From the NCBI RefSeq assembly GCF_013377855.1, contig NZ_JABXYJ010000004.1, positions 248,001-312,000 on the forward strand: a stretch of 64,000 nucleotides of DNA, read 5' to 3'. The translations under genes and the position numbers were made by a program. The DNA is from Cognatundibacterium oligocarboniphilum (lineage in GTDB: Bacteria; Pseudomonadota; Gammaproteobacteria; Burkholderiales; Burkholderiaceae_D). The notes below the pieces were generated by a model that was given only the letters and a program-made list of their open reading frames with translations, made no database searches and had not been told where the DNA came from. Positions 1-64,000 of the stretch are shown in pieces (positions within the stretch are counted from its first letter, which is position 1; every line of letters begins with the position of its first letter).

Positions 1-630
1 TTCCAGCAGACGCTGTAATTCGAGAATGGTTTTGCGCGGAATGATGACTTCGTGACGAGGAAATTCCTGTTCGACTTCGACCTGGCAATACGCCAGACGG
101 TGGCCGTCGGTGGCAACGGCGATCACGTTTTTGCCATCCACCACCAGCAGCAAGCCGTTCAGGTAGTAGCGGATATCCTGTTGCGCCATGGAGAAATGCA
201 CCATGTTGAACAGGTGTTTCAGGGTTTTTTGCGGCAGGCTGACGCTGGCGTTGAAATGCTCGGCCTGCGCTACAGTCGGGAATTCTTCTGCCGCCAGCGT
301 CTGCAGCGAAAACCGTGATTTACCAGACTGCACGCTCATGCGCTTGTTGTCCAGCTTCAGCACCACATCCTGGTCATCGGGCAGGGCGCGCAGAATATCG
401 AGCAGTTTGCGCGCCGCGACGGTCGTGGCGATGTTGTCACCACCCGAGCCGATTTCTGCTTTGGTTGTGATTTGTACTTCGATGTCTGTAGAGAGGAAAG
501 ATACCTGTTCACCGTCTTTACGGATGAGAATATTGGCCAGAATCGGCAAAGTGTGCCGACGCTCGACAATACCACTCACAATTTGCAAAGGCCGGAGCAG
601 GGTATCCCGGTGGGTTTTAACCAATTGCAT
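1..630 (-). CDS. dnaN: DNA polymerase III beta subunit (sliding clamp), 3' part missing
   Basis: The sliding clamp encircles DNA and tethers DNA polymerase III during replication. The frame reads leftward from an ATG at 628-630 to the window edge without a stop, giving the first 210 residues of a protein usually about 367-370 long. It begins MQLVKTHRDTLLRPLQIVSG and contains the typical clamp segment RRHTLPILANILI near residue 25 and the ATDGHRLA motif near residue 175. It lies 163 bp downstream of dnaA on the same strand, the usual dnaA-dnaN order. A 12-bp palindrome lies just upstream of the start. The truncation is only the window edge. Confidence 0.97.
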   Translation of the reverse strand, partial: MQLVKTHRDTLLRPLQIVSGIVERRHTLPILANILIRKDGEQVSFLSTDIEVQITTKAEIGSGGDNIATTVAARKLLDILRALPDDQDVVLKLDNKRMSVQSGKSRFSLQTLAAEEFPTVAQAEHFNASVSLPQKTLKHLFNMVHFSMAQQDIRYYLNGLLLVVDGKNVIAVATDGHRLAYCQVEVEQEFPRHEVIIPRKTILELQRLLE

Positions 631-652
631 TTGAAATCCTCGCTGTGGTTGT

Positions 653-664
653 CATTGATCAATG
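653..664. repeat. 12-bp perfect palindrome upstream of dnaN
   Basis: CATTGATCAATG lies 23 bp before the dnaN start codon within the 163-bp dnaA-dnaN gap. It could be an operator half-site pair, but no regulator can be named. The rest of the gap is A+T-rich and shows no consensus DnaA box. Confidence 0.4.
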
Positions 665-793
665 ATGTTTTTTGTACGTCTTAATACTGAACGCTTACTA
701 TCTACTGTCATGCCGGGTTGCCGGAAATGTCCTGTGCTTTGTTAAAAGAATAAAGGCAGACTTTATTCTGGCAACCTGTTTGCTTCATACCGG

Positions 794-2185
794 TCAACCT
801 TTGAGTGTCTGTTCCAGCACATGCAGTTCGTGATTGCACTCCGGGTTTTTGGTGCGGTCCGCCGTAATCTTGCGGACTGCATGCAAGACTGTGGTGTGAT
901 CGCGTCCGCCAAACAATTCGCCGATTTCAGGCAAACTCTTCTGCGTCAGTTCTTTTGCCAGATACATCGCAATCTGGCGTGGTCTGGCGATATTGGCCGG
1001 ACGTTTTTTCGAATACATATCGGCGACTTTGATGTTGAAAAAATCAGCCACGGTTTTCTGGATATTTTCTACCGAAATCTGTCGGTTCTGCACCGACAGT
1101 AAATCTTTCAGAGCTTCCTTGACGACATCAATCGTGATGTCTTTGCCGTGGAAACGGGAATACGCCAGAATTTTGCGCAATGCGCCTTCGAGTTCGCGTA
1201 CGTTCGAGCGCAGATGTTTGGCAACGAAAAACGCCACGTCATCCGAAAAATGCACACCTTCGGAATGGGCTTTTTTGAGCAAAATGGCAACCCGCATTTC
1301 CAGTTCCGGCGGCTCGATCGCGACCGTCAGGCCGGAGTCGAAACGCGAAATCAGACGGTCGTCCATGCCGGTGATTTCTTTCGGATAAGTATCGCTGGTG
1401 ATAATGATCTGTTTTTTTGCCGCGATCAGCGCCTCAAAGGCATAGAAAAACTCTTCCTGCGTCCGGCTCTTGCCGCCGAAGAACTGAATATCATCAATCA
1501 GCAACAGATCGAGCGAGTGGTAGTAGCGTTTGAATTCGTCGAAACCTTTGCGCTGGTAGGCGGTCACTACGTCGCGCACATACTGTTCGGCGTGGATGTA
1601 GCGGATTTTGGCATTCGGGTTATCGACCAGAATCTGGTTGCCGATCGCATGGATCAGGTGAGTCTTGCCGAGCCCGACGCCGCCATACAGAAACAGCGGG
1701 TTATAGGACACACCCGGATTATTTGCCACCTGGATGGCTGCTGCGCGCGCGAGTTGATTCGCCTTACCGGTCACAAAACTGTCGAATGTCAACTCGACGT
1801 TGATGCGACTCAGGTCGCGCCGCGGCGAGACTTCGGGCGCGCTGCTTTCATTGATAATTTCGACGGAAGCCACGCCCGGCTCTGTATCCTGAGCACCGTG
1901 GCGGACTGTCGCCGGTGCCGGAGCGGCTGCTGGCTTCTTTCCGCCGCGCGGGTCCAGCACGAACTGCACTTCAACCGCATCGTCCCAGTACTGGTTGGCC
2001 AGCTCGCTGATGCGATTGGCGAATTGCGCCTTGACCCAATCCAGCTTGAAGCGGTTGGGCGCGGCAATGCGCAGCTTGCCGTTCTCGAAATCAAGCGGGA
2101 CAAGCGGTTTGATCCAGGCGCTGAATTGTTGCGAAGGAAGCTCTTGCTCTAGTTGTGACGAACAGGCTTGCCAGAAATTTTCCAT
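794..2185 (-). CDS. dnaA: Chromosomal replication initiator DnaA
   Basis: DnaA binds DnaA boxes at the origin, melts DNA and loads the replicative helicase. The 463-residue protein has all four domains: the N-terminal DnaB-contact domain (about 1-85), a Pro/Ala linker (about 85-125), the AAA+ domain with Walker A GGVGLGKT (168-175) and Walker B LLLIDDIQ (227-234), and the C-terminal DNA-binding domain with the signature [15 protein letters not shown]. The open frame extends 55 codons further upstream, but the ATG at 2183-2185 starts the canonical MENFWQAC sequence, so that start is chosen. It is divergent from rpmH across the probable origin and upstream of dnaN. Confidence 0.98.
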
Positions 2186-2396
2186 GAATAACTTTACTGT
2201 ATTAAATGCAAATGCGCGGTCCGCATCTATCAAAACCGTACAGAACCTGAGTGAGTACCGGGAAGCAGCCCGGAAGGCAGGATCCGCAGCAGTTCTTTTA
2301 ACCTGTCCGGCCAATGATCGAATTTGCCAGGAAAGTTGCCTGAAAGGCATAAACCGGTGCCGCGCTAATCCTCTATTTTAACCGCGACTGACCGAG

Positions 2397-2405
2397 TTAT
2401 CCACA
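2397..2405 (+). promoter_or_regulatory. Consensus DnaA box
   Basis: TTATCCACA matches the 9-bp consensus exactly, 212 bp upstream of the dnaA start. It may serve both initiation and dnaA autoregulation. Confidence 0.75.
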
Positions 2406-2480
2406 GCCGCTGCATTAAATTTATTCTGTGCGCTGCAGCAGCCGGGAAATCCGGGGACGATTAAAATTTGCGCTAAGTGA

Positions 2481-2510
2481 TTGACACGTAAGCTAAAAAT
2501 GGTGTCTAAT
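2481..2510 (+). promoter_or_regulatory. Sigma-70-type promoter of the rpmH-rnpA-yidD-yidC operon
   Basis: A perfect -35 hexamer TTGACA (2481-2486) is followed after 18 bp by TCTAAT (2505-2510) as -10. It would start a leader of roughly 190 nt before rpmH. The hexamers are read directly; the start site is inferred. Confidence 0.6.
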
Positions 2511-2703
2511 TCAGGGTTCCCTACCCTCTTTTATTGGATAGTGCATTACCTCTATGTCTATATCGGTATTGCAGCAGCCATGAGCAGCGGTTTTGGGGCA
2601 GTAAAGGCGAAAGGCCTGACGAAATGCGTGAGCCGAAGTCGTACGCACGACAGCCTTTATCCGTAATTCCGATTTTTTTTATTGCTCAAATAGCGAGACC
2701 AAC

Positions 2704-2838
2704 ATGAAACGTACTTACCAACCTTCCGTCGTTCGCCGCAAGCGCACTCACGGTTTCCGCGCACGTATGGCAACCCGCGGTGGCCGCGCTGTTCTGAATG
2801 CACGCCGTGCCAAAGGCCGTAAACGCCTGGCAGCCTGA
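2704..2838 (+). CDS. rpmH: 50S ribosomal protein L34
   Basis: L34 is a small basic protein of the large ribosomal subunit. The 44-residue product starts [18 protein letters not shown] and ends AKGRKRLAA, which is the family pattern over its full usual length. It is first in an operon with rnpA, yidD and yidC, 39 bp ahead of rnpA. A purine-rich stretch (AGCGAGA) lies about 8 bp before the ATG. The gene is short but unmistakable. Confidence 0.98.
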
Positions 2839-2877
2839 TTATCCATGTTGGTCTGCGACGGCCCAGGCTGAAAACGC

Positions 2878-3288
2878 ATGATCAATTATTCAGCTGATTC
2901 AGTTCAGGCTGGTGCAGGCAATGCGGATTTTGCCCGTATCCGGCGTATCGTTAAAACGGATGAGTTTTCATCCGTTTTTCGTTTGCGTCCCGTGTTCAGG
3001 ACATCGCACTTTGTTCTGTATGCCAGAGCGAACCATTTATCGCATGCCCGTCTGGGCGTCGTGGCCGCCAAACGGTTCGCGCCGCGCGCAGTCACGCGCA
3101 ACACGATCAAACGTGTCACGCGTGAGATTTTCAGGTGCGCTGCACTGAAAAACGTTGATTGCATCGTGCGCCTGTCCCGGCCGGTCAATAGTAAAGACGG
3201 CCCCGCCACGACTGCCTGCCTCAGGCGGGAGTTGCGGGCGGAAATTTTGCGCCTGTTCGCGGCGCCAGCTTGCCAGCAAACGGGTTGA
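2878..3288 (+). CDS. rnpA: Ribonuclease P protein component
   Basis: RnpA is the protein cofactor of ribonuclease P, which trims the 5' leader of precursor tRNAs. The 136-residue protein carries the family signature TRNTIKRVTRE near residues 82-92 and the core RLGVVAAKRFAPRA just before it. The residues up to about 25 are family-variable, so a start slightly downstream is possible. It follows rpmH and is separated from yidD by a single base (stop at 3286-3288, yidD ATG at 3290), indicating translational coupling. Confidence 0.95.
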   Translation: MINYSADSVQAGAGNADFARIRRIVKTDEFSSVFRLRPVFRTSHFVLYARANHLSHARLGVVAAKRFAPRAVTRNTIKRVTREIFRCAALKNVDCIVRLSRPVNSKDGPATTACLRRELRAEILRLFAAPACQQTG

Positions 3289-3289
3289 T

Positions 3290-3589
3290 ATGAAAACGCT
3301 GCTGCTCCTGTTATTGCGCTTTTACAAGTATGCAATCAGCCCTATGCTGGGGCAGAACTGCCGTTTTTATCCCAATTGTTCCGAATATGCCGCCGAAGCA
3401 ATCCGGTTGCATGGCGCCGCCAGGGGCAGCTATCTGGCGGGCCGGCGTGTGTGCAAATGCCATCCCTGGCATCCGGGCGGTGTCGATCATGTTCCGCCTG
3501 TTGCTGAAAAAACAGAAACCGTCCCCACATCCGGCAAGTGTCATCATGAACATTCTGGTGATGCTGGTCATTCTTCACATCTTTCCTGA
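3290..3589 (+). CDS. yidD: Membrane protein insertion efficiency factor YidD
   Basis: YidD is a small membrane-associated protein that helps insertion and processing of inner-membrane proteins together with YidC. The 99-residue product contains the family core FYKYAISPMLGQNCRFYPNC, with the conserved cysteines, and HPWHPGGVDHVP. After this conserved end it carries an extra tail of about 25 residues rich in His, Ser and Glu (KCHHEHSGDAGHSSHLS), longer than many homologues. It starts 1 bp after rnpA and ends 8 bp before yidC, so the four genes are one unit. Confidence 0.93.
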   Translation: MKTLLLLLLRFYKYAISPMLGQNCRFYPNCSEYAAEAIRLHGAARGSYLAGRRVCKCHPWHPGGVDHVPPVAEKTETVPTSGKCHHEHSGDAGHSSHLS

Positions 3590-3597
3590 CATAAAAA

Positions 3598-5340
3598 ATG
3601 GATATTAAACGTACCGTCCTGTGGGTTATTTTTTCCATGTCGTTGCTGCTGTTATGGGATAACTGGATGCGCCACAACGGCAAATCTTCGATGTTTTTCC
3701 CGGCAGCCAGCACACAGCAGGCTAAACCGGCTGCGGCCTCTGCAACAGGCGCTGCTGGCATTGCGGCTCCTGCAGTCAATTCTGACAGCGTTGCCGCCAG
3801 TTCTGCAAACGCCACTGCGGTTGCCGCCAAAACTGAACTGATCACGATCACAACGGATGTGATTAAGGTGGATATCGATACACTGGGTGGCGAGGTCAGA
3901 CGACTGGAATTGCTGAAATACAAAGATCATCCGGCACCGGAACATTTCTATCTGCCATTTCTTGAAGCGGTTGGTCTGAAAGAAAAAGCCAAAACCGAAC
4001 GGAATGTGGTGTTATTTGATGCCGGTGAAACCCGCACGTATCTGGCGCAGACCGGTCTGGCGAATGCAGCGTTGCCGAATCACAAGTCCGTGTTTACCGC
4101 TTTGCCGGGCAAGCGCAGTCTCGACGGCGCTGACAGCGTGCAGCTGGTGCTGGAATCGCAGCAGGGTGGTGTGAAACTGACCAAAACGCTGACCTTCAAA
4201 AAAGGCGACTATGCGATTGGCGTCAAACACACGGTGACCAATAACACTGCAGCGCCGATTACACCGGCACTGTACCTGCAACTGATTCATGACGGCACCA
4301 AGCCTGCCGGCGGTTCCATGTTTACCGGCCCGAGCGAGTTTTACGCACCGGCCATTTATACCGAGGCAGAGAAATTCCAGAAGCTGGACTTTGAAAAAAT
4401 CCACAAGGCCGAGCAGGAGCAGCCCGGCAGCAGCAATAACAGTCATGTGAAATCGGCAGATAATGGCTGGGTCGCCGTGATTCAGCATTTCTTTGTCTCG
4501 GCGTTTGTTCCCCAGGACAAAGGGGCGCGTGAATTCCGTACCGAGAAGGTGCGCGATAACGTGTATTCCATCAGCACCATTTTGCAGCTGGGTACGATTG
4601 CGCCGGGCGCTGCCAAAGACAGCGACGCAGTGCTGTATTCCGGTCCGCAATCGACCGCGACACTGGAAAAAATTGCACCAGGTCTGGAGCTGGTGAAGGA
4701 TTACGGTATTCTCGCCCTCATCGCCAAGCCGTTGTTCTGGCTGATGGAGCTGATTCATGGTCTGATCGGTAACTGGGGCTGGACGATTGTTGTCTTTACG
4801 ATCTCGATCAAACTGGCACTGTTTCCGCTGTCGGCTGCCGGTTATCGCAGCATGGCAAAAATGAAGGTCGTCACGCCGAAGATGCAGGCAGTGCGCGAAC
4901 GTTATAAAAACGATCCGCAAAAAATGAATCAGGCCATGATGGAATTGTACAAAACCGAAAAAATCAACCCTCTCGGCGGCTGTTTCCCTATCCTGATCCA
5001 GATGCCGGTATTTCTGGCGTTGTACTGGGTGTTGCAGGCCAGCGTGGAAATGCGCGGTGCACCGTGGACTGGCTGGATTACCGACCTGACTTCGCCGGAT
5101 CCGCTGTTTATTTTGCCGCTGATTTATGCAATCTCGATGTTCATCACGACCAAGCTTAATCCGGCTCCGGCTGATCCGGTGCAGGCGAAGATGATGATGT
5201 TCATGCCCCTGATTTTCTCGGTCATGTTCTTCTTCTTCCCGTCCGGTCTGGTGCTGTACTGGGTTGTGAATAATATCCTGTCGATTGGCCAGCAATGGGT
5301 GATTAACAATAAGCTGATCCCGCCTGAACATAAGGCATAA
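3598..5340 (+). CDS. yidC: Membrane protein insertase YidC (Oxa1 family)
   Basis: YidC inserts and folds inner-membrane proteins, alone or with the Sec translocon. The 580-residue length fits the long Gram-negative form: an N-terminal membrane anchor (about 6-20), an Ala-rich linker, a large periplasmic beta domain (about 75-350) and the conserved five-helix Oxa1 core (about 365-575) with AGYRSMAKMKVVTPKM, NPLGGCFPILIQMPVFLALY and FFFPSGLVLYWVVNN. It is last in the rpmH operon and followed by a strong terminator at 5350-5378. Confidence 0.98.
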   Translation: MDIKRTVLWVIFSMSLLLLWDNWMRHNGKSSMFFPAASTQQAKPAAASATGAAGIAAPAVNSDSVAASSANATAVAAKTELITITTDVIKVDIDTLGGEVRRLELLKYKDHPAPEHFYLPFLEAVGLKEKAKTERNVVLFDAGETRTYLAQTGLANAALPNHKSVFTALPGKRSLDGADSVQLVLESQQGGVKLTKTLTFKKGDYAIGVKHTVTNNTAAPITPALYLQLIHDGTKPAGGSMFTGPSEFYAPAIYTEAEKFQKLDFEKIHKAEQEQPGSSNNSHVKSADNGWVAVIQHFFVSAFVPQDKGAREFRTEKVRDNVYSISTILQLGTIAPGAAKDSDAVLYSGPQSTATLEKIAPGLELVKDYGILALIAKPLFWLMELIHGLIGNWGWTIVVFTISIKLALFPLSAAGYRSMAKMKVVTPKMQAVRERYKNDPQKMNQAMMELYKTEKINPLGGCFPILIQMPVFLALYWVLQASVEMRGAPWTGWITDLTSPDPLFILPLIYAISMFITTKLNPAPADPVQAKMMMFMPLIFSVMFFFFPSGLVLYWVVNNILSIGQQWVINNKLIPPEHKA

Positions 5341-5349
5341 CGGCCAGCC

Positions 5350-5378
5350 AAAAAAGCCCGCAGTCAGCGGGCTTTTTT
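5350..5378 (+). terminator. Rho-independent terminator after yidC
   Basis: The stem GCCCGC (5356-5361) pairs with GCGGGC (5367-5372), with a 5-base loop, six A before and six T after. The flanking A and T runs could let it work in both directions. Confidence 0.9.
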
Positions 5379-5518
5379 GTTTCGAGTGCAGAATCGTCCA
5401 GTCTGTCTGCCGCGGAATGGGGCATTCAGGGCCGCATCCTGCATATCTGTGGCATTTGCGTCACAGCACCGATTAAAATTCCGCACCTCCGGAGTGCGGG
5501 CAACGATAAAATTTCATC

Positions 5519-6925
5519 ATGATTTACGATCCTGTTCCTATTGCCGCCATCGCTACCGCACCCGGACGCGGCGGCATCGGCGTCGTCCGCATTTCTGGCA
5601 GAAATCTGGCACCCATTATCCGCGCTTTGTTTGGCAATACGGTGTTGAAGCCGCGCCATGCCAGCTATCTGCCATTCCGGCACGCTGATAACAGCATCAT
5701 CGATCAGGGGATTGTGCTGTATTTCAACGCCCCGCATTCCTACACTGGCGAGGAGGTGCTCGAACTGCAGGGGCACGGCGGCCCGGTGGTGATGCAGATG
5801 TTGCTGGCGCGCTGCCTTGAGGCCGGCAAAGACGGCGGCTTGCGGCTGGCGCAACCGGGTGAATTCACCCAGCGTGCTTTTCTGAACGACAAGCTTGATC
5901 TGGCGCAGGCGGAGGCGGTGTCCGATCTGATCGAAGCCTCCACCGAAGCGGCGGCCAAGTCCGCATCGCAATCTTTGTCCGGCGCGTTTTCCAAAGTGAT
6001 CCATGAACTGGTCGACAAGGTTGTGCATCTGCGCATGCTGGTCGAGGCGACGCTGGATTTTCCGGAAGAGGAAATCGATTTTCTGGAAAAATCCGATGCA
6101 CGCGGCCAGCTCACCACGATACAGGCGGCGTTGCAAAAAGTATTTGACCAGGCCGCACAGGGCGCTTTATTGCGCGCCGGTCTGAATGTTGTTCTGGCAG
6201 GTCAGCCGAATGTCGGCAAATCGTCCTTATTGAATGCCCTGGCCGGCGATGAGGTGGCCATTGTCACACCGATCGCCGGTACCACCCGCGACAAAGTGAC
6301 AGAGACCATCCACATCGAAGGCATACCGCTGAACATCATTGATACTGCCGGTATCCGCCATGAACATGATGATGCGGAGCCGGGTGGCATCGTCAATGCG
6401 ATTGACACGGTCGAGCGGATCGGCATCGAACGTACCTGGGCGGAGGTCGACAAGGCAGATGTGATTCTGCATCTGCTGGATGCCAGCCGCGGCCCGACCC
6501 GTGCCGATGAGGCAATCGTGGCGCGCTTTCCCGATGGTGTGCCGGTGATCCGCGTATGGAACAAGATTGATCTGTCCGGCCATCATCCCGGCGTCGACCA
6601 GATGAGTGATGCCACGCATATCTACCTGTCGGCGCAGGAGCATGCCGGCATCGAGTTATTGCGTCAGGAGTTATTGCGCATCGCCGGCTGGGAGCAGACC
6701 GGCGAATCGCTTTACCTGGCGCGCGAACGCCATCTGATCGCCCTGAAACACGCCCATGAACATCTCCAGCAGGCTGCTGAATATGCGGCACAGAACGATC
6801 AGTCGCTGGATCTGTTTGCGGAAGAGCTGCGTCTGACGCAGGATCGTCTGAACAGTATCACCGGCGAATTCAGTTCCGATGATTTGCTGGGGGTGATTTT
6901 TTCCCGCTTTTGTATCGGCAAGTAA
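5519..6925 (+). CDS. mnmE: tRNA uridine-5-carboxymethylaminomethyl modification GTPase MnmE
   Basis: MnmE, with MnmG, modifies uridine 34 at the wobble position of several tRNAs. The 468-residue protein has the N-terminal folate-binding domain (about 1-120), a helical domain and an inserted G domain with P-loop GQPNVGKS (228-235), G2 AGTTRD, G3 DTAGIR (275-280) and NKID. The family C-terminus FCIGK, with the catalytic Cys, is intact. The stretch after DTAGIR ([17 protein letters not shown]) looks longer than in many homologues. It follows yidC after a terminator, the usual order near the origin, and is the last core gene before the foreign island. Confidence 0.97.
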
Positions 6926-6953
6926 GCCGACTCAGTATCCCCCTCTGAAAAGA

Positions 6954-6974
6954 GTGCAGGTTCGATTCCGGACC
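6954..6974 (+). other. Possible decayed tRNA T-arm fragment at the island edge
   Basis: The piece GTGCAGGTTCGATTCC followed by GGACC resembles the T-arm and acceptor end of a tRNA, with the hallmark GGTTCGATTCC, but the 5-bp stem does not close and no other tRNA arms precede it. It lies exactly between mnmE and the acquired gene cluster, where an integration scar would be expected. The rest of 6926-7097 holds no gene and no clear terminator. Confidence 0.2.
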
Positions 6975-7097
6975 AAGATAGTATGGCTTTTATGCAACGA
7001 AAACGTTAGCTATACCCGCATGGCACTGCTCTTTTAGATGCTGTTTATTTCCGAATATCAGCAAATCACCGCGTTCCATCAAAAAATTGTAATCCGT

Positions 7098-7907
7098 TTA
7101 TTTGCAGTTGTAGGCACCAAAACACGCCTTAAAAAGCACCTGTAGCACCGACAAATTCCCCTTGAAACTGCTGATCTTAGTTGGTACCTCGCCTTTTGGA
7201 TAACGCCGAATAGTGGGTAGCTCCACACATCGATAGCCAAGTTTAGGTACCCGGTACGACAAATATGCCAGCAGTTCATAGGTCTGGAATATATTGCGAA
7301 ACGGAGCAATTTTCGGATCAAGTAACATTTTTCGGCTGTAGGCCCTAAACCCCTGTGTGGTGTCTGTCCAATTGAAACCAGAAAACAGGCTCAGCATAGG
7401 TGCATGGATGAAGCGGATAGCAAAGTCACGGGATAACGGCGTGTTTTCAGCCACGCCGCCGGGCACAAAGCGTGATGCCTGAACAAAATCCAGCCCTTGC
7501 TGCAGCTCCTCGATAAAGCGCGGAATAGCTGCCGGGTCGTCCTTGTCATTGCCGTCAATCGAGATGATGCCCTCGTAACCCTGATCCAATGCAAATGCAT
7601 AAGCACAGCGTAGTTGCCCACTCAATTTTCCCGGTCCGGTCTTGACCAGCAGGCCACGCACACCTTGCGCCTGCAAGCGATCAATGGCCAAAGAACCATC
7701 GGTACTGCCACCGTCGACGATGATGATGTCTGCCATGGCGGCAATCTGCAAGGTTGCCATCCGATCCAGTAGACTGCCAATTCGCGCCCCTTCGTTAATC
7801 ACCGGGATCACTACGCAATAGGTGTGTTGCCTCTCCAACCATAGGGGTGTATTGAACGTAGGCACCTGCCATGAGGTACGCACACTTGTATCGATAGATG
7901 TATTCAT
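7098..7907 (-). CDS. Family 2 glycosyltransferase, DPM/GtrB-like catalytic domain
   Basis: It probably transfers a sugar from a nucleotide donor to a carrier lipid or a growing glycan at the cytoplasmic membrane face. The 269-residue protein is one GT-A domain: a start strand YCVVIPVINEGARI near residue 30, the nucleotide-binding IIIVDGGSTDGS near 62, a metal-binding SIDGNDKDDP near 116, and TDTTQGFRAYSRKML near 180, which resembles polyprenyl-phosphate sugar synthases. It lacks C-terminal membrane helices. It is the last gene of the seven-gene minus-strand operon, 18 bp after the SMR-type gene. The sugar used cannot be told from sequence. Confidence 0.8.
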   Translation of the reverse strand: MNTSIDTSVRTSWQVPTFNTPLWLERQHTYCVVIPVINEGARIGSLLDRMATLQIAAMADIIIVDGGSTDGSLAIDRLQAQGVRGLLVKTGPGKLSGQLRCAYAFALDQGYEGIISIDGNDKDDPAAIPRFIEELQQGLDFVQASRFVPGGVAENTPLSRDFAIRFIHAPMLSLFSGFNWTDTTQGFRAYSRKMLLDPKIAPFRNIFQTYELLAYLSYRVPKLGYRCVELPTIRRYPKGEVPTKISSFKGNLSVLQVLFKACFGAYNCK

Positions 7908-7925
7908 GTTTTTATTCCGACAAAC

Positions 7926-8282
7926 TCAGGCGACCCGCGCCGTAATCAGCACCACACCGGTAACCACCAGCAAAATGCCTAGGCCGGTGGTCCAGTAAAA
8001 CGGCTCTTTGAAAAGCAGCACCGACAGCAGCGCCACAGCCGCCACCGCACCCGAAGTCAACACGGGGTGCGCCACATTCAGTGGCAAGCGCGAGAGTGCA
8101 GCGGCATACAGCAGAAATGCGGCCCCATACAAGCCTAGGCCCAGCCAAAATGGCCAGTTGCTCATGGTACCCAAGGGATCACGCAACGACGGAAACTGGC
8201 GCGGTGGCATCATCGCCAACTTGACTAACACACTGGCCGATGCGTTGGCGGTAATGCCCAGAATCAAAATCAGCCACTTCAT
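7926..8282 (-). CDS. SMR/EamA-type four-helix membrane protein, candidate lipid-linked sugar flippase subunit
   Basis: The 118-residue protein has four predicted membrane helices (about 1-20, 45-65, 70-90, 95-115) and the small-multidrug-resistance or half-EamA pattern, with HPVLTSGAVAAVALLSVLLFKE in the third and fourth helices. Such short proteins act as dimers; ArnE/ArnF relatives flip undecaprenyl-phosphate-linked aminoarabinose. Between a glycosyltransferase and sugar-modifying genes this role is more likely than drug export, but that is inference from context. The start overlaps the stop of the upstream isomerase-like gene by 4 bp. Confidence 0.72.
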   Translation of the reverse strand: MKWLILILGITANASASVLVKLAMMPPRQFPSLRDPLGTMSNWPFWLGLGLYGAAFLLYAAALSRLPLNVAHPVLTSGAVAAVALLSVLLFKEPFYWTTGLGILLVVTGVVLITARVA

Positions 8283-9115
8283 GAACTCAGACCCTTGGCT
8301 TTACTGCGGTAGTGAGCAATGGCTACCCCAAGCGCGCGCTCAATCGACTCCAAATGCGATTCCTGCTGAGTGGTCAACATCTCAATAGTGACCAGGTGGT
8401 GTGGCAGATTCTGTGACAAGGCCTGGCACATGGCGGAATGGTCCGTGTTACCATCGCCCAGCGGCAACAAATTGGGTTCACTCGCGTGCACATGACCGAT
8501 CAGTCCAGCGCTCATCTGCAACACAGTGGCCGGGTCTTCCCCATTGATGGTTAACGCCCCGGTGTCAAACTGCATGCGGATAGCTGTGTGGGCAATTTGG
8601 CGGACCACCTGCTCAGTCTCAAAGCTAGTGGTCATGAAATTAGCACCATAGCAAGTGGGATTAGGCTCCAGACAAATCATCACGCCGTGTGAGGCCGCTA
8701 TATCGCCTAGTCGCCGGAAAAACGACGTGGCGATTGCCATCGTCTCATCATAACTCAGACCACTACGGTCTCGGTTTTTGGGAGAACCAAAAACCATGCG
8801 TGGAGCCCCCAGAATCTCGCCGATCCGGCACACCGCGTCCAGATGGTTCAGCAGCGCAGTCTGTAACTCTGGCGTGCCAAAGACGTTAAGCCCCTGGGTG
8901 TTAAAGAGCAAGGCCTGCATACCGCTAATTTCGATGCCGCGGTCCATCCACCATTGCCTGACCCGCAAGATGTCAGCTTCCATGGCCTCCCCCGGCTTTG
9001 GAAAATACTTGCCAGGGACAATGTCGATGGCATCCACTTTGTAGCGTTGCAGCAAGGCGGCAAGTGCATCGTCTTCTGTTATGTCCCAGGCAATGTTAGA
9101 AATGCCCAGCCTCAT
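8279..9115 (-). CDS. Sugar phosphate isomerase/epimerase (xylose isomerase-like TIM barrel)
   Basis: Members of this family isomerise or epimerise sugars, or work on other polyols, in a metal-dependent TIM barrel. The 278-residue protein begins MRLGISNIAWDI and has barrel strands with likely metal ligands: MICLEPNPTCYG (Glu on strand 5 or so), IRMQFDTGAL (Asp) and GHVHASEPNLLPLG (His and Glu). These positions match the AP_endonuc_2 fold. It overlaps both neighbours by 4 bp, so it is translationally coupled within the cluster and probably makes or interconverts the cluster's special sugar. The substrate is unknown. Confidence 0.75.
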   Translation of the reverse strand: MRLGISNIAWDITEDDALAALLQRYKVDAIDIVPGKYFPKPGEAMEADILRVRQWWMDRGIEISGMQALLFNTQGLNVFGTPELQTALLNHLDAVCRIGEILGAPRMVFGSPKNRDRSGLSYDETMAIATSFFRRLGDIAASHGVMICLEPNPTCYGANFMTTSFETEQVVRQIAHTAIRMQFDTGALTINGEDPATVLQMSAGLIGHVHASEPNLLPLGDGNTDHSAMCQALSQNLPHHLVTIEMLTTQQESHLESIERALGVAIAHYRSKAKGLSS

Positions 9116-9903
9116 GCGCTCCCCCCATCTTTGAGTGGCAGAGTCTTTGGTTCCGACTGAGCATAGGCACGAACGGCCAGAAGGGTTTCGCGTTGGCTGT
9201 ATTGGTAGTGGCCCTTACCACCAAATACCGCGGCATGGCGTGTGCGCATGTCATAGATGACTGCTTGGTTGGCCGAAGGTTGGTCGAACGTTTTGCCAAA
9301 TCCCAATTCCGACAACTCTGCTACGCTGATTGGCTCGGCGGTCAGATGTACCAACTTCAAGTCTGCTTGCAGCGCCGTTTGAATGTCCCTCCACAAATTG
9401 ACCATTGGATAGAACTGAAAAATACCACGGCTGTCGATAGACTGCAGATTGTTGTCGTTCAAAAAATCAAAGATCACATTCTTGCGCAGACCGGGGCCGA
9501 CAAGACCGGGGAGCCGTACAATCAGGTGCCTGGGAAAGTGACTCTCAATAAATTTCTCAAGCAAACGCCGATGTAGACCATAGGCATGCAAACCTTCCTC
9601 GTCAACCGAGGTATCCTCATCAACGCCGATAGGGTATTTGAAGACATCGACGGTGCTGATCAGAACGAAGGTGTTGCAGGTGACGGTCTTGAGGTGCGCG
9701 ATCAGCCTGTGGATGTTTTGACTGTCGGCAAGCGGATCCCGATTGGCAATCCATTTTTGTGCTGGGGCAGCAGCGCAAACAACCGTATCAAAAACATTAC
9801 CTTCAATAGCGCTTATAGTCCTAGAGCGATAAGTTACTCCAAAATCTGTTTGACTTAACAGAGTACCCCCAACAAAACCCGTGTAACCAATTAGTGCATT
9901 CAT
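9112..9903 (-). CDS. NAD-dependent epimerase/dehydratase-like protein (SDR fold)
   Basis: The 263-residue protein starts with a short Rossmann motif GYTGFVGG (about 6-13), has VLISTVDVF near residue 82 and an active-site-like YGLHRRLLEK (Tyr and Lys four apart) near residue 110, the extended-SDR arrangement. The first glycine motif is compact and the protein is shorter than usual sugar-nucleotide epimerases (about 310-340), so it may be a reductase or a divergent epimerase. It overlaps the isomerase-like gene by 4 bp and follows the large membrane protein by 14 bp. The role in sugar synthesis is inferred from fold and context. Confidence 0.68.
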   Translation of the reverse strand: MNALIGYTGFVGGTLLSQTDFGVTYRSRTISAIEGNVFDTVVCAAAPAQKWIANRDPLADSQNIHRLIAHLKTVTCNTFVLISTVDVFKYPIGVDEDTSVDEEGLHAYGLHRRLLEKFIESHFPRHLIVRLPGLVGPGLRKNVIFDFLNDNNLQSIDSRGIFQFYPMVNLWRDIQTALQADLKLVHLTAEPISVAELSELGFGKTFDQPSANQAVIYDMRTRHAAVFGGKGHYQYSQRETLLAVRAYAQSEPKTLPLKDGGSA

Positions 9904-9917
9904 TGCTACTCTCTTTA

Positions 9918-11480
9918 TTATTTTGGTGTGGCGAATACATAGCCATTACCTGAATCGTGAAATATGTAATTTTCTTGAATAAATCGATTAATGGCCGGTA
10001 AACGATCACGCATGTGCCGACCATAAATATTCATAGACCAGAAGGGTGAGTCGTAGACGATAAGCCCAGGTGGATTATTTCTTAATTCGTTTAATACAGA
10101 AGCCTCGTCATTCTTTGATATATACACGGCATATGTGTATTTGGTGCAATAAGTTTTTTTTAATAGCAGCGAGAATACTCCTTCGTTTGACCACAAGAAC
10201 ACGCAATCAAAATTATATCGATTTGCTGCGTCTATCCCATAATGTTTACCATCAATCAACACTTGATCAGGCAATGGATGAACTAATTGTCTAGCCTTAT
10301 TAAGATCAGAGACAATCGAATTAGAAAATATTATTATTAATAATAATTCGACGCCCCAAATAATCCTTTTATCTGATCTACTGAGCACTGCGTAGGTTCT
10401 ATTTACATAACTGAACAACTGAGCTAGATGTTCATTCACTCCACGGACCATGTCTGATTTTGGTGGCATTAAGATTAGCAAAAAAAACGAAGGCCAAACA
10501 AAGTAATAGCTAGTTGGAAATCCTGGCAAACTGTACATCTTGGTGAGAAAAACCAATTGAATAAAGATGAGCCCCAACGCAATAGGTAGCAATCTTTGTT
10601 TTCCCTGATGAGTTGACTTTATGATGGCATGAAATATAACAACTAGCGAAAAAATCAGCATTGCTAATGCGCCAGGCAATGCTGGCAGTTTATACTTAAA
10701 AGCTAAAAACCAGACGTCTTGAGTATTTTTTAACCAATAAACAATGTTGTGATAATTATCTAGAAGTGAGCCAAAGATCGTTGATTGCGAAACAATCACC
10801 AACGTGGCGATGTAGCCAAGAGCAATAGCGAACGCGGAGGCTCCGTTTCTCTGAAAAAGCAGCGTCACTGCATAAATTATTACCCATATTGCAGACAAAA
10901 TACCACGATCGTAGCTCCAATAAAAAGACATAGCGGCAAATGCACCTGATGCAATCATATGGAAATAGGCACTTGATACACTGCGGCAATACAAAGCCCT
11001 TGCACCGACCCAAAGACTAAGAAGTAAGAATAGATCCCGAGTTCCTAAAAAAGCTTGTTGTTTTTTTAGTGGATCATCCCCTGTGGCGATAGCCATCCAA
11101 AGAAACAATACGTAGAACAATAGACCCCATACTATTTTCTCTGACTGCTCCCTTAGCATGATGCGAGACAAATCTATATACAAAACCCAACATAAGGCTA
11201 CCGCGAGAATATTTAAAAAACGAGTCCAGATCAATAGATGACTATCACTTGCAATCACGCTCGCTAAAATTGATGGCAAATAATCCATTGCCCCATGTAT
11301 CAACATTGGAAAAACAGATATTCCGGAGTAGTAACTACGAATGGCATGGAGATTACCAATGTATTCACCCTCGTGGAACCCGTCGGTTAATGGCTTGGTT
11401 AAGTTAACATCGAATGCCAGTCCAATCGGAAATAATATAAAGACAAAAACAAATATCAGTTTTTTGGTGAATTGGGTCAC
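9918..11480 (-). CDS. Multi-pass membrane protein, probable GT-C-type glycosyltransferase
   Basis: The 520-residue protein has about ten to eleven hydrophobic helices between residues 8 and 410 and a hydrophilic C-terminal part of about 110 residues, likely periplasmic. After the first helix comes DGFHEGEYIGNL, an acidic loop like the catalytic loop of GT-C enzymes that take sugars from polyprenyl phosphate. No named family is recognised with certainty; alternatives are an O-antigen polymerase or a general membrane protein. The gene is markedly A+T-richer than all others here, a sign of transfer. It abuts the oxidoreductase gene upstream without a gap. Confidence 0.6.
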   Translation of the reverse strand: MTQFTKKLIFVFVFILFPIGLAFDVNLTKPLTDGFHEGEYIGNLHAIRSYYSGISVFPMLIHGAMDYLPSILASVIASDSHLLIWTRFLNILAVALCWVLYIDLSRIMLREQSEKIVWGLLFYVLFLWMAIATGDDPLKKQQAFLGTRDLFLLLSLWVGARALYCRSVSSAYFHMIASGAFAAMSFYWSYDRGILSAIWVIIYAVTLLFQRNGASAFAIALGYIATLVIVSQSTIFGSLLDNYHNIVYWLKNTQDVWFLAFKYKLPALPGALAMLIFSLVVIFHAIIKSTHQGKQRLLPIALGLIFIQLVFLTKMYSLPGFPTSYYFVWPSFFLLILMPPKSDMVRGVNEHLAQLFSYVNRTYAVLSRSDKRIIWGVELLLIIIFSNSIVSDLNKARQLVHPLPDQVLIDGKHYGIDAANRYNFDCVFLWSNEGVFSLLLKKTYCTKYTYAVYISKNDEASVLNELRNNPPGLIVYDSPFWSMNIYGRHMRDRLPAINRFIQENYIFHDSGNGYVFATPK

Positions 11481-12605
11481 TTAAAGACTTTCATTTTCTA
11501 ATTTCGTTAGTACATCATAAATATTATCAATCTTCCCGCCCAATACCGAATAACACCCCGGCAATTCCGGATGCTTCTCAAATAAAATAGGTCGCCCGTC
11601 ATCCCCTTCGTTTTTCACCAAAATGGTTTTCACTTCAAACAAAGATTCGACATATTTAGCATCCAGTACGGCAGGCAGATAGCGACCCACATCACGTACC
11701 ATACGGTCAACCCGCGTCGCTTGGTCATAGTTGGTTAATTTTTGGTAAGGATCTATTCCTTGTGCATCATTCCAGTGCAGATGCGGCGTGTAACGCACAT
11801 GGGACAGAGTGTGCAGACCACGCGCTGGAAACGGCATCATCGAAAAGAACGGACCATCCATTACCGTGATACCCAGCCCCTTCAGTGCGGGCGGAGCCTG
11901 CATCAACGCCATCTCAGTTATTTCCTGTTTCAGCCGGGTTTGGGTACCAGGAAAATCGCCCTTGAATTGGTTCAACCCACTGTAAGTGCAGTTAAAGATG
12001 AAGCGGCTGGTGTAAAGCTCCTCATAGCCTTGTTCGGGGGCGGCTGTCACCTGTAGCCCGCCATGTGGGCCATTAGCTATAGCCGTCACCCGAGTTTGCA
12101 AACGCGTCTGAATGCCGCATGCCTTCAATTCCGCAGCAACCCAACTGGCCAGCTCGGTTGTATCAAAGGCGTACTCTTCAACCAGAAAGACAGCTTCAAT
12201 CAGGCGCGGCTCAAACAAAGCCGCTTGTGCGGGTGCTGCGGGTTGAATTTTGGCACCAATTTCATGACAAAAGCGTTCAAACTGCCGGGCGGTGACTTTG
12301 GAGTTGCGCCGGGCGATGGCGTATAGCTTGGTGAAGTCCTGTTTGACTGCATTCGGCCAGTCACGCACAAACTTGGGTAGATTAACTCGGCTGCGGTAGG
12401 CCGTGGTGAAGCTACGTGGGTAATGGTAGCCGTTGTGTACGCGGGCCTGGTTGTTGTAGGACGCACGCTTTAATAAAGCTGGCTCACGCTCGATCAACAT
12501 AATGCGTTTGAACCCGCGTTCCTTGGTCAGGTAAATGGCAATGGCAGCACCGTAAAAGCCACCACCGATGATGATTGCATCTTGTTGGGCGGTGGCGCCA
12601 CTCAT
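11481..12605 (-). CDS. FAD-dependent oxidoreductase (DAO family)
   Basis: The 374-residue protein has an N-terminal dinucleotide-binding motif IIIGGGFYGAAIA (11-23) followed by LIEREPALLKRAS, the ADP-ribose-binding edge of D-amino-acid-oxidase-like flavoproteins, and a C-terminal FAD segment GCYSVLGGKIDNIYDV. Relatives oxidise amines, amino acids or polyols. Inside a sugar cluster it could oxidise a sugar or amino-sugar intermediate, which is inference. It overlaps the upstream glycosyltransferase by 4 bp and abuts the membrane gene downstream. Confidence 0.72.
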   Translation of the reverse strand: MSGATAQQDAIIIGGGFYGAAIAIYLTKERGFKRIMLIEREPALLKRASYNNQARVHNGYHYPRSFTTAYRSRVNLPKFVRDWPNAVKQDFTKLYAIARRNSKVTARQFERFCHEIGAKIQPAAPAQAALFEPRLIEAVFLVEEYAFDTTELASWVAAELKACGIQTRLQTRVTAIANGPHGGLQVTAAPEQGYEELYTSRFIFNCTYSGLNQFKGDFPGTQTRLKQEITEMALMQAPPALKGLGITVMDGPFFSMMPFPARGLHTLSHVRYTPHLHWNDAQGIDPYQKLTNYDQATRVDRMVRDVGRYLPAVLDAKYVESLFEVKTILVKNEGDDGRPILFEKHPELPGCYSVLGGKIDNIYDVLTKLENESL

Positions 12606-13639
12606 TTTGGCACGCGTTCAAGGCCAACGCCCATAAGCCCATTAGGCGCAATTGATTTTGCGGCGACTTCTTCGATATTGAGCTTTTCGTGCCGGGTCAT
12701 GCGGGCGCTAGTGAACTCTTGCCCCACATGGTAGAGCGGACCTTCGTTCGACAGACTAACCATATTGACGATATATTCGCCAAGAACCAGCAACACCATT
12801 GAGATCAGAAAGAACATGCCGGACTGCTGGAGCGACAGACTCACCCAACCGGGCGCCACATCCGACTTAAACAAACCAACAGCCACCACATAAAACGAAT
12901 ACAGCAGGTTGGCGAACGCGCCGAACATGGACAGCATGGTGACCAAGCGCATGGGCGCACGTGTGGTTGACACAAGTAGCCTCATGCCCCGATCCACGCT
13001 TTCCCACAAGCGCTTGGGCTGCTCTGTTTTGGGTGGCGCGCTGTAGTCAAGGTTGCTTTGCGCAAAACCGCCAGTGGCCGGCAAATGACGGTAGCTTACG
13101 GCGGGTTGTGGGTGCTGCAGAATGAAGTTAACCACGCGTTTGCTCAGCACCCGATATTGCGGTGCCTCCTTGGCAAGGTGAATGCCATTCAAGCGCTTGT
13201 AGAGGCTGTTAAAAGTCGCATACGCAACACGGTATGCCAGACTTTGCGGTGATTTTTGCGCATTGCTGGCAAAAACGACCTCGACACCACTGACTGCCTT
13301 GTCCAGCATCGTCGGTAAAAAGTTGACATCGTCTTCCAAGGGATTAATCACAGCGACAAAGTCGCCTAGGGCGTTTTCCAAGCCGACCCAGGACGCGGTG
13401 TCAGCATCGACCTCTTTGGTCAGGGCGTACACCTGCAAATTGGCGAACCCCTGCTCACCCGTGAGCACTTTCAAAACGGCAACGCTGTCGTCGTTTGAGG
13501 CGTTGTCCACAATGATAAGTTCGTAGTCGCTGACCAGCCCGGCCAAACCGACCTCGGCATCTTTAAGTATTTTTTCAAGCTGAGTGGCTTGGTTACGCAT
13601 TACCAAAACAACAGACAAGAAAACCGGAAACAATGCCAT
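12602..13639 (-). CDS. Family 2 glycosyltransferase with C-terminal membrane helices (GtrB/ArnC-like)
   Basis: The 345-residue protein is the promoter-proximal gene of the cluster. Its N-terminal GT-A domain begins SVVLVMRNQATQLEKIL and has YELIIVDNASNDDSV near residue 38; the metal motif region reads VAVINPLEDDV. Two hydrophobic helices near residues 230-255 and 270-292 fit the membrane anchor of bactoprenol-phosphate glycosyltransferases. The ATG at 13637-13639 has AAAGG upstream. It probably makes a lipid-linked sugar for the GT-C-like protein. Sequence similarity to the other GT2 protein in the cluster is low, so they are not duplicates. Confidence 0.72.
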   Translation of the reverse strand: MALFPVFLSVVLVMRNQATQLEKILKDAEVGLAGLVSDYELIIVDNASNDDSVAVLKVLTGEQGFANLQVYALTKEVDADTASWVGLENALGDFVAVINPLEDDVNFLPTMLDKAVSGVEVVFASNAQKSPQSLAYRVAYATFNSLYKRLNGIHLAKEAPQYRVLSKRVVNFILQHPQPAVSYRHLPATGGFAQSNLDYSAPPKTEQPKRLWESVDRGMRLLVSTTRAPMRLVTMLSMFGAFANLLYSFYVVAVGLFKSDVAPGWVSLSLQQSGMFFLISMVLLVLGEYIVNMVSLSNEGPLYHVGQEFTSARMTRHEKLNIEEVAAKSIAPNGLMGVGLERVPK

Positions 13640-13694
13640 TAAAACCTTTCTTATTACTATTATTTTCCAACTTGAGTGAATTGTTGAGTTGCAA

Positions 13695-13703
13695 ATTTTA
13701 CCA
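13695..13703 (-). promoter_or_regulatory. Possible extended -10 promoter of the glycan cluster
   Basis: Read on the minus strand, TGGTAAAAT is an extended -10 element about 56 bp before the first gene of the operon, in a very A+T-rich tract. No good -35 hexamer is seen, so this is a suggestion only. Confidence 0.3.
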
Positions 13704-13962
13704 CGAAGTCAAAAAAATTTTAAGTAAATTTAAAAAGCATCCGTAAATAAACGATAATTCGTTTCCATATGCGATTCCGATGACTGTGCTTTGAGGCGAG
13801 ATGACAAAAGCGAATCACGGGAAATCACAGATATTTTTTTGGGAGCTGCGTGCAGCCAGTAATTCCAGTGCACCAACGTGTGCCAGACCAACCTTACCAA
13901 AGCAGAGTTGGTGGTGGGCGCAAACCAAAAGAACCACAACTACTCTTAGAAAGCATCGTCTA

Positions 13963-14340
13963 AATGCTGCCAACCGGATTACCTACCCCATCCACTGCCA
14001 CATGAATCTTGCTGGTTAATCCGTTACGCGAACGACCTATGGCTTGCCGACCTGTTTTTTGGGTGTCGGCTGAATGTAGATGAACTCGCACAATTGTGCT
14101 GTCTACCATCAATAATTTCATATCCCTGCATGGCTGACTGCCTCAACGATGCTTTGCCATACACCCGTCTCGCCCCAACGTTTGAACCGGATGTACGTCG
14201 TTTGCCAACTCCCCAGTTCCACCGATAAATCCCGCCATGGTGAACTGGTGCGAACTATCCATAGAACAGCCTCAATAAATAAGCGGTTACTTGCTATGAC
14301 CAACCTTTATCTCCCGCCTTATCAGGCAACAAGGACGCTA
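13963..14340 (-). pseudogene. Decayed IS5-family transposase fragment
   Basis: Read on the minus strand, three pieces in different frames give parts of an IS5/IS427-type DDE transposase: LPDKAGDKGWS (about 14298-14335), then NRLFIEAVLWIVRTSSPWRD and WQTTYIRFKRWGETGVWQSI (14118-14303), then MKLLMVDSTIVRVHLHSADT and GRSRNGLTSKIHVAVDGVGN (13963-14110). The first DDE aspartate (MVDST) is present. Frameshifts lie near 14300 and 14115, and the C-terminal half is missing after 13963. No terminal inverted repeats were found. It marks the outer edge of the acquired cluster and cannot encode an active enzyme. Confidence 0.88.
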
Positions 14341-14862
14341 ATTTATGTCACTAGTCATCCCTTAATATCTTGCGTACTGCACTTATTTCGACATCTCAAA
14401 TTTCAAATACCGAATGTAAACACATTTTACTAAATTTAACAGTCCCCTTGCACAGACGGAAAAATATAATTCTACCTATCGTAAAATAAGTACGCAATCT
14501 GGTACGCAGCCAGTCGCCTGCACAGAATTTTTGGATGTCACAAAAAAGGATGCGTAAGCATCTGTAAATTAATCCCATGAAAGAGCATGTCAACTTGCCG
14601 ATATTTGGTTGCTTGAAGAATTAGAGCAATACGCACGATGGTTCTCTTTGGCTTAGAGGGTTTCCTGAACGTCTAGTATGCTTAGAAGGTACGCAGAGGC
14701 TCGGATACAGGCACTTTTTGCAATTGAAACACTTAATAACATAACATTTTTTTTAGTACACAAAATGACTGACGTTTTCAGAGAGTGTTTCTGGGTAAGG
14801 GTTTCATGGTGTTGTCTAGCTTCTGTATCGAAACCGTTTTTTGTGAATCACAAATATCCTGA
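14341..14862. other. Gene-free A+T-rich stretch
   Basis: Between the transposase remnant and the YciI-like gene no frame with family features, RNA gene or clear terminator is seen. Short frames at 14396-14593 (minus) and 14678-14881 (plus) have no ribosome-binding site and unnatural composition. It is probably eroded DNA left by insertion and deletion. Confidence 0.5.
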
Positions 14863-15159
14863 TCAGATCGGTGTGGACTGATCGGGAAATGCTTTTGACC
14901 AGTGCAGGATTTCAACGCTGGCACGCAATCCATGTTGCCAGAATGGGTCTGTGACGATGAGTGCATTGACTGCTGCTTTGCCTGCTGCCTCAACGATCCA
15001 GCAGGCTCCCAGAGGCGCCTGCTCTGGTTCGATACGCAGTGATCCTGCGACCCGGATTGACTGCTGATGCTGGCTGAGCCAGTCAAGATGGGCCGCCATG
15101 TGCTGCTGACGTACCGTCAGCTTATCCTGGTGGTCGTGAAATATCAGGATGAAGAGCAT
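14863..15159 (-). CDS. YciI-like domain protein
   Basis: YciI-like proteins are small ferredoxin-like alpha/beta barrels of unclear enzymatic role, often with a conserved His/Asp pair. The 98-residue product begins MLFILIFHDHQDKLTVRQQH and ends with the family pattern DPFWQHGLRASVEILHWSKAF; the acidic/His motif FHDH near the N-terminus is in place. A TTG one codon upstream is possible, but the ATG at 15157-15159 is preferred. It is divergent from the amidotransferase gene. Function in this organism is unknown. Confidence 0.82.
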   Translation of the reverse strand: MLFILIFHDHQDKLTVRQQHMAAHLDWLSQHQQSIRVAGSLRIEPEQAPLGACWIVEAAGKAAVNALIVTDPFWQHGLRASVEILHWSKAFPDQSTPI

Positions 15160-15249
15160 CAAAATCCCCGTGCAGGTCAGTACAGCATTTGATCATAAAG
15201 AAGTTTGCATATGTTAAGGTATGTGGATACCGATTTTTCTGTGTGCATC

Positions 15250-16029
15250 ATGTGTCAATTACTAGGAATGAATTGCAATACGCCGACCGATATCGTGTTC
15301 AGTTTCACGGGATTTGCGACGCGTGGCGGGTTGACGGACGAGCATAAAGACGGCTGGGGCATTGCTTTTTTTGAAGGCAGCGGCGTGCGCCTGTTCGTCG
15401 ATCACCAGCCGGCAATCAGCTCGCCGGTGGCAGAACTGATCAAGCATTACCCGATTCAGTCAAAGAATGTGATTGCGCATATCCGCAAGGCGACCCAGGG
15501 TGAAGTGACGTTGGAAAACTGTCATCCGTTCGTGCGTGAATGCTGGGGGCGTTACTGGGTTTTTGCGCATAATGGTGATCTGAAAAATTTTACTCCTGCG
15601 CTGGATGGCAGCTTTCTTCCGGTCGGCAGCACCGACAGTGAGCAGGCATTCTGCTATCTGCTGCAAAGCCTGCGCAGGCAGTTCGGCAACTGCCTGCCGG
15701 AAACCGGCGAACTGGCTGTTTTTTTGCAGAAAATCTGCGCTGAAATTGCCGCTTATGGCACATTCAATATGATGCTTTCGAACGGTGAGGCGTTGTTTGT
15801 GCATTGTTCCACCAGGCTGTATTACATCGTCCGTCAGTATCCGTTTACCACGGCCAGTCTGGCGGATGAACAGGTGACGGTCGATTTTTCCGAACTCACC
15901 ACACCACAGGATAAGGTCGCGGTGATTGTCACCGAACCCCTGACCAGCAACGAAATCTGGACGCCGTTTGTACCTGGTGAATTCCGGGTGTTTGTCGATG
16001 GCGATGTGCTGACTGCAGAGGCGTTATGA
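15250..16029 (+). CDS. Class II glutamine amidotransferase (YafJ-like)
   Basis: The Ntn-type glutamine amidotransferase domain hydrolyses glutamine to release ammonia, though YafJ-like stand-alone members have no settled partner. The ATG at 15250 places the catalytic Cys at position 2 (MCQLLGMNC), as needed after removal of Met; in-frame upstream codons would spoil this, so the shorter start is chosen. Further family marks are GGLTDEHKDGWGIAFFEG, the glutamine-binding AHIRKATQG and WVFAHNGDL. It is 259 residues, the normal length. Its stop overlaps the start of the LysR gene by 4 bp, suggesting joint expression. Confidence 0.9.
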   Translation: MCQLLGMNCNTPTDIVFSFTGFATRGGLTDEHKDGWGIAFFEGSGVRLFVDHQPAISSPVAELIKHYPIQSKNVIAHIRKATQGEVTLENCHPFVRECWGRYWVFAHNGDLKNFTPALDGSFLPVGSTDSEQAFCYLLQSLRRQFGNCLPETGELAVFLQKICAEIAAYGTFNMMLSNGEALFVHCSTRLYYIVRQYPFTTASLADEQVTVDFSELTTPQDKVAVIVTEPLTSNEIWTPFVPGEFRVFVDGDVLTAEAL

Positions 16030-16970
16030 GCCAACGTCGGGTTGATCAGCTTGATGCGAATCTGTTGCGCGTGCTGCACACTTTGCTGACGGAACGCAGT
16101 GTTACGCGTACTGCGATGAAACTCGGCCAGTCACAGCCGGCGGTGTCCAATATGCTCAAGCGTCTGCGCGACATTACCGGCGATGCGATTCTGGTGCGCG
16201 GTAAAAATGGCATGACGCCGACAGAACGCGGTAATGCATTGCTGGTGCTGGCCAGACAGGGATTAACCACGCTGGAAAGTATCGCCAGCCCGCCGCCGGC
16301 TTTTGTGGCCGCCAGCAGTCAGCGGGTATTCCATCTCGGCGCACCGGATTATCTGAGTGTTTTGCTGATTCCGAGGGTGATGGAAAAAGTCCGTGAACTG
16401 GCGCCGCAGGCGGGGCTGGTGGTGCATGCCCTGAGCGCCGGATTTGATTACGCCGCTGCACTGGAAAGCGGCGAGCTGGACTGCGTGATCGGCAACTGGC
16501 CGGACGCCCCGCAGCATCTGCACATCGCCCAGCTGTCGGAAGATGAGATCGTGTGCATGGTCAACCGCAGACATCCGGTGGTCAGCAAAGGCTTATCGCT
16601 CCGCCATTATCTGGATATGCCGCATCTGGCACCGACGCCCTACATGATGGGACACCGCAGCATCATTGACAGCACGCTGGCAGAGCAAGGCCTGAAGCGG
16701 CGGATACAGATGACGATTCCGTATTTTGGCATGGTGCCGTATGTGCTAGCAAAGACCGATCTGATTTTTACGACCAGCCGTAGTTTTGCGTTGCAGTGCG
16801 CGAAGGATTGGCCGATAGAAATTTTACCGGTACCGTTGGCGATGCCGTGCATGCAGTTCTTCATGTTGTGGCATGAACGGGTGCATGCGGCAGCGGAAGT
16901 GCAGTGGTTCCGACGGCTCATTGCCGAGGCTGCGGGCGAGGTGTTTTCTGGTGCGGGTCAATCACGCTGA
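16026..16970 (+). CDS. LysR-family transcriptional regulator
   Basis: The 314-residue protein has an N-terminal winged helix-turn-helix (about 8-67, LLTERSVTRTAMKLGQSQPA followed by VSNMLKRLR) and a C-terminal type 2 periplasmic-binding-like effector domain (about 92-300), the standard LysR layout. The helix-turn-helix resembles NodD/LinR-type members (LDANLLRVLHTLLTERSVT). It is coupled by a 4-bp overlap to the amidotransferase, and a bidirectional terminator follows. Its target genes and effector are not shown by the sequence. Confidence 0.9.
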   Translation: MSQRRVDQLDANLLRVLHTLLTERSVTRTAMKLGQSQPAVSNMLKRLRDITGDAILVRGKNGMTPTERGNALLVLARQGLTTLESIASPPPAFVAASSQRVFHLGAPDYLSVLLIPRVMEKVRELAPQAGLVVHALSAGFDYAAALESGELDCVIGNWPDAPQHLHIAQLSEDEIVCMVNRRHPVVSKGLSLRHYLDMPHLAPTPYMMGHRSIIDSTLAEQGLKRRIQMTIPYFGMVPYVLAKTDLIFTTSRSFALQCAKDWPIEILPVPLAMPCMQFFMLWHERVHAAAEVQWFRRLIAEAAGEVFSGAGQSR

Positions 16971-16987
16971 GAAGCGTGCTGTGGATT

Positions 16988-17029
16988 AAAAAACACCGCA
17001 TTTCCTGATGGAGCTTGCGGTGTTTTTTT
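16988..17029. terminator. Bidirectional rho-independent terminator
   Basis: ACACCGCA (16993-17000) pairs with TGCGGTGT (17016-17023), flanked by an A run and a T run. It lies between the convergent LysR gene and the BMP transporter operon and can serve both. Confidence 0.88.
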
Positions 17030-17048
17030 AAGGCGCAATGACGCTGGA

Positions 17049-18188
17049 TCAGCCGGGTATTTTGCCTTCCACGCCCTCGACGTAGAATTTGATTTCATGC
17101 AGGAATTTGTCGTCGGCGACAGCATCTTTGCCGAGGACTTCCTTACCGGTATTGTCCCTGATCGGACCTTTCCAGATCGGCGCGGTGCCATCGATCACAC
17201 CCTGACGGCGTTCAGCGATGAGCTTTTTCACATCATCCGACAGCGTGGTGTTGAAGGACTTCAGGTCGATCATGTTTTCTTTCAGACCCCACCAGGTCGA
17301 ACCGGATTTCCAGCTGCCATCCATCACTTCGCCGACGCGCTTGATGTAGTAACCGCTCCAGTCGATGGTCGAGGCAGCAACGTGTGCTTTCGGGCCGAAC
17401 TTGGTCATGTCGCTGTCCCAGCCAAACGCCAGCACACCTTTTTCTTCGGCAGTCTGCACGACGGCGGCGGAGTCGGTATTCTGCATCAGGACATCCACAC
17501 CCTGACCAACCAACGTAGTAGCCGCTTCGCGTTCCTTGCCCGGATCAAACCATTTGTTGACCCAGACCACTTTGGTCGTGGCTTTCGGATTCACAGAGCG
17601 GGCGCCGAGCGTGAAAGAGTTGATGTTGCGCAGCACTTCAGGAATCGGTACCGAAGCGACGACGCCGAGCTTGCCGGACTTGCTCAGTTTGCCGGCGGCG
17701 ACGCCTGCCAGATAAGCGCCTTCATAGGTGCGGACATCGTATTGCGCCAGATTGTCGGCAGTTTTGTAGCCGGTGGCGTGTTCAAATTTCACATCCGGAA
17801 AATCTTTGGCGACTTTCAGCATCGCTTCCATGTAGCCAAAAGTGGTGCCGAAAATAATCTTGTTGCCCTGCATTGCCAGATCGCGGATCACCCGTTCTGC
17901 ATCGGCGGCACTTTCCGGCACATTTTCGACGAAGGTGGTTTTCACCTTGTCGCCGAATTTCGCTTCCACCAGCTTGCGGGCGGCATTGTGCGCATAGGTC
18001 CAGCCTGCATCACCGACCGGGCCGACGTAGATAAAGCCGACCTTCAGCGGCTCGGCACTGGCAGCGCTGGCGCTGGTGGCTGCTGCGGGAGCTTCGGTTT
18101 TCGCTTCTTCCTTTTTACCGCAGGCGGCAAGGCCAAAGAAGGCCAGCGACAGCACGGCTGCCAGGGTTTTTCTGCGAGAAATTTTCAT
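17049..18188 (-). CDS. BMP-family substrate-binding lipoprotein of an ABC importer
   Basis: This is the extracytoplasmic solute receptor of a BMP/PnrA-type importer; known relatives bind nucleosides or purines. The 379-residue protein has a lipoprotein signal (MKISRRKTLAAVLSLAFFGL, then AAC with the modified Cys near residue 23), an Ala-rich linker and the BMP fold starting LKVGFIYVGPVGDAGWTYAH. The ATG at 18186-18188 has an excellent AGGAGG site 8 bp upstream; the long open frame before it runs into the permease gene and is not coding. It is the last gene of the four-gene operon. The substrate is inferred from family and from purine genes elsewhere in the window. Confidence 0.9.
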   Translation of the reverse strand: MKISRRKTLAAVLSLAFFGLAACGKKEEAKTEAPAAATSASAASAEPLKVGFIYVGPVGDAGWTYAHNAARKLVEAKFGDKVKTTFVENVPESAADAERVIRDLAMQGNKIIFGTTFGYMEAMLKVAKDFPDVKFEHATGYKTADNLAQYDVRTYEGAYLAGVAAGKLSKSGKLGVVASVPIPEVLRNINSFTLGARSVNPKATTKVVWVNKWFDPGKEREAATTLVGQGVDVLMQNTDSAAVVQTAEEKGVLAFGWDSDMTKFGPKAHVAASTIDWSGYYIKRVGEVMDGSWKSGSTWWGLKENMIDLKSFNTTLSDDVKKLIAERRQGVIDGTAPIWKGPIRDNTGKEVLGKDAVADDKFLHEIKFYVEGVEGKIPG

Positions 18189-18244
18189 ATCGGATTTCCT
18201 CCTGTGAACAAAATGATTGAAACGGCACGCGGGTAACGGCGACA

Positions 18245-19156
18245 TCAGTGGTGGAACGGCTTGCCCAGTGAGGCGGGCATATTCAGACGTATCCAGTCCG
18301 GATTGCGCGAAATCAGCACCAGCACCAGTATCGTGGCCACATAAGGCAGCATCGACAATATCTGGGATGGAATCGCCAGCCCGATTGCCTGAAAGTGAAA
18401 TTGCAAAATTGTGACGCTGCCAAACAGCAAGGCACCGAGCAACACCCGTGCCGGACGCCAGGTGGCGAATGTTGTGAGTGCGAGAGCGATCCAGCCGCGC
18501 CCTGACACCAGTCCTTCGACCCACATCGGTGTGTACACCACCGATAGATACGCGCCGGCCATGCCGCAGCAGGCGCCGCTGAACAGCAGTGCAGCATAGC
18601 GGATACGGCGTACCGGATAGCCCAGCGCATGGGCCGATTCGGGAGACTCGCCCACGGCACGTAATATCAGTCCGGAACGGGTGCGGTACAGGAACCAGAC
18701 CAGCGCAACACACAGCAACAGGCTGAAATACACCATCCAGTGCTGGTCGAACAGCGCTTTGCCGACGAAGGGCAGATTCGCCAGCCCCGGAATGCCGTGG
18801 TTGCCGGCCGGCAGGGACTGTCCCACAAAAGACTGGCCGATAAATGCGGATAAGCCGCTGCCAAAAATCGACAGGGCCAGTCCGGTGGCAACCTGATTGG
18901 TCGAGAGAACTAGCACGAACCAGGCAAACAGGCTGGCCATCAGCATACCGGCGATGGCGCCAGCGAGAAAACCGAGTTCGGGGATATGGGTCTGATGCGC
19001 CACGGCGAAACCAGTGATGGCAGCCACCAGCATCATGCCTTCCGCGCCCAGATTGAGCACGCCGGCGCGTTCGTTGATCAGCAACCCCAGCGCGGCAATC
19101 AGCAGCGGTGTACCGGAGTTGATGGAGGCGGCAATCAGTGCAGCAAAATTTTCCAT
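18245..19156 (-). CDS. ABC importer permease (BMP/nucleoside type), second subunit
   Basis: The 303-residue protein has eight to nine membrane helices and the BPD_transp_2 pattern, with GLLINERAGVLNLGAEGMML near the N-terminus, as in RbsC-like and nucleoside permeases. It follows the other permease by 4 bp and precedes the binding protein by 56 bp. Together with its partner it forms the heterodimeric membrane channel of the importer. Confidence 0.9.
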   Translation of the reverse strand: MENFAALIAASINSGTPLLIAALGLLINERAGVLNLGAEGMMLVAAITGFAVAHQTHIPELGFLAGAIAGMLMASLFAWFVLVLSTNQVATGLALSIFGSGLSAFIGQSFVGQSLPAGNHGIPGLANLPFVGKALFDQHWMVYFSLLLCVALVWFLYRTRSGLILRAVGESPESAHALGYPVRRIRYAALLFSGACCGMAGAYLSVVYTPMWVEGLVSGRGWIALALTTFATWRPARVLLGALLFGSVTILQFHFQAIGLAIPSQILSMLPYVATILVLVLISRNPDWIRLNMPASLGKPFHH

Positions 19157-19160
19157 AGTG

Positions 19161-20225
19161 TTATTGTTTCCAGCGCAGGCGGTAATGGATCAGCGTATCG
19201 CAGGCAAGCAGCATGAACAGCAGCATGCCCTGAAACAGACCGGTCATGGCGGAAGGCAGGCCAAGACGGGATTGCGCCATTTCCCCGCCCAGATAAAACA
19301 GCGACAGCACCATGCCGCCGAAAATCGCGCCGACAGGGTTTAAGCGGCCGATAAAGGCAACGATGATGGCGGCAAAGCCATAACCGGGAGAAATCGACGG
19401 CAGCACCTGACCGATCGGTCCGGTGACTTCAAAGGCGCCCGCCATGCCGGCCAGTCCGCCGGAAATCAGCAGCGACAGCCACAAAGCCTTGCGGCTGGAA
19501 AAACCGGCATAACGTGCAGCGAGCGGTGCCAGCCCGCCGACAGTCAGGCGGTAACCGGCAAAGCTGCGGTAAATGAAGACAGTCATGCCTGCTGCCGCAA
19601 TCAGCATCACGACAAAGCCGATATGCAGGCGGCTGTGGAACAGGTGGGGCAGCAGAAATTCACTGGAAAAGACCTTGGACTGCGGAAAATTCATGCCGTC
19701 CGGATCTTTCAGCGGGCCGTTGACGGCATACATCAGCAACAGTTGGGCAATGTAAGTCAGCATCAGCGAGACCAGGATTTCATTGGCATGAAAACGGTCC
19801 CGCAGCCAGGCCGTGATGGACGCCCAGCATGCGCCGCCTGCCACACCGGCGATGGTTGCCAGCACCAGTACCGCAGCGCCGGACAAGGCTGCGCCAGGGT
19901 GATCGAAAGCCAGCACGGTGGCACCGGCTGCCAGTCCGCCTGCGATGAGTTGACCTTCAGCGCCGATGTTCCAGACATTGGCGCGGTAGCAGACCGATAA
20001 GCCAAGTGCGCATAACACCAGCGGTGTGGTTTTCAGCAGCAGTTCGGTGATGGCGGTCTGGCTGCGCAGCGGCTCCAGCAAAAATACCTGTAAGCCGGTC
20101 AATGGATTTTTTCCCAGAATCAGGAACAGTAATACGCCAAAAAAGACAGTCAGCAGCAATGCCAGCAGCGGCGAAAAATACGCCATCCAACGCGAGGAGG
20201 CCGGGCGTAATTCAAGCTTAAGCAT
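19161..20225 (-). CDS. ABC importer permease (BMP/nucleoside type), first subunit
   Basis: The 354-residue protein has an extended N-terminus, about nine to ten membrane helices and the motif RANVWNIGAEGQLIAGG (near residues 82-98), which corresponds to the NLGAEG motif of its partner. The start at 20223-20225 is chosen because [17 protein letters not shown] begins the protein there and the gene then overlaps the ATPase stop by 8 bp, a typical coupling; a longer frame upstream would lie within the ATPase gene. Confidence 0.9.
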   Translation of the reverse strand: MLKLELRPASSRWMAYFSPLLALLLTVFFGVLLFLILGKNPLTGLQVFLLEPLRSQTAITELLLKTTPLVLCALGLSVCYRANVWNIGAEGQLIAGGLAAGATVLAFDHPGAALSGAAVLVLATIAGVAGGACWASITAWLRDRFHANEILVSLMLTYIAQLLLMYAVNGPLKDPDGMNFPQSKVFSSEFLLPHLFHSRLHIGFVVMLIAAAGMTVFIYRSFAGYRLTVGGLAPLAARYAGFSSRKALWLSLLISGGLAGMAGAFEVTGPIGQVLPSISPGYGFAAIIVAFIGRLNPVGAIFGGMVLSLFYLGGEMAQSRLGLPSAMTGLFQGMLLFMLLACDTLIHYRLRWKQ

Positions 20226-21786
20226 GTGTATGCTCCGGTTCAGCGGCAGATGCCGGAGCGCCATTCTCACTCCATAATCCACTCATCCACAATCCTATTT
20301 GTTCCCGGCTGACCGTTTCTGTCCTGACGGCAGGAGACAGGCGGCCTTTGGCAATCACATGCAGCCGGTCGCATAATTCAAATAATTCGTCCAGCTCTTC
20401 GGAAATTACCAGCACCGCGCAGCCGCGGTCCCGCAGCTGGCGTATTTCGGCATGAATCTGCGCGGCGGCACCGATATCCACACCCCAGGTCGGCTGCGCC
20501 ACGATGAAAATTTCCGGTTCGTGCAGGATTTCACGGCCAACGATAAATTTTTGCAGGTTGCCGCCTGACAGACTGCGTGCCAGCGCCGCGGGTCCGGAGG
20601 CTTTGACGCGGAAACGGGTAATGATGTCGCTGGCGGCCTGCATCGTTTGTTGAAAATTGATCATGCCCCGCTGCACAAACGGAGCGGTCTGTTGCGACAG
20701 CAGCATGTTATCGGTCAGGCTTAGCTCCGGTACTGCGCCGCGTCCCAGGCGTTCTTCCGGCACCAGGCTTTGTTTCAGCGCGCGACGGGCAGCGGGACCG
20801 CGGTTTCCAACCGGGACATCGTTAATCTGTATCATGTCAGGCGCTGCGCGGCGGTCTTCGCCGGACAGGGCGGCCAGCAATTCCTGCTGTCCGTTGCCGG
20901 ACACGCCGGCGATACCGGTGATTTCCCCGGCACGCAGCGTCAGGCTGATGTTGTCGAGTGCAGTGGCGAAAGCATGGGCCTTCGGCAGGTTCAGCCGTTG
21001 TACCTGCAACCGGACCGGGCCGACCTGTATTACCGCAGATGCCGGATGCTGAGCCTGCGTGTCGCCGATCATCAGGCGCGACAGGCTGGCGGCGGTTTCC
21101 TGACGCGGATCGCAGTGTCCGGTCACTTTTCCCATGCGCATCACGGTAGCGGAATGACACAGTTCGCGGATTTCATCGAGTTTATGGCTGATGTACAGAA
21201 TGCTGCATCCTTCTGCCGCGATCTGGCGCAGGGTGACAAACAGTTTTTGCACAGCCTGCGGTGTCAGCACGGAAGTGGGTTCATCCAGAATCAGTAATTG
21301 CGGTCTGGTCAGCAGCGCCCGCACGATCTCGACCCGCTGCCGCTCACCGACGGACAAGGTATGTATATAACGATGCGGTTCCAGCTCCAGTCCGTAAGTG
21401 GTTCCGGTCTGCCGTATTTGTTCTGCGAGTTGCTGCATGTCGGTGCCGGCGTCCAGACCCAGTGCAATATTTTCCGCCACGGTCAGGCTGTCAAACAGCG
21501 AAAAATGCTGGAACACCATCGAGATACCGAGCCGCCGCGCTGCCTGTGGATTGCTGATCCTGACTTCCTGACCGTTCCATTGCATGCTGCCGGAATCCGG
21601 TTGCACGGCACCGAAGATGATTTTCATCAGTGTCGATTTGCCTGCCCCGTTTTCTCCCAGCACTGCGTGAATTTCGCCGGGAGCAACGCTCAGGCTGATA
21701 TGGTCGTTGGCAATGACGGCAGGGTAGCTTTTACAGATGCCGGTCAGCGTCAGCCGGGAGAATGCCGGGGCAGCAAAAGAAGTCAC
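20218..21786 (-). CDS. ABC importer ATP-binding protein with two nucleotide-binding domains
   Basis: The 522-residue protein carries two fused ATPase domains as in RbsA and NupA. The first has Walker [10 protein letters not shown], signature [16 protein letters not shown] and Walker [10 protein letters not shown]; the second has a degenerate P-loop [11 protein letters not shown] and signature [20 protein letters not shown] at 21784-21786 with GGAAAGG upstream is the most likely start; in-frame codons further up belong to a G+C-rich non-conserved stretch. It is the first gene of the operon and powers import through the two permeases. The degenerate second site is normal for this subfamily. Confidence 0.92.
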
Positions 21787-21992
21787 GTATACCTTTCCAA
21801 TCTGGAGAAATCGCCGGGGCGCGGATGAACCGGGCGGCGCTTCAGGGCGAAGGAGGCCGCGCTCAGAATAACAAAGCAAAGTGACAACAAAAGCGACTGC
21901 AGACTCAGGTTAGGGAGTATGTTGTGCCGGGAACATCACAAAATGAATATGCTGCGTATTCGGCCGACATTATAAATGCCGCAGCGGAATAT

Positions 21993-23258
21993 TTACAGGA
22001 TCAGAATCGCTCTGAAGTCGTTGACATTGGTGCGTGTTGGTCCGCTGACAATTAATTGATCCAGGGCAGAGAAATAACCATAGCCGTCGTTGTTTTCCAG
22101 CATCAGCCGGGCAGACAGCTGGTGGGTAGCCGCCAACTGCGCCGAGGCAGGCTCATAGTAAGCACCGGCGTTATCCTCAGAACCGTCAATGCCGTCGGTA
22201 TCACAGGCCAATGCATAGATCCCGGAATGACCATTCAAGGTATGCGCCAGACTCAGCAGAAATTCAGCATTGCGCCCGCCGCGTCCTGTGCCACGCACTG
22301 TGACCGTGGTTTCGCCGCCGGAGAGAATCACACAGGGTTTGTGAAATGGCTGGCCTTTTTCTGCGACCTGGCGCGCCAGTGCGGCATGCATCAGACCGAT
22401 ATCACGGGCTTCGCCTTCGATGCCATCGGACAGGATATGCGCTGCGACGCCCTGCGTGCCGGCATAGTAGGCGGCGGCATCCAGCGCATGCTGGGCAGTG
22501 GCGATGATGTGATGGCTGTGGCGGGCAAAGCGTGGATCTTCCGGTTTCGGGGTTTCGCCTGCGCCGGATTCAAGATGTGCCAGGATATTGGGTGGTATCC
22601 CGATCTGGTATTTGCGCAGGATCGCCAGCGCTTCGGCACAACTGGTGTCGTCCGGCAGCGTCGGACCGCTGGCGATGATGCGGGGATCGTCGCCGGGGAC
22701 ATCGGAAATCAGCAGCGTGACGACGCGCGCCGGTGCGCAGGCCAGGCCGAGCCTGCCGCCCTTGATGGCGGACAAATGTTTGCGCACGCAGTTCATCTCA
22801 CTGATGGCAGCGCCGCTTTTCAGCAAGGCTTTATTGATGGCCTGCTTCTGTTCCAGCGTGATGCCTTCGGCAGGCAGCGCCAGCAGCGATGAGCCGCCAC
22901 CGGAAATCAGGCAGAGCACCAGGTCTTCCCGGTCTAAACCCTGCGTCATGGCGAGAATGCGTTTCGCTGCTTCCTGACCTGCAGCATCCGGTACCGGATG
23001 CGCCGCTTCAATGACTTCAATTTTTTCGCAGCGGGCACCGTGTCCGTAACGTGTGACGACTAATCCGCTCAGCTCGCCCTGCCAGTGCCGCTCCACCGTT
23101 TGCGCCATCGCGGCAGCGGCTTTGCCTGCGCCGATCACGATTGTCCTGCCGGACGGTGGCGGTGGCAGAAATGCCGGCAGGCACTGGCTGGCGCTGACTG
23201 CAGCGACGGCGGTCTGGTACAGGGAGAGTAGAAAGTCACGCGGCGATGCAATAGTCAT
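21993..23258 (-). CDS. Glycerate 2-kinase (GckA/TtuD, MOFRL family)
   Basis: The enzyme phosphorylates D-glycerate to 2-phosphoglycerate; homologues are often called hydroxypyruvate reductase TtuD in databases. The 421-residue protein has the N-terminal DUF4147 domain with IVIGAGKAAAAMAQ near residue 38 and LCLISGGGSSLLALP near 115, and the C-terminal MOFRL domain with ILSGGETTVTVRGTGRGGRN and CDTDGIDGSEDNAGA. It could use glycerate made from glyoxylate, which the urate pathway at 35-41 kb releases; that link is inference since the intermediate enzymes are not in the window. It is divergent from the serine hydrolase gene. Confidence 0.9.
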   Translation of the reverse strand: MTIASPRDFLLSLYQTAVAAVSASQCLPAFLPPPPSGRTIVIGAGKAAAAMAQTVERHWQGELSGLVVTRYGHGARCEKIEVIEAAHPVPDAAGQEAAKRILAMTQGLDREDLVLCLISGGGSSLLALPAEGITLEQKQAINKALLKSGAAISEMNCVRKHLSAIKGGRLGLACAPARVVTLLISDVPGDDPRIIASGPTLPDDTSCAEALAILRKYQIGIPPNILAHLESGAGETPKPEDPRFARHSHHIIATAQHALDAAAYYAGTQGVAAHILSDGIEGEARDIGLMHAALARQVAEKGQPFHKPCVILSGGETTVTVRGTGRGGRNAEFLLSLAHTLNGHSGIYALACDTDGIDGSEDNAGAYYEPASAQLAATHQLSARLMLENNDGYGYFSALDQLIVSGPTRTNVNDFRAILIL

Positions 23259-23397
23259 GGTGAAAACTCTGAGGATGAATACAGGTAAGATGATGGTTTC
23301 TTTAACAGGCTCAGGCTGCCAGAGTGTCCACGTACTCCGGCGTTACGGTATTACATGGTCAGTCCTGGCGCCGCAACAGCGAACCATCATAAGCGAT

Positions 23398-24576
23398 ATG
23401 TCCTACGATTTCAGTGAAGTAAATTCAACAATGCAAAAATATGTCGACCGGGAAATCCTGGCCGGCGTATCGACCGCCGTGCTGGCGGGGCGGGAACTGG
23501 TACATCTGCATTGCAGCGGCTGGGCCGACCGCGAAAACGGTATTGCCTTACGCGAGGATCATTTGTTCCGGGTATTTTCCAACACCAAACTGGTGACTTC
23601 GATTGCCATTTTGCTGCTGATGGAAGACGGGCGGCTGGGGCTGGACGATCCGGTCGAGGACTATCTGCCGCAACTCGGGCGGCGGCGCGTGCTGCGGCAG
23701 GGAGCCACCAGTCTCGACGATACCGAGCCGGCCCGTTCGTCGATCACCATCCGTCAATTGCTGAACCACACCTCTGGTCTGAGTTACGGTTTGTTGGATC
23801 ATGGCAGCCTGATGTACAAAGCCTATAACGAACGCAAAGTGCTCAACGCCTTTCAGACACTGGCGGAAATGATGGATGTGCTGGAAGAATTACCGCTGAG
23901 TTTTCACCCCGGCGAAGCCTGGGAATATTCGATTGCCAGCGATGTGCTGGCGCGGGTGGTGGAGGTGGTCAGCGGACGGAATTTCGAGCAGTTCATCCGG
24001 CTGCGCATCTTCAACCCGCTGGGCATGGACGATACCGGATTTTATGTTTCCGAACGCGATCTGGGCAGGCTGACAGCCTACTACGGCGGCAGCGATCCGG
24101 CGAATGTGTTGCAGCGGGGTCTGCGCAGACTCGACAAATCGCCTTATCCCGGCGCATTCACGATGCCGGTGGTACGCTTATCGGGTGGTGGCGGGCTGGT
24201 GTCCAGTTTGCACGACATGCTGGCGCTGATGCGCAGTCTGATGCCGGATGGCGACACGATCATGCAACCCGGGACGATTCATCTGATGATGCAGAATCAT
24301 CTGCCGCATGGCATGGGAATTCGCTTTCCCGGTGTCGGCGATGTGCCGGGTAAAGGGTTCGGCTTGGGCGGCGCGGTAACTTTGCAGGCGTCATCCATTG
24401 ATCCTCCCGGTTCGGAAGGAGAATTTGAATGGGGCGGGATTGCCGGAACACACTGGTGGATTTCACCCAGCCACAATATTGCCGGCATCCTGATGACGCA
24501 GCGGTTGATGAGCTTCTGGCATCCGTTTTCGTTTGATTTCAAGCGCCAGGCTTACGCCGCGCTGGGCATCCGCTGA
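23398..24576 (+). CDS. Beta-lactamase-family serine hydrolase (probable esterase)
   Basis: The 392-residue protein has the class C/EstB fold with the nucleophile motif SNTK (61-64) and the second motif YSI (177-179), where penicillin-binding relatives usually have YxN; the third His-Gly-like position is in GGIAGTHWW near residue 360. No signal peptide is present with the start at 23398, so it is probably cytoplasmic and acts on an ester, not on cell-wall peptide or an antibiotic. The open frame begins 345 bp further upstream but that part overlaps the divergent glycerate kinase gene, so the MSYDFSEVNS start is chosen. The substrate is unknown. Confidence 0.85.
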   Translation: MSYDFSEVNSTMQKYVDREILAGVSTAVLAGRELVHLHCSGWADRENGIALREDHLFRVFSNTKLVTSIAILLLMEDGRLGLDDPVEDYLPQLGRRRVLRQGATSLDDTEPARSSITIRQLLNHTSGLSYGLLDHGSLMYKAYNERKVLNAFQTLAEMMDVLEELPLSFHPGEAWEYSIASDVLARVVEVVSGRNFEQFIRLRIFNPLGMDDTGFYVSERDLGRLTAYYGGSDPANVLQRGLRRLDKSPYPGAFTMPVVRLSGGGGLVSSLHDMLALMRSLMPDGDTIMQPGTIHLMMQNHLPHGMGIRFPGVGDVPGKGFGLGGAVTLQASSIDPPGSEGEFEWGGIAGTHWWISPSHNIAGILMTQRLMSFWHPFSFDFKRQAYAALGIR

Positions 24577-24677
24577 GCAGCGTGCCAGCCAGCCTGCGCA
24601 GGCAGACTTCATGTAGCTGACATTTTTCTGGATTATGATCCTGTCAGAAATGCATGATTTTTTAATAGGAGAAAATT

Positions 24678-26141
24678 TTGAACGGACGTTTATTCAGTAC
24701 ATTTTCTTTTGCTGCCGTCGCTTTGGTGGCTGCGGGCGTGTTAAGCGGTTGCAGCACGACTGTGCCGGAACTGGCAGGCAAAAAACAGCTGCCGGCCGTG
24801 GCGTTACAGGATCCTGCCACCTTGCCCGACACCTGGGTGGTTTTGGGTGAGCAGGGGCAGCCGGTAGCGCGCGCCGTGACAAGCGCTGCCGAATGCCCGG
24901 TATTGCTGCAGGATGGCACACCGGGCAGCATGCAGGTGCGTGCCCGTCCTGAAACGATTGCCCAGCGCAAGACAGCCAGCAGCCCGGATAATTCCAAGCC
25001 ATCGGCTTTCCCGGTACTGGTCTGCGAAGCACCGCTGAAACCGGGCATCAGCCACGCCAGCATCGGTGGCCGCGAGCTGGCCGTGCCGAAAGCGACAGTA
25101 CAGAAAATCGTGGTGATCGGCGATACCGGTTGCCGGATGAAACTGGCGGACAATTATTTTCAGTCCTGTAATGACAGCGACAAGTGGGCTTTCCGCAGCA
25201 TGGTGCAGGCGGCGGCACAGACGCATCCCGATCTGGTGATCCATGTCGGTGATTATCATTACCGTGAAAATGCCTGCCCTGACGGTAATCCGGCCTGTGC
25301 CGGCAGCCCGTGGGGATATGGCTGGGATACCTGGAAAGCCGATTTTTTTGATCCGGCAAAAGCCTTGTTGCAGGCCGCACCCTGGGTGATGGTGCGCGGC
25401 AACCATGAATCCTGCCTGCGTGCCGGGCAGGGCTGGTGGCGCTTACTGGACCCGCGCCCTTTGCAGGCGGGCCGTGATTGTAATCTGGCGGAGAATGACC
25501 AGAAAGGCGATTACAGCGCACCTTATGCGGTGCCATTGGGCAAAGTCGGGAATGAAGCTGCACAGCTGATCGTGTTTGATTCTTCCAAAGTGCCGAATAA
25601 AGTGCTGGCCAAAGAGGATGTTCCTCACCGGACGTATATGGAGCAGTTCAAAACGGTGAATGCGTTGGCAGCCAAAGCGGATTTTAATATTTTCATGAAT
25701 CACCATCCTATCCTCGGTTTTGGTGTGGAAAAGAAAAAAGATGGTCAGCTGTCTGTCTGGCCGGGTAATGCCGCTCTGCAGGATGTATTACAGAATCTGA
25801 ATGCGACGCCGTTGTTTCCTTCACAGGTGCAGGCTACCTTGTCCGGCCATGTTCATCTGTTTGAGGCATTGACTTTTTCCAGCGGCCACCCGACGCAGTT
25901 TGTCTCCGGCAATGGCGGCTCCTCGCTGGATATGCCATTACCGGCAACTGCCGTGACGGGAAAAACACCGTATAGCGCAGCGGTACTGGAACATTTCAGT
26001 AATTCTAACGACGTGGGTTTCATGACGATGGAGCGTGAGCTGCAGTCGTGGAAGATTCAGGCATGGAATAAGGAGGGCAAGCTGATCACCGAATGCCACA
26101 TGGAAAACAGAAAAACCGTCTGCCGGGCGGTGAATTCTTAA
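24678..26141 (+). CDS. Metallophosphoesterase lipoprotein
   Basis: The 487-residue protein starts at TTG (24678-24680) with AGGAGA upstream and carries a lipoprotein signal ending LSGC, Cys 25. After about 115 linker residues the calcineurin-like core shows the full metal set: GDTG (Asp 149), GDYHYRE (Asp 192), GNHE (241-244), MNHHP and GHVH. It is likely anchored in the envelope and hydrolyses a phosphate ester. No operon partners are evident; a small hairpin follows. The TTG start will limit its translation. Specific substrate unknown. Confidence 0.88.
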   Translation: MNGRLFSTFSFAAVALVAAGVLSGCSTTVPELAGKKQLPAVALQDPATLPDTWVVLGEQGQPVARAVTSAAECPVLLQDGTPGSMQVRARPETIAQRKTASSPDNSKPSAFPVLVCEAPLKPGISHASIGGRELAVPKATVQKIVVIGDTGCRMKLADNYFQSCNDSDKWAFRSMVQAAAQTHPDLVIHVGDYHYRENACPDGNPACAGSPWGYGWDTWKADFFDPAKALLQAAPWVMVRGNHESCLRAGQGWWRLLDPRPLQAGRDCNLAENDQKGDYSAPYAVPLGKVGNEAAQLIVFDSSKVPNKVLAKEDVPHRTYMEQFKTVNALAAKADFNIFMNHHPILGFGVEKKKDGQLSVWPGNAALQDVLQNLNATPLFPSQVQATLSGHVHLFEALTFSSGHPTQFVSGNGGSSLDMPLPATAVTGKTPYSAAVLEHFSNSNDVGFMTMERELQSWKIQAWNKEGKLITECHMENRKTVCRAVNS

Positions 26142-26167
26142 TCAGTGTGCGATAAAACAACAGAACA

Positions 26168-26183
26168 GGGCATGAATATGCCC
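26168..26183 (+). terminator. Weak hairpin after the phosphoesterase gene
   Basis: GGGCAT (26168-26173) pairs with ATGCCC (26178-26183) over a 4-base loop. Only a few T follow, so termination would be partial. Confidence 0.45.
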
Positions 26184-26290
26184 TCGCTTTGTAACGTTGT
26201 GTAGAAAGCATATCAATTCATTATCTTGTCATATCGTCTTCCTAGACTTTCCATTTTTCTTACCCAGCTAATGAATTGGAAGGCAAGGCA

Positions 26291-28504
26291 ATGAAGCGTA
26301 ATAAGCAAGCGTTTGCACGAAACATGATTTCCGCCCACGTGCTGATGGCAATCACTCTGATGGCATATCAGCATGTGCATGCCCAGTCCGTGGTTCAAAA
26401 TGAGACTGTCGCATCCGACTCCGCACTCGATGCGGAAGCGATCAAATCCAAAGTAGTGATCAGTGGTTCTGCCGTCGGTAATCGCGCTCCAGTGCAGAGC
26501 TCGCTGAAAGCGACGCAGCCGCAATCTATTATCACGGCAACCTTCATCGAACAATCCGTCACTGATTTGGCGGATTACAACGCAGTGGCGCGGATTGCCC
26601 CAAGCGTTGGTTCCGGCATTTCCGCCAATGGCCCCGGTCTGGCTGAAACCAAGGTTACGCTGCGCGGCTTCCAGGATGGCGAATACAACATGACGTATGA
26701 CGGTATCCCTTTTGGTGACACCAATGATCCTACACATCACTCCACTTCTTATTTCCCGGCCCGCATTATCGGTGGCATGGTGATCGAGCGTGGTCCCGGT
26801 AACGCCAGCAACCTGGGTCAGGCAACCTTCGGCGGATCGATTAATCTGTTCTCCAAAGAGTTGTCACAGGATTTCCATTTCACACCGTATTCCACCTTCG
26901 GTTCATGGAATACCCGCATGTATGGCGTGCAGATCGACAGCGGTATGTTCCAGAACTACGGCAACGCCATGATGATGTTCAATGCATCGCACATGACAAC
27001 GGACGGTTATCTGACCTACAGTAGCGTGACGGAAGACAACTACCAGTTCAAACTTCAGCGTCGTCTGGGCACTGACACGACGGTCACCGTATTCTCGACC
27101 TACAACAAGATCAATAGCTACACCCCGGATAAGGCTGGTGTGACGATGAATCAGGCCGCACAGTTCGGCAAAAATTACGCGCTCAACAACGACCCGACCA
27201 GCCAGAACTATTATGGTTATAATTTTAACTATAAGACCACGGATTTTGACTACATCCGCCTGCAATCCAAGTTAGCGGGCTGGAACCTCGACAATACGCT
27301 GTACACCTACGCCTATAACAATGATACCTATTCCGGTCAGGACGCCAGCGGTGCGACGGCCAACGGTACCAAAGCAGGTCCGACCGGCAACAAGGATGTG
27401 CCAGGTTATAACAAACTCAATTCCTATCGTGTTACCGGCGATATTCTGAAAGCCACGAACCAGCTGAGCGCTGGTCTGCTGCGCGCCGGTGTCTGGCTGG
27501 AGAGCGCCAACACCAATCGCCATACCTACGATATCGACTGGACACTGGGCGTGCCGAATCCGAAAGAAGCGACTGCACCGAAAAGCGTTTCTTACGACCA
27601 GCGTTCATCCTGGAAGCAGTATCAGCCTTTTGTGGAATTTGAATGGGCGGCCGCAGCCGCTCTGACGATTACGCCAGGCCTGAAATACAGCCATTTCACA
27701 CGTCAGCTGGATGCGAGCGTGAATCAGGGCACGCGTATTCCGACCAGTGCCGAACAAACGTACACATCGACGCTGCCATTCCTGACGGCCAATTACAGCA
27801 TCAACCAGGAAATGTCCGCTTACGCGCAGATCGCCAGGGGTTTCCTGGTGCCGAATCTGTCCATGTTCTATGTGAATAATCCCTCACTGAGCGCACCGAA
27901 ACCACAGACTTCAACCAACTACCAGATCGGTGTGGTGCATCAGGCGCGCAACCTGACATTTGACGCCGATGTGTACTACATCGACTTTGACAACAAAATT
28001 GCTTCTACCGGCACCGGTAACGATCTGGTGTACTACAACCAGGGCGGTGTGATCTACAAAGGCCTGGAAGCGGCAATCACATATTATCTGGGCAGCGGTT
28101 TCTCCGTACACGCAAACGGCTCAGTCAACAGTGCAAAAGCCAAGGATACCGGTCTGCAGATCGCCAAAGCGCCTGACAGCACCGCTGCACTTGGCCTGTT
28201 GTATAAAGCAAACGGTCTGTATGGTTCGCTGATCGCGAAAAATGTCGGCAATCAGTATGCAAAGGATGGTGAGCCAGCGGCTTACAAAATCCCGGCATAC
28301 ATGACAACGGATCTGACAGTCGGCTATCGCTGGAAAAACCTGGGTACACTGGTCAAAAATCTCAAAACTCAGATTGGCATTAACAACCTGTTTGACAAGC
28401 AGGATGTGACATCGATCTCTGCCAGCAGCAAAGGCACTGCCTTTGATCAATACACCTTTCAGCCAGCACGCAGCTGGAGCGTCTCGGTCAGCGCTGATTT
28501 CTGA
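26291..28504 (+). CDS. TonB-dependent outer membrane receptor
   Basis: The receptor imports a ligand such as an iron chelate across the outer membrane using TonB energy. The 737-residue protein has a signal peptide ending near AQ (about residue 32), a plug domain with FIEQSVTDLADYNAVARIAP and VTLRGFQDGEYNMTYDGIPF, and a 22-strand barrel closing with PARSWSVSVSADF, the usual aromatic C-terminus. The ATG at 26291 with AAGGCA upstream is used. No TonB box or siderophore genes are obvious, and no regulator sits beside it. It stands alone with a strong terminator behind it. The ligand cannot be told. Confidence 0.92.
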   Translation: MKRNKQAFARNMISAHVLMAITLMAYQHVHAQSVVQNETVASDSALDAEAIKSKVVISGSAVGNRAPVQSSLKATQPQSIITATFIEQSVTDLADYNAVARIAPSVGSGISANGPGLAETKVTLRGFQDGEYNMTYDGIPFGDTNDPTHHSTSYFPARIIGGMVIERGPGNASNLGQATFGGSINLFSKELSQDFHFTPYSTFGSWNTRMYGVQIDSGMFQNYGNAMMMFNASHMTTDGYLTYSSVTEDNYQFKLQRRLGTDTTVTVFSTYNKINSYTPDKAGVTMNQAAQFGKNYALNNDPTSQNYYGYNFNYKTTDFDYIRLQSKLAGWNLDNTLYTYAYNNDTYSGQDASGATANGTKAGPTGNKDVPGYNKLNSYRVTGDILKATNQLSAGLLRAGVWLESANTNRHTYDIDWTLGVPNPKEATAPKSVSYDQRSSWKQYQPFVEFEWAAAAALTITPGLKYSHFTRQLDASVNQGTRIPTSAEQTYTSTLPFLTANYSINQEMSAYAQIARGFLVPNLSMFYVNNPSLSAPKPQTSTNYQIGVVHQARNLTFDADVYYIDFDNKIASTGTGNDLVYYNQGGVIYKGLEAAITYYLGSGFSVHANGSVNSAKAKDTGLQIAKAPDSTAALGLLYKANGLYGSLIAKNVGNQYAKDGEPAAYKIPAYMTTDLTVGYRWKNLGTLVKNLKTQIGINNLFDKQDVTSISASSKGTAFDQYTFQPARSWSVSVSADF

Positions 28505-28528
28505 TCACGGTTTTATTCATCAGCAAAA

Positions 28529-28559
28529 ACGGCATGCCAACAGGCATGCCGTTTTTTTT
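28529..28559 (+). terminator. Rho-independent terminator after the TonB receptor
   Basis: ACGGCATGCC (28529-28538) pairs with GGCATGCCGT (28543-28552) over a short loop, followed by eight T. Confidence 0.92.
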
Positions 28560-28843
28560 CAAAAGCTGTATTTATTTAGCCACGAATTTGTAAGATAAAG
28601 TGAAATTTTCTGGTAGCTGCGATAGGCCTGATTTACTGTGAAAATGTCAGTGTATGAAACGCTTTGTATCAGGCAATCTCATACGGCGCCCCATTTTTTC
28701 ACTGGCTGCTGTTGCACGATTGAACGTTCACCAGTGACGGATTCCAGACCGGAATAGCGGATTTTCTGAAGGTTTACTCGAAAGATGATGCTTTGAGGAA
28801 AAACTTTGCAGGAATAAAATGAAGAAACTTTCGAGGAGATAGC
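28560..28843. other. Intergenic region with a 10-bp palindrome before the porin
   Basis: No gene or RNA is seen. A palindrome TGAACGTTCA lies near 28713-28722 and may be an operator. The porin start is preceded by GAGGAGATAGC, a good ribosome-binding site. Confidence 0.4.
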
Positions 28844-30037
28844 ATGAAATTAAAACCTTTTATGGCCTTATTGGTAATGTCTGCTGCGGTGTCTGGTGCC
28901 TGGGCAGATGACAGTTCAAATATCACCATCAGTGGTTTTGGTACGGCTGCCCTGACCCGGACCAATACTTCGGATGCGGAATTTGCCCGCCCCAATCAGT
29001 TGGCCGGTGTCACGACGGACGCAAAAACCGGCGTTGATTCCAATTTCGGTATTCAGGTGACTGCCAAAGCCAATGACTGGTTGTCTTTCACCGGACAGGG
29101 ATTGGTTCGTAAGAATGTGACAGATAACTTTGGTGCCGAACTGGCATGGGCGTTTGCCAAAGCCAAAGTGAATGACAACCTGAGTCTGCGCTTGGGGCGC
29201 GTTGGTCTGCCGGTGTACATGATTTCTGATTACCGTAATGTCGGTTATGCCAACACCATGCTGCGTCCGCCGGTTGAGATGTACACCCAGGTGATTCTCG
29301 AAAGCGTTGATGGCATCGACGGTATTTATCAGACGGCTGTCGGCGAAACGAATATCACTGCCCAGTTGTCTTATGGTGTCACAGATTCTGATAGCCGTTC
29401 TTCCTATACGGCGAAATTCAAAAAACTGTCCAGCCTGAACGTCGTGCTGGAAAATGGCCCGCTGACGCTACGTTTTGGTCGTGTCGATACCAATGTCACA
29501 GTCGATAACTCCGCCAATCTGAATCTGCTGGTCGGCGGTCTGCGCAAGTACGGCTATAACGCCGCTGCGGACAGCATTGCCGTGCAGGATACCAAGGCTT
29601 CATTCACATCGGTTGGCCTGGGTCTGGATTATAAAAACATTGTGATCCAGGCTGAGTACGGCAAGCGTAAATCCGCCACGCTGGCGATTCCTGACACATC
29701 GTCCTGGTACACCATGTTCGGTTACCGCATGGGTGCCTTCCTCCCTTACGTCGTGCATGCATCCGCCAAGCAGGACAGCCCGCGCACTGTGGCCGGTACG
29801 CCAACAGCAGGGCCTTTGCTGGCTTATACCTATGGTGCGAATGCCCTGGCATCGGCTTCACCGATCCAGACCAGCAACAGTCTGGGCGTACGCTGGGATT
29901 TCCACAAATCTGCTGCGCTGAAATTACAGTTCGACCGCATGTCTCCTGAAAATGGTCCTGGTACGTTTATTAACGCCAAGCCGAATTTTGCCGGTTCTGT
30001 GAATGTATTTGCCGCAGCGGTCGATTTTGTATTCTGA
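28844..30037 (+). CDS. Outer membrane porin-like beta-barrel protein
   Basis: The 397-residue protein has a signal peptide (MKLKPFMALLVMSAAVSGAWA) and then beta-barrel repeats of alternating hydrophobic residues (ITISGFGTAALTR, LSLRLGRVGLPVYM), ending with FAAAVDFVF, whose terminal Phe fits outer membrane barrels. It resembles the proteobacterial porins found next to PstS-like proteins, more than the classical 16-strand Burkholderia porin. It is followed 10 bp later by the short PstS-like gene, so the two are co-transcribed. Substrate is unknown; solute passage linked to the partner is inference. Confidence 0.8.
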   Translation: MKLKPFMALLVMSAAVSGAWADDSSNITISGFGTAALTRTNTSDAEFARPNQLAGVTTDAKTGVDSNFGIQVTAKANDWLSFTGQGLVRKNVTDNFGAELAWAFAKAKVNDNLSLRLGRVGLPVYMISDYRNVGYANTMLRPPVEMYTQVILESVDGIDGIYQTAVGETNITAQLSYGVTDSDSRSSYTAKFKKLSSLNVVLENGPLTLRFGRVDTNVTVDNSANLNLLVGGLRKYGYNAAADSIAVQDTKASFTSVGLGLDYKNIVIQAEYGKRKSATLAIPDTSSWYTMFGYRMGAFLPYVVHASAKQDSPRTVAGTPTAGPLLAYTYGANALASASPIQTSNSLGVRWDFHKSAALKLQFDRMSPENGPGTFINAKPNFAGSVNVFAAAVDFVF

Positions 30038-30047
30038 GGAGTGAGGA

Positions 30048-30461
30048 ATGAATAACATGTTGCAACGTATCTTGCTGGCATGCTCCATGCTGGCGTTGGC
30101 AGCCAGTGTCAGCGCGGCTGAGATTGTGGTGATTGTGAATCCGGCTAATCCGGCGACCGCGATGACAACTGCGCAGGCATCCCAGTTTTTCCTCGGTAAA
30201 TCCACCATGTTCACACCGGTGGATCAGGCAGAAAGCGCATCGATCCGGGCGGAGTTTTACAAAAAAGTCAGCGACAAGGATTTGTCTGAAGTCAAAGCGA
30301 TCTGGTCCAAGCTGGTTTTTACAGGTAAGGCTGCTGCGCCGAAGGAATTGCATTCCAGTGCCGAAGTGAAAAAGGCCGTGGCTGGAAATCCGACTGGCAT
30401 TGGCTATATCGAAAAATCTGCCGTTGATTCCAGCGTGAAAGTGGTGACAACACTACCGTAA
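30048..30461 (+). CDS. Short PstS-like periplasmic phosphate-binding-type protein
   Basis: The 137-residue protein has a cleavable signal (ending near VSAAE) and matches only the first lobe of the PBP-like phosphate receptor fold: EIVVIVNPANPATAMTTAQA and GNPTGIGYIEKSAV, the loop that in PstS contacts phosphate. Full PstS proteins are about 320-350 residues, so this is a half-size form, known as a stand-alone family in proteobacteria. It has AGGAGTGAGG upstream and follows the porin by 10 bp. No ABC permease or ATPase is near, so it may be a sensor or chaperone, not an importer receptor. Confidence 0.75.
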   Translation: MNNMLQRILLACSMLALAASVSAAEIVVIVNPANPATAMTTAQASQFFLGKSTMFTPVDQAESASIRAEFYKKVSDKDLSEVKAIWSKLVFTGKAAAPKELHSSAEVKKAVAGNPTGIGYIEKSAVDSSVKVVTTLP

Positions 30462-30468
30462 TGCGATT

Positions 30469-30496
30469 ATCAGTGCTGTGTGAAAGCAGCACTGAT
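30469..30496 (+). terminator. Hairpin just after the PstS-like gene
   Basis: ATCAGTGCT (30469-30477) pairs with AGCACTGAT (30488-30496). It is not followed by a T run; the stronger terminator lies 16 bp further on. Confidence 0.5.
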
Positions 30497-30511
30497 CGCG
30501 AAGATCAGGAA

Positions 30512-30545
30512 AAAGGAAAGCAGATGATTTGCTTTCCTTTTTTTA
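30512..30545 (+). terminator. Rho-independent terminator of the porin/PstS-like operon
   Basis: AAAGGAAAGC (30512-30521) pairs with GCTTTCCTTT (30531-30540) and is followed by T-rich sequence. The remaining gap to 30855 shows no gene, only A+T-rich promoter-like sequence of the chemoreceptor. Confidence 0.85.
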
Positions 30546-30855
30546 TTTCAGATTTATTCGTTTCGATTTAAAGCAATCATTGCCGGGTTTATCTTTTCAG
30601 CTGGACTGATTTAATCCGTAGTATATTGGTTGCCAGGTTCTCGTTGTAATGGCAGTGCTGATATCTGGGCTTGTATAGCAGGTTTTCAGGTATGCAGGAT
30701 TTGCCGGCGATATATCGCAATTCTATCGGGCGGTTCCTGCCTGACCAAGCCGGCGGCGCTTTGCCTGCAATTTTTATCATCTTGTATCCGTATCATCAGC
30801 GCTTCATGATTGCCATTCATCTTGGTTGGTATTATCTGCATATCCGGAGTCTGCT

Positions 30856-32589
30856 ATGAAGTTTTTCCATGATCTGAAGATAGGCGTCAAATTATTGACA
30901 GGATTTGCGGTCTTATTGTTGTTGACCGTCCTGATCGGAATTTTTTCGATGATTGAACTGGCGCGGGTGAATGCCTCCGCGATGAATCTGGGAACCAACT
31001 GGATGCCCAGTGTGAAAGCCGCCATGGCGGTGAAGGAGCGGGTTTCCCGTATCCGCTCTCAGGAAGCGCAGATGGTGTATGCGGAAAATCCGGAAGAGGT
31101 GGAAAAATACATCAGCCGCACCAAAGAAGCGATTACCGGTTTAAAAGAAAACGAAGCCGAGTACGAAAAACTCATCAGCGAGCCTGCAGAACGCGCACTG
31201 TATGACGATTACCGGAAGCTGATTACGGAATACCTGCAGATTACTGACAAGATGATGGCAGCAGTACGTGCCGGTAATGGCGCTGAAGCCGTTACTATGC
31301 TGCGTACCGATTCGTCCAAGGTGAACAGCAAAATGCGGGATCTGGTCGATAAGCTGGTAAAGGTGAATACCGAGGGTGGGCAAAAGGCTTATCAGGACAG
31401 TATAGATACGTATAATCGTTCACGGATTCTGATCAGCAGCGCACTGGTGATCAGCATTGTGCTGGGGCTGATGCTGGCATTCTGGATTTCGCAGCTGGTA
31501 TCTGCTCCGCTGCGTCATGCTGTCAAGGTGGCGCAGACGGTGGCGGCAGGTGATCTGACCAGTCAGATCACGGTGCGTAGCAAGGATGAAACCGGTCTGT
31601 TGCTGCAGGCATTGAAAGACATGAATGAAAGTCTGCTCAAGGTCGTGAGCGAGGTGCGCCATGGCACCGAGGAAATCCGCCATGCTTCCACTGAGATTGC
31701 GCACGGCAATATGGATTTGTCCAACCGTACAGAAACACAGGCCAGTTCATTGGAAGAGACGGCATCGTCCATGGAGCAGATCACTTCGATCATCCACCAT
31801 AGTGCCGATAATGCGCGGCAGGCGAATCAGCTCTCACATTCCGCATCAGAAGTCGCGCAGCGCGGCGGCAATGTGGTGGCGCAGGTGGTGGACACCATGG
31901 GCTCGATCAATGAATCATCGCGCAAGATTGTCGATATTATCGCAGTCATCGACGGCATTGCATTCCAGACCAATATTCTTGCCTTAAATGCCGCCGTGGA
32001 GGCGGCCCGCGCCGGTGAGCAGGGGCGCGGATTTGCGGTGGTCGCATCCGAGGTGCGCAATCTGGCACAGCGTTCAGCCGGTGCGGCAAAAGAGATTAAA
32101 GAACTCATCAATGATTCGGTTGAAAAGGTCGCGCAAGGCAGCAAGCTGGTCGATCAGGCGGGCAGTACTATGACGGAAGTCGTGGAAAGCGTGCGGCGGG
32201 TCAGCGACATCATCAGCGAAATTACGGAAGCTGGTCTGGAACAAAGCGCGGATATCGCGCAGATTAATGATGCGGTCACGGAAATGGATACGCTGACTCA
32301 GCAAAATGCGGCGCTGGTGGAAGAGGCTGCTGCTGCGGCGGCATCGTTACGAGAGCAGGCCGAGCATCTGAGTGATGTAGTCAGCGTATTCCGGCTGCAG
32401 GCAGGTGGTAGCACGACAGTTGTAGCAACACCGATCACTGCAGCCACCCGCGCGGTGCCCTCATTACCCCGTGCAGCAGCCAAGACCAATACGCCAAAAC
32501 CAGTACAGAAATCAGGCGGCGCGATACCTGTGCGGCCTGCCAAAAAAACTGCTGCGACGAACGAAACCGGTGACTGGGAAGAATTCTGA
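30856..32589 (+). CDS. Methyl-accepting chemotaxis protein
   Basis: The receptor senses a ligand in the periplasm and signals through CheW/CheA to the flagellar motor. The 577-residue protein has a first membrane helix (about 10-32), a four-helix-bundle sensor domain (about 33-190), a second helix (about 190-212), HAMP and the cytoplasmic signalling hairpin with the invariant tip [20 protein letters not shown]. It ends GDWEEF, a CheR/CheB-docking pentapeptide variant. The ATG at 30856 follows a GGAG site. It stands downstream of the porin/PstS-like pair but behind a terminator, so shared function is only suggested. Confidence 0.94.
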
Positions 32590-32622
32590 ATTCAGGCCGC
32601 AGTCATCGGGGTGCAAGAAAAA

Positions 32623-32660
32623 AGCAGGGGAAAATGTCACTCCCCCTGCTCTTATTTTTT
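32623..32660. terminator. Terminator between chemoreceptor and ClpP-like gene
   Basis: AGCAGGGG (32623-32630) pairs with CCCCTGCT (32643-32650), followed by CTTATTTTTT. It lies between convergent genes and may serve both. Confidence 0.85.
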
Positions 32661-32730
32661 GGGTTGGCACACAGCCGGGCTGTGTCTGCCCTGGATTGCA
32701 TCAGCAGACAACGCGGCGTGCGCCGTTTCT

Positions 32731-33309
32731 TCAGGCCAGTTCGCTTTGCCGGACGATGGTATGGGAAATCAGGCCGTATTCTTTGGCTTCCTCTGCGCTC
32801 ATCCAGTAGTCGCGGTCGATATCATTCGTGACCCGTTCCAGGCTCTGACCGGATTCTTTGGCGATCAGTGCCGAGATGCGTTCACGAACTTTCACGATTT
32901 CCCGGGCCTGAATCGCAATATCAGTGGCCTGTCCACCGCAGCCGCCGCTGGGTTGGTGAATCAGAAAACGGGTGTTCGGTAGACAGACACGGCGTTCTTT
33001 CGGCACCGACAGAAAGACGCTGACCGCAGCGCTGCCCACCCAGCCTGTGCCGACCATATTCACCGGTACGTTGATGAATTTGATCATGTCGTGAATCACG
33101 TCGCCGGATTCTACGTGACCGCCGGGCGACGATACCAGTATGGTGATCGGATCGGCGGATTCTGCCGCCAGTGCGATCAGGCGCTTGCTGACTTCGGCTG
33201 CCAGCTTGTCGTTAATCGTGCCAAACACGAGCACCGTGCGGGATTGAAATGCTTTTTCTTCCAGAAAGCTGTTGCGGTTGGTGTCGTTGTTGTCTTTATC
33301 GTCTGCCAT
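32731..33309 (-). CDS. ClpP-like serine protease (S14 family), divergent paralogue
   Basis: ClpP forms barrel-shaped peptidase rings that degrade proteins fed by a Clp ATPase. The 192-residue protein has the fold pattern ILVSSPGGHVESGDVIHDMI, nucleophile Ser 93 in GWVGSAAV, His 118 in FLIHQPSGG and Asp 167 in IDRDYW, so the catalytic triad is complete. The Ser loop differs from the usual GQAASMGA, and an Asp/Asn-rich N-terminus (MADDKDNNDTNRNS) replaces the normal propeptide. No ClpX or tig gene is adjacent, unlike the housekeeping clpP locus. It is likely a second ClpP; its ATPase partner is unknown. Confidence 0.85.
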   Translation of the reverse strand: MADDKDNNDTNRNSFLEEKAFQSRTVLVFGTINDKLAAEVSKRLIALAAESADPITILVSSPGGHVESGDVIHDMIKFINVPVNMVGTGWVGSAAVSVFLSVPKERRVCLPNTRFLIHQPSGGCGGQATDIAIQAREIVKVRERISALIAKESGQSLERVTNDIDRDYWMSAEEAKEYGLISHTIVRQSELA

Positions 33310-33380
33310 GAAATATCTTTTTCGATAGGTTGAGTGAAAACTGCTGGGTATGAGGAAATCTCTGTCTGACCATGCCTTAT

Positions 33381-34589
33381 TTAAATGGCTGCCTGACTAC
33401 CTTTTTTCAAGTAGGCTTCTGCCAGCCTGACCCAGTAAGTGGCGCCGAGCGGCAATAGGTCATCATTGAAATCATAGCTGGGATTGTGCAGGTTGCAGGG
33501 TCCCAGACCATGTCCGGCTGCGCGGTGATCGCCATCACCATTACCGATAAATACGTAACACCCCGGCTTATGCTGCAACATAAAGGCGAAATCCTCCGCG
33601 CCCATGGTCGGTTCGACGGCAGCATCGACCTGCTCATCCGTAAATATGCTGCGCAAGACGTCGACCGCGAAATCGGTTTCTTTTGCATGGTTAATCAGCG
33701 GCGGGTAATTCCGTTTGAATTCAAAAGTGACCGTGGAATCAAAAGCTGCGGCCGTATGCTCTGCAATGGACCGCATGCGTTCTTCAATCATGTCCAGCAC
33801 GGCCGTGCTGAAGGTGCGCACCGTGCCGACCAGGCTGGCGTCATCCGGGATCACATTGGTGGCGCTGCCTGCGTGAATCTGCGTGACGGACAGCACGGCG
33901 GAGTCCAGCGGACTGGTGTTGCGGCTGATGATGGTTTGCCAGCTTTGTGCAATCTGGACTGCCGTCATGACCGGATCATAGCCTTTGTGAGGCTGGGCTG
34001 CGTGCGCACCTTTGCCGTGCACCGTTACAAAAAATTCGTTGGAAGATGCCATCATCGGACCGGCAGTCACACCGAAGCTACCGACCGGAATGCCCGGCCA
34101 GTTGTGCATGCCGAACACCGCATCCATCGGGTATTGCGTAAACAGGCCGTCATCCATCATTGCGCGAGCGCCGCCGCCACCTTCCTCAGCAGGTTGGAAG
34201 ATCAGGTACACAGTGCCATCGAAATCGCGGTGCTGTGCCAGGTAACGGGCTGCGCCAAGCAGCATCGCCGTGTGGCCGTCATGTCCGCAGGCATGCATTT
34301 TCCCCTCATGGCGGGAAGCGTGGGCAAAGGTATTGATTTCCTGCATTGGCAAAGCATCCATGTCGGCGCGCAGACCGATTGCCCGGTTGCTCTGGCCTTG
34401 GCGAATAATGCCCAGTACGCCTGTACCACCCAGTCCGCGCACGACTTCGATGCCCCAGGCTTCTAGCTGGCGCGCGACGACATCGGATGTCCGGTGCTCT
34501 TCGTAACACAGTTCCGGATGCGCGTGGATATCACGCCGGATTTGCTGGATTTCGTACTGAAATTGAATAATCGGATCAATAAGTTTCAT
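33381..34589 (-). CDS. M20 metal-dependent amidohydrolase (hippurate hydrolase/AbgB-like)
   Basis: The enzyme family cleaves N-acyl amino acids such as hippurate. The 402-residue protein starts at 34587-34589, with GGAG 6 bp before; a longer frame upstream has no such site. Metal ligands are visible in HACGHDGHTAM (99-109), PAEEGGGG (Glu 135/136) and GMHNWPG near residue 160, and the dimerisation segment GKGAHAAQPHKGYDP is typical. No signal peptide is seen. It ends near the ClpP-like gene on the same strand. It is unlikely to be allantoate amidohydrolase, since allantoicase is already present and the metal-site pattern is that of the hippuricase group. Confidence 0.88.
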   Translation of the reverse strand: MKLIDPIIQFQYEIQQIRRDIHAHPELCYEEHRTSDVVARQLEAWGIEVVRGLGGTGVLGIIRQGQSNRAIGLRADMDALPMQEINTFAHASRHEGKMHACGHDGHTAMLLGAARYLAQHRDFDGTVYLIFQPAEEGGGGARAMMDDGLFTQYPMDAVFGMHNWPGIPVGSFGVTAGPMMASSNEFFVTVHGKGAHAAQPHKGYDPVMTAVQIAQSWQTIISRNTSPLDSAVLSVTQIHAGSATNVIPDDASLVGTVRTFSTAVLDMIEERMRSIAEHTAAAFDSTVTFEFKRNYPPLINHAKETDFAVDVLRSIFTDEQVDAAVEPTMGAEDFAFMLQHKPGCYVFIGNGDGDHRAAGHGLGPCNLHNPSYDFNDDLLPLGATYWVRLAEAYLKKGSQAAI

Positions 34590-34888
34590 GCTGGTCTCCA
34601 TATCGCCTGCAGCCTGTGCCGATTGACAGGCATCATCCTGATCGTCAGACAGACGGGCGATGTATGCTCGATATATTCTGATGGGCGGTACAGTGACCGC
34701 CGTTGCTGCTTGGTAGAGATACGATACCAGATTCCTTGCCTGTCCGGCGTATTCGTCGGCTATAGCAGAGGGCAGCAAGGAAACAGGGGGGGGATGGAAT
34801 GCCGGGAATTGCATAACGGAAAGATATTTCGATTGATAATGTCTGGTATACAAAAAAGAAAGCAGCTTTTTTTGCTGCGATGCAGTAA

Positions 34889-34962
34889 AGTTACACCTGT
34901 CTCCTCCAACACCTCCTAAGGTTTGGATTTAACCCGCAACCGCAAGGTCGCGGGTTTTTTTT
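34889..34962 (+). ncRNA. Anti-Shine-Dalgarno small RNA, copy 1
   Basis: The 44-bp block 34889-34932 is identical to 35104-35147 and is followed by a GC-rich hairpin (CCCGC 34933-34937 with GCGGG 34950-34954) and eight T, a rho-independent terminator. The predicted RNA, about 70 nt, has two stretches complementary to ribosome-binding sites: CTCCTCC (34901-34907) and ACCTCCT (34911-34917). This is the layout of the betaproteobacterial anti-Shine-Dalgarno or toxic small RNA family, recalled from literature and not tested. The -10 (TAAAGT, 34886-34891) is acceptable, but the -35 is poor. No open frame of note is present. Confidence 0.7.
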
Positions 34963-35077
34963 GCCCTGAGCAATAGTGTGACTTCGTGCGGCTCAGATGA
35001 GTACGTTAATGGCAATATGGATGAAATACGCCATTCAGATATTTGTTTTGTGAATGGTTGATATGCAAAAATAGTCG

Positions 35078-35106
35078 TTGGCGTATTTGTTGCGCTGCGA
35101 TATAGT
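35078..35106 (+). promoter_or_regulatory. Promoter of small RNA copy 2
   Basis: TTGGCG (35078-35083) and TATAGT (35101-35106) are spaced by exactly 17 bp, ending at the start of the shared RNA sequence. It is better than the promoter of copy 1. Confidence 0.65.
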
Positions 35107-35174
35107 TACACCTGTCTCCTCCAACACCTCCTAAGGTTTGGATTTAAGCCCGCAACACTGCGGGCTATTTTTTT
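35107..35174 (+). ncRNA. Anti-Shine-Dalgarno small RNA, copy 2
   Basis: The second tandem copy shares the block with copy 1 and has CTCCTCC (35116-35122) and ACCTCCT (35126-35132). Its terminator is a perfect stem GCCCGCA (35148-35154) with TGCGGGC (35159-35165), then TATTTTTTT to 35174; the hairpin sequence differs from copy 1 while the single-stranded part is identical, which shows selection on the anti-Shine-Dalgarno region. It lies in the gap between the M20 hydrolase start and the end of allA and is on the opposite strand to both. Targets are not known. Confidence 0.72.
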
Positions 35175-35198
35175 GCCCGAATTTGTTCAGCGTCGTTT

Positions 35199-35699
35199 TC
35201 AACATGCCTGCAGCACCCAGCTGCCATCCAGCGCGATTTCTTCGCAATTATTTCCCTGACCTATGCGATCCATCACCAGAAAATCGCTGACGCTGTGCAG
35301 CGCGATCAAAGGGTGGTGCCAGACCCCTTTGCCATAATTCACGCCTTGCCAGCCGCGTGCGATAAAGGCGCGCATCTGCTCAGGGGCGAATTCTCCTGCA
35401 GGCGCAACCACGATCAGATAGGCGTGTGCGGAGTCTGTGCTCAGCGGCACAAAGGCCTGGCTACCTAGCGGGTGGCGTTCCATGATGGTGATCGGGAGCG
35501 GCAGGCTGCGCGGCTGGGTGCGGAACAGGCTAAGAATGGTTTGTCCGCCTTCGCTCTGGGTATCGGCACAGGCCAGTGCATGATAGCGTTCGGTCGTGCC
35601 CTGGTTGATCGGATAATGGCGCGCACCTTCCAGCATAATGACTTCGCCATACGGGGCAAAGGCTGCGTGGCTCAGAGGCTCGGGGATCAGTTGTGGCAT
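35199..35699 (-). CDS. allA: Ureidoglycolate lyase
   Basis: AllA splits (S)-ureidoglycolate into glyoxylate and urea, the last step of this urate route. The 166-residue length is normal. Family marks are [20 protein letters not shown] at the start, [16 protein letters not shown], and [13 protein letters not shown], which holds the metal or substrate-binding His region of this cupin. It ends the minus-strand operon uraH-puuD-alc-allA, 70 bp after allantoicase. No other glyoxylate enzyme is in the immediate operon. Confidence 0.93.
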
Positions 35700-35769
35700 C
35701 GCGTGCTCCGCTTAGTTTTGACGCTGGGCAAGTCGCATGAGAACGCTGCTGCCCGCTACGCAGGTGGTG

Positions 35770-36795
35770 TTATTCAGCCTTGAGTTGGGCCAGTTTGCCG
35801 AGCAGGCGCAAGCGTGACACACCACCATCCGGGAAAATATTCAGCCGTATGTGGGTAATCACGCCGAGTGACTGCACTTCACGGCTGTAGATATGCTGAT
35901 GATCCATTTGCAGTTTTTGCGGGGCCAGCAATTCCGGCCAGAACATAGACTGGGTGATCAGCGATGTCTCTGTACCGCCTTGCATGGCGGCGGCCTGGAT
36001 AGAGCAGCGATCCGGGTAGTTACCTTTGAAATGGCAGGTATCGACTTCTATCTGCTCAATCACGCCGGGATGCGCGAGTGCGATGATGCACCAGTCATTG
36101 CCGGGCTCACGGCGGCGCCGGGTTTCCCAGCCATCACCCATATTGACGCCGCGGCCAGGCATCAGCAGATTGGAGGCGAGTCCGAAATGCTGATTATTGC
36201 TGGCCACCAAATAGCCGCCATTTTCCATCGCAATCAGATCATGCAGCGCATTTGGATCTGCCGCAGACCAGTTATTGTCCGGTTGTGCATACACACGCAG
36301 ACGCGCGACGCCGCCATCTGGATAGATATTGAGGCGGATGTGGCTGTAAGTCTGCTCTGCATCGATTGCATGATAGTGGTGGCTGTTGCCTTGCAAATTC
36401 ACCGAGGGCAACACTTCATGCCAGACCGTGCCGGAATCCGGCTCACCATCGGCCACCAGGCAAGCCTGCAGTGAAGCGGCGGGTGGATAATTGCCGGTAA
36501 AGTGGCTGGTATCGATGTTCACCCCTTTGAGTATACCGGGACGTGCCAGTCGTACCACGCACCAGTCATAGCCATTGACGCGCTTGCGGCGGGATTCCCA
36601 GCCATCCATCCATTTGCCGTTGGTATCGTATTTGCCGGGGATGAAGACAGCTGGTTCCGGGTTCAGCATGCGCGCCATCTCGGCGAAAAAATCATCGCTG
36701 CAACAGAGGGCGCGTGCGCCCAGGCGTGCATCAGCCAGATTCGGATAGCGATGGGAAAATTCCGGTGCGTTCGGGTCCAGGGTAATAATAGCCAT
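35770..36795 (-). CDS. alc: Allantoicase
   Basis: Allantoicase hydrolyses allantoate to (S)-ureidoglycolate and urea. The 341-residue protein is made of two repeats of the jelly-roll domain, each with WESRRKR or [24 protein letters not shown] or [10 protein letters not shown], and [16 protein letters not shown] or [16 protein letters not shown]; the repeat pair is easily seen. The ATG at 36793-36795 gives [20 protein letters not shown]; a longer frame would overlap the puuD end. It is 10 bp downstream of puuD. Confidence 0.95.
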
Positions 36796-36805
36796 CAGAA
36801 ATTCC

Positions 36806-38014
36806 TTAAGGTTGCGTTGCAGGCCGCTGCTGTGCCCAACGGGCAATCAGCGTGCGTTCCTGTTCAGTGATCTGGGTCAGATTGCCGAGTGGCATCAGTT
36901 TTTGCTGTACCACCTGTTGAACAATCAGTTGTGCTTTGGCTTGTATCTGTTCCGGCGTTTCCAGCAGCAAGCCTTTGGCCGGGCTGTCCATCATGGTCGG
37001 ATGGTGGGAGTGGCATTGCACGCAGCGCGCCTGAATCACGCCCTGTACCTGCGCCAGCGTGACTGCAGTTACCCCATTTTCTGTCGTCGCCGCAGCCGGT
37101 GCGCTGGCTGGGCGCGGTGCGATCCAGGCTGCAATCGCTGCCAGCAGCGCGATGGCGATCAGAGGATAAGCCAGCTGATTCTTTCCTTTGTGGCGCAGGA
37201 TGAAATACTGACGCACCAGTACGCCCGCCAGCATGATGACGACCAGTACCAGCCAGTTGTGCTGTGTGCTGTACGTCATGCTGTAATGATTCGACAGCAT
37301 GGCGAACAACACCGGCAAGGTGAAATAGGTATTGTGCACACTGCGCTGTTTGCCACGTTGTCCGTGTACCGGATCGACAGTGTCACCGGCACGCATGGCG
37401 GCAACCACTTTGCGCTGGCCGGGAATAATCCAGAAAAACACATTGGCGCTCATGATGCTGGCCATCATGGCGCCGACGATCAGAAACGCAGCACGCCCCG
37501 AAAACAGATGGCAGGCGCTCCAGGCCGCCAACACCACTAAGGCCACGATCAGTATCGACAGTAATTGCTCTTTTTTCGACAGCAAACGGCATAGTGCGTC
37601 ATACACCAGCCAGCCCACGATCAGAAAAGCGAAGGCTGCAATGATGGCCAGTGCCGGGCTCAGTTGGGCGACCGCAGGATCGATCAGATAGCTGCGCGCA
37701 TTGAAGATATAGACCAGCAGGAACAGCGAAAAACCGGATAACCAGGTGCTGTAGGATTCCCAGTAAAACCAGTGCAGTTGCTTCGGCAGACGTGGTGGTG
37801 CGCCCAGATATTTTTGCGGATTATAAAAGCCACCGCCATGCACGGCCCACAATTCACCGCCCACGCCTTTGTCTTTCAGCTGCGGATCTAGTGGTGCGGT
37901 CAGATGATTATCCAGCCACACAAAATAAAACGAAGAGCCTATCCACGCAATAGCAACGATGACATGCAGCCAGCGCAGCAGGAGATTGGCCCAATCTAAT
38001 AGATATGCTTCCAT
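36806..38014 (-). CDS. puuD: Membrane urate hydroxylase PuuD with C-terminal cytochrome c
   Basis: PuuD oxidises urate to 5-hydroxyisourate and passes electrons to a haem domain, so no oxygen-dependent uricase is needed. The 402-residue protein has about eight membrane helices with [20 protein letters not shown] at the start and [14 protein letters not shown], and a C-terminal cytochrome c with CVQCH (331-335) and the likely axial Met in KLMPLGN (Met 374). This layout matches the PuuD family. It is the second gene of the operon after uraH. No soluble uricase is seen in the window. Confidence 0.95.
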
Positions 38015-38046
38015 GTAACATCCTTCAGGGGCGGCAGAATGATGGT

Positions 38047-38412
38047 TTAACTACCGCGATAGGTCGAGTAAGACCAGGGCGTGCAGACCAGAGGTACGTG
38101 GTAATGCGCGTTGGCGTCGGCAATCGCAAAGCGCAGCGTGACGATGTTCAGAAAAGCCGGCTCCGGCAAGTCCGTGCCCAACGCGGCGAAATAACTGCCT
38201 ATATCAAAGTCCAGTTCATACGTGCCGTTTTCCATCGCATCTGCTTCCAGCAGCGGCTGGTCACAGCGTCCGTCGGCATTGGTGAGGCGGCTGCAGATCA
38301 GCGTTCTGCCATCTGCCTGCTGGCGGTATAAGTGCACAGCAATGCCGCGTCCCGGCTTGCCATGAGCGGTATCGAGCACATGTGTGGTCAGCCGTCCTGT
38401 GTGTGATCCCAT
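38047..38412 (-). CDS. uraH: 5-hydroxyisourate hydrolase (transthyretin-like)
   Basis: The enzyme opens 5-hydroxyisourate to OHCU. The 121-residue protein has the family marks LTTHVLDTAHGKPGRGI at the start, ADGRCDQPLL in the middle and the C-terminal YSTYRGS tetrapeptide region (YRGS) that closes the active site. It is promoter-proximal in the minus-strand urate operon, and one of the two palindromic operators lies 86 bp upstream of its start. Confidence 0.96.
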   Translation of the reverse strand: MGSHTGRLTTHVLDTAHGKPGRGIAVHLYRQQADGRTLICSRLTNADGRCDQPLLEADAMENGTYELDFDIGSYFAALGTDLPEPAFLNIVTLRFAIADANAHYHVPLVCTPWSYSTYRGS

Positions 38413-38497
38413 ATGTTTCCTTCTTGAAATTAGGTGAGTACCGGCTTGTCACTGTATTTGACGGTGATGCTGCGGCAGCTTGGTCAAACTTAGAAAA

Positions 38498-38509
38498 ATT
38501 GTCGACAAT
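38498..38509. promoter_or_regulatory. Palindromic operator 1 (probable GntR site), uraH side
   Basis: ATTGTCGACAAT is a perfect 12-bp palindrome. The same sequence, with matching AAAA before it, recurs at 38614-38625. It lies 86-97 bp before uraH, where a repressor would block the urate operon. Confidence 0.75.
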
Positions 38510-38613
38510 CTTAAACTTTTGAATTTAGGCATGTCAAACAAAACCCTTAAATACAGTGGTTTGGCGCGCTTTTTCCACAGAATTTAAAATTTATCCGATC
38601 TGTGTATGTAAAA

Positions 38614-38625
38614 ATTGTCGACAAT
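38614..38625. promoter_or_regulatory. Palindromic operator 2 (probable GntR site), gntR side
   Basis: The identical palindrome ATTGTCGACAAT lies 25-36 bp before the start of the GntR gene, near its ribosome-binding site and promoter, consistent with autoregulation of the gntR-puuE-uraD operon. Confidence 0.75.
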
Positions 38626-38649
38626 CATGCTTAAATAAGGGAAATTCTG

Positions 38650-39387
38650 ATGTTGAAAATTATGTCTGCTACTAAACCTATCTCCAGGCTCAGCGTTGTC
38701 ACTGAAAGCGGCAACGACAAAGAGCAACGCATGTATCGCGATATCTATGACGCCATCATGGATCATCGCCTGCCTGCACGTACCAAGCTCACAGAGCAAT
38801 CTCTGAGCCAGATTTATGACATGGCCAGACATGGCGTGCGCAAGGTGCTGGGTCAGCTCGCGCATGACGGCCTGGTCGATCTGGAGCCCAATCGCGGCGC
38901 ATTCATTGCCAGTCCGGGTGAAAAAGAGGCGCAGGATATGTTCGAGTTGCGCCAGTCGCTGGAGCAGCTGGCGCTGGAAAAAGTTTTGCAGCACGCTGCA
39001 CCTGAAGCTATCCGGCAATTACGACACATGGTGGAGCGCGAGCGGCAGGCCTATGAGCAGGGTGATCGCCCGCTCTGGATACGTTTGTCGGCTGACTTTC
39101 ATATCGAGTTGGCGCGCCTGTCCGGCAATGATTTGTTGGTCGAGTTGCTGCGCCGCCTAGTGTCGCGCACGACGCTGCTGATTTCCAGTCAGGAGGTGCC
39201 AGCTACCCGTCCCTGCTCGTTTGATGAACATTTGCGGGTGGTGGAAGCGCTGGAAAAGAAAGATAAAAAAACTGTCCTGTCAGAAATGGCGCAACACCTG
39301 CATCAGTGCGCATGTCGTACCCCGAAAAATGTTGGCAAGGGTTTTGATCTGAAAGCTGCACTGAAACCCCGGAAAATCCAGAAATGA
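38650..39387 (+). CDS. GntR/FCD-family regulator of urate degradation
   Basis: The 245-residue protein has a GntR winged helix (about 27-92, with LPARTKLTEQSLSQIYDMAR and ANRGAF-like LEPNRGAFIASPG) and a C-terminal FCD ligand domain (about 100-225) that in this family binds small carboxylates or metal. It is divergent from uraH, and its promoter region holds both operator palindromes. The ATG at 38650 has AAGGGA upstream; MSATKP four codons later is an alternative start. Its stop overlaps the puuE start by 4 bp. It probably represses both operons until a pathway intermediate is present. Confidence 0.9.
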   Translation: MLKIMSATKPISRLSVVTESGNDKEQRMYRDIYDAIMDHRLPARTKLTEQSLSQIYDMARHGVRKVLGQLAHDGLVDLEPNRGAFIASPGEKEAQDMFELRQSLEQLALEKVLQHAAPEAIRQLRHMVERERQAYEQGDRPLWIRLSADFHIELARLSGNDLLVELLRRLVSRTTLLISSQEVPATRPCSFDEHLRVVEALEKKDKKTVLSEMAQHLHQCACRTPKNVGKGFDLKAALKPRKIQK

Positions 39388-40343
39388 ATACTACCGTCGC
39401 TTATCCGCGTGATCTGATTGGTTATGGCCGCCATGTCCCGCATGCCAACTGGCCGGGACAAGCCAGAATCGCCGTGCAGTTTGTCCTGAATTACGAAGAG
39501 GGTGGTGAAAACTGTGTGCTGCATGGTGATGCCGCTTCAGAGCAGTTTTTATCGGAAATCGTTGGCGCTGCTGCGTATGAAGCGCGTCATATGTCGATGG
39601 AATCGATGTATGAATATGGCTCACGCGCCGGGGTCTGGCGCATTTTGCGTGAATTTGAACAGCGTCAGTTGCCGCTGACCGTGTTTGGCGTCGCGATGGC
39701 TTTGCAGCGCCATCCGGAACTGACGCAGGCGTTTGCTGAACTTGGCCATGAAATCGCCTGCCATGGTTTGCGCTGGATACATTATCAGCATATGGACGAA
39801 GCCACCGAGCGAGCGCATATACAGCAAGCGGTGCAGATCATGCGCGAGCTGACCGGTCAGGCGCCGCTGGGCTGGTATACCGGGCGCGACTCGCCAAATA
39901 CACGCAGGCTGGTGGTGGAGCATGGCGGTTTTGCTTACGATGCCGATTATTACGGTGATGATTTGCCATTCTGGACCGAGGTCGAAACCAGTCAGGGCGA
40001 GCGCAAACCGCATCTGGTGGTGCCGTATACGCTGGACAGCAATGACATGCGCTTTGCCACGCCGCAGGGCTTCAATACCGGAGATCATTTTTTCCAGTAT
40101 CTGAAAGACAGTTTTGATGTGTTGTACGCAGAAGGCGATCCGGTGGGTGACAATGCGCCCAAAATGCTGTCAGTCGGTATGCATTGCCGTTTATTGGGCA
40201 AACCCGGACGTTTCCGTGCCTTGCAGCGCTTCCTCGACTATGTGCAATCGCATGAGCAGGTCTGGATCTGCCGTCGTATTGATATTGCACAGCACTGGAT
40301 GCAGCAGCATCCGTATGCTTCCCGGAAAGGCAGCATCGCATGA
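39384..40343 (+). CDS. puuE: Allantoinase (PuuE type, polysaccharide-deacetylase fold)
   Basis: PuuE hydrolyses (S)-allantoin to allantoate without the metal site of classical allantoinase. The 319-residue protein has the family pattern YPRDLIGYGRHVPHANWPGQ, FVLNYEEGGENCVLHGD, EIACHGLRWIHYQ and GWYTGRDSPNTRRL. The length is normal. It overlaps gntR by 4 bp and uraD by 4 bp, so the three are translated together. Confidence 0.95.
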   Translation: MNTTVAYPRDLIGYGRHVPHANWPGQARIAVQFVLNYEEGGENCVLHGDAASEQFLSEIVGAAAYEARHMSMESMYEYGSRAGVWRILREFEQRQLPLTVFGVAMALQRHPELTQAFAELGHEIACHGLRWIHYQHMDEATERAHIQQAVQIMRELTGQAPLGWYTGRDSPNTRRLVVEHGGFAYDADYYGDDLPFWTEVETSQGERKPHLVVPYTLDSNDMRFATPQGFNTGDHFFQYLKDSFDVLYAEGDPVGDNAPKMLSVGMHCRLLGKPGRFRALQRFLDYVQSHEQVWICRRIDIAQHWMQQHPYASRKGSIA

Positions 40344-40873
40344 GTCAGCAGAACCCCATCAGTCTGCATCATCTGAATCTCTGTGCGCCGGCAGAATTTG
40401 TGCAATGTCTGGGCGGTGTTTTTGAGCATTCGCCGTGGGTGGCGCAAGCGGTGCTGCCGCAGCGTCCGTTTGCCAGCGTGGCGGATTTGCATGCCGCAAT
40501 GGCAGCGGCAGTCAGGGCGGCCAGCGCAGCGGCGCGCCTGAGCTTGATTCGTGCACATCCCGAACTCGCGGGAAAAGCCGCCATCCGCGGTGAGCTGACT
40601 GCCGAATCGACACGCGAGCAAAGCGGCGCCGGGTTGAATCAGTGCAGTCCGCAGGAATTCGCGGAATTACAACGATTAAATGCCGAATATACAAAGAAAT
40701 TCGGATTTCCTTTCATCATTGCTGTACGCGGACATGACCGGCAAAGTATCATCCGGCACTTCACGCAGCGGCTGGCGGCAGAACCTGCTGCCGAGATGCA
40801 GGAATGCATAGAGCAGATTGTTTGCATCGCTGGCTTCCGTCTGGCGGATCTGGTCGCGGACGGCACTCCGTAA
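40340..40873 (+). CDS. uraD: OHCU decarboxylase
   Basis: The enzyme decarboxylates 2-oxo-4-hydroxy-4-carboxy-5-ureidoimidazoline to (S)-allantoin. The 177-residue protein has LIRAHPELAGKAA with the catalytic His, LTAESTREQSGAGL and the FGFPFIIAVRGH motif, all family hallmarks. It overlaps puuE by 4 bp and is followed by a porin gene after 78 bp. Together with UraH and PuuE it completes the step from hydroxyisourate to allantoate. Confidence 0.95.
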   Translation: MSQQNPISLHHLNLCAPAEFVQCLGGVFEHSPWVAQAVLPQRPFASVADLHAAMAAAVRAASAAARLSLIRAHPELAGKAAIRGELTAESTREQSGAGLNQCSPQEFAELQRLNAEYTKKFGFPFIIAVRGHDRQSIIRHFTQRLAAEPAAEMQECIEQIVCIAGFRLADLVADGTP

Positions 40874-40951
40874 AGCTGACGACAGACAGTGCTTTCCTTA
40901 TCTGCCGGCATGGACTGCGGAACAGATTTTTACTACTGATAAGGAAATTCT

Positions 40952-42043
40952 ATGAAATATCCCATGTACCGCGCCGCTATGGCGATGGCTGTCACATTGC
41001 TTGCAGGCAGCGCGATGGCGCAATCCAATGTGAGCGTACAGGGCCTGATGGACGTGTATGCCGGTTCTGTGAAATTCAGTGGCGATAGCGGAAACAAGGC
41101 ATCGCTGAACAGCGGCGGCATGACCACATCCTGGATGGGTTTTAAAGGCGCGGAAGACCTCGGCGGCGGCTTGAAAGCGGAATTCGCGCTGACTGGTTTC
41201 CTGCAGGCTGACACCGGTGCCTCAGGTCGCTTCTATGGCGACACGATGTTTGCCCGTGACGCGAACGTCGCGCTGTCCGGTGCATTTGGCCGCGTCTCGC
41301 TGGGGCGCGATCTGGCGCCGAGTTTTTTGCCGACCGTGATTTTCAATCCGTTTGGCGACTCTTTCAGCTTTTCGCCGCTGGTATTGCATACCTGGGTGCC
41401 GAGCGGTGATTTTGGCAAACGCACCTGGGCCAATTTTGCAGCGGGCGACTCCGGCTGGAGCAATGAAGTCATTTACACGACGCCGAATTTCAATGGTCTG
41501 AGCGCCAATTTCCACTATCAGTTTGGTGAAAAAGCCGGCGATACCGGTACTAAAAATGCGGGTATGAATGCCTTGTATTTCAATGGTCCGCTGGCACTGA
41601 GTGCGTATTACCATCAGGTGCAGGTCGCAAATCCGACGCCGGGCGCGCTGATTGACGCGACAGTCGCTCCGGCGAACTATGCCGCGGTGAATAATCAGAA
41701 AACCTGGTTTGTCGGCAGTAGCTACGATCTCACCGTTGCCAAACTGTATGCCACGTATTCCAAGAGTAAAGACGACACGGCAACGGCTTTAGTGATGGAA
41801 GACAAAACCTACAGCCTCGGGTTGAAAGCGCCTGCTGCCGGTGGCGACATTCTGGCGGGTTTTGCCAGCACCAAACGTACCGGCACCCTGGTCGGTGCGG
41901 ATTTGAAGCGGGATACCCTGACCGCAGGTTATGACTACAATCTGTCCAAGCGGACGGATGTATATGCATTGGTCATGAGCGATAAAATCAGTATGGCTGG
42001 CCGTGCAAACAGCATCGCAGCAGGACTCCGTCACAAGTTCTGA
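40952..42043 (+). CDS. Gram-negative porin (Burkholderiales type)
   Basis: The 363-residue protein has a signal peptide (ending SAMA) and the typical first strands SNVSVQGLMDVYAGSVKFSG and SWMGFKGAEDLGGGLKAEFA, and ends SIAAGLRHKF with the C-terminal aromatic of trimeric porins. It lies directly behind uraD and is probably co-transcribed, so it may carry urate or allantoin into the periplasm; that is inference. It is a different subtype from the porin at 28.8 kb. A terminator follows. Confidence 0.92.
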   Translation: MKYPMYRAAMAMAVTLLAGSAMAQSNVSVQGLMDVYAGSVKFSGDSGNKASLNSGGMTTSWMGFKGAEDLGGGLKAEFALTGFLQADTGASGRFYGDTMFARDANVALSGAFGRVSLGRDLAPSFLPTVIFNPFGDSFSFSPLVLHTWVPSGDFGKRTWANFAAGDSGWSNEVIYTTPNFNGLSANFHYQFGEKAGDTGTKNAGMNALYFNGPLALSAYYHQVQVANPTPGALIDATVAPANYAAVNNQKTWFVGSSYDLTVAKLYATYSKSKDDTATALVMEDKTYSLGLKAPAAGGDILAGFASTKRTGTLVGADLKRDTLTAGYDYNLSKRTDVYALVMSDKISMAGRANSIAAGLRHKF

Positions 42044-42070
42044 TGGATTGAGCGGCGCAGGCTGAATACG

Positions 42071-42099
42071 AAAACGCATGTTTGCCATGCGGTTTTTTT
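42071..42099 (+). terminator. Terminator after the urate-linked porin
   Basis: GCATG (42076-42080) pairs with CATGC (42086-42090), flanked by an A run and seven T. The stem is short but the T run is good. Confidence 0.7.
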
Positions 42100-42150
42100 A
42101 TGGATGAGCCGATACGATATGATGGTGCTTTACATTTTTTGTTTGATCTC

Positions 42151-42933
42151 ATGAAATCATCCCTGATCTGCTGGCTCGTCGCTGGCCTGACGTTGAGTGC
42201 AGCGCCGGTGTGGGCAGAAGACGTCGCGATTGCGCAGTTATTTGCGCAGGAACATGCCGAAGGAACTCTGGTACTGACCGCATTGCACGGCGACCAGCAA
42301 TATATCCACAACGAACAGCGGGCGCAGCACCGTTATACGCCGGCGTCGACTTTTAAAATTCTGAATACGCTGATTGCGTTGGAAGAAAAAAAGACCAGCC
42401 GTGAAGAAGTGTTGAAATGGAATGGCGAGCAATACGATATCCCTTCCTGGAATCGTGATCAGACACTGGAAACGGCATTCCAGAGATCCTGCGTCTGGTG
42501 TTATCAGACCTATGCCAGGCGCATCGGCGCGGCCCGCTATCCGTATTATCTGGAGCAGGCAAACTATGGCGTATTGCGGACACCGTTTAATGAAACGACT
42601 TTCTGGCTGGATGGCGCTTTGCAGATCAGCGCGCTGGAGCAGATTGCTTTTCTGAAGCGCATGGTTCAGAAAAGCTTGCCTTTCAGCCCGGCTGCTTATG
42701 ATACCTTGCGCGACATCATGGTCATGGAACGGACACCCGACTACACCATCCGTGCCAAATCCGGCTGGAGCGGCCGCGCTGACCCGCATATCGGCTGGTA
42801 TGTCGGCTATGTCGAAACAACGGATGAGATCTGGCTGTTTGCGCTCAACATGGAGCTGGCAGACCCCGCACGCCTGCCGGTGCGGCAAAAACTGGTGCGG
42901 GCAGCGCTGCAGCAGAAAGGCATTCTGCCCTGA
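42151..42933 (+). CDS. Class D (OXA-like) beta-lactamase-type protein
   Basis: Class D enzymes hydrolyse beta-lactams using a carboxylated Lys. The 260-residue protein has a signal peptide (ending PVWAE), STFK (66-69), SCV (113-115), KSG (203-205) and the following WYVGYVE. The region IPSWNRDQTLETAF is typical. The third motif, usually Y/F-G-N, reads YGV (139-141), so the conserved Asn is replaced. The start is taken at 42151, since the earlier in-frame ATG lacks a signal sequence. It is 108 bp behind the porin stop, past a terminator, and thus a separate unit. Activity against any drug is unproven. Confidence 0.85.
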   Translation: MKSSLICWLVAGLTLSAAPVWAEDVAIAQLFAQEHAEGTLVLTALHGDQQYIHNEQRAQHRYTPASTFKILNTLIALEEKKTSREEVLKWNGEQYDIPSWNRDQTLETAFQRSCVWCYQTYARRIGAARYPYYLEQANYGVLRTPFNETTFWLDGALQISALEQIAFLKRMVQKSLPFSPAAYDTLRDIMVMERTPDYTIRAKSGWSGRADPHIGWYVGYVETTDEIWLFALNMELADPARLPVRQKLVRAALQQKGILP

Positions 42934-42968
42934 GCGCAGCGCCGTGATTCATCAACATAAACGGCGTC

Positions 42969-42982
42969 CTGCAATATTGCAG
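42969..42982. repeat. 14-bp perfect palindrome
   Basis: CTGCAATATTGCAG lies 36 bp behind the class D gene, just before its terminator. Such palindromes can be binding sites; no regulator is known here. Confidence 0.45.
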
Positions 42983-42990
42983 TGAAAAAC

Positions 42991-43019
42991 ACGGCAGATC
43001 AAAGACGGTTTGCCGTTTT
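42991..43019 (+). terminator. Terminator after the class D gene
   Basis: ACGGCA (42991-42996) pairs with TGCCGT (43011-43016), followed by TTTT. It is moderate in strength. Confidence 0.65.
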
Positions 43020-43109
43020 CGTTTACGGTCGATCATCGTTGAAACGCAACCTTGCACCGTTTTTTTATACACTGAAATGTCGTTGAGTTGCTTTTGACCG
43101 GCCTGTTTT

Positions 43110-43637
43110 TCAGCCCGGACTTTGGTAAATAACCCGGTCGAGTTCCGGCAGACCATACACATCGGCATAGCTCAGGAAATCGTCAAACGGTCCGACCTTG
43201 CTGATTTCTTTTCCTTTGCGGAACACCATTTGCAGGCCATCTTCGGCATTCCAGTCACAGTCGCATTCAAACAGAATGTAAATTGCCTGATCGCCGGTAT
43301 GGCGGCGGCATACCAGCGCTTCCGAACCAAACTGAATATGCTGCCAGACATCTTCCGGTGCGGTAATCTGCACACAGGTTTCGCCCTCGGTTTTGGCGAG
43401 GCGCGCACAATCGAGGTAGTAGTTAAAAATGGCAGTTTCTGCCGCTTGCAATGTCTCAGGCTGTAATCCGATGAACGCTGTGACGGCATCCGTAAAATCC
43501 TGTGGTTGCGAATCGCCGGCATAAGCTTCGAGCAGAAATTCGCAGGCAGTATTCAATGCCGGAATCATCATGGGCTGGCTGATCAGCCAGTCGTTGTCAT
43601 CATCTCTGGTCAGCGGGCCGAGTGGGGAAATATGCAT
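43110..43637 (-). CDS. Uncharacterised cytoplasmic protein (DUF6985-like)
   Basis: The 175-residue protein has no signal peptide or membrane helix. The C-terminal half (VYILFECDCDWNAEDGL-like segment near 125-140 and MVFRKGKEISKVG) resembles a domain in bacterial proteins called DUF6985, which I recall only loosely. The N-terminal part is helical with many acidic residues. The start is placed at MHISPLGPLTR (43635-43637); 13 residues further upstream are possible. No function can be given. It stands alone between the class D gene and the deaminase on the minus strand. Confidence 0.6.
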   Translation of the reverse strand: MHISPLGPLTRDDDNDWLISQPMMIPALNTACEFLLEAYAGDSQPQDFTDAVTAFIGLQPETLQAAETAIFNYYLDCARLAKTEGETCVQITAPEDVWQHIQFGSEALVCRRHTGDQAIYILFECDCDWNAEDGLQMVFRKGKEISKVGPFDDFLSYADVYGLPELDRVIYQSPG

Positions 43638-43754
43638 GGGATATCCTGTCTGTGTGCGGCTGCCATAGGCTGGCAATACCGATAATACCGGCAGCGTAGC
43701 ACAATCCCGTGCGATCGCTTTGATCTGCCTCCCGTTTTCGGCAGACTGTCCGGA

Positions 43755-44795
43755 TCAGCCGGATGATGCCGGATGCTGCGTCAGATAATCATCCAGTTCT
43801 GCATACCAGATACGCTTCTGCTCCGGGCTGACAAACGCTGCCTCGAAACTGTTGCGCGCGATTTGCCCCAGCTCTGCACAACTCAGTTGCAATGCCTCGG
43901 CAGCGGCTATGAAATTATCATTCATATAGCCGCCGAAATACGAAGGATCATCCGAGTTGATCGTGATGCACAAGCCGGCCCGCAGCATACGCGCCAGATT
44001 GTGATGACGCAGATCCGGCACGACACACAGCTTCAGGTTGGACAGAGGGCACACCGTCAGCGGCGTGCGTTGTTTTGCCAGGTGCTCCATCAGTGCCGTA
44101 TCATCTTCTGCACGTACACCGTGATCAATCCGTTCAACCTGCAATACATCCAGCGCGCTGCGGATATAGGCCGCTGGTCCCTCTTCTCCGGCATGGGCGA
44201 CCAGATGCAGTCCCATAGCCGCTGCAATCGCAAATACATGCCGGAATTTTTCCGGCGGATTGCCAGCTTCAGAAGAATCCAGGCCGACGCCGACCCATAC
44301 ATCCGCATAGTCGTCCCGTAAAGGCAGTGCAGCTTCCAGCGTCGCCATCGCATCATCCTCGCTCAGATGACGCAGGAAGCACAGAATCATGCTGCCGGAA
44401 AATCCCTGCTGGCGCGCATCGCGCAAGGCGCGGGCAATGCCGGAAAACACAGTGGCGACAGGAATTCCCCGTTCGGTATGGGTTTGCGGATCAAAAAATA
44501 TTTCAGCATGACGTACATGATCTGCGATTGCCCGCCGGATGTATGCGCTGGTCAGATCATAAAAATCCTGCTCTGTCTGCAGCACTGCCGCCCCGGCGTA
44601 ATACAGATCGAGAAACGATTGCAGGTCGGTGAAATGGTAAGCTGCCCGGATGGCATCCACCGATGGATAAGGCAGACGGACGCCGTTTTTCTGCGCCAGT
44701 GCAAACATCATTTCCGGTTCCAGCGAACCTTCGATATGCAGGTGCAGTTCGGCTTTCGGTAAACCGCGGATAAAGTCGTGCAAATGGGTATTCAT
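43755..44795 (-). CDS. Adenine deaminase-type enzyme of the adenosine deaminase family
   Basis: The 346-residue TIM-barrel enzyme would deaminate adenine to hypoxanthine. Zn ligands are visible in AELHLHIEGS (His 18/20), AHAGEEGP (His 201) and SDDP (Asp 282), plus catalytic His in RIDHGVR. The motifs GLDSSEAGNPPEKF and VAHAGEEGPAAYI closely match Pseudomonas PA0148-type proteins, shown experimentally to be adenine deaminases, not adenosine deaminases; I use this as the reason for the call. It lies 6 bp downstream of xdhC on the same strand, linking both to purine salvage and breakdown. Confidence 0.85.
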   Translation of the reverse strand: MNTHLHDFIRGLPKAELHLHIEGSLEPEMMFALAQKNGVRLPYPSVDAIRAAYHFTDLQSFLDLYYAGAAVLQTEQDFYDLTSAYIRRAIADHVRHAEIFFDPQTHTERGIPVATVFSGIARALRDARQQGFSGSMILCFLRHLSEDDAMATLEAALPLRDDYADVWVGVGLDSSEAGNPPEKFRHVFAIAAAMGLHLVAHAGEEGPAAYIRSALDVLQVERIDHGVRAEDDTALMEHLAKQRTPLTVCPLSNLKLCVVPDLRHHNLARMLRAGLCITINSDDPSYFGGYMNDNFIAAAEALQLSCAELGQIARNSFEAAFVSPEQKRIWYAELDDYLTQHPASSG

Positions 44796-44801
44796 GTCTG
44801 T

Positions 44802-45680
44802 TCATTCCGTTTCAGTAACGGCACAGGAAGTACCGTTTGTCAGTGCAGGGGCGTGCGACCACATCTGCAATAATTGTGCTGCGATAGACACCGCAATCAC
44901 GGCGGGCTCTTTTCCGGTAATGCTGGTGAGGCCAACCGGACAGACCATGCTGCCCAGGCGTTCAGCGTCGATGCCATGCTCGCGCAGCCTGTGCTCGAAA
45001 CGCGCTCTTTTGGTATCTGAGCCGATGAGGCCGAACCAGGCAACATCATTCCGTCGCAAAATATGTTCGCTGAGTCGCAGATCGAGTCCGTGGTGATGTG
45101 TCATGACCAGAAAATACGCACCGGCGGGGGCTGTGGCAATTACCGCTTCCGGGCTGTCGGTGGCTTCCGTCTGGACGGATGCAGCCAGTCCGGCGGGGAA
45201 CAAATGATCGCGTTCATCCACCCAGATAATGCGGCAGGGCGTGTTCTGCAGTACATTGACCAGCGCGCCGCCGACATGACCGGCCCCGAACAGATACAGC
45301 AGCGGCAGTTGTCCCAGCTCCTGTATTGCCGTTTGCAGACATTGCTGCCGTTCTGCCTGGCTCCAGCAATCGGTGCGCTCCAGCAGCAGACTGACGGCGC
45401 CGCCGCAGCATTGCCCGAGGCTGGGGCCGAGCGCCAGCTCCAGTGTACGGGGGGCAGATGCGGGTGCTGTTTCAGCCAGCCACAGGCGGGCATGGGCAAC
45501 CGCTTTCCATTCCAGATGTCCGCCGCCGATGGTATCGTATTGCCGGTTCGCAGTCACCAGCATGCGCGTTTTTGCCGCGCGTGGCACAGAGCCTCTGGTT
45601 GCCGTGATGGTGATCAGGACAGCCGGTTCGGTGACAGCAAGCTGCTGCAGGCAGGTCAACCAGTTCAGGGGCGCGGGCAT
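44802..45680 (-). CDS. xdhC: Xanthine dehydrogenase accessory protein XdhC
   Basis: XdhC binds molybdenum cofactor and helps its sulfuration and insertion into xanthine dehydrogenase. The 292-residue protein has an N-terminal domain with ITATRGSVPRAAKTRMLV and GGGHLEWKA, and a C-terminal Rossmann domain starting LYLFGAGHVGGALVNVL. The start at 45678-45680 is chosen, since the earlier frame lacks family features. The large xdhA and xdhB genes are not in the window, which is unusual for this gene set; they may lie elsewhere. Confidence 0.93.
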   Translation of the reverse strand: MPAPLNWLTCLQQLAVTEPAVLITITATRGSVPRAAKTRMLVTANRQYDTIGGGHLEWKAVAHARLWLAETAPASAPRTLELALGPSLGQCCGGAVSLLLERTDCWSQAERQQCLQTAIQELGQLPLLYLFGAGHVGGALVNVLQNTPCRIIWVDERDHLFPAGLAASVQTEATDSPEAVIATAPAGAYFLVMTHHHGLDLRLSEHILRRNDVAWFGLIGSDTKRARFEHRLREHGIDAERLGSMVCPVGLTSITGKEPAVIAVSIAAQLLQMWSHAPALTNGTSCAVTETE

Positions 45681-45770
45681 AGATCGGTCTGGAGAAATGA
45701 ACAGAGGATGACGATAGCAGTTTGCCAAACCAAACATATATGCGGCAGGTGATGCCGCCTATAGCCGGTG

Positions 45771-45795
45771 CAGGATGCCGGTACCAGGCATCCTG
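45771..45795. terminator. Perfect hairpin between xdhC and DUF3567 gene
   Basis: CAGGATGCC (45771-45779) pairs exactly with GGCATCCTG (45787-45795) over a 7-base loop. No T run follows on either strand, so it may act as an mRNA-stabilising stem of the minus-strand DUF3567 transcript. Confidence 0.55.
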
Positions 45796-45808
45796 TTATG
45801 TACCGCTG

Positions 45809-46066
45809 TCAGTGCAGATAAACCTGTTGTCCCATACAACCTTCGTATTGTCCGAGAAAATCATCAATTTCTTCGATGCTTGGTTCACTGGCAATCAGCT
45901 CGGTCACATCGTTACGAAAACCGACGGCCATCGGGCCGCCGATAAACCACTCACGGCGGATTGTTTTATCGGTAATTTCATAGCCGCCAAAACGCAGGGC
46001 TTCATGGTCGGTATCTGCGCTATATTCGACGACGCTGTAATGTTCGCTGTTATAAATGAGATTCAT
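45809..46066 (-). CDS. DUF3567 family protein
   Basis: The 85-residue protein belongs to a small family restricted to betaproteobacteria, with known crystal structure of a Burkholderia member but no function. Marks are MNLIYNSEHYSVVEY, EALRFGGYEI and the conserved end SEPSIEEIDDFLGQYEGCMG. The ATG at 46064-46066 is chosen because AAAGGA sits 8 bp before it, while the ATG three codons upstream overlaps that site. It stands alone. Confidence 0.9.
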   Translation of the reverse strand: MNLIYNSEHYSVVEYSADTDHEALRFGGYEITDKTIRREWFIGGPMAVGFRNDVTELIASEPSIEEIDDFLGQYEGCMGQQVYLH

Positions 46067-46247
46067 TTTTTGCATCCTTTCTGGCTTGGGAAGTGTCTTC
46101 CCGTTTCAACCGGACATGGTGCTCATTGCAGCGGATTTCAAGTCATGCTCAGACAGGGGTGTTCGGATACTGCATCCGTGTCGTTCAGTTTCGCTATTCA
46201 ATTCACCCCTTAGTTGCTTTACGACGCAAGCACTGCCTGACTTTAGT

Positions 46248-46643
46248 CTACAGGGAAATAAAAGACTCTGCCAGCAACAGCTGATCGTAGGGGGCTTGCT
46301 GTAATGTGTGTTTCAGATTGTCAAGATGCTCCTGGCTGGCCACGCCCAGGTAGAGAAAGCGGGCACCTTGCCGCAGCGCCCGGTTCAGGCTGACGCGCAA
46401 AGGCAGGTGGCCGATACAGCAAAAGCAGCCCGGGGCAATGCGCTGCACATGCACTGGTGACAAATCACTGAGAGGCATGCCGCCAGTGGGAAGCCCCTCC
46501 AGAATCACGGCAGCCCGCGGATGCTGCAGGCAATTTTCCGCAATCCAGCGTTCTCTTTCCGCATAGCCGGCGCCGCTGACGATGGTCAGCGGTATGCGAT
46601 CTGCCGGTTTATTCGCCGCGTTTGGCGTACCGGACCGATTCAA
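46248..46643 (-). CDS. Degenerate G3E/CobW-like small protein with GCFCC motif
   Basis: The 131-residue protein matches the first part of the G3E GTPase fold: a start strand PLTIVSGAG, then RIAPGCFCCIGHLPLRVSLN, where GCFCC corresponds to the metal-binding CxCC of this family. The P-loop, however, is broken: SGAGYAERERW has no GKS/GKT, so it cannot bind GTP in the usual way. It starts at TTG and overlaps the NtrX-like gene by 35 bp, so it is translated behind it. It may be a metallochaperone-like remnant; function unknown. Confidence 0.6.
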   Translation of the reverse strand: MNRSGTPNAANKPADRIPLTIVSGAGYAERERWIAENCLQHPRAAVILEGLPTGGMPLSDLSPVHVQRIAPGCFCCIGHLPLRVSLNRALRQGARFLYLGVASQEHLDNLKHTLQQAPYDQLLLAESFISL

Positions 46644-47334
46644 CGCCGAGCTGCTTCAGTTTGCGATAAAGGTGAGTGCGTTCCAGTCCGGTTTTTTCGG
46701 CTACCCGTGTCATGCTGCCGCCTTCGCGGTTCAGGTGGTATTCGAAATAAATCCGCTCAAACGCGTCTCTGGCTTCACGCAGCGGCAGATCAAACGAAAG
46801 ACTGGCAAACTGGTTGGCAGGTGGTGCGGCGACTGCACCGGTGCCGGCAAACGGGCGGGTTTCAAATCCGCTGTGTACCGCCGGTGTGGCAGCGCCGGTA
46901 CTGGCACCGCTGCTGACGGGTTCACTGCCGATCACGCGTAAAGCCGGTGCTGGCGGCCGTGCCGGTTCCGGGGTGCGGGTCAGACCCTGTTGCACGGCTT
47001 TTAATAATTTTTGCAGGGCGATCGGTTTTTCCAGAAAGTTCAGCGCACCGATACGGGTCGCTTCGACGGCCGTATCTATGGTGGCATGACCTGACATCAT
47101 AATCACCGGCATGGTCAGCAGACCATCACGTTGCCATTCCTTTAGCAGCGTCACGCCATCGGTGTCCGGCATCCAGATGTCCAGCAATACCAGATCCGGT
47201 TTCGCTTCCTGTCTTGCCAGCCTTGCCTGCTGTGCGTTTTCAGCCAGCTGCACGACGTGACCCTCATCACCCAGAATCTCCGAGAGCAGTTCCCGGATTC
47301 CCATTTCATCGTCTACGACCAGAATGTTTGCCAT
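46609..47334 (-). CDS. NtrX-like response regulator without AAA+ domain
   Basis: The 241-residue protein has a receiver domain (1-120; phospho-acceptor Asp in LVLLDIWMPD near residue 52, switch residues MMSGHA and KPI) and a C-terminal Fis-type helix-turn-helix (TRVAEKTGLERTHLYRKLKQ), joined by an Ala/Pro-rich linker. Classical NtrX proteins carry an AAA+ sigma-54 domain of about 240 residues in between; it is absent here, so this form cannot activate sigma-54 promoters and likely acts as a repressor or plain DNA-binding regulator. It is 84 bp downstream of the NtrY-like kinase. Confidence 0.88.
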   Translation of the reverse strand: MANILVVDDEMGIRELLSEILGDEGHVVQLAENAQQARLARQEAKPDLVLLDIWMPDTDGVTLLKEWQRDGLLTMPVIMMSGHATIDTAVEATRIGALNFLEKPIALQKLLKAVQQGLTRTPEPARPPAPALRVIGSEPVSSGASTGAATPAVHSGFETRPFAGTGAVAAPPANQFASLSFDLPLREARDAFERIYFEYHLNREGGSMTRVAEKTGLERTHLYRKLKQLGVESVRYAKRGE

Positions 47335-47418
47335 AAATTTGCCCTATTACTGCCCCTATGTTTTGCATTTTTGTACCTGCTTCTCTCTGACGGAGACTTC
47401 AGGTGAATATCTGCATGC

Positions 47419-49764
47419 TCATGCCGTATTTGAATCCGGTGCTAACTTTAACAGTAAAATCGCCACTTTTGCACCGTTTGTATCGCTGCGATTTTGAATA
47501 TCGATTCTACCGCCGTGTTCGTCAATTATTTTTTTGACCATCGCTAACCCCAGGCCGGTTCCGCGCGGTTTCGAGGTTGCATAAGGTTCGAATGCGCGCG
47601 CCAGAATCTTGCTGGAAAAACCAGGACCGTTATCGATAATCGACAGGCGCACGGCCTGATGCACATCATTACTTTTGCCGCTGTAGCGTACCACTTCGGT
47701 GATGACATCAATTTGCGGCTGGATATCTGACGGATTATCGGCCACAGCGTCCTGCGCATTCTGCAGCAGATTATGGATCACCTGGCGCAGCTGAGTTGCG
47801 TCCCCCATGATTTTGGGCAGATCCGGCGCCAGACTCAGGCGGATAAAATCACGTCCATCACCCGCCAGGTACAGATGCAGAACTTCGTCAATCAGCGCCG
47901 CCAGATTCAGTTGCGACAGCACGGCTGGCGGTGTTTTGGCATAATCACGGAAGTCATCAACCATGCGCTTCATCGAGGTGACCTGATTGACAATCGTGGT
48001 GGTGCTTTTGTTGAGTATTGCCGCATCGCTGTCGCTGAGCTTGTCCTGCAGTTTCATTTGCAGGCGTTCTGCGGAAAGCTGGATCGGGGTCAGCGGGTTT
48101 TTGATTTCATGAGCGAGTCTGCGCGCCACTTCGCCCCAGGCGATTGAGCGCTGTGCAGAGATGATGTTGCTGATATCGTCAAACACAATCACATAGCCGT
48201 TGCCGGAACCAACCGGCAGGTGAGAGCCGCGCGCCAGCAGCGTGATGCTCTGTTTGTCTGCATCAGGCATGGCATCGGAAGCCGGTTCTGCACTGGCGGT
48301 GGAGTCATGGCGCGGCACCTCAATCTGCTGCTGCCAGTGCTGTTCGCGCTCGTCTTTGCCGCCTGCGGCAGACTGCGCATGCTGTTCAGAAAAGGCTTTA
48401 TCAATCGCTTGCCCGAATTCGCGCATCCCTTCAATCTCTGTCAGAGGCAGACCGATTTTGGCTTCCAGCGGGCGTTGCAGAATCCGTTCCACCGATTCAT
48501 TGCAGGTGACCAGATGACCCGCCTGATCCAGCACCATCACCCCTGCCGACATATTCGCCAGCACTGACTCCAGATAGGCTTTGGCATTTTCGAGTTCGTT
48601 GCGGTTTTTTTCGACGGCGGCGCGGGCGTCGAATAATTGCCGGGTCATCGTATTGAACGATTGCGTCAGGCTGCCCAGCTCATCGCTGCTGGCCACAATC
48701 GGACGTGGCGACAAATTGCCTTCGGTGACCGCTTTGGTACCCTCTGCCAGTAACAATAAAGGCCGGGCAAGCTCACCGGAAATCAGGAAAGCGCTGGTGA
48801 TCGCTGCAAAAATAGCCAGCAGCAGTGTGAGCGTCAGCGTAAAAATGTACATGGTTTTCAGACTGCCGCGCCCCAGCGAACGCATCTGATACTCGCTCGA
48901 TGCACTTCGCAGCGCCTCGGCATGTGCCGCCAGATTGGCGGGAACCGGCTGTATCAGCTGGAGGTAATAAGTCTCGCGTTGGAGTGACAGGCTGGTATCG
49001 CTGGCCTGCATTTGCACCACCACCCGTGAGCGCAGGGTTTTTTCCGGTTCCGTGGTGATGACCGGCCGCTGACTGGTGTTCGCGGAATCGCTGCTGTCCG
49101 TTTCCGGGAGATGGATTTTTTCATCCGTGGCAGCATAAAAACGGGCGTTGCGTGCCTGCCGGATCATGTCTGCTGTCGGCAGTTCGGGCACCAGCCGCGC
49201 CAGACTCTGGCTGGCAGTAGCAATCAGGCGACCGCGGCTGTTGACAATGGTGGCATCCTGCACCATCGCTCTTTCACGCAAGCGGGAAAGCTGGATGCTG
49301 AGCGGTGTTTCCGATGGGGTTGCCAGCTCGCTGGCCATGTCGCGCGCCTTGGCCTGCAGGTCGGCCAGCAGGAAGTCGAGCGCAGCAAGACCGAGGTTTT
49401 TGCCGGAATCGAGCGCGGATTCCACTTTCACGTCAAACCAGGATTCGATGGAGCGCGTGACAAACGTGACGGAGACCACATAAATGACTGAGCCGGGCAG
49501 AATCCCGACCAGTGCAAACAGCAGAACCAGCCGGGTCATCAGGCGTGAACCGAATTCGCGGTTGCGGTAACGGCTGAACAGGCGCCACAGCAAGGTCACA
49601 ATCAGTGCCAGTAAGGCCAGCGCGACGACCGCATTCGAGCCCAGCAGCCAGCCGTAGTAAGGCTCAAAATTGGCCGAATTATCCGATGCGGTCGTCAGCA
49701 GAAACAGCAGGATGCCCATCAGGGCACCACCGATAATCAGCGCGTACCGCAGGAATCTGGTCAC
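47419..49764 (-). CDS. NtrY-like sensor histidine kinase
   Basis: The 781-residue kinase has three N-terminal membrane helices (about 5-25, 40-63, 77-101), a periplasmic sensor (about 104-300), a fourth helix (about 303-328), HAMP (about 330-382), a PAS domain (about 395-530) with a Ser/Ala-rich insert, the phospho-accepting His 552 in RRLAHEIKNPLTP and the ATPase domain with LIDEVLHLY, NLLQNAQDAV and GTGLGLAMV. It is the partner of the NtrX-like regulator downstream. The ATG overlaps the DUF4390 stop by 4 bp, so rsmB, DUF4390 and ntrY are one unit. Confidence 0.92.
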   Translation of the reverse strand: MTRFLRYALIIGGALMGILLFLLTTASDNSANFEPYYGWLLGSNAVVALALLALIVTLLWRLFSRYRNREFGSRLMTRLVLLFALVGILPGSVIYVVSVTFVTRSIESWFDVKVESALDSGKNLGLAALDFLLADLQAKARDMASELATPSETPLSIQLSRLRERAMVQDATIVNSRGRLIATASQSLARLVPELPTADMIRQARNARFYAATDEKIHLPETDSSDSANTSQRPVITTEPEKTLRSRVVVQMQASDTSLSLQRETYYLQLIQPVPANLAAHAEALRSASSEYQMRSLGRGSLKTMYIFTLTLTLLLAIFAAITSAFLISGELARPLLLLAEGTKAVTEGNLSPRPIVASSDELGSLTQSFNTMTRQLFDARAAVEKNRNELENAKAYLESVLANMSAGVMVLDQAGHLVTCNESVERILQRPLEAKIGLPLTEIEGMREFGQAIDKAFSEQHAQSAAGGKDEREQHWQQQIEVPRHDSTASAEPASDAMPDADKQSITLLARGSHLPVGSGNGYVIVFDDISNIISAQRSIAWGEVARRLAHEIKNPLTPIQLSAERLQMKLQDKLSDSDAAILNKSTTTIVNQVTSMKRMVDDFRDYAKTPPAVLSQLNLAALIDEVLHLYLAGDGRDFIRLSLAPDLPKIMGDATQLRQVIHNLLQNAQDAVADNPSDIQPQIDVITEVVRYSGKSNDVHQAVRLSIIDNGPGFSSKILARAFEPYATSKPRGTGLGLAMVKKIIDEHGGRIDIQNRSDTNGAKVAILLLKLAPDSNTA

Positions 49765-50351
49765 TTGTCTTCCACCTTGAAGGTGAACCGTTTCCAGTCA
49801 GACGCAAAACGCCAGTCGCTGTCTTTCAGGGAGGTGATCAGAAAGGTTTTTGGCAGATAACTCAGATCCAGTTTCAGTTTGACTGCCACATTGTAAGTGG
49901 CGCCGGCGGTCAGGCTGCCTTTTTCCGCCACGACCCAGCGCCGTGGCCGCAGAACCAGCGCCAGCGCTTCCTCCAGTGTCGGAAAACTTTGTTGCAGGCC
50001 GCTGTTAATCGTGGCGGTGTATTGCCGGGTCCAGGTGTTGTAGGCAATTCTGACGGTTTGCACCGAACGGATGGTTTTTTCATCGAACCAGTACCAGCGG
50101 GGTCGGGTCAGTTCGATTTCGGTGGAAAACGTCAGCGGAATTTCACGGTTGATCGCGTCAATCAGGCCGTGGCTGAGTTCAAAGCTGAAAGTGGCCGCCA
50201 GTCGGTAACCTTCGTCGCTGTTTTCAATCCGCGCCGAACTGACTTCCGCTTCTGCCGCCTGCACCGGTGCAGGCATGATGAGCGCAGTCCACAGCGTTAA
50301 CAGCAGTGTCAGCGCACAGCGGCACAGGAAATCATTCAGGCGGTCAGGCAT
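49761..50351 (-). CDS. DUF4390 exported protein
   Basis: The 196-residue protein has a signal peptide (about 1-32, ending VQAAE) and then a beta-rich domain with LTFSTEIELTRPRWYWFDEK and SLKDSDWRFASDWKRF, the DUF4390 pattern. It is conserved between rsmB and ntrY in betaproteobacteria, probably in the periplasm, and might act with the NtrY sensor, which is only suggested by the fixed order. Function unknown. Confidence 0.88.
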   Translation of the reverse strand: MPDRLNDFLCRCALTLLLTLWTALIMPAPVQAAEAEVSSARIENSDEGYRLAATFSFELSHGLIDAINREIPLTFSTEIELTRPRWYWFDEKTIRSVQTVRIAYNTWTRQYTATINSGLQQSFPTLEEALALVLRPRRWVVAEKGSLTAGATYNVAVKLKLDLSYLPKTFLITSLKDSDWRFASDWKRFTFKVEDK

Positions 50352-50408
50352 GCATTCAGGAAATAGAAAGATTGAGACTGAATGATAACGTGAAGCCGCT
50401 GGTTTCCG

Positions 50409-51830
50409 TTAGCTTTGCTCCGGTTTTTGGAACAGGGCGTAGAACAAACCGTCATGTTCGTTGTGTGCATCGGACGAATTGGCCAGTGTCGGCAATAACT
50501 GACCCGGTGCGTCCAGGCGGATGGCGCCGTGTTTTTCGGCAAAGGCAGCAGCCTGCTGTTCGGATTCTGCCGGCCAGATGGAGCAGGTGACCATCAGCAG
50601 TTTTCCGCCCGGAGCCAGCATCCGCCACAGATTATCCAGAATCCGGGATGACAGCGCGGCCAGTTGGGCGGTATCGGTCTTGCGGCGCAGCCAGCGGCTG
50701 TCCGGATGGCGGCGTACCACGCCGGAAGCCGTACAGGGCACATCCGCCAGAATCCGGTCATACGGCTTGTTATCCCACCAGCCGGAGCGACTGGCATCGC
50801 CGTCCTTGATGGTGCAGAACAGTTTCAGCCGTGCCAGATTGTCATGAATTTTTTGTACCCGCGCCGGATCGGTGTCCAGTGCCAGCAACTCGATGTCGGC
50901 AGATTCGAGCAGATGCCCGGTTTTTCCTCCCGGTGCGGCACAGGCATCCAGCACCCGCATGCCGTCGTGCACATCCAGTAGCGGTGCGGCCAGCTGTGCC
51001 GCTGCATCCTGCACTGATACCATGCCTTCTTCAAAGCCGGGAATCTGCTGAACCGGCATCGGCTTGTCGAGCCGCACGGCAAACGGGCCGATCTGACGCG
51101 CACCGATCTGCTGGTTGGCAAGCAATTGCAAATAGGCTTCGGTGCTGCTGGCGCGGCGGTTCACACGCAGCGTCAGCGGCGGCGGATGATTACCTGCGGT
51201 CAGGATCGCCTGCCAGTCGGACGGATAGGCGGCTTTCACCTGGTCCACCCACCACTGCGGGTAATTCCAGACTGCCGCAGGCTGTTTCATGACCAGTTTC
51301 AGTAATTCGTCTTTTTCGCGCAGATAACGGCGCAGAACGGCGTTCACCATGCCTTTGGCAAACACCATGTGAGAATTGGCGCTGGCAGCGGTGACCGTCT
51401 GATCGACCACGACAAAATTCTCGTAAGGTGCGACCTCATTTTCGTTGCTAACCAGTAATGTCAGCGCGCAGCACAGCAAACCGTAGAGCAGGGCAGGCTC
51501 CGGCGTTTTGTTGGTCATTGCTTTCAGCAGCGCATCGACCCGTCCGACCTGACGCATGGTACGGTAAGAAATATCCTGGATTGCGCCGCGCGCCTGAGGC
51601 AGCGCCTGGGTTTGGACAAAGACTTTATTCAGCGCCTGCGGCAGTGCGGTGCCTTCCAGCACATAAGCGACTGCCTGTGCCGCTCCTGACAGGCTGAATG
51701 CGAGCGAATCGGGTTTCAGCTCAATCAGGGGTAATGCCGTATCTGCCGCAGTTTCGGTCTGTGCTTTGGCAGACTGGCGTGCTGGCTTGCCAGCAGGTTT
51801 TCCGAGGATTTTTCTTGGTTGTTCTTGCAT
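50409..51830 (-). CDS. rsmB: 16S rRNA m5C967 methyltransferase RsmB
   Basis: RsmB methylates C967 of 16S rRNA with SAM. The 473-residue protein has an N-terminal NusB-like RNA-binding domain (about 40-175), then the methyltransferase domain with DACAAPGGKTGHLLE (SAM loop), LALDTDPARVQ, the catalytic region DVPCTASG and the second Cys in MVTCSIWP. The start at 51828-51830 is used. It is 2 bp behind the LysE-family gene and 57 bp ahead of the DUF4390 gene. Confidence 0.95.
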   Translation of the reverse strand: MQEQPRKILGKPAGKPARQSAKAQTETAADTALPLIELKPDSLAFSLSGAAQAVAYVLEGTALPQALNKVFVQTQALPQARGAIQDISYRTMRQVGRVDALLKAMTNKTPEPALLYGLLCCALTLLVSNENEVAPYENFVVVDQTVTAASANSHMVFAKGMVNAVLRRYLREKDELLKLVMKQPAAVWNYPQWWVDQVKAAYPSDWQAILTAGNHPPPLTLRVNRRASSTEAYLQLLANQQIGARQIGPFAVRLDKPMPVQQIPGFEEGMVSVQDAAAQLAAPLLDVHDGMRVLDACAAPGGKTGHLLESADIELLALDTDPARVQKIHDNLARLKLFCTIKDGDASRSGWWDNKPYDRILADVPCTASGVVRRHPDSRWLRRKTDTAQLAALSSRILDNLWRMLAPGGKLLMVTCSIWPAESEQQAAAFAEKHGAIRLDAPGQLLPTLANSSDAHNEHDGLFYALFQKPEQS

Positions 51831-51831
51831 A

Positions 51832-52470
51832 TCAGTGTTTCGTGAGTACCAGTTTGATGCCGAGTCCGACAAATGCCGTGCCGACGACCCGCTCCAGCCA
51901 CAGGCGGTAACGCGGATTGCGGTTGGCGCGGCGCGCCAGTGTACCAGCGAGAAAGGCCGTACCGCTATTCCAGAGCGTGCTCATTACGACAAAAATAGCG
52001 CCAAGCAGCAGGAAAGAGGTGGTTTTATGCGGTGCATCGGGATCCACGAACTGGGGGAAGAACGACAGGAAAAACAGGACGACCTTGGGATTGAGCACAT
52101 TTGTCATGATGGCTTGCCAGAAAATGGTCAGCAAGGGGCGGCGTTCCGGCTCGGTGGAACGGGCGACCAGCGCTGCCGGTTTGCTCGATGCCATGCGGAT
52201 GCCCAGATAGATCAGATACGCGCCGCCGGCCAGTTTGATGATAGTGAAAGCCAGTGCCGATGTGGCAATAATGGCTGTCAGTCCGAAAGCCGATGCAAAT
52301 GCGTGAACCAGACAGCCGACCGAAATACCGAGTGCGGAAATGAGTCCGGCAGTACGTCCCTGTGCGATGCTGCGTCCGACGATGTAGGCCGTGTCCGGGC
52401 CGGGCGTAGCATTCAGCAACAGGACGGCCAGGCAAAACAGGCCGAAATTGACGATACCAAGATGTTCCAT
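51832..52470 (-). CDS. LysE-family amino acid exporter (RhtB-like)
   Basis: The 212-residue membrane protein has six helices and the family motif LLNATPGPDTAYIVGRSIAQG near the N-terminus, with NVLNPKVVLFFLSFFPQF in the middle. Members export threonine, homoserine or other amino acids. The start at 52468-52470 is chosen; 34 further in-frame codons upstream overlap the alpha/beta hydrolase end. It ends 1 bp before rsmB. The exported substrate is unknown. Confidence 0.92.
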   Translation of the reverse strand: MEHLGIVNFGLFCLAVLLLNATPGPDTAYIVGRSIAQGRTAGLISALGISVGCLVHAFASAFGLTAIIATSALAFTIIKLAGGAYLIYLGIRMASSKPAALVARSTEPERRPLLTIFWQAIMTNVLNPKVVLFFLSFFPQFVDPDAPHKTTSFLLLGAIFVVMSTLWNSGTAFLAGTLARRANRNPRYRLWLERVVGTAFVGLGIKLVLTKH

Positions 52471-52498
52471 AGCAGTGCTTTCCGTCAGAAAAAGAGAT

Positions 52499-53374
52499 TT
52501 AAGCCACAGCAGGTGGCGTGAATGGATGCTGATCCAGCCAGGTACGCAAATCATCAAATACTTTTGTCGCATCCAGTTCGTTCAGGATTTCGTGATAAAA
52601 ACCGGGGTAATAGTGTGCCTGTACATGGCTGGGCCGGATGGCAGCGGCAAAGCGCTGGCTGCCGGCCGGGTCCACCAGATGATCGTCCATGGCGACCAGC
52701 AGCAACACCGGCACGCTGATGCCGGAAGCATGGGCATGCGTGAATTCGATTGCTGCCAGCATACTGTGCAGCAGACGCGCGCTGATTTTCGGATGGACCA
52801 GTGCATCGTTTTCGTAAGCCTGAATCACTTCGGCATCATGCGATAAATAGCGGGTTTTGAGGCCATTCGGCAGACCCGTGCCGGGAAACAGCCGGGTCGC
52901 AATGCGCAGCAGCCATTGTTCTGCACCGGACATGCGGATCGCCAGCGCCGGTGACGACAGGATCAGGCCACTGACCGGCGCGATGGCGCCGGCGACAAAG
53001 CGGGCGGCAAACAATCCGCCCATGCTGTGTCCCATCAGTAGTGGCGGGGCGCACAGCTGGCTGCTGAAATCCCGGATCACTTCTTCGGCATCACGCAAGA
53101 TGGCGAGGTTATCCGGCACATCGCCCGCCGCACCGTCCGACTGGCCGTGTCCGCGGTGGTCGTAGGTGCGGACAGTAAAACCAAGAGCATTGAAAAAACG
53201 GGCAACATGGGCATAGCGGCCGCAATGCTCACCGAGACCGTGCATGATGACGATCCCTTGCGCTGCGGTTCTGGCGCCGGCAACGGCAGCAGCAGGCCAG
53301 TCGCGGACAAATAGCCGGATGCCGTTGCTGGTGATGAATTCGGATTCGTTGGTATGCTCGATGTGTGCCGTCAT
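52499..53374 (-). CDS. Alpha/beta hydrolase (monoacylglycerol lipase type)
   Basis: The 291-residue protein has the oxyanion region MHGLGEHCGRY (near residues 44-54), YDHRGHGQSDG and the nucleophile elbow GHSMGG, with the acid in VAMDDHLV and His in YPGFYHEIL, so the triad is complete. The pattern matches monoacylglycerol lipases and lysophospholipases. No signal peptide is present. It is 28 bp upstream of the LysE gene and 3 bp behind the DUF1840 gene. Confidence 0.9.
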   Translation of the reverse strand: MTAHIEHTNESEFITSNGIRLFVRDWPAAAVAGARTAAQGIVIMHGLGEHCGRYAHVARFFNALGFTVRTYDHRGHGQSDGAAGDVPDNLAILRDAEEVIRDFSSQLCAPPLLMGHSMGGLFAARFVAGAIAPVSGLILSSPALAIRMSGAEQWLLRIATRLFPGTGLPNGLKTRYLSHDAEVIQAYENDALVHPKISARLLHSMLAAIEFTHAHASGISVPVLLLVAMDDHLVDPAGSQRFAAAIRPSHVQAHYYPGFYHEILNELDATKVFDDLRTWLDQHPFTPPAVA

Positions 53375-53377
53375 GAA

Positions 53378-53722
53378 TCAGACACCCCAGACGACTTCTT
53401 TTTGCATTTTATTGGCGGCGTGCAGCATTTCCAGGACGGGAAACACGCGGGCCGCAAAAGAAACCGGTTCCGGGATTTCATGTTCATGGTCGTCGCCTTT
53501 TTCGCTGTGGTGCGCATTCACATCCCGGCTGACTTCCTCGGATACCGGATGCGCCTTGCTATCAGCGATGGCGGCTTCGATTTTGACGATGGCCAGCGGT
53601 AATTCCGCCGGAGTGATAATCCCGCGATCAACATCCTTGTGCAGCAGATCGAGAATGCGGCGGGCGTGTTCTTTGTACATGGTGATCTCTGTTGCGGCTT
53701 TGGATTTAAACGTGATCAGCAT
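53378..53722 (-). CDS. DUF1840 protein
   Basis: The 114-residue protein starts MLITFKSKAATEITMYKEHA and has the helical pattern of DUF1840 with ILDLLHKDVDRGIITPAELP; the C-terminal VFPVLEMLHAANKMQKEVVW fits. The family is confined mainly to betaproteobacteria and has no known function. A His/Asp/Glu-rich stretch lies in the middle (HHSEKGDDHEHE). It is 3 bp upstream of the hydrolase, so both are co-transcribed. Confidence 0.9.
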   Translation of the reverse strand: MLITFKSKAATEITMYKEHARRILDLLHKDVDRGIITPAELPLAIVKIEAAIADSKAHPVSEEVSRDVNAHHSEKGDDHEHEIPEPVSFAARVFPVLEMLHAANKMQKEVVWGV

Positions 53723-53883
53723 GGTTTTGGCTCCTTGTTTCTATCGTTCCGGTAGGGACGGCTGGTTCGTGTGCTGCAATCAGGATGAGGTTGTTGCGTC
53801 AAGAATGTCCTTGGCTGCAGACAGCTATTGACTGTGGTCATTTCTATGATAATCCGATTTCCGGTATTGTGGTGACTGTGGTT

Positions 53884-54387
53884 TCAGTTTGGCCGGAATG
53901 AACGCATAAATGTATCGATCAGATCCTGATCCAGCTTTTTTTCCGGCCCCAGTGCGATAATCTGATAGATATGCTCGCCCTGAATCACGAAGCGTGCCGC
54001 CATCAGCACGGGTTCACCGTTGCCCAGTCTGCCATGTATCTGCAGCACATCTCCCGGAATGTGGTTGTCCGTCGTGGTTGTCGCCTGAATATTGCGTAGC
54101 ATGCCCTGTTTCATGGCTTCGGATACCTTGCCTGCCTGGCCGGCATCGTCCAGCTTCAGTGTGCCAACCGCAAAACTGATTCCGCCGGCTTCAGCAGCAG
54201 TCATCTGCATGGTCAGCGGCAGTCCCGCAAGCACCACAGGCTTTGACATGCTGGCAGGTTTGCCCGGCATCAGTATGCTGAACGGAACATCATTGCCGCG
54301 CACTTCGCGCCAGTCAAACTGCGGGCTGCAGGCGTTCAGGAGCAGTGCACATCCTGCGATCAGCATTAATCTTGTTATCAGTCGCAT
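53884..54387 (-). CDS. Small lipoprotein of unknown function
   Basis: The 167-residue protein has a lipoprotein signal (MRLITRLMLIAGCALLLNAC, Cys 20) followed by a compact domain with VPFSILMPGKPASMSKPVVL, a pattern I know from betaproteobacterial exported proteins without a name. The end (IDTFMRSFRPN) is typical of the same group. It follows the EamA gene by 15 bp and is divergent from nothing close. Function unknown. Confidence 0.75.
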   Translation of the reverse strand: MRLITRLMLIAGCALLLNACSPQFDWREVRGNDVPFSILMPGKPASMSKPVVLAGLPLTMQMTAAEAGGISFAVGTLKLDDAGQAGKVSEAMKQGMLRNIQATTTTDNHIPGDVLQIHGRLGNGEPVLMAARFVIQGEHIYQIIALGPEKKLDQDLIDTFMRSFRPN

Positions 54388-54402
54388 CGGTCGTTAAATC
54401 CA

Positions 54403-55350
54403 TCAGTGTGGCTGGGTATGGAATTTCCGCAGCGCAAATGCCACACCGGCGCACAGCAGGATAACACCGGCGAGGATCGGCATGGCGGGCAAAGTCTGAC
54501 GTAACGCAAAAGCATAAGACAGCGCTGCCAGTGTTTCAAAGACGATCAGCTGCCCGCTGAGACTGGTCGCCAGTTTCTGGCTGGCGTAATTCCATAGTAA
54601 GGTTCCCAGCCATGATGCCAGCAAGCCCAGCATGAACATGATCAGTACGAATTTTTGCGGTGTGCTGCCCAGGGGAAACTGGAATGCAGAAACATCCTGC
54701 TGATTGTGGAGCAGACCGTAACCGACGAGGCCGGCTAATGCCAGCGGCAAGGTTGCCAGTCCCTGCACGGTTGCCCAGGTGCCGGGCGGGATATGCGGAT
54801 TATTTTTCAGATAACGGCTGTTCATGATCGGATACCAGGTCCAGGCTGCCACGGCGACCAGGGCAAGCAAAGTACCTTTGACATAATCGTTGATGCTGCG
54901 CTGGTGATCCAGATGCTGCAATTCTTCGCCATTCACCAGCATGATGCCGCTGAAAATCAGGAGCAGCGGAAACAACAGTTTTTTCCACGCAATCGCTTCG
55001 GACGGATGGTGCGGCGACCAGTTGGCGCAAACTGCAATCACGACGGGCAGGGTGCCGATCAGCATGGTTGGTAACGGCGCATCCGCCAGTTGAATTGCGC
55101 TGGCGAGTGCGGCGTAGTAAATGATGTTACCGATCAGAACCAGTTTCAGCGCACTGATCCAGTCCTGCCGGTGTAGCTGACGGATGCGCTGCCGATCCAG
55201 CCATGCAGGAAACAGCGCAATCAGACCGAATGCAAAATAGCGGCCGAATGACAGCATCAGACCGGGATAATCAGGCAACAAAAGTGGCGTGATAAATACC
55301 AGCCCCCACAATAGCCCGGCGCCGAGTGCGGCCATGACTCCATTGAACAT
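54403..55350 (-). CDS. EamA/DMT-family transporter
   Basis: The 315-residue protein has ten membrane helices in two EamA repeats (about 1-135 and 150-300), with YYAALASAIQLADAPLPTML in the first. Such transporters export small metabolites. The start at 55348-55350 (MFNGVMAALGAGLLWG) is preferred since it leads directly into the first helix and has a weak GAGAAAG before it; an ATG eight codons upstream is possible. Substrate unknown. Confidence 0.88.
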   Translation of the reverse strand: MFNGVMAALGAGLLWGLVFITPLLLPDYPGLMLSFGRYFAFGLIALFPAWLDRQRIRQLHRQDWISALKLVLIGNIIYYAALASAIQLADAPLPTMLIGTLPVVIAVCANWSPHHPSEAIAWKKLLFPLLLIFSGIMLVNGEELQHLDHQRSINDYVKGTLLALVAVAAWTWYPIMNSRYLKNNPHIPPGTWATVQGLATLPLALAGLVGYGLLHNQQDVSAFQFPLGSTPQKFVLIMFMLGLLASWLGTLLWNYASQKLATSLSGQLIVFETLAALSYAFALRQTLPAMPILAGVILLCAGVAFALRKFHTQPH

Positions 55351-55523
55351 AAGCACTTTCTCAAGAAATGGCATTTTAAGCCGTTCAGCATCCTATGATA
55401 ATCGGTTTATCGCCGGCATACGCTGCCGGGCCGGATGAATTTACCACGGTGCTGGGTTATCATAGAGCGGCATTCGCTGTTAAGGCGGATGTCTTGCCCG
55501 ACTTTTCAATATCTGGGGTTACG

Positions 55524-55889
55524 ATGTCATTGCGTCATATTGCTGTACTGGCGGTTTTTCCGCTGCTGCTGAGTGCCTGCGACCGGCTGGGGATTGCTGA
55601 TCCTGCCAGAGAGGCGGCACAGAAAGAGGCGGACGCACGTGCGACCGGCAGCGCCTGCCGTCATGCCGGCCGCGCGATTGAAGACTGCTATGCGCTCAAT
55701 CCTGATGCGGCGCGTTCTGCGGTGTACGCCGGCTGGAAAGAGATGAATGACTATATGCGCGAAAATAAAATCGAGAACGTGAAGCCGGAGATTGCGCATA
55801 ACGCACCGGTCGCCGATGAGAATGCCAGCGCGTCCGAATCCGCTTCTGCTTCCGCCTCTGCTTCCGCATCGGGCAAGTCCAAAAAATAA
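55524..55889 (+). CDS. Small lipoprotein with Ala-Ser repeat tail
   Basis: The 121-residue protein has a lipoprotein signal (MSLRHIAVLAVFPLLLSAC, Cys 19), a middle part with three Cys (ACRHAGRAIEDCYALNP) and a C-terminal low-complexity run of alternating Ala and Ser (about 102-116) ending GKSKK. The repeat is coded by alternating GCN/TCN codons, so slippage can change its length. The upstream in-frame codons from 55395 are not used, as they lack a signal. No family recognised. Confidence 0.72.
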   Translation: MSLRHIAVLAVFPLLLSACDRLGIADPAREAAQKEADARATGSACRHAGRAIEDCYALNPDAARSAVYAGWKEMNDYMRENKIENVKPEIAHNAPVADENASASESASASASASASGKSKK

Positions 55890-55961
55890 ACGGATAGATC
55901 TACTGACCTTTGTCCTGTCTGCTCATCAGGCGGGCGATATTGTTTTTCTGATTTTCTGAAC

Positions 55962-56471
55962 ATGTTCACGATACGACTCATGCAGGAACAAGACCTGGAC
56001 GCGGTGTTTCATGTCCAGACCCAGGCTTATGTCCCGCAGATGGTGGAGTCGATGGTCTTGTTGCGCGAACGCCTGCAGGTCGCTGCCAACTGCTGCTGGG
56101 TGGCTTGCGATGCTTTGGGTGCAGGGGCGTATCTGATGAGCTATCCTTCCGTGTCCGGAAAAATTTCCCGGTTGGGAGAGTCTTTTTGGGTTGCGGCAAT
56201 GCCTGATACCCTGTATCTGCACGATGTTGCAGTCGGCCAGCGTCTGGCAGGTAAAGGGATCGGCGTGGCTCTGATACAGCAGGCATTACAGTATGCGCGT
56301 CAGCAGGGATGGCGTCATGTCGGGCTGGTATCGGTACAAGACACCCTGGCGTTCTGGCAAAAGCAGGGATTCAGCGTATGTGAAGGGCCGCCCCCCGGGC
56401 AGGAAGTTGCGTTGCAGACCTACTCAGGGGTAGCGTATTACTGTGAAAGGAAGCTGGATTTTCCGGACTGA
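55962..56471 (+). CDS. GNAT-family N-acetyltransferase
   Basis: The 169-residue protein has the GNAT fold with the acetyl-CoA-binding motif VGQRLAGKGIGVALIQQALQ (about 87-106; Q/RxxGxG/A form) and FWQKQGFSVCEGP near residue 133. It starts MFTIRLMQEQDLDAVF, typical of the family. It may acetylate a small amine or protein N-terminus; substrate unknown. It stands alone. Confidence 0.9.
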   Translation: MFTIRLMQEQDLDAVFHVQTQAYVPQMVESMVLLRERLQVAANCCWVACDALGAGAYLMSYPSVSGKISRLGESFWVAAMPDTLYLHDVAVGQRLAGKGIGVALIQQALQYARQQGWRHVGLVSVQDTLAFWQKQGFSVCEGPPPGQEVALQTYSGVAYYCERKLDFPD

Positions 56472-56492
56472 ATCAGGTGGCCGGAACTGTGA

Positions 56493-56762
56493 TTATTCCT
56501 CGGTCTGATCCTGTTGTTTTTTTCCTTTCTGCTTGTGGTAAATGATTTTCTTTTTACCGCCTTCGCAAACGCCGACAACCCGTAATTTGGTTTCGGTTTC
56601 TTTGGGTACGATTTTGAGCGTGTAGTCGTTCACGCCCTTGCGTTCCAGTTTCGCATGGACTTTCTCTGCAATTGCCTCACAGGGAGTGATCGCCGCCCAG
56701 GATGAGGCACTGCCAAGCAAAGAAATGGCTACCAGACTTTGAGCCACGAAGTATTGATTCAT
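56493..56762 (-). CDS. DUF1161 small exported protein
   Basis: The 89-residue protein has a signal peptide (ending SWAA) and the DUF1161 pattern CEAIAEKVHAKLERKGVNDY with EGGKKKIIY near the end. It ends with a Lys/Gln/Glu-rich tail. It overlaps the M20 gene stop by 4 bp and so is translated behind it. The family has no known function. Confidence 0.85.
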   Translation of the reverse strand: MNQYFVAQSLVAISLLGSASSWAAITPCEAIAEKVHAKLERKGVNDYTLKIVPKETETKLRVVGVCEGGKKKIIYHKQKGKKQQDQTEE

Positions 56763-58246
56763 TTTGTCTTCTCCTGTTCCATGGATGATTTGCTGCTGTT
56801 AATCAGAAGCTGGTGGTAAAAACGTATCATTTCTACATAATTTTTAACAGAGATGCGTTCATTGGTTCCATGAAAACGTGGTAAATCATCACTCGTGGCA
56901 CGGACCGGCGAAAATTTGAAAATATGTTGGCTGAGTTTTTCAAAATGACGTGAATCCGTTGCTCCCAGCATCAGGCCGGGAGCAACGATGGTGTCGGCGA
57001 ACACTTCGCGCACTGTCCGGTTCAGTGTCTGGTAAGCCGCCGAATCTGAGGCGGCCACCTGCGATGGCTCCGAGTTACCCGGTAAAGCGGTGATATGCAG
57101 CGCATCGTTGCCGACAGTTTTTCGGATGTGCTCAATCATGCTGGCCTGCGTATCACCTGGCAAGGTGCGAAAATTGACCGTGGCATCGATATGGCCCGGC
57201 AATACATTGTCCTTGTTGCCCGCATGAATAGTGGTCAGCGCAGTCGTGGTGCGCAGGATCGCGTTGGTGCTGCCGGCTTTTTCGAGCTGACTTTGCACCA
57301 GCGGGCCAAACAGCCACAGATTCGATAGCAACACCCGGTTCACGCCATCCATTTCGGGTGCAATCGTTTGAAACATATCCAGTGCCACGCCGCGTATATT
57401 GGCAGGTAGCTGTTGCTGTTCAAGCTGGTTTAATGCTGTGCTCATCATGCCGATGGCTGTCTTTTGCGGTGGCATGGAAGAATGTCCGGGCGTAGCATCC
57501 AGACTCAGATGGACGCTGGCATAGCCCTTTTCTGCCACGCCGATCAGAGCCGCAGCAGGTTTCAGTCCTTTCAGGATACCTTCTGTCACAAGCATTCCTT
57601 CATCCAGAATGAAGGCGAATTGCAGATGCCTGCTTTCGAGCAACTGTGCAATGACTTTCGCACCCTGCAGGCCGCCGACCTCTTCATCGTGGCCGAATGC
57701 CAGGTAAATGGTACGGTGCGGTTTGTAGCCATCGGCCAGCAGCCTTTCAACAGCCTCCATGATGGCAAACAGATTGCCTTTATCGTCCCATGCACCGCGT
57801 CCCCAGATCATGCCGTCTTTGACGATACCGGCGAAGGGCGGCTGTTCCCATCGCGCTTCTGTTCCCGGCGCGATCGGCACCACATCCTGATGCGCCATCA
57901 GCAGCACGGGCTGGGCGTTCGGATCGCTACCTTCCCAGCGGTACAGCAGGCTATGGCCGCCAATGACTTCCCGTTGCAACTGACGATGGATCAGCGGGAA
58001 CGATGTTGCCATGTGTTGATGCAGCTGCCGGAATTCTTCCTGAGCGGTCTGGCCGTCGCCGGCTGAGATGGTTTTGATGCGCAGAGCACCAGCCAGTCTG
58101 CCGGAGAGCGCATTTTCGTCAAGACTGAGCATTGGTGCTGGGGTAACCGGGATTTGCCGGGATGCGTGACGCCATGTATTTCCGGCGATGATTAAAATCA
58201 ATAACAATAAAATGCCTGAAAGCAATAAAATAATCCGTCTGGTCAT
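56759..58246 (-). CDS. M20-family membrane-anchored peptidase (PM20D1/carboxypeptidase S-like)
   Basis: The 495-residue protein has an N-terminal signal anchor (about 3-22), then the M20 metal site: LLMAHQDVVPIAP (His and Asp near 115-117), WGRGAWDDKGNLFAIMEAV (metal-bridging Asp), GHDEEVGGLQGA (catalytic Glu) and the C-terminal His in ATDSRHFEKL. The layout matches carboxypeptidase S and PM20D1. It is likely periplasmic and releases amino acids from N-acyl or peptide substrates. It is followed by the DUF1161 gene with a 4-bp overlap. Confidence 0.9.
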   Translation of the reverse strand: MTRRIILLLSGILLLLILIIAGNTWRHASRQIPVTPAPMLSLDENALSGRLAGALRIKTISAGDGQTAQEEFRQLHQHMATSFPLIHRQLQREVIGGHSLLYRWEGSDPNAQPVLLMAHQDVVPIAPGTEARWEQPPFAGIVKDGMIWGRGAWDDKGNLFAIMEAVERLLADGYKPHRTIYLAFGHDEEVGGLQGAKVIAQLLESRHLQFAFILDEGMLVTEGILKGLKPAAALIGVAEKGYASVHLSLDATPGHSSMPPQKTAIGMMSTALNQLEQQQLPANIRGVALDMFQTIAPEMDGVNRVLLSNLWLFGPLVQSQLEKAGSTNAILRTTTALTTIHAGNKDNVLPGHIDATVNFRTLPGDTQASMIEHIRKTVGNDALHITALPGNSEPSQVAASDSAAYQTLNRTVREVFADTIVAPGLMLGATDSRHFEKLSQHIFKFSPVRATSDDLPRFHGTNERISVKNYVEMIRFYHQLLINSSKSSMEQEKTK

Positions 58247-58417
58247 GATGATGTCTCTTTATACTGATTAGAATAATTGTCGGATACTACTTCTCATCAT
58301 TTCACATCTCTTACTTCTCTGGCAACATAAAGTGGCGCGAGTGTCGGATGTGAACACAGTCGGCTGAAGCTGGCCTGATAATCTGATAAACCCGAATCTG
58401 AGCGATATAACTTTTTG

Positions 58418-60589
58418 ATGAAAACCGCAGCATTACATACTGGCCGGATTGCAAAGGGACTGGCGTTGTGCCTGATCATGGCAATTGTGCTGGCGGCCGG
58501 TGCGTTTGTGTATACGCTGCGCTTGCAGGAAATCAGGAAATGGGAGAAACAGACCGAGACTTACAGCATTGTGCTGGCCGAGTCGACCAGCCTGCAGATG
58601 GATTTTGCCTACGCTGCGCTGGGCAATATTGCTGAACGCATTCAGGATCGCTGGAGTATCAGCGCCGAATATTTGTCGACCAAGCTGGGGACCTATGATT
58701 TTCATCAGTTCCTGAATGAAAAGGTCGCTTTATTTCCATCGATTGAGGTGATTTCGATTCTGGATGTGGATGGTCGGGTGATCAGTACTTCCCGCGCTTT
58801 TCCGGCACCGGATTACAGTCTGGATGACCGCGATTACTTTCAGGTGCAGCGTGATAATCCGGTGCTGGGAACTTATCTGAGTAATCCTGTGCGCAGTAAA
58901 GCGACGGGGAAATGGCTGTTTTTTTTAAGTCAGCGGCTGACAGGCAGTGACGGTGAATTTATCGGAGTTGTGACGCTCGGCATCTCACCGGATTTTTATA
59001 CCGGTTTTTATCAGAAACTGGGCTCGGAAGGGCATACCTCCATCAGCCTGCTGCGCAATGACTTCACTTTCCTTGCGCGCTGGCCTGAGAACGATGCCGT
59101 GATGGGCAAGAAAAATACGACAGGCAGCACATATCACCTGATTCACGATCTGCAGAAAAATTCCGGCGTACTCATTACGGATGGCGCACCCATGTCCGAC
59201 GGCGGAGTGATCAGAACCCGCATGACGGCCATACAGTCGTTGAAAAAATATCCGCTGATTATCAATTTTTCCATCGACCCTGAATTGTATCTGTCTGACT
59301 GGCGCACGATGACGACGGCGATTGCCATCGTCGCTCTGGCAGCGATTGCCGCAGTTGTTGCTGCGTTCCGGGTGCTGATTCGGTTATCCCAGCAAAAAGA
59401 CCACGACATGCAGGTCATGACCGGATTGAAGCGCGAGGCCGATATCATCAACCGTAGCCAGGCCGGATTACTCCATAGCCTGACCGAACAGCAAAAGGCA
59501 CTCAAAGATTCGTCCGACCGCTTGCAGGCTATTTTCCAGAATGCGGCGGACGGTATTGTGATGATTGATGATGCCGGTATGATTGAAACAATGAATCCGG
59601 CGGCGCTCGGCATCTTTGGTTATAGCCAGAACGCATTGCCTGCCGACAGCAGCCGGCTTTTTTCCAGCCTGCGTCAGTTGGATGTACCGGGATTATCTGT
59701 CGTATCCGATGAATCTCTGGAGAATAGTCCGGTGCGGATGGAAACGGAGTGCCTGCGTAAGAATGGCACGCTGTTTCCGGCTGAATTATCCGTCAGCAGA
59801 TATCGTTTGGCAGGACAGCGCAAGATCATAATCACCATGCGGGATATTTCTGAGCGTCGCAAGATCGAGCGCATGAAAAATGAGTTCATTTCAACCGTCA
59901 GCCATGAGTTGCGGACGCCGCTGACCGCGATACGCGGCGCATTAGGTTTGCTGGCTGGCGGTGCTGCCGGAGATATCCCTCTCACATTATCGCCGCTGAT
60001 TTCGATAGCGAACAAGAACAGCGAAACTCTGGCGCGCCTGATTAATGATTTACTGGATATACAGAAAATCGAAGCCGGGAAAATGGATTTCAGTTTTGAA
60101 CGGCTGAACGTGCTCAATTTGCTGGACAATGCTGCACACAATAATCAAAGCCTTGCCGAGAGCCAGGGGGTTCGTATTGAGCTCGATACAGATCCGGCGA
60201 TGCCGCCGGAAACGGCTGTACTGGTGGATTATGGCCGCTTCCAGCAAGTGATGGCGAACCTGATTTCCAATGCCTGCAAATATTCGCCCTCCGGCAGCAA
60301 AGTCCGCTTAATGGCGATGCTGACTGATGCGCGCAGTCTGCGGGTGGCGGTGTCGGATCAGGGCGAAGGTGTGCCGGATAATTTCCATGACCGGATATTT
60401 AATAAATTTTCTCAGGCAGATTCTTCCGACACCCGGGCCAAAGGTGGCACCGGGCTGGGGCTGGCGATTTCCAGATTGCTGGTGCAACAAATGCATGGCG
60501 AAATCGGGTTTTATAACCTGCCTGCTGAACAGGGTGGCGGTGCCTATTTTTTTATTGATTTGCCAGTCGCTGATGCTGAAACTGCCTGA
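58418..60589 (+). CDS. Orphan sensor histidine kinase with dCache and PAS domains
   Basis: The 723-residue kinase has a membrane helix (about 13-33), an extracytoplasmic double-Cache sensor (about 40-290, with SLDDRDYFQVQRDN and PVRSKATGKWLFFLSQRL), a second helix (about 300-320), a coiled coil, a PAS domain (about 365-480), the phospho-accepting His 496 in STVSHELRTPLTA and the ATPase with NLISNACKYS, DQGEGVP and GTGLGLAIS. The ATG at 58418 is used; the TTG before it is also possible. No receiver or regulator gene is next to it. Cache domains bind small organic acids or amino acids, so a nutrient signal is likely. Confidence 0.9.
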   Translation: MKTAALHTGRIAKGLALCLIMAIVLAAGAFVYTLRLQEIRKWEKQTETYSIVLAESTSLQMDFAYAALGNIAERIQDRWSISAEYLSTKLGTYDFHQFLNEKVALFPSIEVISILDVDGRVISTSRAFPAPDYSLDDRDYFQVQRDNPVLGTYLSNPVRSKATGKWLFFLSQRLTGSDGEFIGVVTLGISPDFYTGFYQKLGSEGHTSISLLRNDFTFLARWPENDAVMGKKNTTGSTYHLIHDLQKNSGVLITDGAPMSDGGVIRTRMTAIQSLKKYPLIINFSIDPELYLSDWRTMTTAIAIVALAAIAAVVAAFRVLIRLSQQKDHDMQVMTGLKREADIINRSQAGLLHSLTEQQKALKDSSDRLQAIFQNAADGIVMIDDAGMIETMNPAALGIFGYSQNALPADSSRLFSSLRQLDVPGLSVVSDESLENSPVRMETECLRKNGTLFPAELSVSRYRLAGQRKIIITMRDISERRKIERMKNEFISTVSHELRTPLTAIRGALGLLAGGAAGDIPLTLSPLISIANKNSETLARLINDLLDIQKIEAGKMDFSFERLNVLNLLDNAAHNNQSLAESQGVRIELDTDPAMPPETAVLVDYGRFQQVMANLISNACKYSPSGSKVRLMAMLTDARSLRVAVSDQGEGVPDNFHDRIFNKFSQADSSDTRAKGGTGLGLAISRLLVQQMHGEIGFYNLPAEQGGGAYFFIDLPVADAETA

Positions 60590-60590
60590 A

Positions 60591-61796
60591 TCAGAGTAAG
60601 CCGATTTCTTTGGCGCGGACGCCCTGAAAAACGGTATTGAGCTGCTGACTGTTCAGACCGTACAGGCGACCAAACAATCCACCGAGGATGGCGCGGTACT
60701 CGTTTAAGACGGGGTAGTCGCGGTTCTGGAATAGCTGCCCCGGCGTCAGACTGATCTGCTCCCCCAGTATCTGGCCACCGCGCACATTGCCGCCCATGAC
60801 CCAATAAACACTGCCATGTCCGTGATCTGTACCGCGTTTGCCGTTTTCGCGAAAGGTGCGGCCAAATTCGCTGATGACCACCACGGTGGTTTGCTGCCAC
60901 TGGCTGCCCATGCCATCGCGGAATGCGGTCAGACCGCGGCCAAGTTCATCCAGTTTCCCGGCCAGCATGCCTTTGGCGGCACCCTGATCGACATGCGTAT
61001 CCCAACCGCCGATATCGACGAAACCCAAGGTATATTTGTCCCGCATCATTTTCGCGATGCGTTGCGCTTCCAGCGTAAAACTCTTGGTGGTAATGGCGTT
61101 ACGGTTGGCGGCGTCCATTTCTTCCTGCATTTCGCGAGCGACTTCCTGCCGGACTGTAAAGCCTTCATTGACCTGCTGCGCCAGCCCGGTCTGACCGTAC
61201 ATTTTTTCAATCAGCTGGCTTTGCCGCGCATCGAGGTTCTGACGGGAGATATTTCTGACGGCCGTATTCACGACCTCTGCCTGGCCTTGCATCGCCAGCG
61301 GCAACTGATCGGTAAACGCCATTGCGGGCACCGGGCCGCCGCTGCTATTTAACACGGCAGCCAGCCGGTTCATGAAGCCGGAATGGAAATCACGGCGCCC
61401 ATTCAATGGCTGCCCCAGTTCGATACTGTCCTGTGTTTCAAAATGACTGCGTGACAGATCATCAGTACCTGCAAACGGAACGAAGGCAATTTCATTTTGC
61501 AAATACAGCGGATAGATACTGTCGCGCAGTACCGGATGCAAGCCCCAGTCGGCATTCAGTGCCAGTGCTGAATCGGCGCCAGTGCCCGGACGGGCGATGG
61601 CAATGTTGGGACGGGATTCGTAATAAAAACTGCTGCCGGTTGGTACCAGCAAATGACAGGCATCATAGCCGCCGCGCAGAAAAACCAGCAACAGCTTGTT
61701 CTGTACAGTCGGCGCTGCCAGCAACTGACTGCTGTAGCTCAGTGCGGGTAGGGCTGTCAGGGCAGCCATGCGTTGCAGAAGTTGACGGCGATCCAT
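60591..61796 (-). CDS. DUF1501 protein, probably Tat-exported
   Basis: The 401-residue protein begins MDRRQLLQRMAALTALPALS, a twin-arginine signal, and carries the sulfatase-like DUF1501 pattern with VFLRGGYDACHLLVP near residue 38, FAGTDDLSRSHFETQD, GFVDIGGWDTHVDQG and VVVISEFGRTFREN, TDHGHGS with metal-like His and Asp. It is 24 bp behind the DUF1800 gene; the two are a conserved pair found widely, without proven function. Confidence 0.9.
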   Translation of the reverse strand: MDRRQLLQRMAALTALPALSYSSQLLAAPTVQNKLLLVFLRGGYDACHLLVPTGSSFYYESRPNIAIARPGTGADSALALNADWGLHPVLRDSIYPLYLQNEIAFVPFAGTDDLSRSHFETQDSIELGQPLNGRRDFHSGFMNRLAAVLNSSGGPVPAMAFTDQLPLAMQGQAEVVNTAVRNISRQNLDARQSQLIEKMYGQTGLAQQVNEGFTVRQEVAREMQEEMDAANRNAITTKSFTLEAQRIAKMMRDKYTLGFVDIGGWDTHVDQGAAKGMLAGKLDELGRGLTAFRDGMGSQWQQTTVVVISEFGRTFRENGKRGTDHGHGSVYWVMGGNVRGGQILGEQISLTPGQLFQNRDYPVLNEYRAILGGLFGRLYGLNSQQLNTVFQGVRAKEIGLL

Positions 61797-61820
61797 ACAT
61801 TATCCTTTGATTATTAAAAA

Positions 61821-63395
61821 TCAGCGCCGCATCATCTCGGGCGATGCCAGAAACAGCATATTCCACTCTGCTGGTGTTTTTGCCTGTTCTAATGTCTGCT
61901 GGGTGTCTTTCCCTAACGTCTGACTGAGCGTTTTGACATACATGGAATTGGCCAGTGCGGGTGCTGGCGGTTTTTCCAGCATAGTCTGATTATCTGTCTT
62001 GAACAGTGCCGGCGTGCCGGCAGATAAAGCCCGTGCGACATCAAACCGTGTTGCCATCTGGCCCGGGCTGGCCCAGGCGCTTTCTGTCATCGCATAACCG
62101 TCTGGCGTCTGCCTGCCATTCAGCGGTTCACCCATCATGTTCAGCCAGTTCAGGATGGGACCGGTATTGACGATGCAATTACCGTCGTATGCCAGACGGA
62201 TCGATGAGACGGTGTAATGCAGCGGGTCTTTGAATTTATTACCGAGCGAAGCGATAAATTCGGGCGATTCAAACATGGTCAGCAAAGTGCGCGGGATATT
62301 GCCGTCGCTTTCCAGAAAGGTTTTTGCCATGTTTTGTATCAGCGCCTCGGATGGTGTGTCGGAAACAAAGTAAACCGCCATTTTCTGGCTGATGTAGCGG
62401 GCGGTTGCAGGCTGCCTGCTCAACAGGGTCAGTACATCTTCCAGTTCGTTTAATCCTCGTCCCGGGATGCGTGTTCCCAGAATCTGCTTTTCGCCAAAAT
62501 CATGGCGTTGCGGATTGAATTCAAATAAACCGTGGCGCACATAAACACGGCTCAGTTCGGGGCGGATTTTGGGGTTGTTTGGTGTGAGATTCACGCCGAC
62601 GCCGGTCAGTACCCGTGCCAGTTCCTGCACATCACGCTGGGTATAGCCGCTGTTGACGCCCATGGTGTGCAGCTCCATGAGTTCACGTGCGTAGTTTTCG
62701 TTGATGCGGTTGACAGCATTGTGCTCATTGTCCAGGTAACGCAGCATCGCGGGATGATAGACCGTTGCTTTGAGCAGATCCCGGAAATTGCCGAGCGCAT
62801 GCGGGCGGATGGCGTTTTCTTCAAAATCACCCAGCATGGCGCGCAGATTATGCTTGCCGCTGTGGATGTTGAAATGATTCATCCAGAACCAGGTCATCTG
62901 TTCCTGCAACTGGTTTGGGGAATAAATGTCGCGTAGCAGGGAACGTGTCATCGCTTCGCGCGCCAGGCGATTCAGCTCCTGCTGATAATCTTTGCGCAGG
63001 CTGTCGTCAGTGCCTTTTTGCTGCTCTGCGGCGATACGTCTTTTCTCCAGCGCAAAAATCATCTGGTCCAGCGGCTGTTGCGAAATCGTCATGGCGCTGA
63101 TCTGCGCCTGCACCACTGGCGGAACGACCGTCGCACGCCCCCACAATTGTTGATGCAAAAAGAGATCTGTCCCGACGGCCTGCAACTGTTGATAAGTAGA
63201 AAAATTACTGCCCCAGGTCACGCGGTTTAATAGTTGTTCTGGCTTGACTCCTGCCTGACTAAGCACCTTGCTGGCGGGAGGCGGTGATTTATAAGTTGCT
63301 GTATTCGTACCGGAGGGTGACTGATGCGCACAGGCAGCCAGCAGACACACGAAACTTGTGGAAACGAAACGCGAAAGGGGTGCAGCGGTTAACAT
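61821..63395 (-). CDS. DUF1800 lipoprotein
   Basis: The 524-residue protein has a lipoprotein signal (ending CLLAAC, Cys 22) and the DUF1800 pattern: LLNRVTWGSNFSTYQQLQAV, MTWFWMNHFNIHSGKHNLRA, ENYARELMELHTMGVNSGYT and DVQELARVLTGVG. It is upstream of and co-transcribed with the DUF1501 gene. The pair is likely periplasmic; roles in envelope or secreted-polymer handling have been proposed for similar pairs, but nothing is shown here. No function is assigned. Confidence 0.9.
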   Translation of the reverse strand: MLTAAPLSRFVSTSFVCLLAACAHQSPSGTNTATYKSPPPASKVLSQAGVKPEQLLNRVTWGSNFSTYQQLQAVGTDLFLHQQLWGRATVVPPVVQAQISAMTISQQPLDQMIFALEKRRIAAEQQKGTDDSLRKDYQQELNRLAREAMTRSLLRDIYSPNQLQEQMTWFWMNHFNIHSGKHNLRAMLGDFEENAIRPHALGNFRDLLKATVYHPAMLRYLDNEHNAVNRINENYARELMELHTMGVNSGYTQRDVQELARVLTGVGVNLTPNNPKIRPELSRVYVRHGLFEFNPQRHDFGEKQILGTRIPGRGLNELEDVLTLLSRQPATARYISQKMAVYFVSDTPSEALIQNMAKTFLESDGNIPRTLLTMFESPEFIASLGNKFKDPLHYTVSSIRLAYDGNCIVNTGPILNWLNMMGEPLNGRQTPDGYAMTESAWASPGQMATRFDVARALSAGTPALFKTDNQTMLEKPPAPALANSMYVKTLSQTLGKDTQQTLEQAKTPAEWNMLFLASPEMMRR

Positions 63396-63538
63396 GAGAA
63401 CTCATTTCTCCGGACACAATCAACGGTCGTCAGCATACAACGGATTACCCGCAGAATAGATGACTGTGACAGGAAAAATAGTGGGACTGACGGTAATTCA
63501 ATCGCTTACATTTCTTCAGGGAAATGTAAGCAATGTTG

Positions 63539-64000
63539 TCAGACGATATCGCTATCGTCGCTGATCCCGGCGTCTGTATCGGTGAAGTCTGTCGTGAAGT
63601 CCGGTGAGCTGGCAGGTTCCGGATTTTGTGAAAAATAACCGGGGATCATGCCGCCTTCATTAGACGTCAGTTGTTGATTCATGGACTGGTCGGTGAGCAC
63701 GGAGTGCTGCGATCCGCCACCAATCAGATGGCTCAGTCCCTGATACAAAAAGGCACCGGCGGCGACACCGGCAGCGGTTGCTGCCACATTACCCAGCAGG
63801 CTGCCACCCTGACCACCGAAAAAACTGCTGCCCGACTGCGGGATAGCTGTTGCTGCAAAAGGCGCGCTGGCGGCAGCGGTTCCGTAGGTCGTCAAAGGAT
63901 TGCCGGTAACGGATGTTGCTGCTGGCGCATTGACAGCGACAGTAACCGGAGCCGGACTCAGTGGGCGGGTGCTGGCGCTATTGCCCCAGGCGCTGCTGGC
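63539..64000 (-). CDS. DUF2076 family protein, 5' part missing
   Basis: The frame is open from the right window edge to a stop at 63539, so only the last 153 residues are visible. They show a Pro/Ala-rich linker, then the typical GGQGGSLLGNVAATAAGVAAG and FLYQGLSHLIGGG and an acidic tail (DFTDTDAGISDDSDIV), as in DUF2076 proteins, whose conserved N-terminal domain would lie beyond the edge. The inner TTG at 63895 is not the true start. Function unknown; the family is often membrane-associated. Confidence 0.85.
   Translation of the reverse strand, partial: ASSAWGNSASTRPLSPAPVTVAVNAPAATSVTGNPLTTYGTAAASAPFAATAIPQSGSSFFGGQGGSLLGNVAATAAGVAAGAFLYQGLSHLIGGGSQHSVLTDQSMNQQLTSNEGGMIPGYFSQNPEPASSPDFTTDFTDTDAGISDDSDIV

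Follow-up and report, generated by a model that had tools for sequence, protein, structure and literature searches.

A run of seven minus-strand genes at positions 7098–13639 of the window (the whole analysed stretch of 64,000 nucleotides from Cognatundibacterium oligocarboniphilum) raises the question of which sugar such a set might make and how it would be attached. All seven open reading frames were found where an earlier note, made from the letters alone, had described them, and their tight packing was confirmed by the coordinates: three neighbouring pairs overlap by 4 bp, the genes for the flavoprotein and the GT-C candidate abut at 0 bp, and the other gaps, of 14 and 18 bp, stay below 20 bp. 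The family calls of that note (two GT2 proteins, an SMR protein, an isomerase-like TIM barrel, an SDR and a flavoprotein) agree with Pfam, for the SDR only at a score under the cut-off. A clear promoter near 13659–13723 was considered and rejected, since 10 matches turned up across the region where the background predicts 8.7. The flanking genes were also weighed as a clue to the acceptor; of their 96 open reading frames, at most six match any single family, glycosyltransferases and polysaccharide genes included.

Relatives of the DAO-family flavoprotein (DAO) were collected by a pattern scan of one genome per species, which led from 84,980 species to 259 relatives; the best 80 of these 259 were examined, 70 of them with full flanks. 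The genes follow the order GT2b-DAO-[slot]-SDR-TIM-SMR-GT2a, in which six are fixed. All six core genes are present in 58 of the 70 full-flank loci and are colinear on one strand in 56, and with six of the seven genes recurring in this way in many unrelated bacteria, the block is more than a chance assembly. This gene-neighbourhood comparison also bears out the assumption that the genes form one unit and are not separate in relatives. Some loci count against the cassette reading, however: SMR alone is missing in 4 of the 70, a 7.5-kb contig (L100) carries GT2b and DAO without the other cassette genes, and an Azospirillum locus (L095) has the five enzymes without an annotated flippase or GT-C beside them. 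Joins within one open reading frame were found for GT2b and GT2a in Psychrobacter and for GT2a and GT-C among relatives, which ties donor synthesis, the presumed pseudo-glycosyltransferase and transfer together; gene joins are claimed for L097, L098 and L147 only. Apparent fusions from long DAO or TIM reading frames in L073 and L084 were discarded, as the genes lie in different frames and had been extended by the crude caller; the frame check covered these two of the long reading frames, which also include those of L057, L063, L064 and L087.

One claim of the earlier note had to be given up, namely that of one complete fixed set, as the GT-C gene (9918–11480, minus strand; 520 amino acids, GTG start, without Pfam or NCBIfam match) is exchangeable and stands apart in base composition (38.5% GC compared with 50–59%). 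As a fixed cassette member it was rejected: tblastn gave a match in only 11 of 80 loci, at 26–40% identity. Elsewhere the slot between DAO and SDR is empty or holds unrelated multi-helix proteins. With a crude gene caller, 51 of 65 loci showed a multi-helix protein within the cassette or immediately behind it; the 14 loci without such a partner count against this picture, although some are misses of the caller. One multi-helix protein per locus, together with that of the window, gave 52 proteins in 21 unrelated clusters. The set is impure, one member being an amino-acid permease. The GC content of the variable gene lies below that of the core in 48 of 56 loci, a modest difference (p = 0.013) when set against 37 further membrane genes from these loci. 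Judged by these comparisons, the GT-C is the exchangeable, putatively attaching enzyme, with a core that recurs and a transferase that is swapped.

The GT-C fold, on which the earlier note had staked its reading beforehand, was examined for the slot protein of the window only, and is supported by the predicted model, although its pLDDT is only 70.9 (pTM 0.78). In the structural comparison the 47 best rows (Z 8.2–15.1) were GT-C enzymes in 43 cases and GPI-transamidase chains in four, the latter taken by us to be GT-C-like PIG-U, and the first row after these was FtsW at Z 5.9. ArnT (5f15) matched with Z 14.0 and rmsd 5.7 over 380 aligned residues, and Foldseek returned seven matches at E <= 0.001, every one of them GT-C. 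In GT-C enzymes, acidic residues that follow the first membrane helix are conserved. In the model, the motif DxFHxGE[YF] follows helix 3–23; D33, F35, H36, G38 and E39 are invariant in a nine-sequence subfamily, with the acidic D33 and E39 thus kept in 9/9 members.

GT2a (7098–7907, minus strand; PF00535) resembles DPMS, with dolichol-phosphate mannose synthase 5mlz as its best PDB match (E 1.8e-12). Across 67 sequences the motif DGN[DN]KDDP is invariant and [TS]DTTQG[FY]R nearly so. Although DGN in place of DxD counts against it, GT2a is likely to be a polyprenyl-phosphate sugar synthase. The neighbouring four-helix SMR/EamA protein (SMR, 7926–8282, minus strand) has EamA and Multi_Drug_Res matches, whereas its matches to ArnF and ArnE are partial and far under the cut-off; GtrA replaces it in Sphingomonas and Cereibacter versions. 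It is proposed as the candidate flippase of a lipid-linked sugar. It is considered highly probable that the cassette as a whole serves extracytoplasmic glycosylation.

Three further core enzymes might supply the unusual sugar. For DAO (11481–12605, minus strand; PF01266), a model with pLDDT 84.8 has E. coli GlpD as its best fold match (Z 30.1, rmsd 3.0, 347 aligned). GlpD carries out a quinone-linked oxidation of a secondary alcohol, and by analogy DAO is proposed to turn a sugar hydroxyl into a ketone; however, the fold is also common to many amine oxidases (Z 26–29), which counts against a role as sugar oxidase. The TIM barrel (TIM, 8279–9115, minus strand; AP_endonuc_2) has E150, D184, H210 and E245, a Glu-Asp-His-Glu metal-site pattern, in 71/71 sequences. 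When its profile was compared with the PDB, ketose 3-epimerases matched best, and 3-keto-D-glucoside 4-epimerase 6wn6 came 25th of 26 rows (E 7.6e-7). In an alignment, E. coli YcjR has all four of these residues as well, and TIM is proposed as a sugar epimerase with a YcjR-type metal site. The SDR-like reductase (SDR, 9112–9903, minus strand) shows GxxGxxG and YxxxR, invariant in 72/72 sequences; the YxxxR in place of YxxxK counts against it. An oxidation-epimerisation-reduction triad seems probable.

Such chemistry resembles the glucoside/guloside pathway of E. coli YcjS-YcjR-YcjQ, where oxidation, TIM epimerisation beside the ketone and reduction are reported to follow the same logic, and the TIM metal residues are common to both. 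RefSeq names YcjR a 3-dehydro-D-guloside 4-epimerase and places it between two 3-dehydrogenases. Unlike the cassette, the set lies in a sugar-uptake and phosphorylase cluster, and neither YcjQ nor YcjS matched the DAO or SDR profiles of the cassette.

GT2b (12602–13639, minus strand; PF00535) is GtrB-like with C-terminal membrane helices and matches GtrB 5EKE at E 2e-24. For active GtrB, the required residues are given as D94, D96, R122, D157 and R200 (PMC4728340). The equivalent of D96, the second Asp of DxD, is found in 0/76 GT2b sequences, that of R122 is Arg in 0/76 and Asn in all 76, and that of D157 is Asp in a single one of the 76; the D94 position keeps Asp in 70 of 76 (the window has Asn), and the R200 position Lys or Arg in 58 of 76. 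GT2b is probably a non-catalytic (pseudo-)glycosyltransferase partner, and since it is without most of the GtrB residues, the role of donor synthase is likely for GT2a alone. The earlier note had spoken of two GT2 enzymes, of which the family held for both and the enzymatic role is in doubt for GT2b. Other acids are kept (D103 in 76/76, D104 in 73/76, Glu or Asp at 158 in 76/76), so a rewired activity would be possible. GT2b adjoins DAO in 80/80 loci, these being the best 80 of the 259 DAO relatives. In L102 the neighbour of DAO is GT2a and not GT2b, which weakens the pairing beyond close relatives.

The scheme that we infer, including its lipid, order, sugar and acceptor, would run as follows. 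GT2a would load a hexose onto undecaprenyl phosphate; DAO, which the probably inactive GT2b would keep at the membrane, would turn one of the ring hydroxyls into a ketone; the carbon adjacent to this ketone would be epimerised by the TIM barrel; and SDR would reduce the ketone to give an epimerised lipid-linked sugar, for example of gulo-, allo-, altro- or ido-type. SMR would then flip this sugar across the membrane, and the exchangeable GT-C would transfer it to a surface glycan or protein. The proposal is favoured by the recurrent core, the hypervariable slot, the exchange of SMR for GtrA, the joins, the YcjR residues, the GlpD fold, the absence of a nucleotidyltransferase among the Pfam and NCBIfam family matches of the seven proteins, and two further arrangements. 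In a second layout (5/5 loci), GT2b and DAO are kept, and another GT2, an aldo/keto reductase and GtrA stand in for the rest, proposed here as the oxidase paired with a different reductase. Two viral contigs (L146, L147), each read over 17 kb, show DAO, SDR and TIM in stretches where neither GT2a, GT2b, SMR nor GTC was matched, and SDR and TIM are fused in one of them.

A glycosylation system with a rare-sugar triad, in whichever order the lipid is loaded, is moderately probable. Given the triad, the chances of epimerisation on the lipid and before loading appear evenly balanced; the lipid-linked-sugar logic of the earlier note is supported, whereas making the sugar first and linking it afterwards is one order only, with modification after linkage about as likely. 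The fullest version, in which a dead GtrB homologue holds the polyprenyl-phosphate-hexose and docks DAO, so that the hexose is oxidised, epimerised by TIM and re-reduced on the lipid and one core spread by phages and plasmids provides rare hexoses for many unrelated GT-Cs, is possible but doubtful. It had been rated somewhat higher, if still below even, and was lowered because GT2b is not beside DAO in L102 and because the odds of the single steps multiply.

The other order, which shares in the belief given to the triad system as a whole, is a serious possibility, if short of probable. Here the triad would act on a cytoplasmic nucleotide sugar, GT2a would load the finished sugar on undecaprenyl phosphate, SMR would flip it and GT-C transfer it, with GT2b as a divergent second transferase or an anchor of GT2a. 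The triad without a detected polyprenyl glycosyltransferase in the stretches read of the two viral contigs, together with L145, where DAO lies beside a gene judged by eye to be aminotransferase-like, points to a nucleotide sugar as a possible substrate, and the Psychrobacter GT2b-GT2a reading frame and the GT2a-DAO neighbours of L102 fit a GT2b anchor independent of DAO. On the other hand, the adjacency of GT2b and DAO in the 80 loci and the entry of this pair into the second layout without GT2a suggest that the oxidase acts at the membrane.

Less likely is a triad that makes another modification (such as a keto, amino, branched or acid sugar) on what would still be a lipid-linked donor. DAO-family enzymes in the structural rows often act on amines, and the TIM family includes dehydratases and isomerases; yet the Glu-Asp-His-Glu site is complete throughout, the best PDB profile matches are ketose 3-epimerases, and none of the seven genes has a Pfam or NCBIfam match to an aminotransferase, methyltransferase or acyltransferase. 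Gtr-like addition of glucose with hitch-hiking metabolic genes is very improbable, for although GT2, flippase and GT-C are arranged as in gtr operons, DAO, SDR and TIM equal the GT2 and flippase genes in both frequency and colinearity, and the second layout swaps the reductase in kind.

Among known systems, the mobile three-component Gtr system of O-antigen glucosylation likewise combines a polyprenyl-phosphate sugar synthase, a small flippase and an exchangeable GT-C, and its variable GT-C beside a conserved donor and flippase core is seen in the cassette too. The cassette differs in adding three conserved redox/epimerase genes and a second, DPMS-like GT2, in its degenerate GtrB-like protein, and in its flippase, which is SMR/EamA in the window and GtrA only in some relatives. 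The Arn system shares the ArnT fold, an ArnC-like GT2 and relatives of the SMR flippase, whereas counterparts of ArnA, ArnB and ArnD are absent among the seven, with family matches far under curated cut-offs. Mycobacterial DPR-to-DPA conversion involves DprE1/DprE2, the SMR protein Rv3789 and GT-C arabinosyltransferases, and Citrobacter youngae ORF12-15 are described as analogous (PMC11127046). Both resemble the cassette in redox epimerase(s), for which DprE1/E2 and Citrobacter ORF13 are the known analogues, and in lipid-linked donor, flippase and GT-C, and both start from PRPP and yield a pentofuranose, whereas the cassette has a GT2 donor synthase, a DAO/GlpD-type oxidase and an extra TIM epimerase. 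No PRPP-dependent polyprenyl phosphoribosyl transferase was found among family matches of the seven proteins. DprE1 has the VAO-type flavoprotein fold, and the cassette oxidase belongs instead to the DAO family with a GlpD-type fold.

In that 2024 paper on lipid-linked pentofuranose systems, the authors write that they were aware of no O-antigen side-chain epimerases beyond their own and DprE1/E2 (PMC11127046). No description of the present gene set was found in literature titles and abstracts, which is weak evidence of novelty as subscription papers are thinly covered. If the proposal is true, the cassette would represent a sizeable, unrecognised hexose branch using different enzymes, with a conserved pseudo-glycosyltransferase in GT2b; it would yield testable leads on rare surface hexoses of bacteria and supply rare-sugar donors for glycan engineering.

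The block had also been taken as acquired, and this agrees with the comparison to congeners: a strong DAO match occurs in 0/35, and in 6/6 the content at the insertion site is unlike that of the window, with a site that varies. Integration at a tRNA was rejected, as ARAGORN found no tRNA genes in the window or in the stretches of the six congeners. DAO had no match among 50,697 annotated phage records at E 1e-20, and it had matches in 12 of 72,556 plasmid records, all below 60% identity; of these 12, four were opened, and two at 28% may fall outside the family. Plasmids carry relatives of the cassette, as does one temperate-phage-like contig.

The seven minus-strand open reading frames proposed in the earlier note at 7098–13639 are present, and their adjoining ends overlap by 4 bp or leave gaps of 0–18 bp. 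In the order of transcription, they encode GT2b (12602–13639), DAO (11481–12605), GTC (9918–11480), SDR (9112–9903), TIM (8279–9115), SMR (7926–8282), and GT2a (7098–7907). Pfam and NCBIfam assigned two GT2 proteins, an EamA/SMR protein, an AP_endonuc_2 TIM barrel, and a DAO flavoprotein, and gave a weak RmlD-like match for SDR and none for the 520-amino acid GTC. The cassette very likely represents an extracytoplasmic glycosylation system, and its core, the six genes other than GTC, quite probably produces a rare sugar in an oxidation–epimerisation–reduction sequence.

One genome per species was scanned for DAO relatives; 259 were found, and the best 80 of these loci were returned (identity of 66% or more, flank up to 10 kb). 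Among the 70 of these 80 with full flanks (at least 6 kb after DAO and at least 1.1 kb before), 58 hold all six core genes above 45–50% identity, colinear on one strand in 56. Locus L026 is non-colinear by rearrangement, and the Pseudomonas locus L086 was scored so because its best SMR match sits in a second partial copy. This TIM–SMR–GT2a copy lies from about 6062 onward, upstream of the full cassette. The remaining 12 loci comprise five with GT2b and DAO only, four without SMR, two without GT2a, and one without both. Among distant loci, tblastn detected SDR, TIM, DAO, GT2a, and GT2b in six (L095, L096, L097, L099, L101, and L144). In L098 and L102, GT2b alone of these five was missed; L102 has a weak GT2b profile match (E 4.6e-7). 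A counter-example is L100, where GT2b and DAO stand alone on a 7.5-kb contig. The tree of concatenated core genes (62 rows) mixes Beta- and Gammaproteobacteria with 11 class changes. Branches with good support require 4 for Betaproteobacteria and 3 for Gammaproteobacteria; a Chloroflexota row is grouped with seven Betaproteobacteria, again well supported. Such mixing is the pattern that horizontal spread would give.

Locally, the cassette, which appears to be acquired, adjoins a gene named mnmE by eye, and comparison with congener stretches (L134–L139) delimits a variable site from mnmE to a class-II glutamine amidotransferase gene (6925–15205). The nearest congener, with a 96% identical MnmE, has about 2.3 kb of other DNA there, and five further congeners hold 0.5–3.6 kb unlike the window's content; the content differs among the six, though two pairs look alike. 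Nothing beyond weak short FAD-motif matches to DAO (three, E 4e-4 to 6e-4) was found in 35 congeners, some with incomplete genomes, and DAO reached E 1e-30 or better in 5 of 398 sampled genomes of the phylum, its own counted. No full-length GTC relative was found in 195 family genomes outside its own; the search gave one partial 29% match. Upstream, at 14118–14303 on the minus strand, are the remains of an IS4/5-family transposase (DUF4096, E 4.8e-17). Just after mnmE, a short stretch (about 6955–6990) resembles a tRNA T-arm by eye; ARAGORN predicted no tRNA there.

Parts of the system can be exchanged. The flippase position is taken by SMR in the window versus GtrA in Sphingomonas and Cereibacter, and the L102 flippase is GtrA by position and helices. 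In a second layout, GT2b and DAO are accompanied by a different GT2, GtrA, and an aldo/keto reductase in all five loci (L022, L033, L040, L042, and L047), with a DLD motif read in the GT2 of four; thus, GT2b and DAO act as one module in these loci, and the class of the reductase is not fixed. Proteins of 164 and 421 amino acids are common to three of these five loci and have no Pfam match in L042.

Among the 56 colinear loci (from the best 80 of 259), SDR starts at most 400 bp from DAO in 41, whereas the DAO–SDR stretch exceeds 900 bp, as in the window, in 14 and measures 428 bp in one. A multi-helix protein in this slot or among the two genes that follow the cassette was counted in 51 of 65 loci with a crude gene caller that missed some proteins. 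One per locus plus the window's (52 proteins) formed 21 clusters (BLASTP 1e-8). A scan of 61 multi-helix proteins, the window's included, returned PMT_2 for three, GtrII for two, and amino-acid permease for one, with no match at E 0.001 for the others. These multi-helix proteins are candidates for an exchangeable transferase; a GT-C fold was tested for the window's GTC only. The GC content of GTC is 38.5% versus 50–59% in its six cassette neighbours. Its AlphaFold2 model (pLDDT 70.9, nine sequences in the alignment) bears out the suggested GT-C fold, as the top structural matches are GT-C proteins, followed by a drop to Z 5.9. They include ArnT (5f15; Z 14.0, rmsd 5.7, 380 aligned), PMT, OST, AftB, EmbB, and four GPI-transamidase chains. 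D33, F35, H36, G38, and E39 are kept in 9/9 members of the GTC subfamily. Another multi-helix family of about 1,060 amino acids follows GT2a in 11 loci (L018, L027, L030, L031, L035, L074, L077, L079, L084, L087, and L092); the L018 member, the one scanned alone, had no Pfam match.

GT2b is GtrB-like (5EKE, E 2e-24). GtrB requires D94, D96, R122, D157, R200, and others, according to PMC4728340. When GtrB residues were placed by hand on GT2b via a HMMER alignment (n=76), the D94 position held Asp in 70 and Asn in six, including the window, and D96 had no counterpart. R122 is replaced by Asn and K132 by Tyr in all 76, Asp occurs at D157 in one, and Lys/Arg at R200 in 58. By eye, even less of the motif region is left in the Sphingomonas and L102 versions. 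GT2b adjoins DAO in 80/80 loci (best 80 of 259); GT2a stands between them in L102. GT2a is DPMS-like, with DGN where DxD is expected and no clear membrane helix on inspection. On the Psychrobacter plasmid pA22P4, GT2b and GT2a form one 592-amino acid frame, of which the record annotates the GT2a part alone as a gene; this join may reflect the loss of a stop codon or an error in the sequence. Beside the cassette and a 479-amino acid multi-helix protein, the plasmid's other annotated genes serve replication and mobilisation. A Cereibacter plasmid has GT2a and a PMT_2-matching part as one annotated 839-amino acid protein.

Regarding the chemistry, E150, D184, H210, and E245 of TIM are found in 71/71 sequences. 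The best profile matches are ketose 3-epimerases; a weaker one is 3-keto-D-glucoside 4-epimerase 6wn6 (E 7.6e-7), which we take to be YcjR. Among four E. coli family members scored, YcjR ranked highest (27.4 bits), followed by Hyi (16.8), with no match for two, and YcjR has all four residues. RefSeq names ycjQ D-guloside 3-dehydrogenase, ycjR 3-dehydro-D-guloside 4-epimerase, and ycjS D-glucoside 3-dehydrogenase. For the DAO model (pLDDT 84.8), the closest fold match is GlpD (Z 30.1, rmsd 3.0, 347 aligned), and amine-oxidising enzymes of the DAO fold match it at Z 26–29; hence, the substrate does not follow from the fold. SDR keeps GxxGxxG and Tyr108, with Arg in place of the usual Lys in 72/72. 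Epimerisation might equally well proceed on the lipid as before loading. The nearest concept, described in PMC11127046, is that of lipid-linked pentofuranoses: DprE1/E2 or an SDR epimerises them, and after flipping they serve GT-C enzymes. In contrast to the systems covered there, the cassette would have a GT2-made donor, a DAO-fold oxidase, a TIM epimerase, and a probable pseudo-GtrB. It lacks defining features of Gtr, DprE1/E2, and Arn, though it probably works like them.

Strong linkage of DAO, SDR, and TIM comes from two IMG/VR viral contigs. These genes are consecutive on one of 386 kb; the other, of 70 kb, has a terminase gene, and there SDR–TIM is one 501-amino acid protein followed by DAO. 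In these two contigs, L146 and L147, the triad occupies 7989–10703 and 6506–9032, respectively, with the SDR–TIM fusion in L147. GT2a, GT2b, SMR, and GTC had no match across the 17 kb read from either contig, which is evidence that the triad may not need a lipid carrier to act. In viral contig L144, the six core genes and a weakly PMT_2-like protein are flanked by a phage tail gene and by a CI-like repressor plus a second regulator. This contig looks like a P2-type temperate phage, a setting in which genes for surface conversion occur. On the phage contig L145, a DAO relative (7962–9023) has an aminotransferase-like gene and further genes for sugars beside it, as named by eye.
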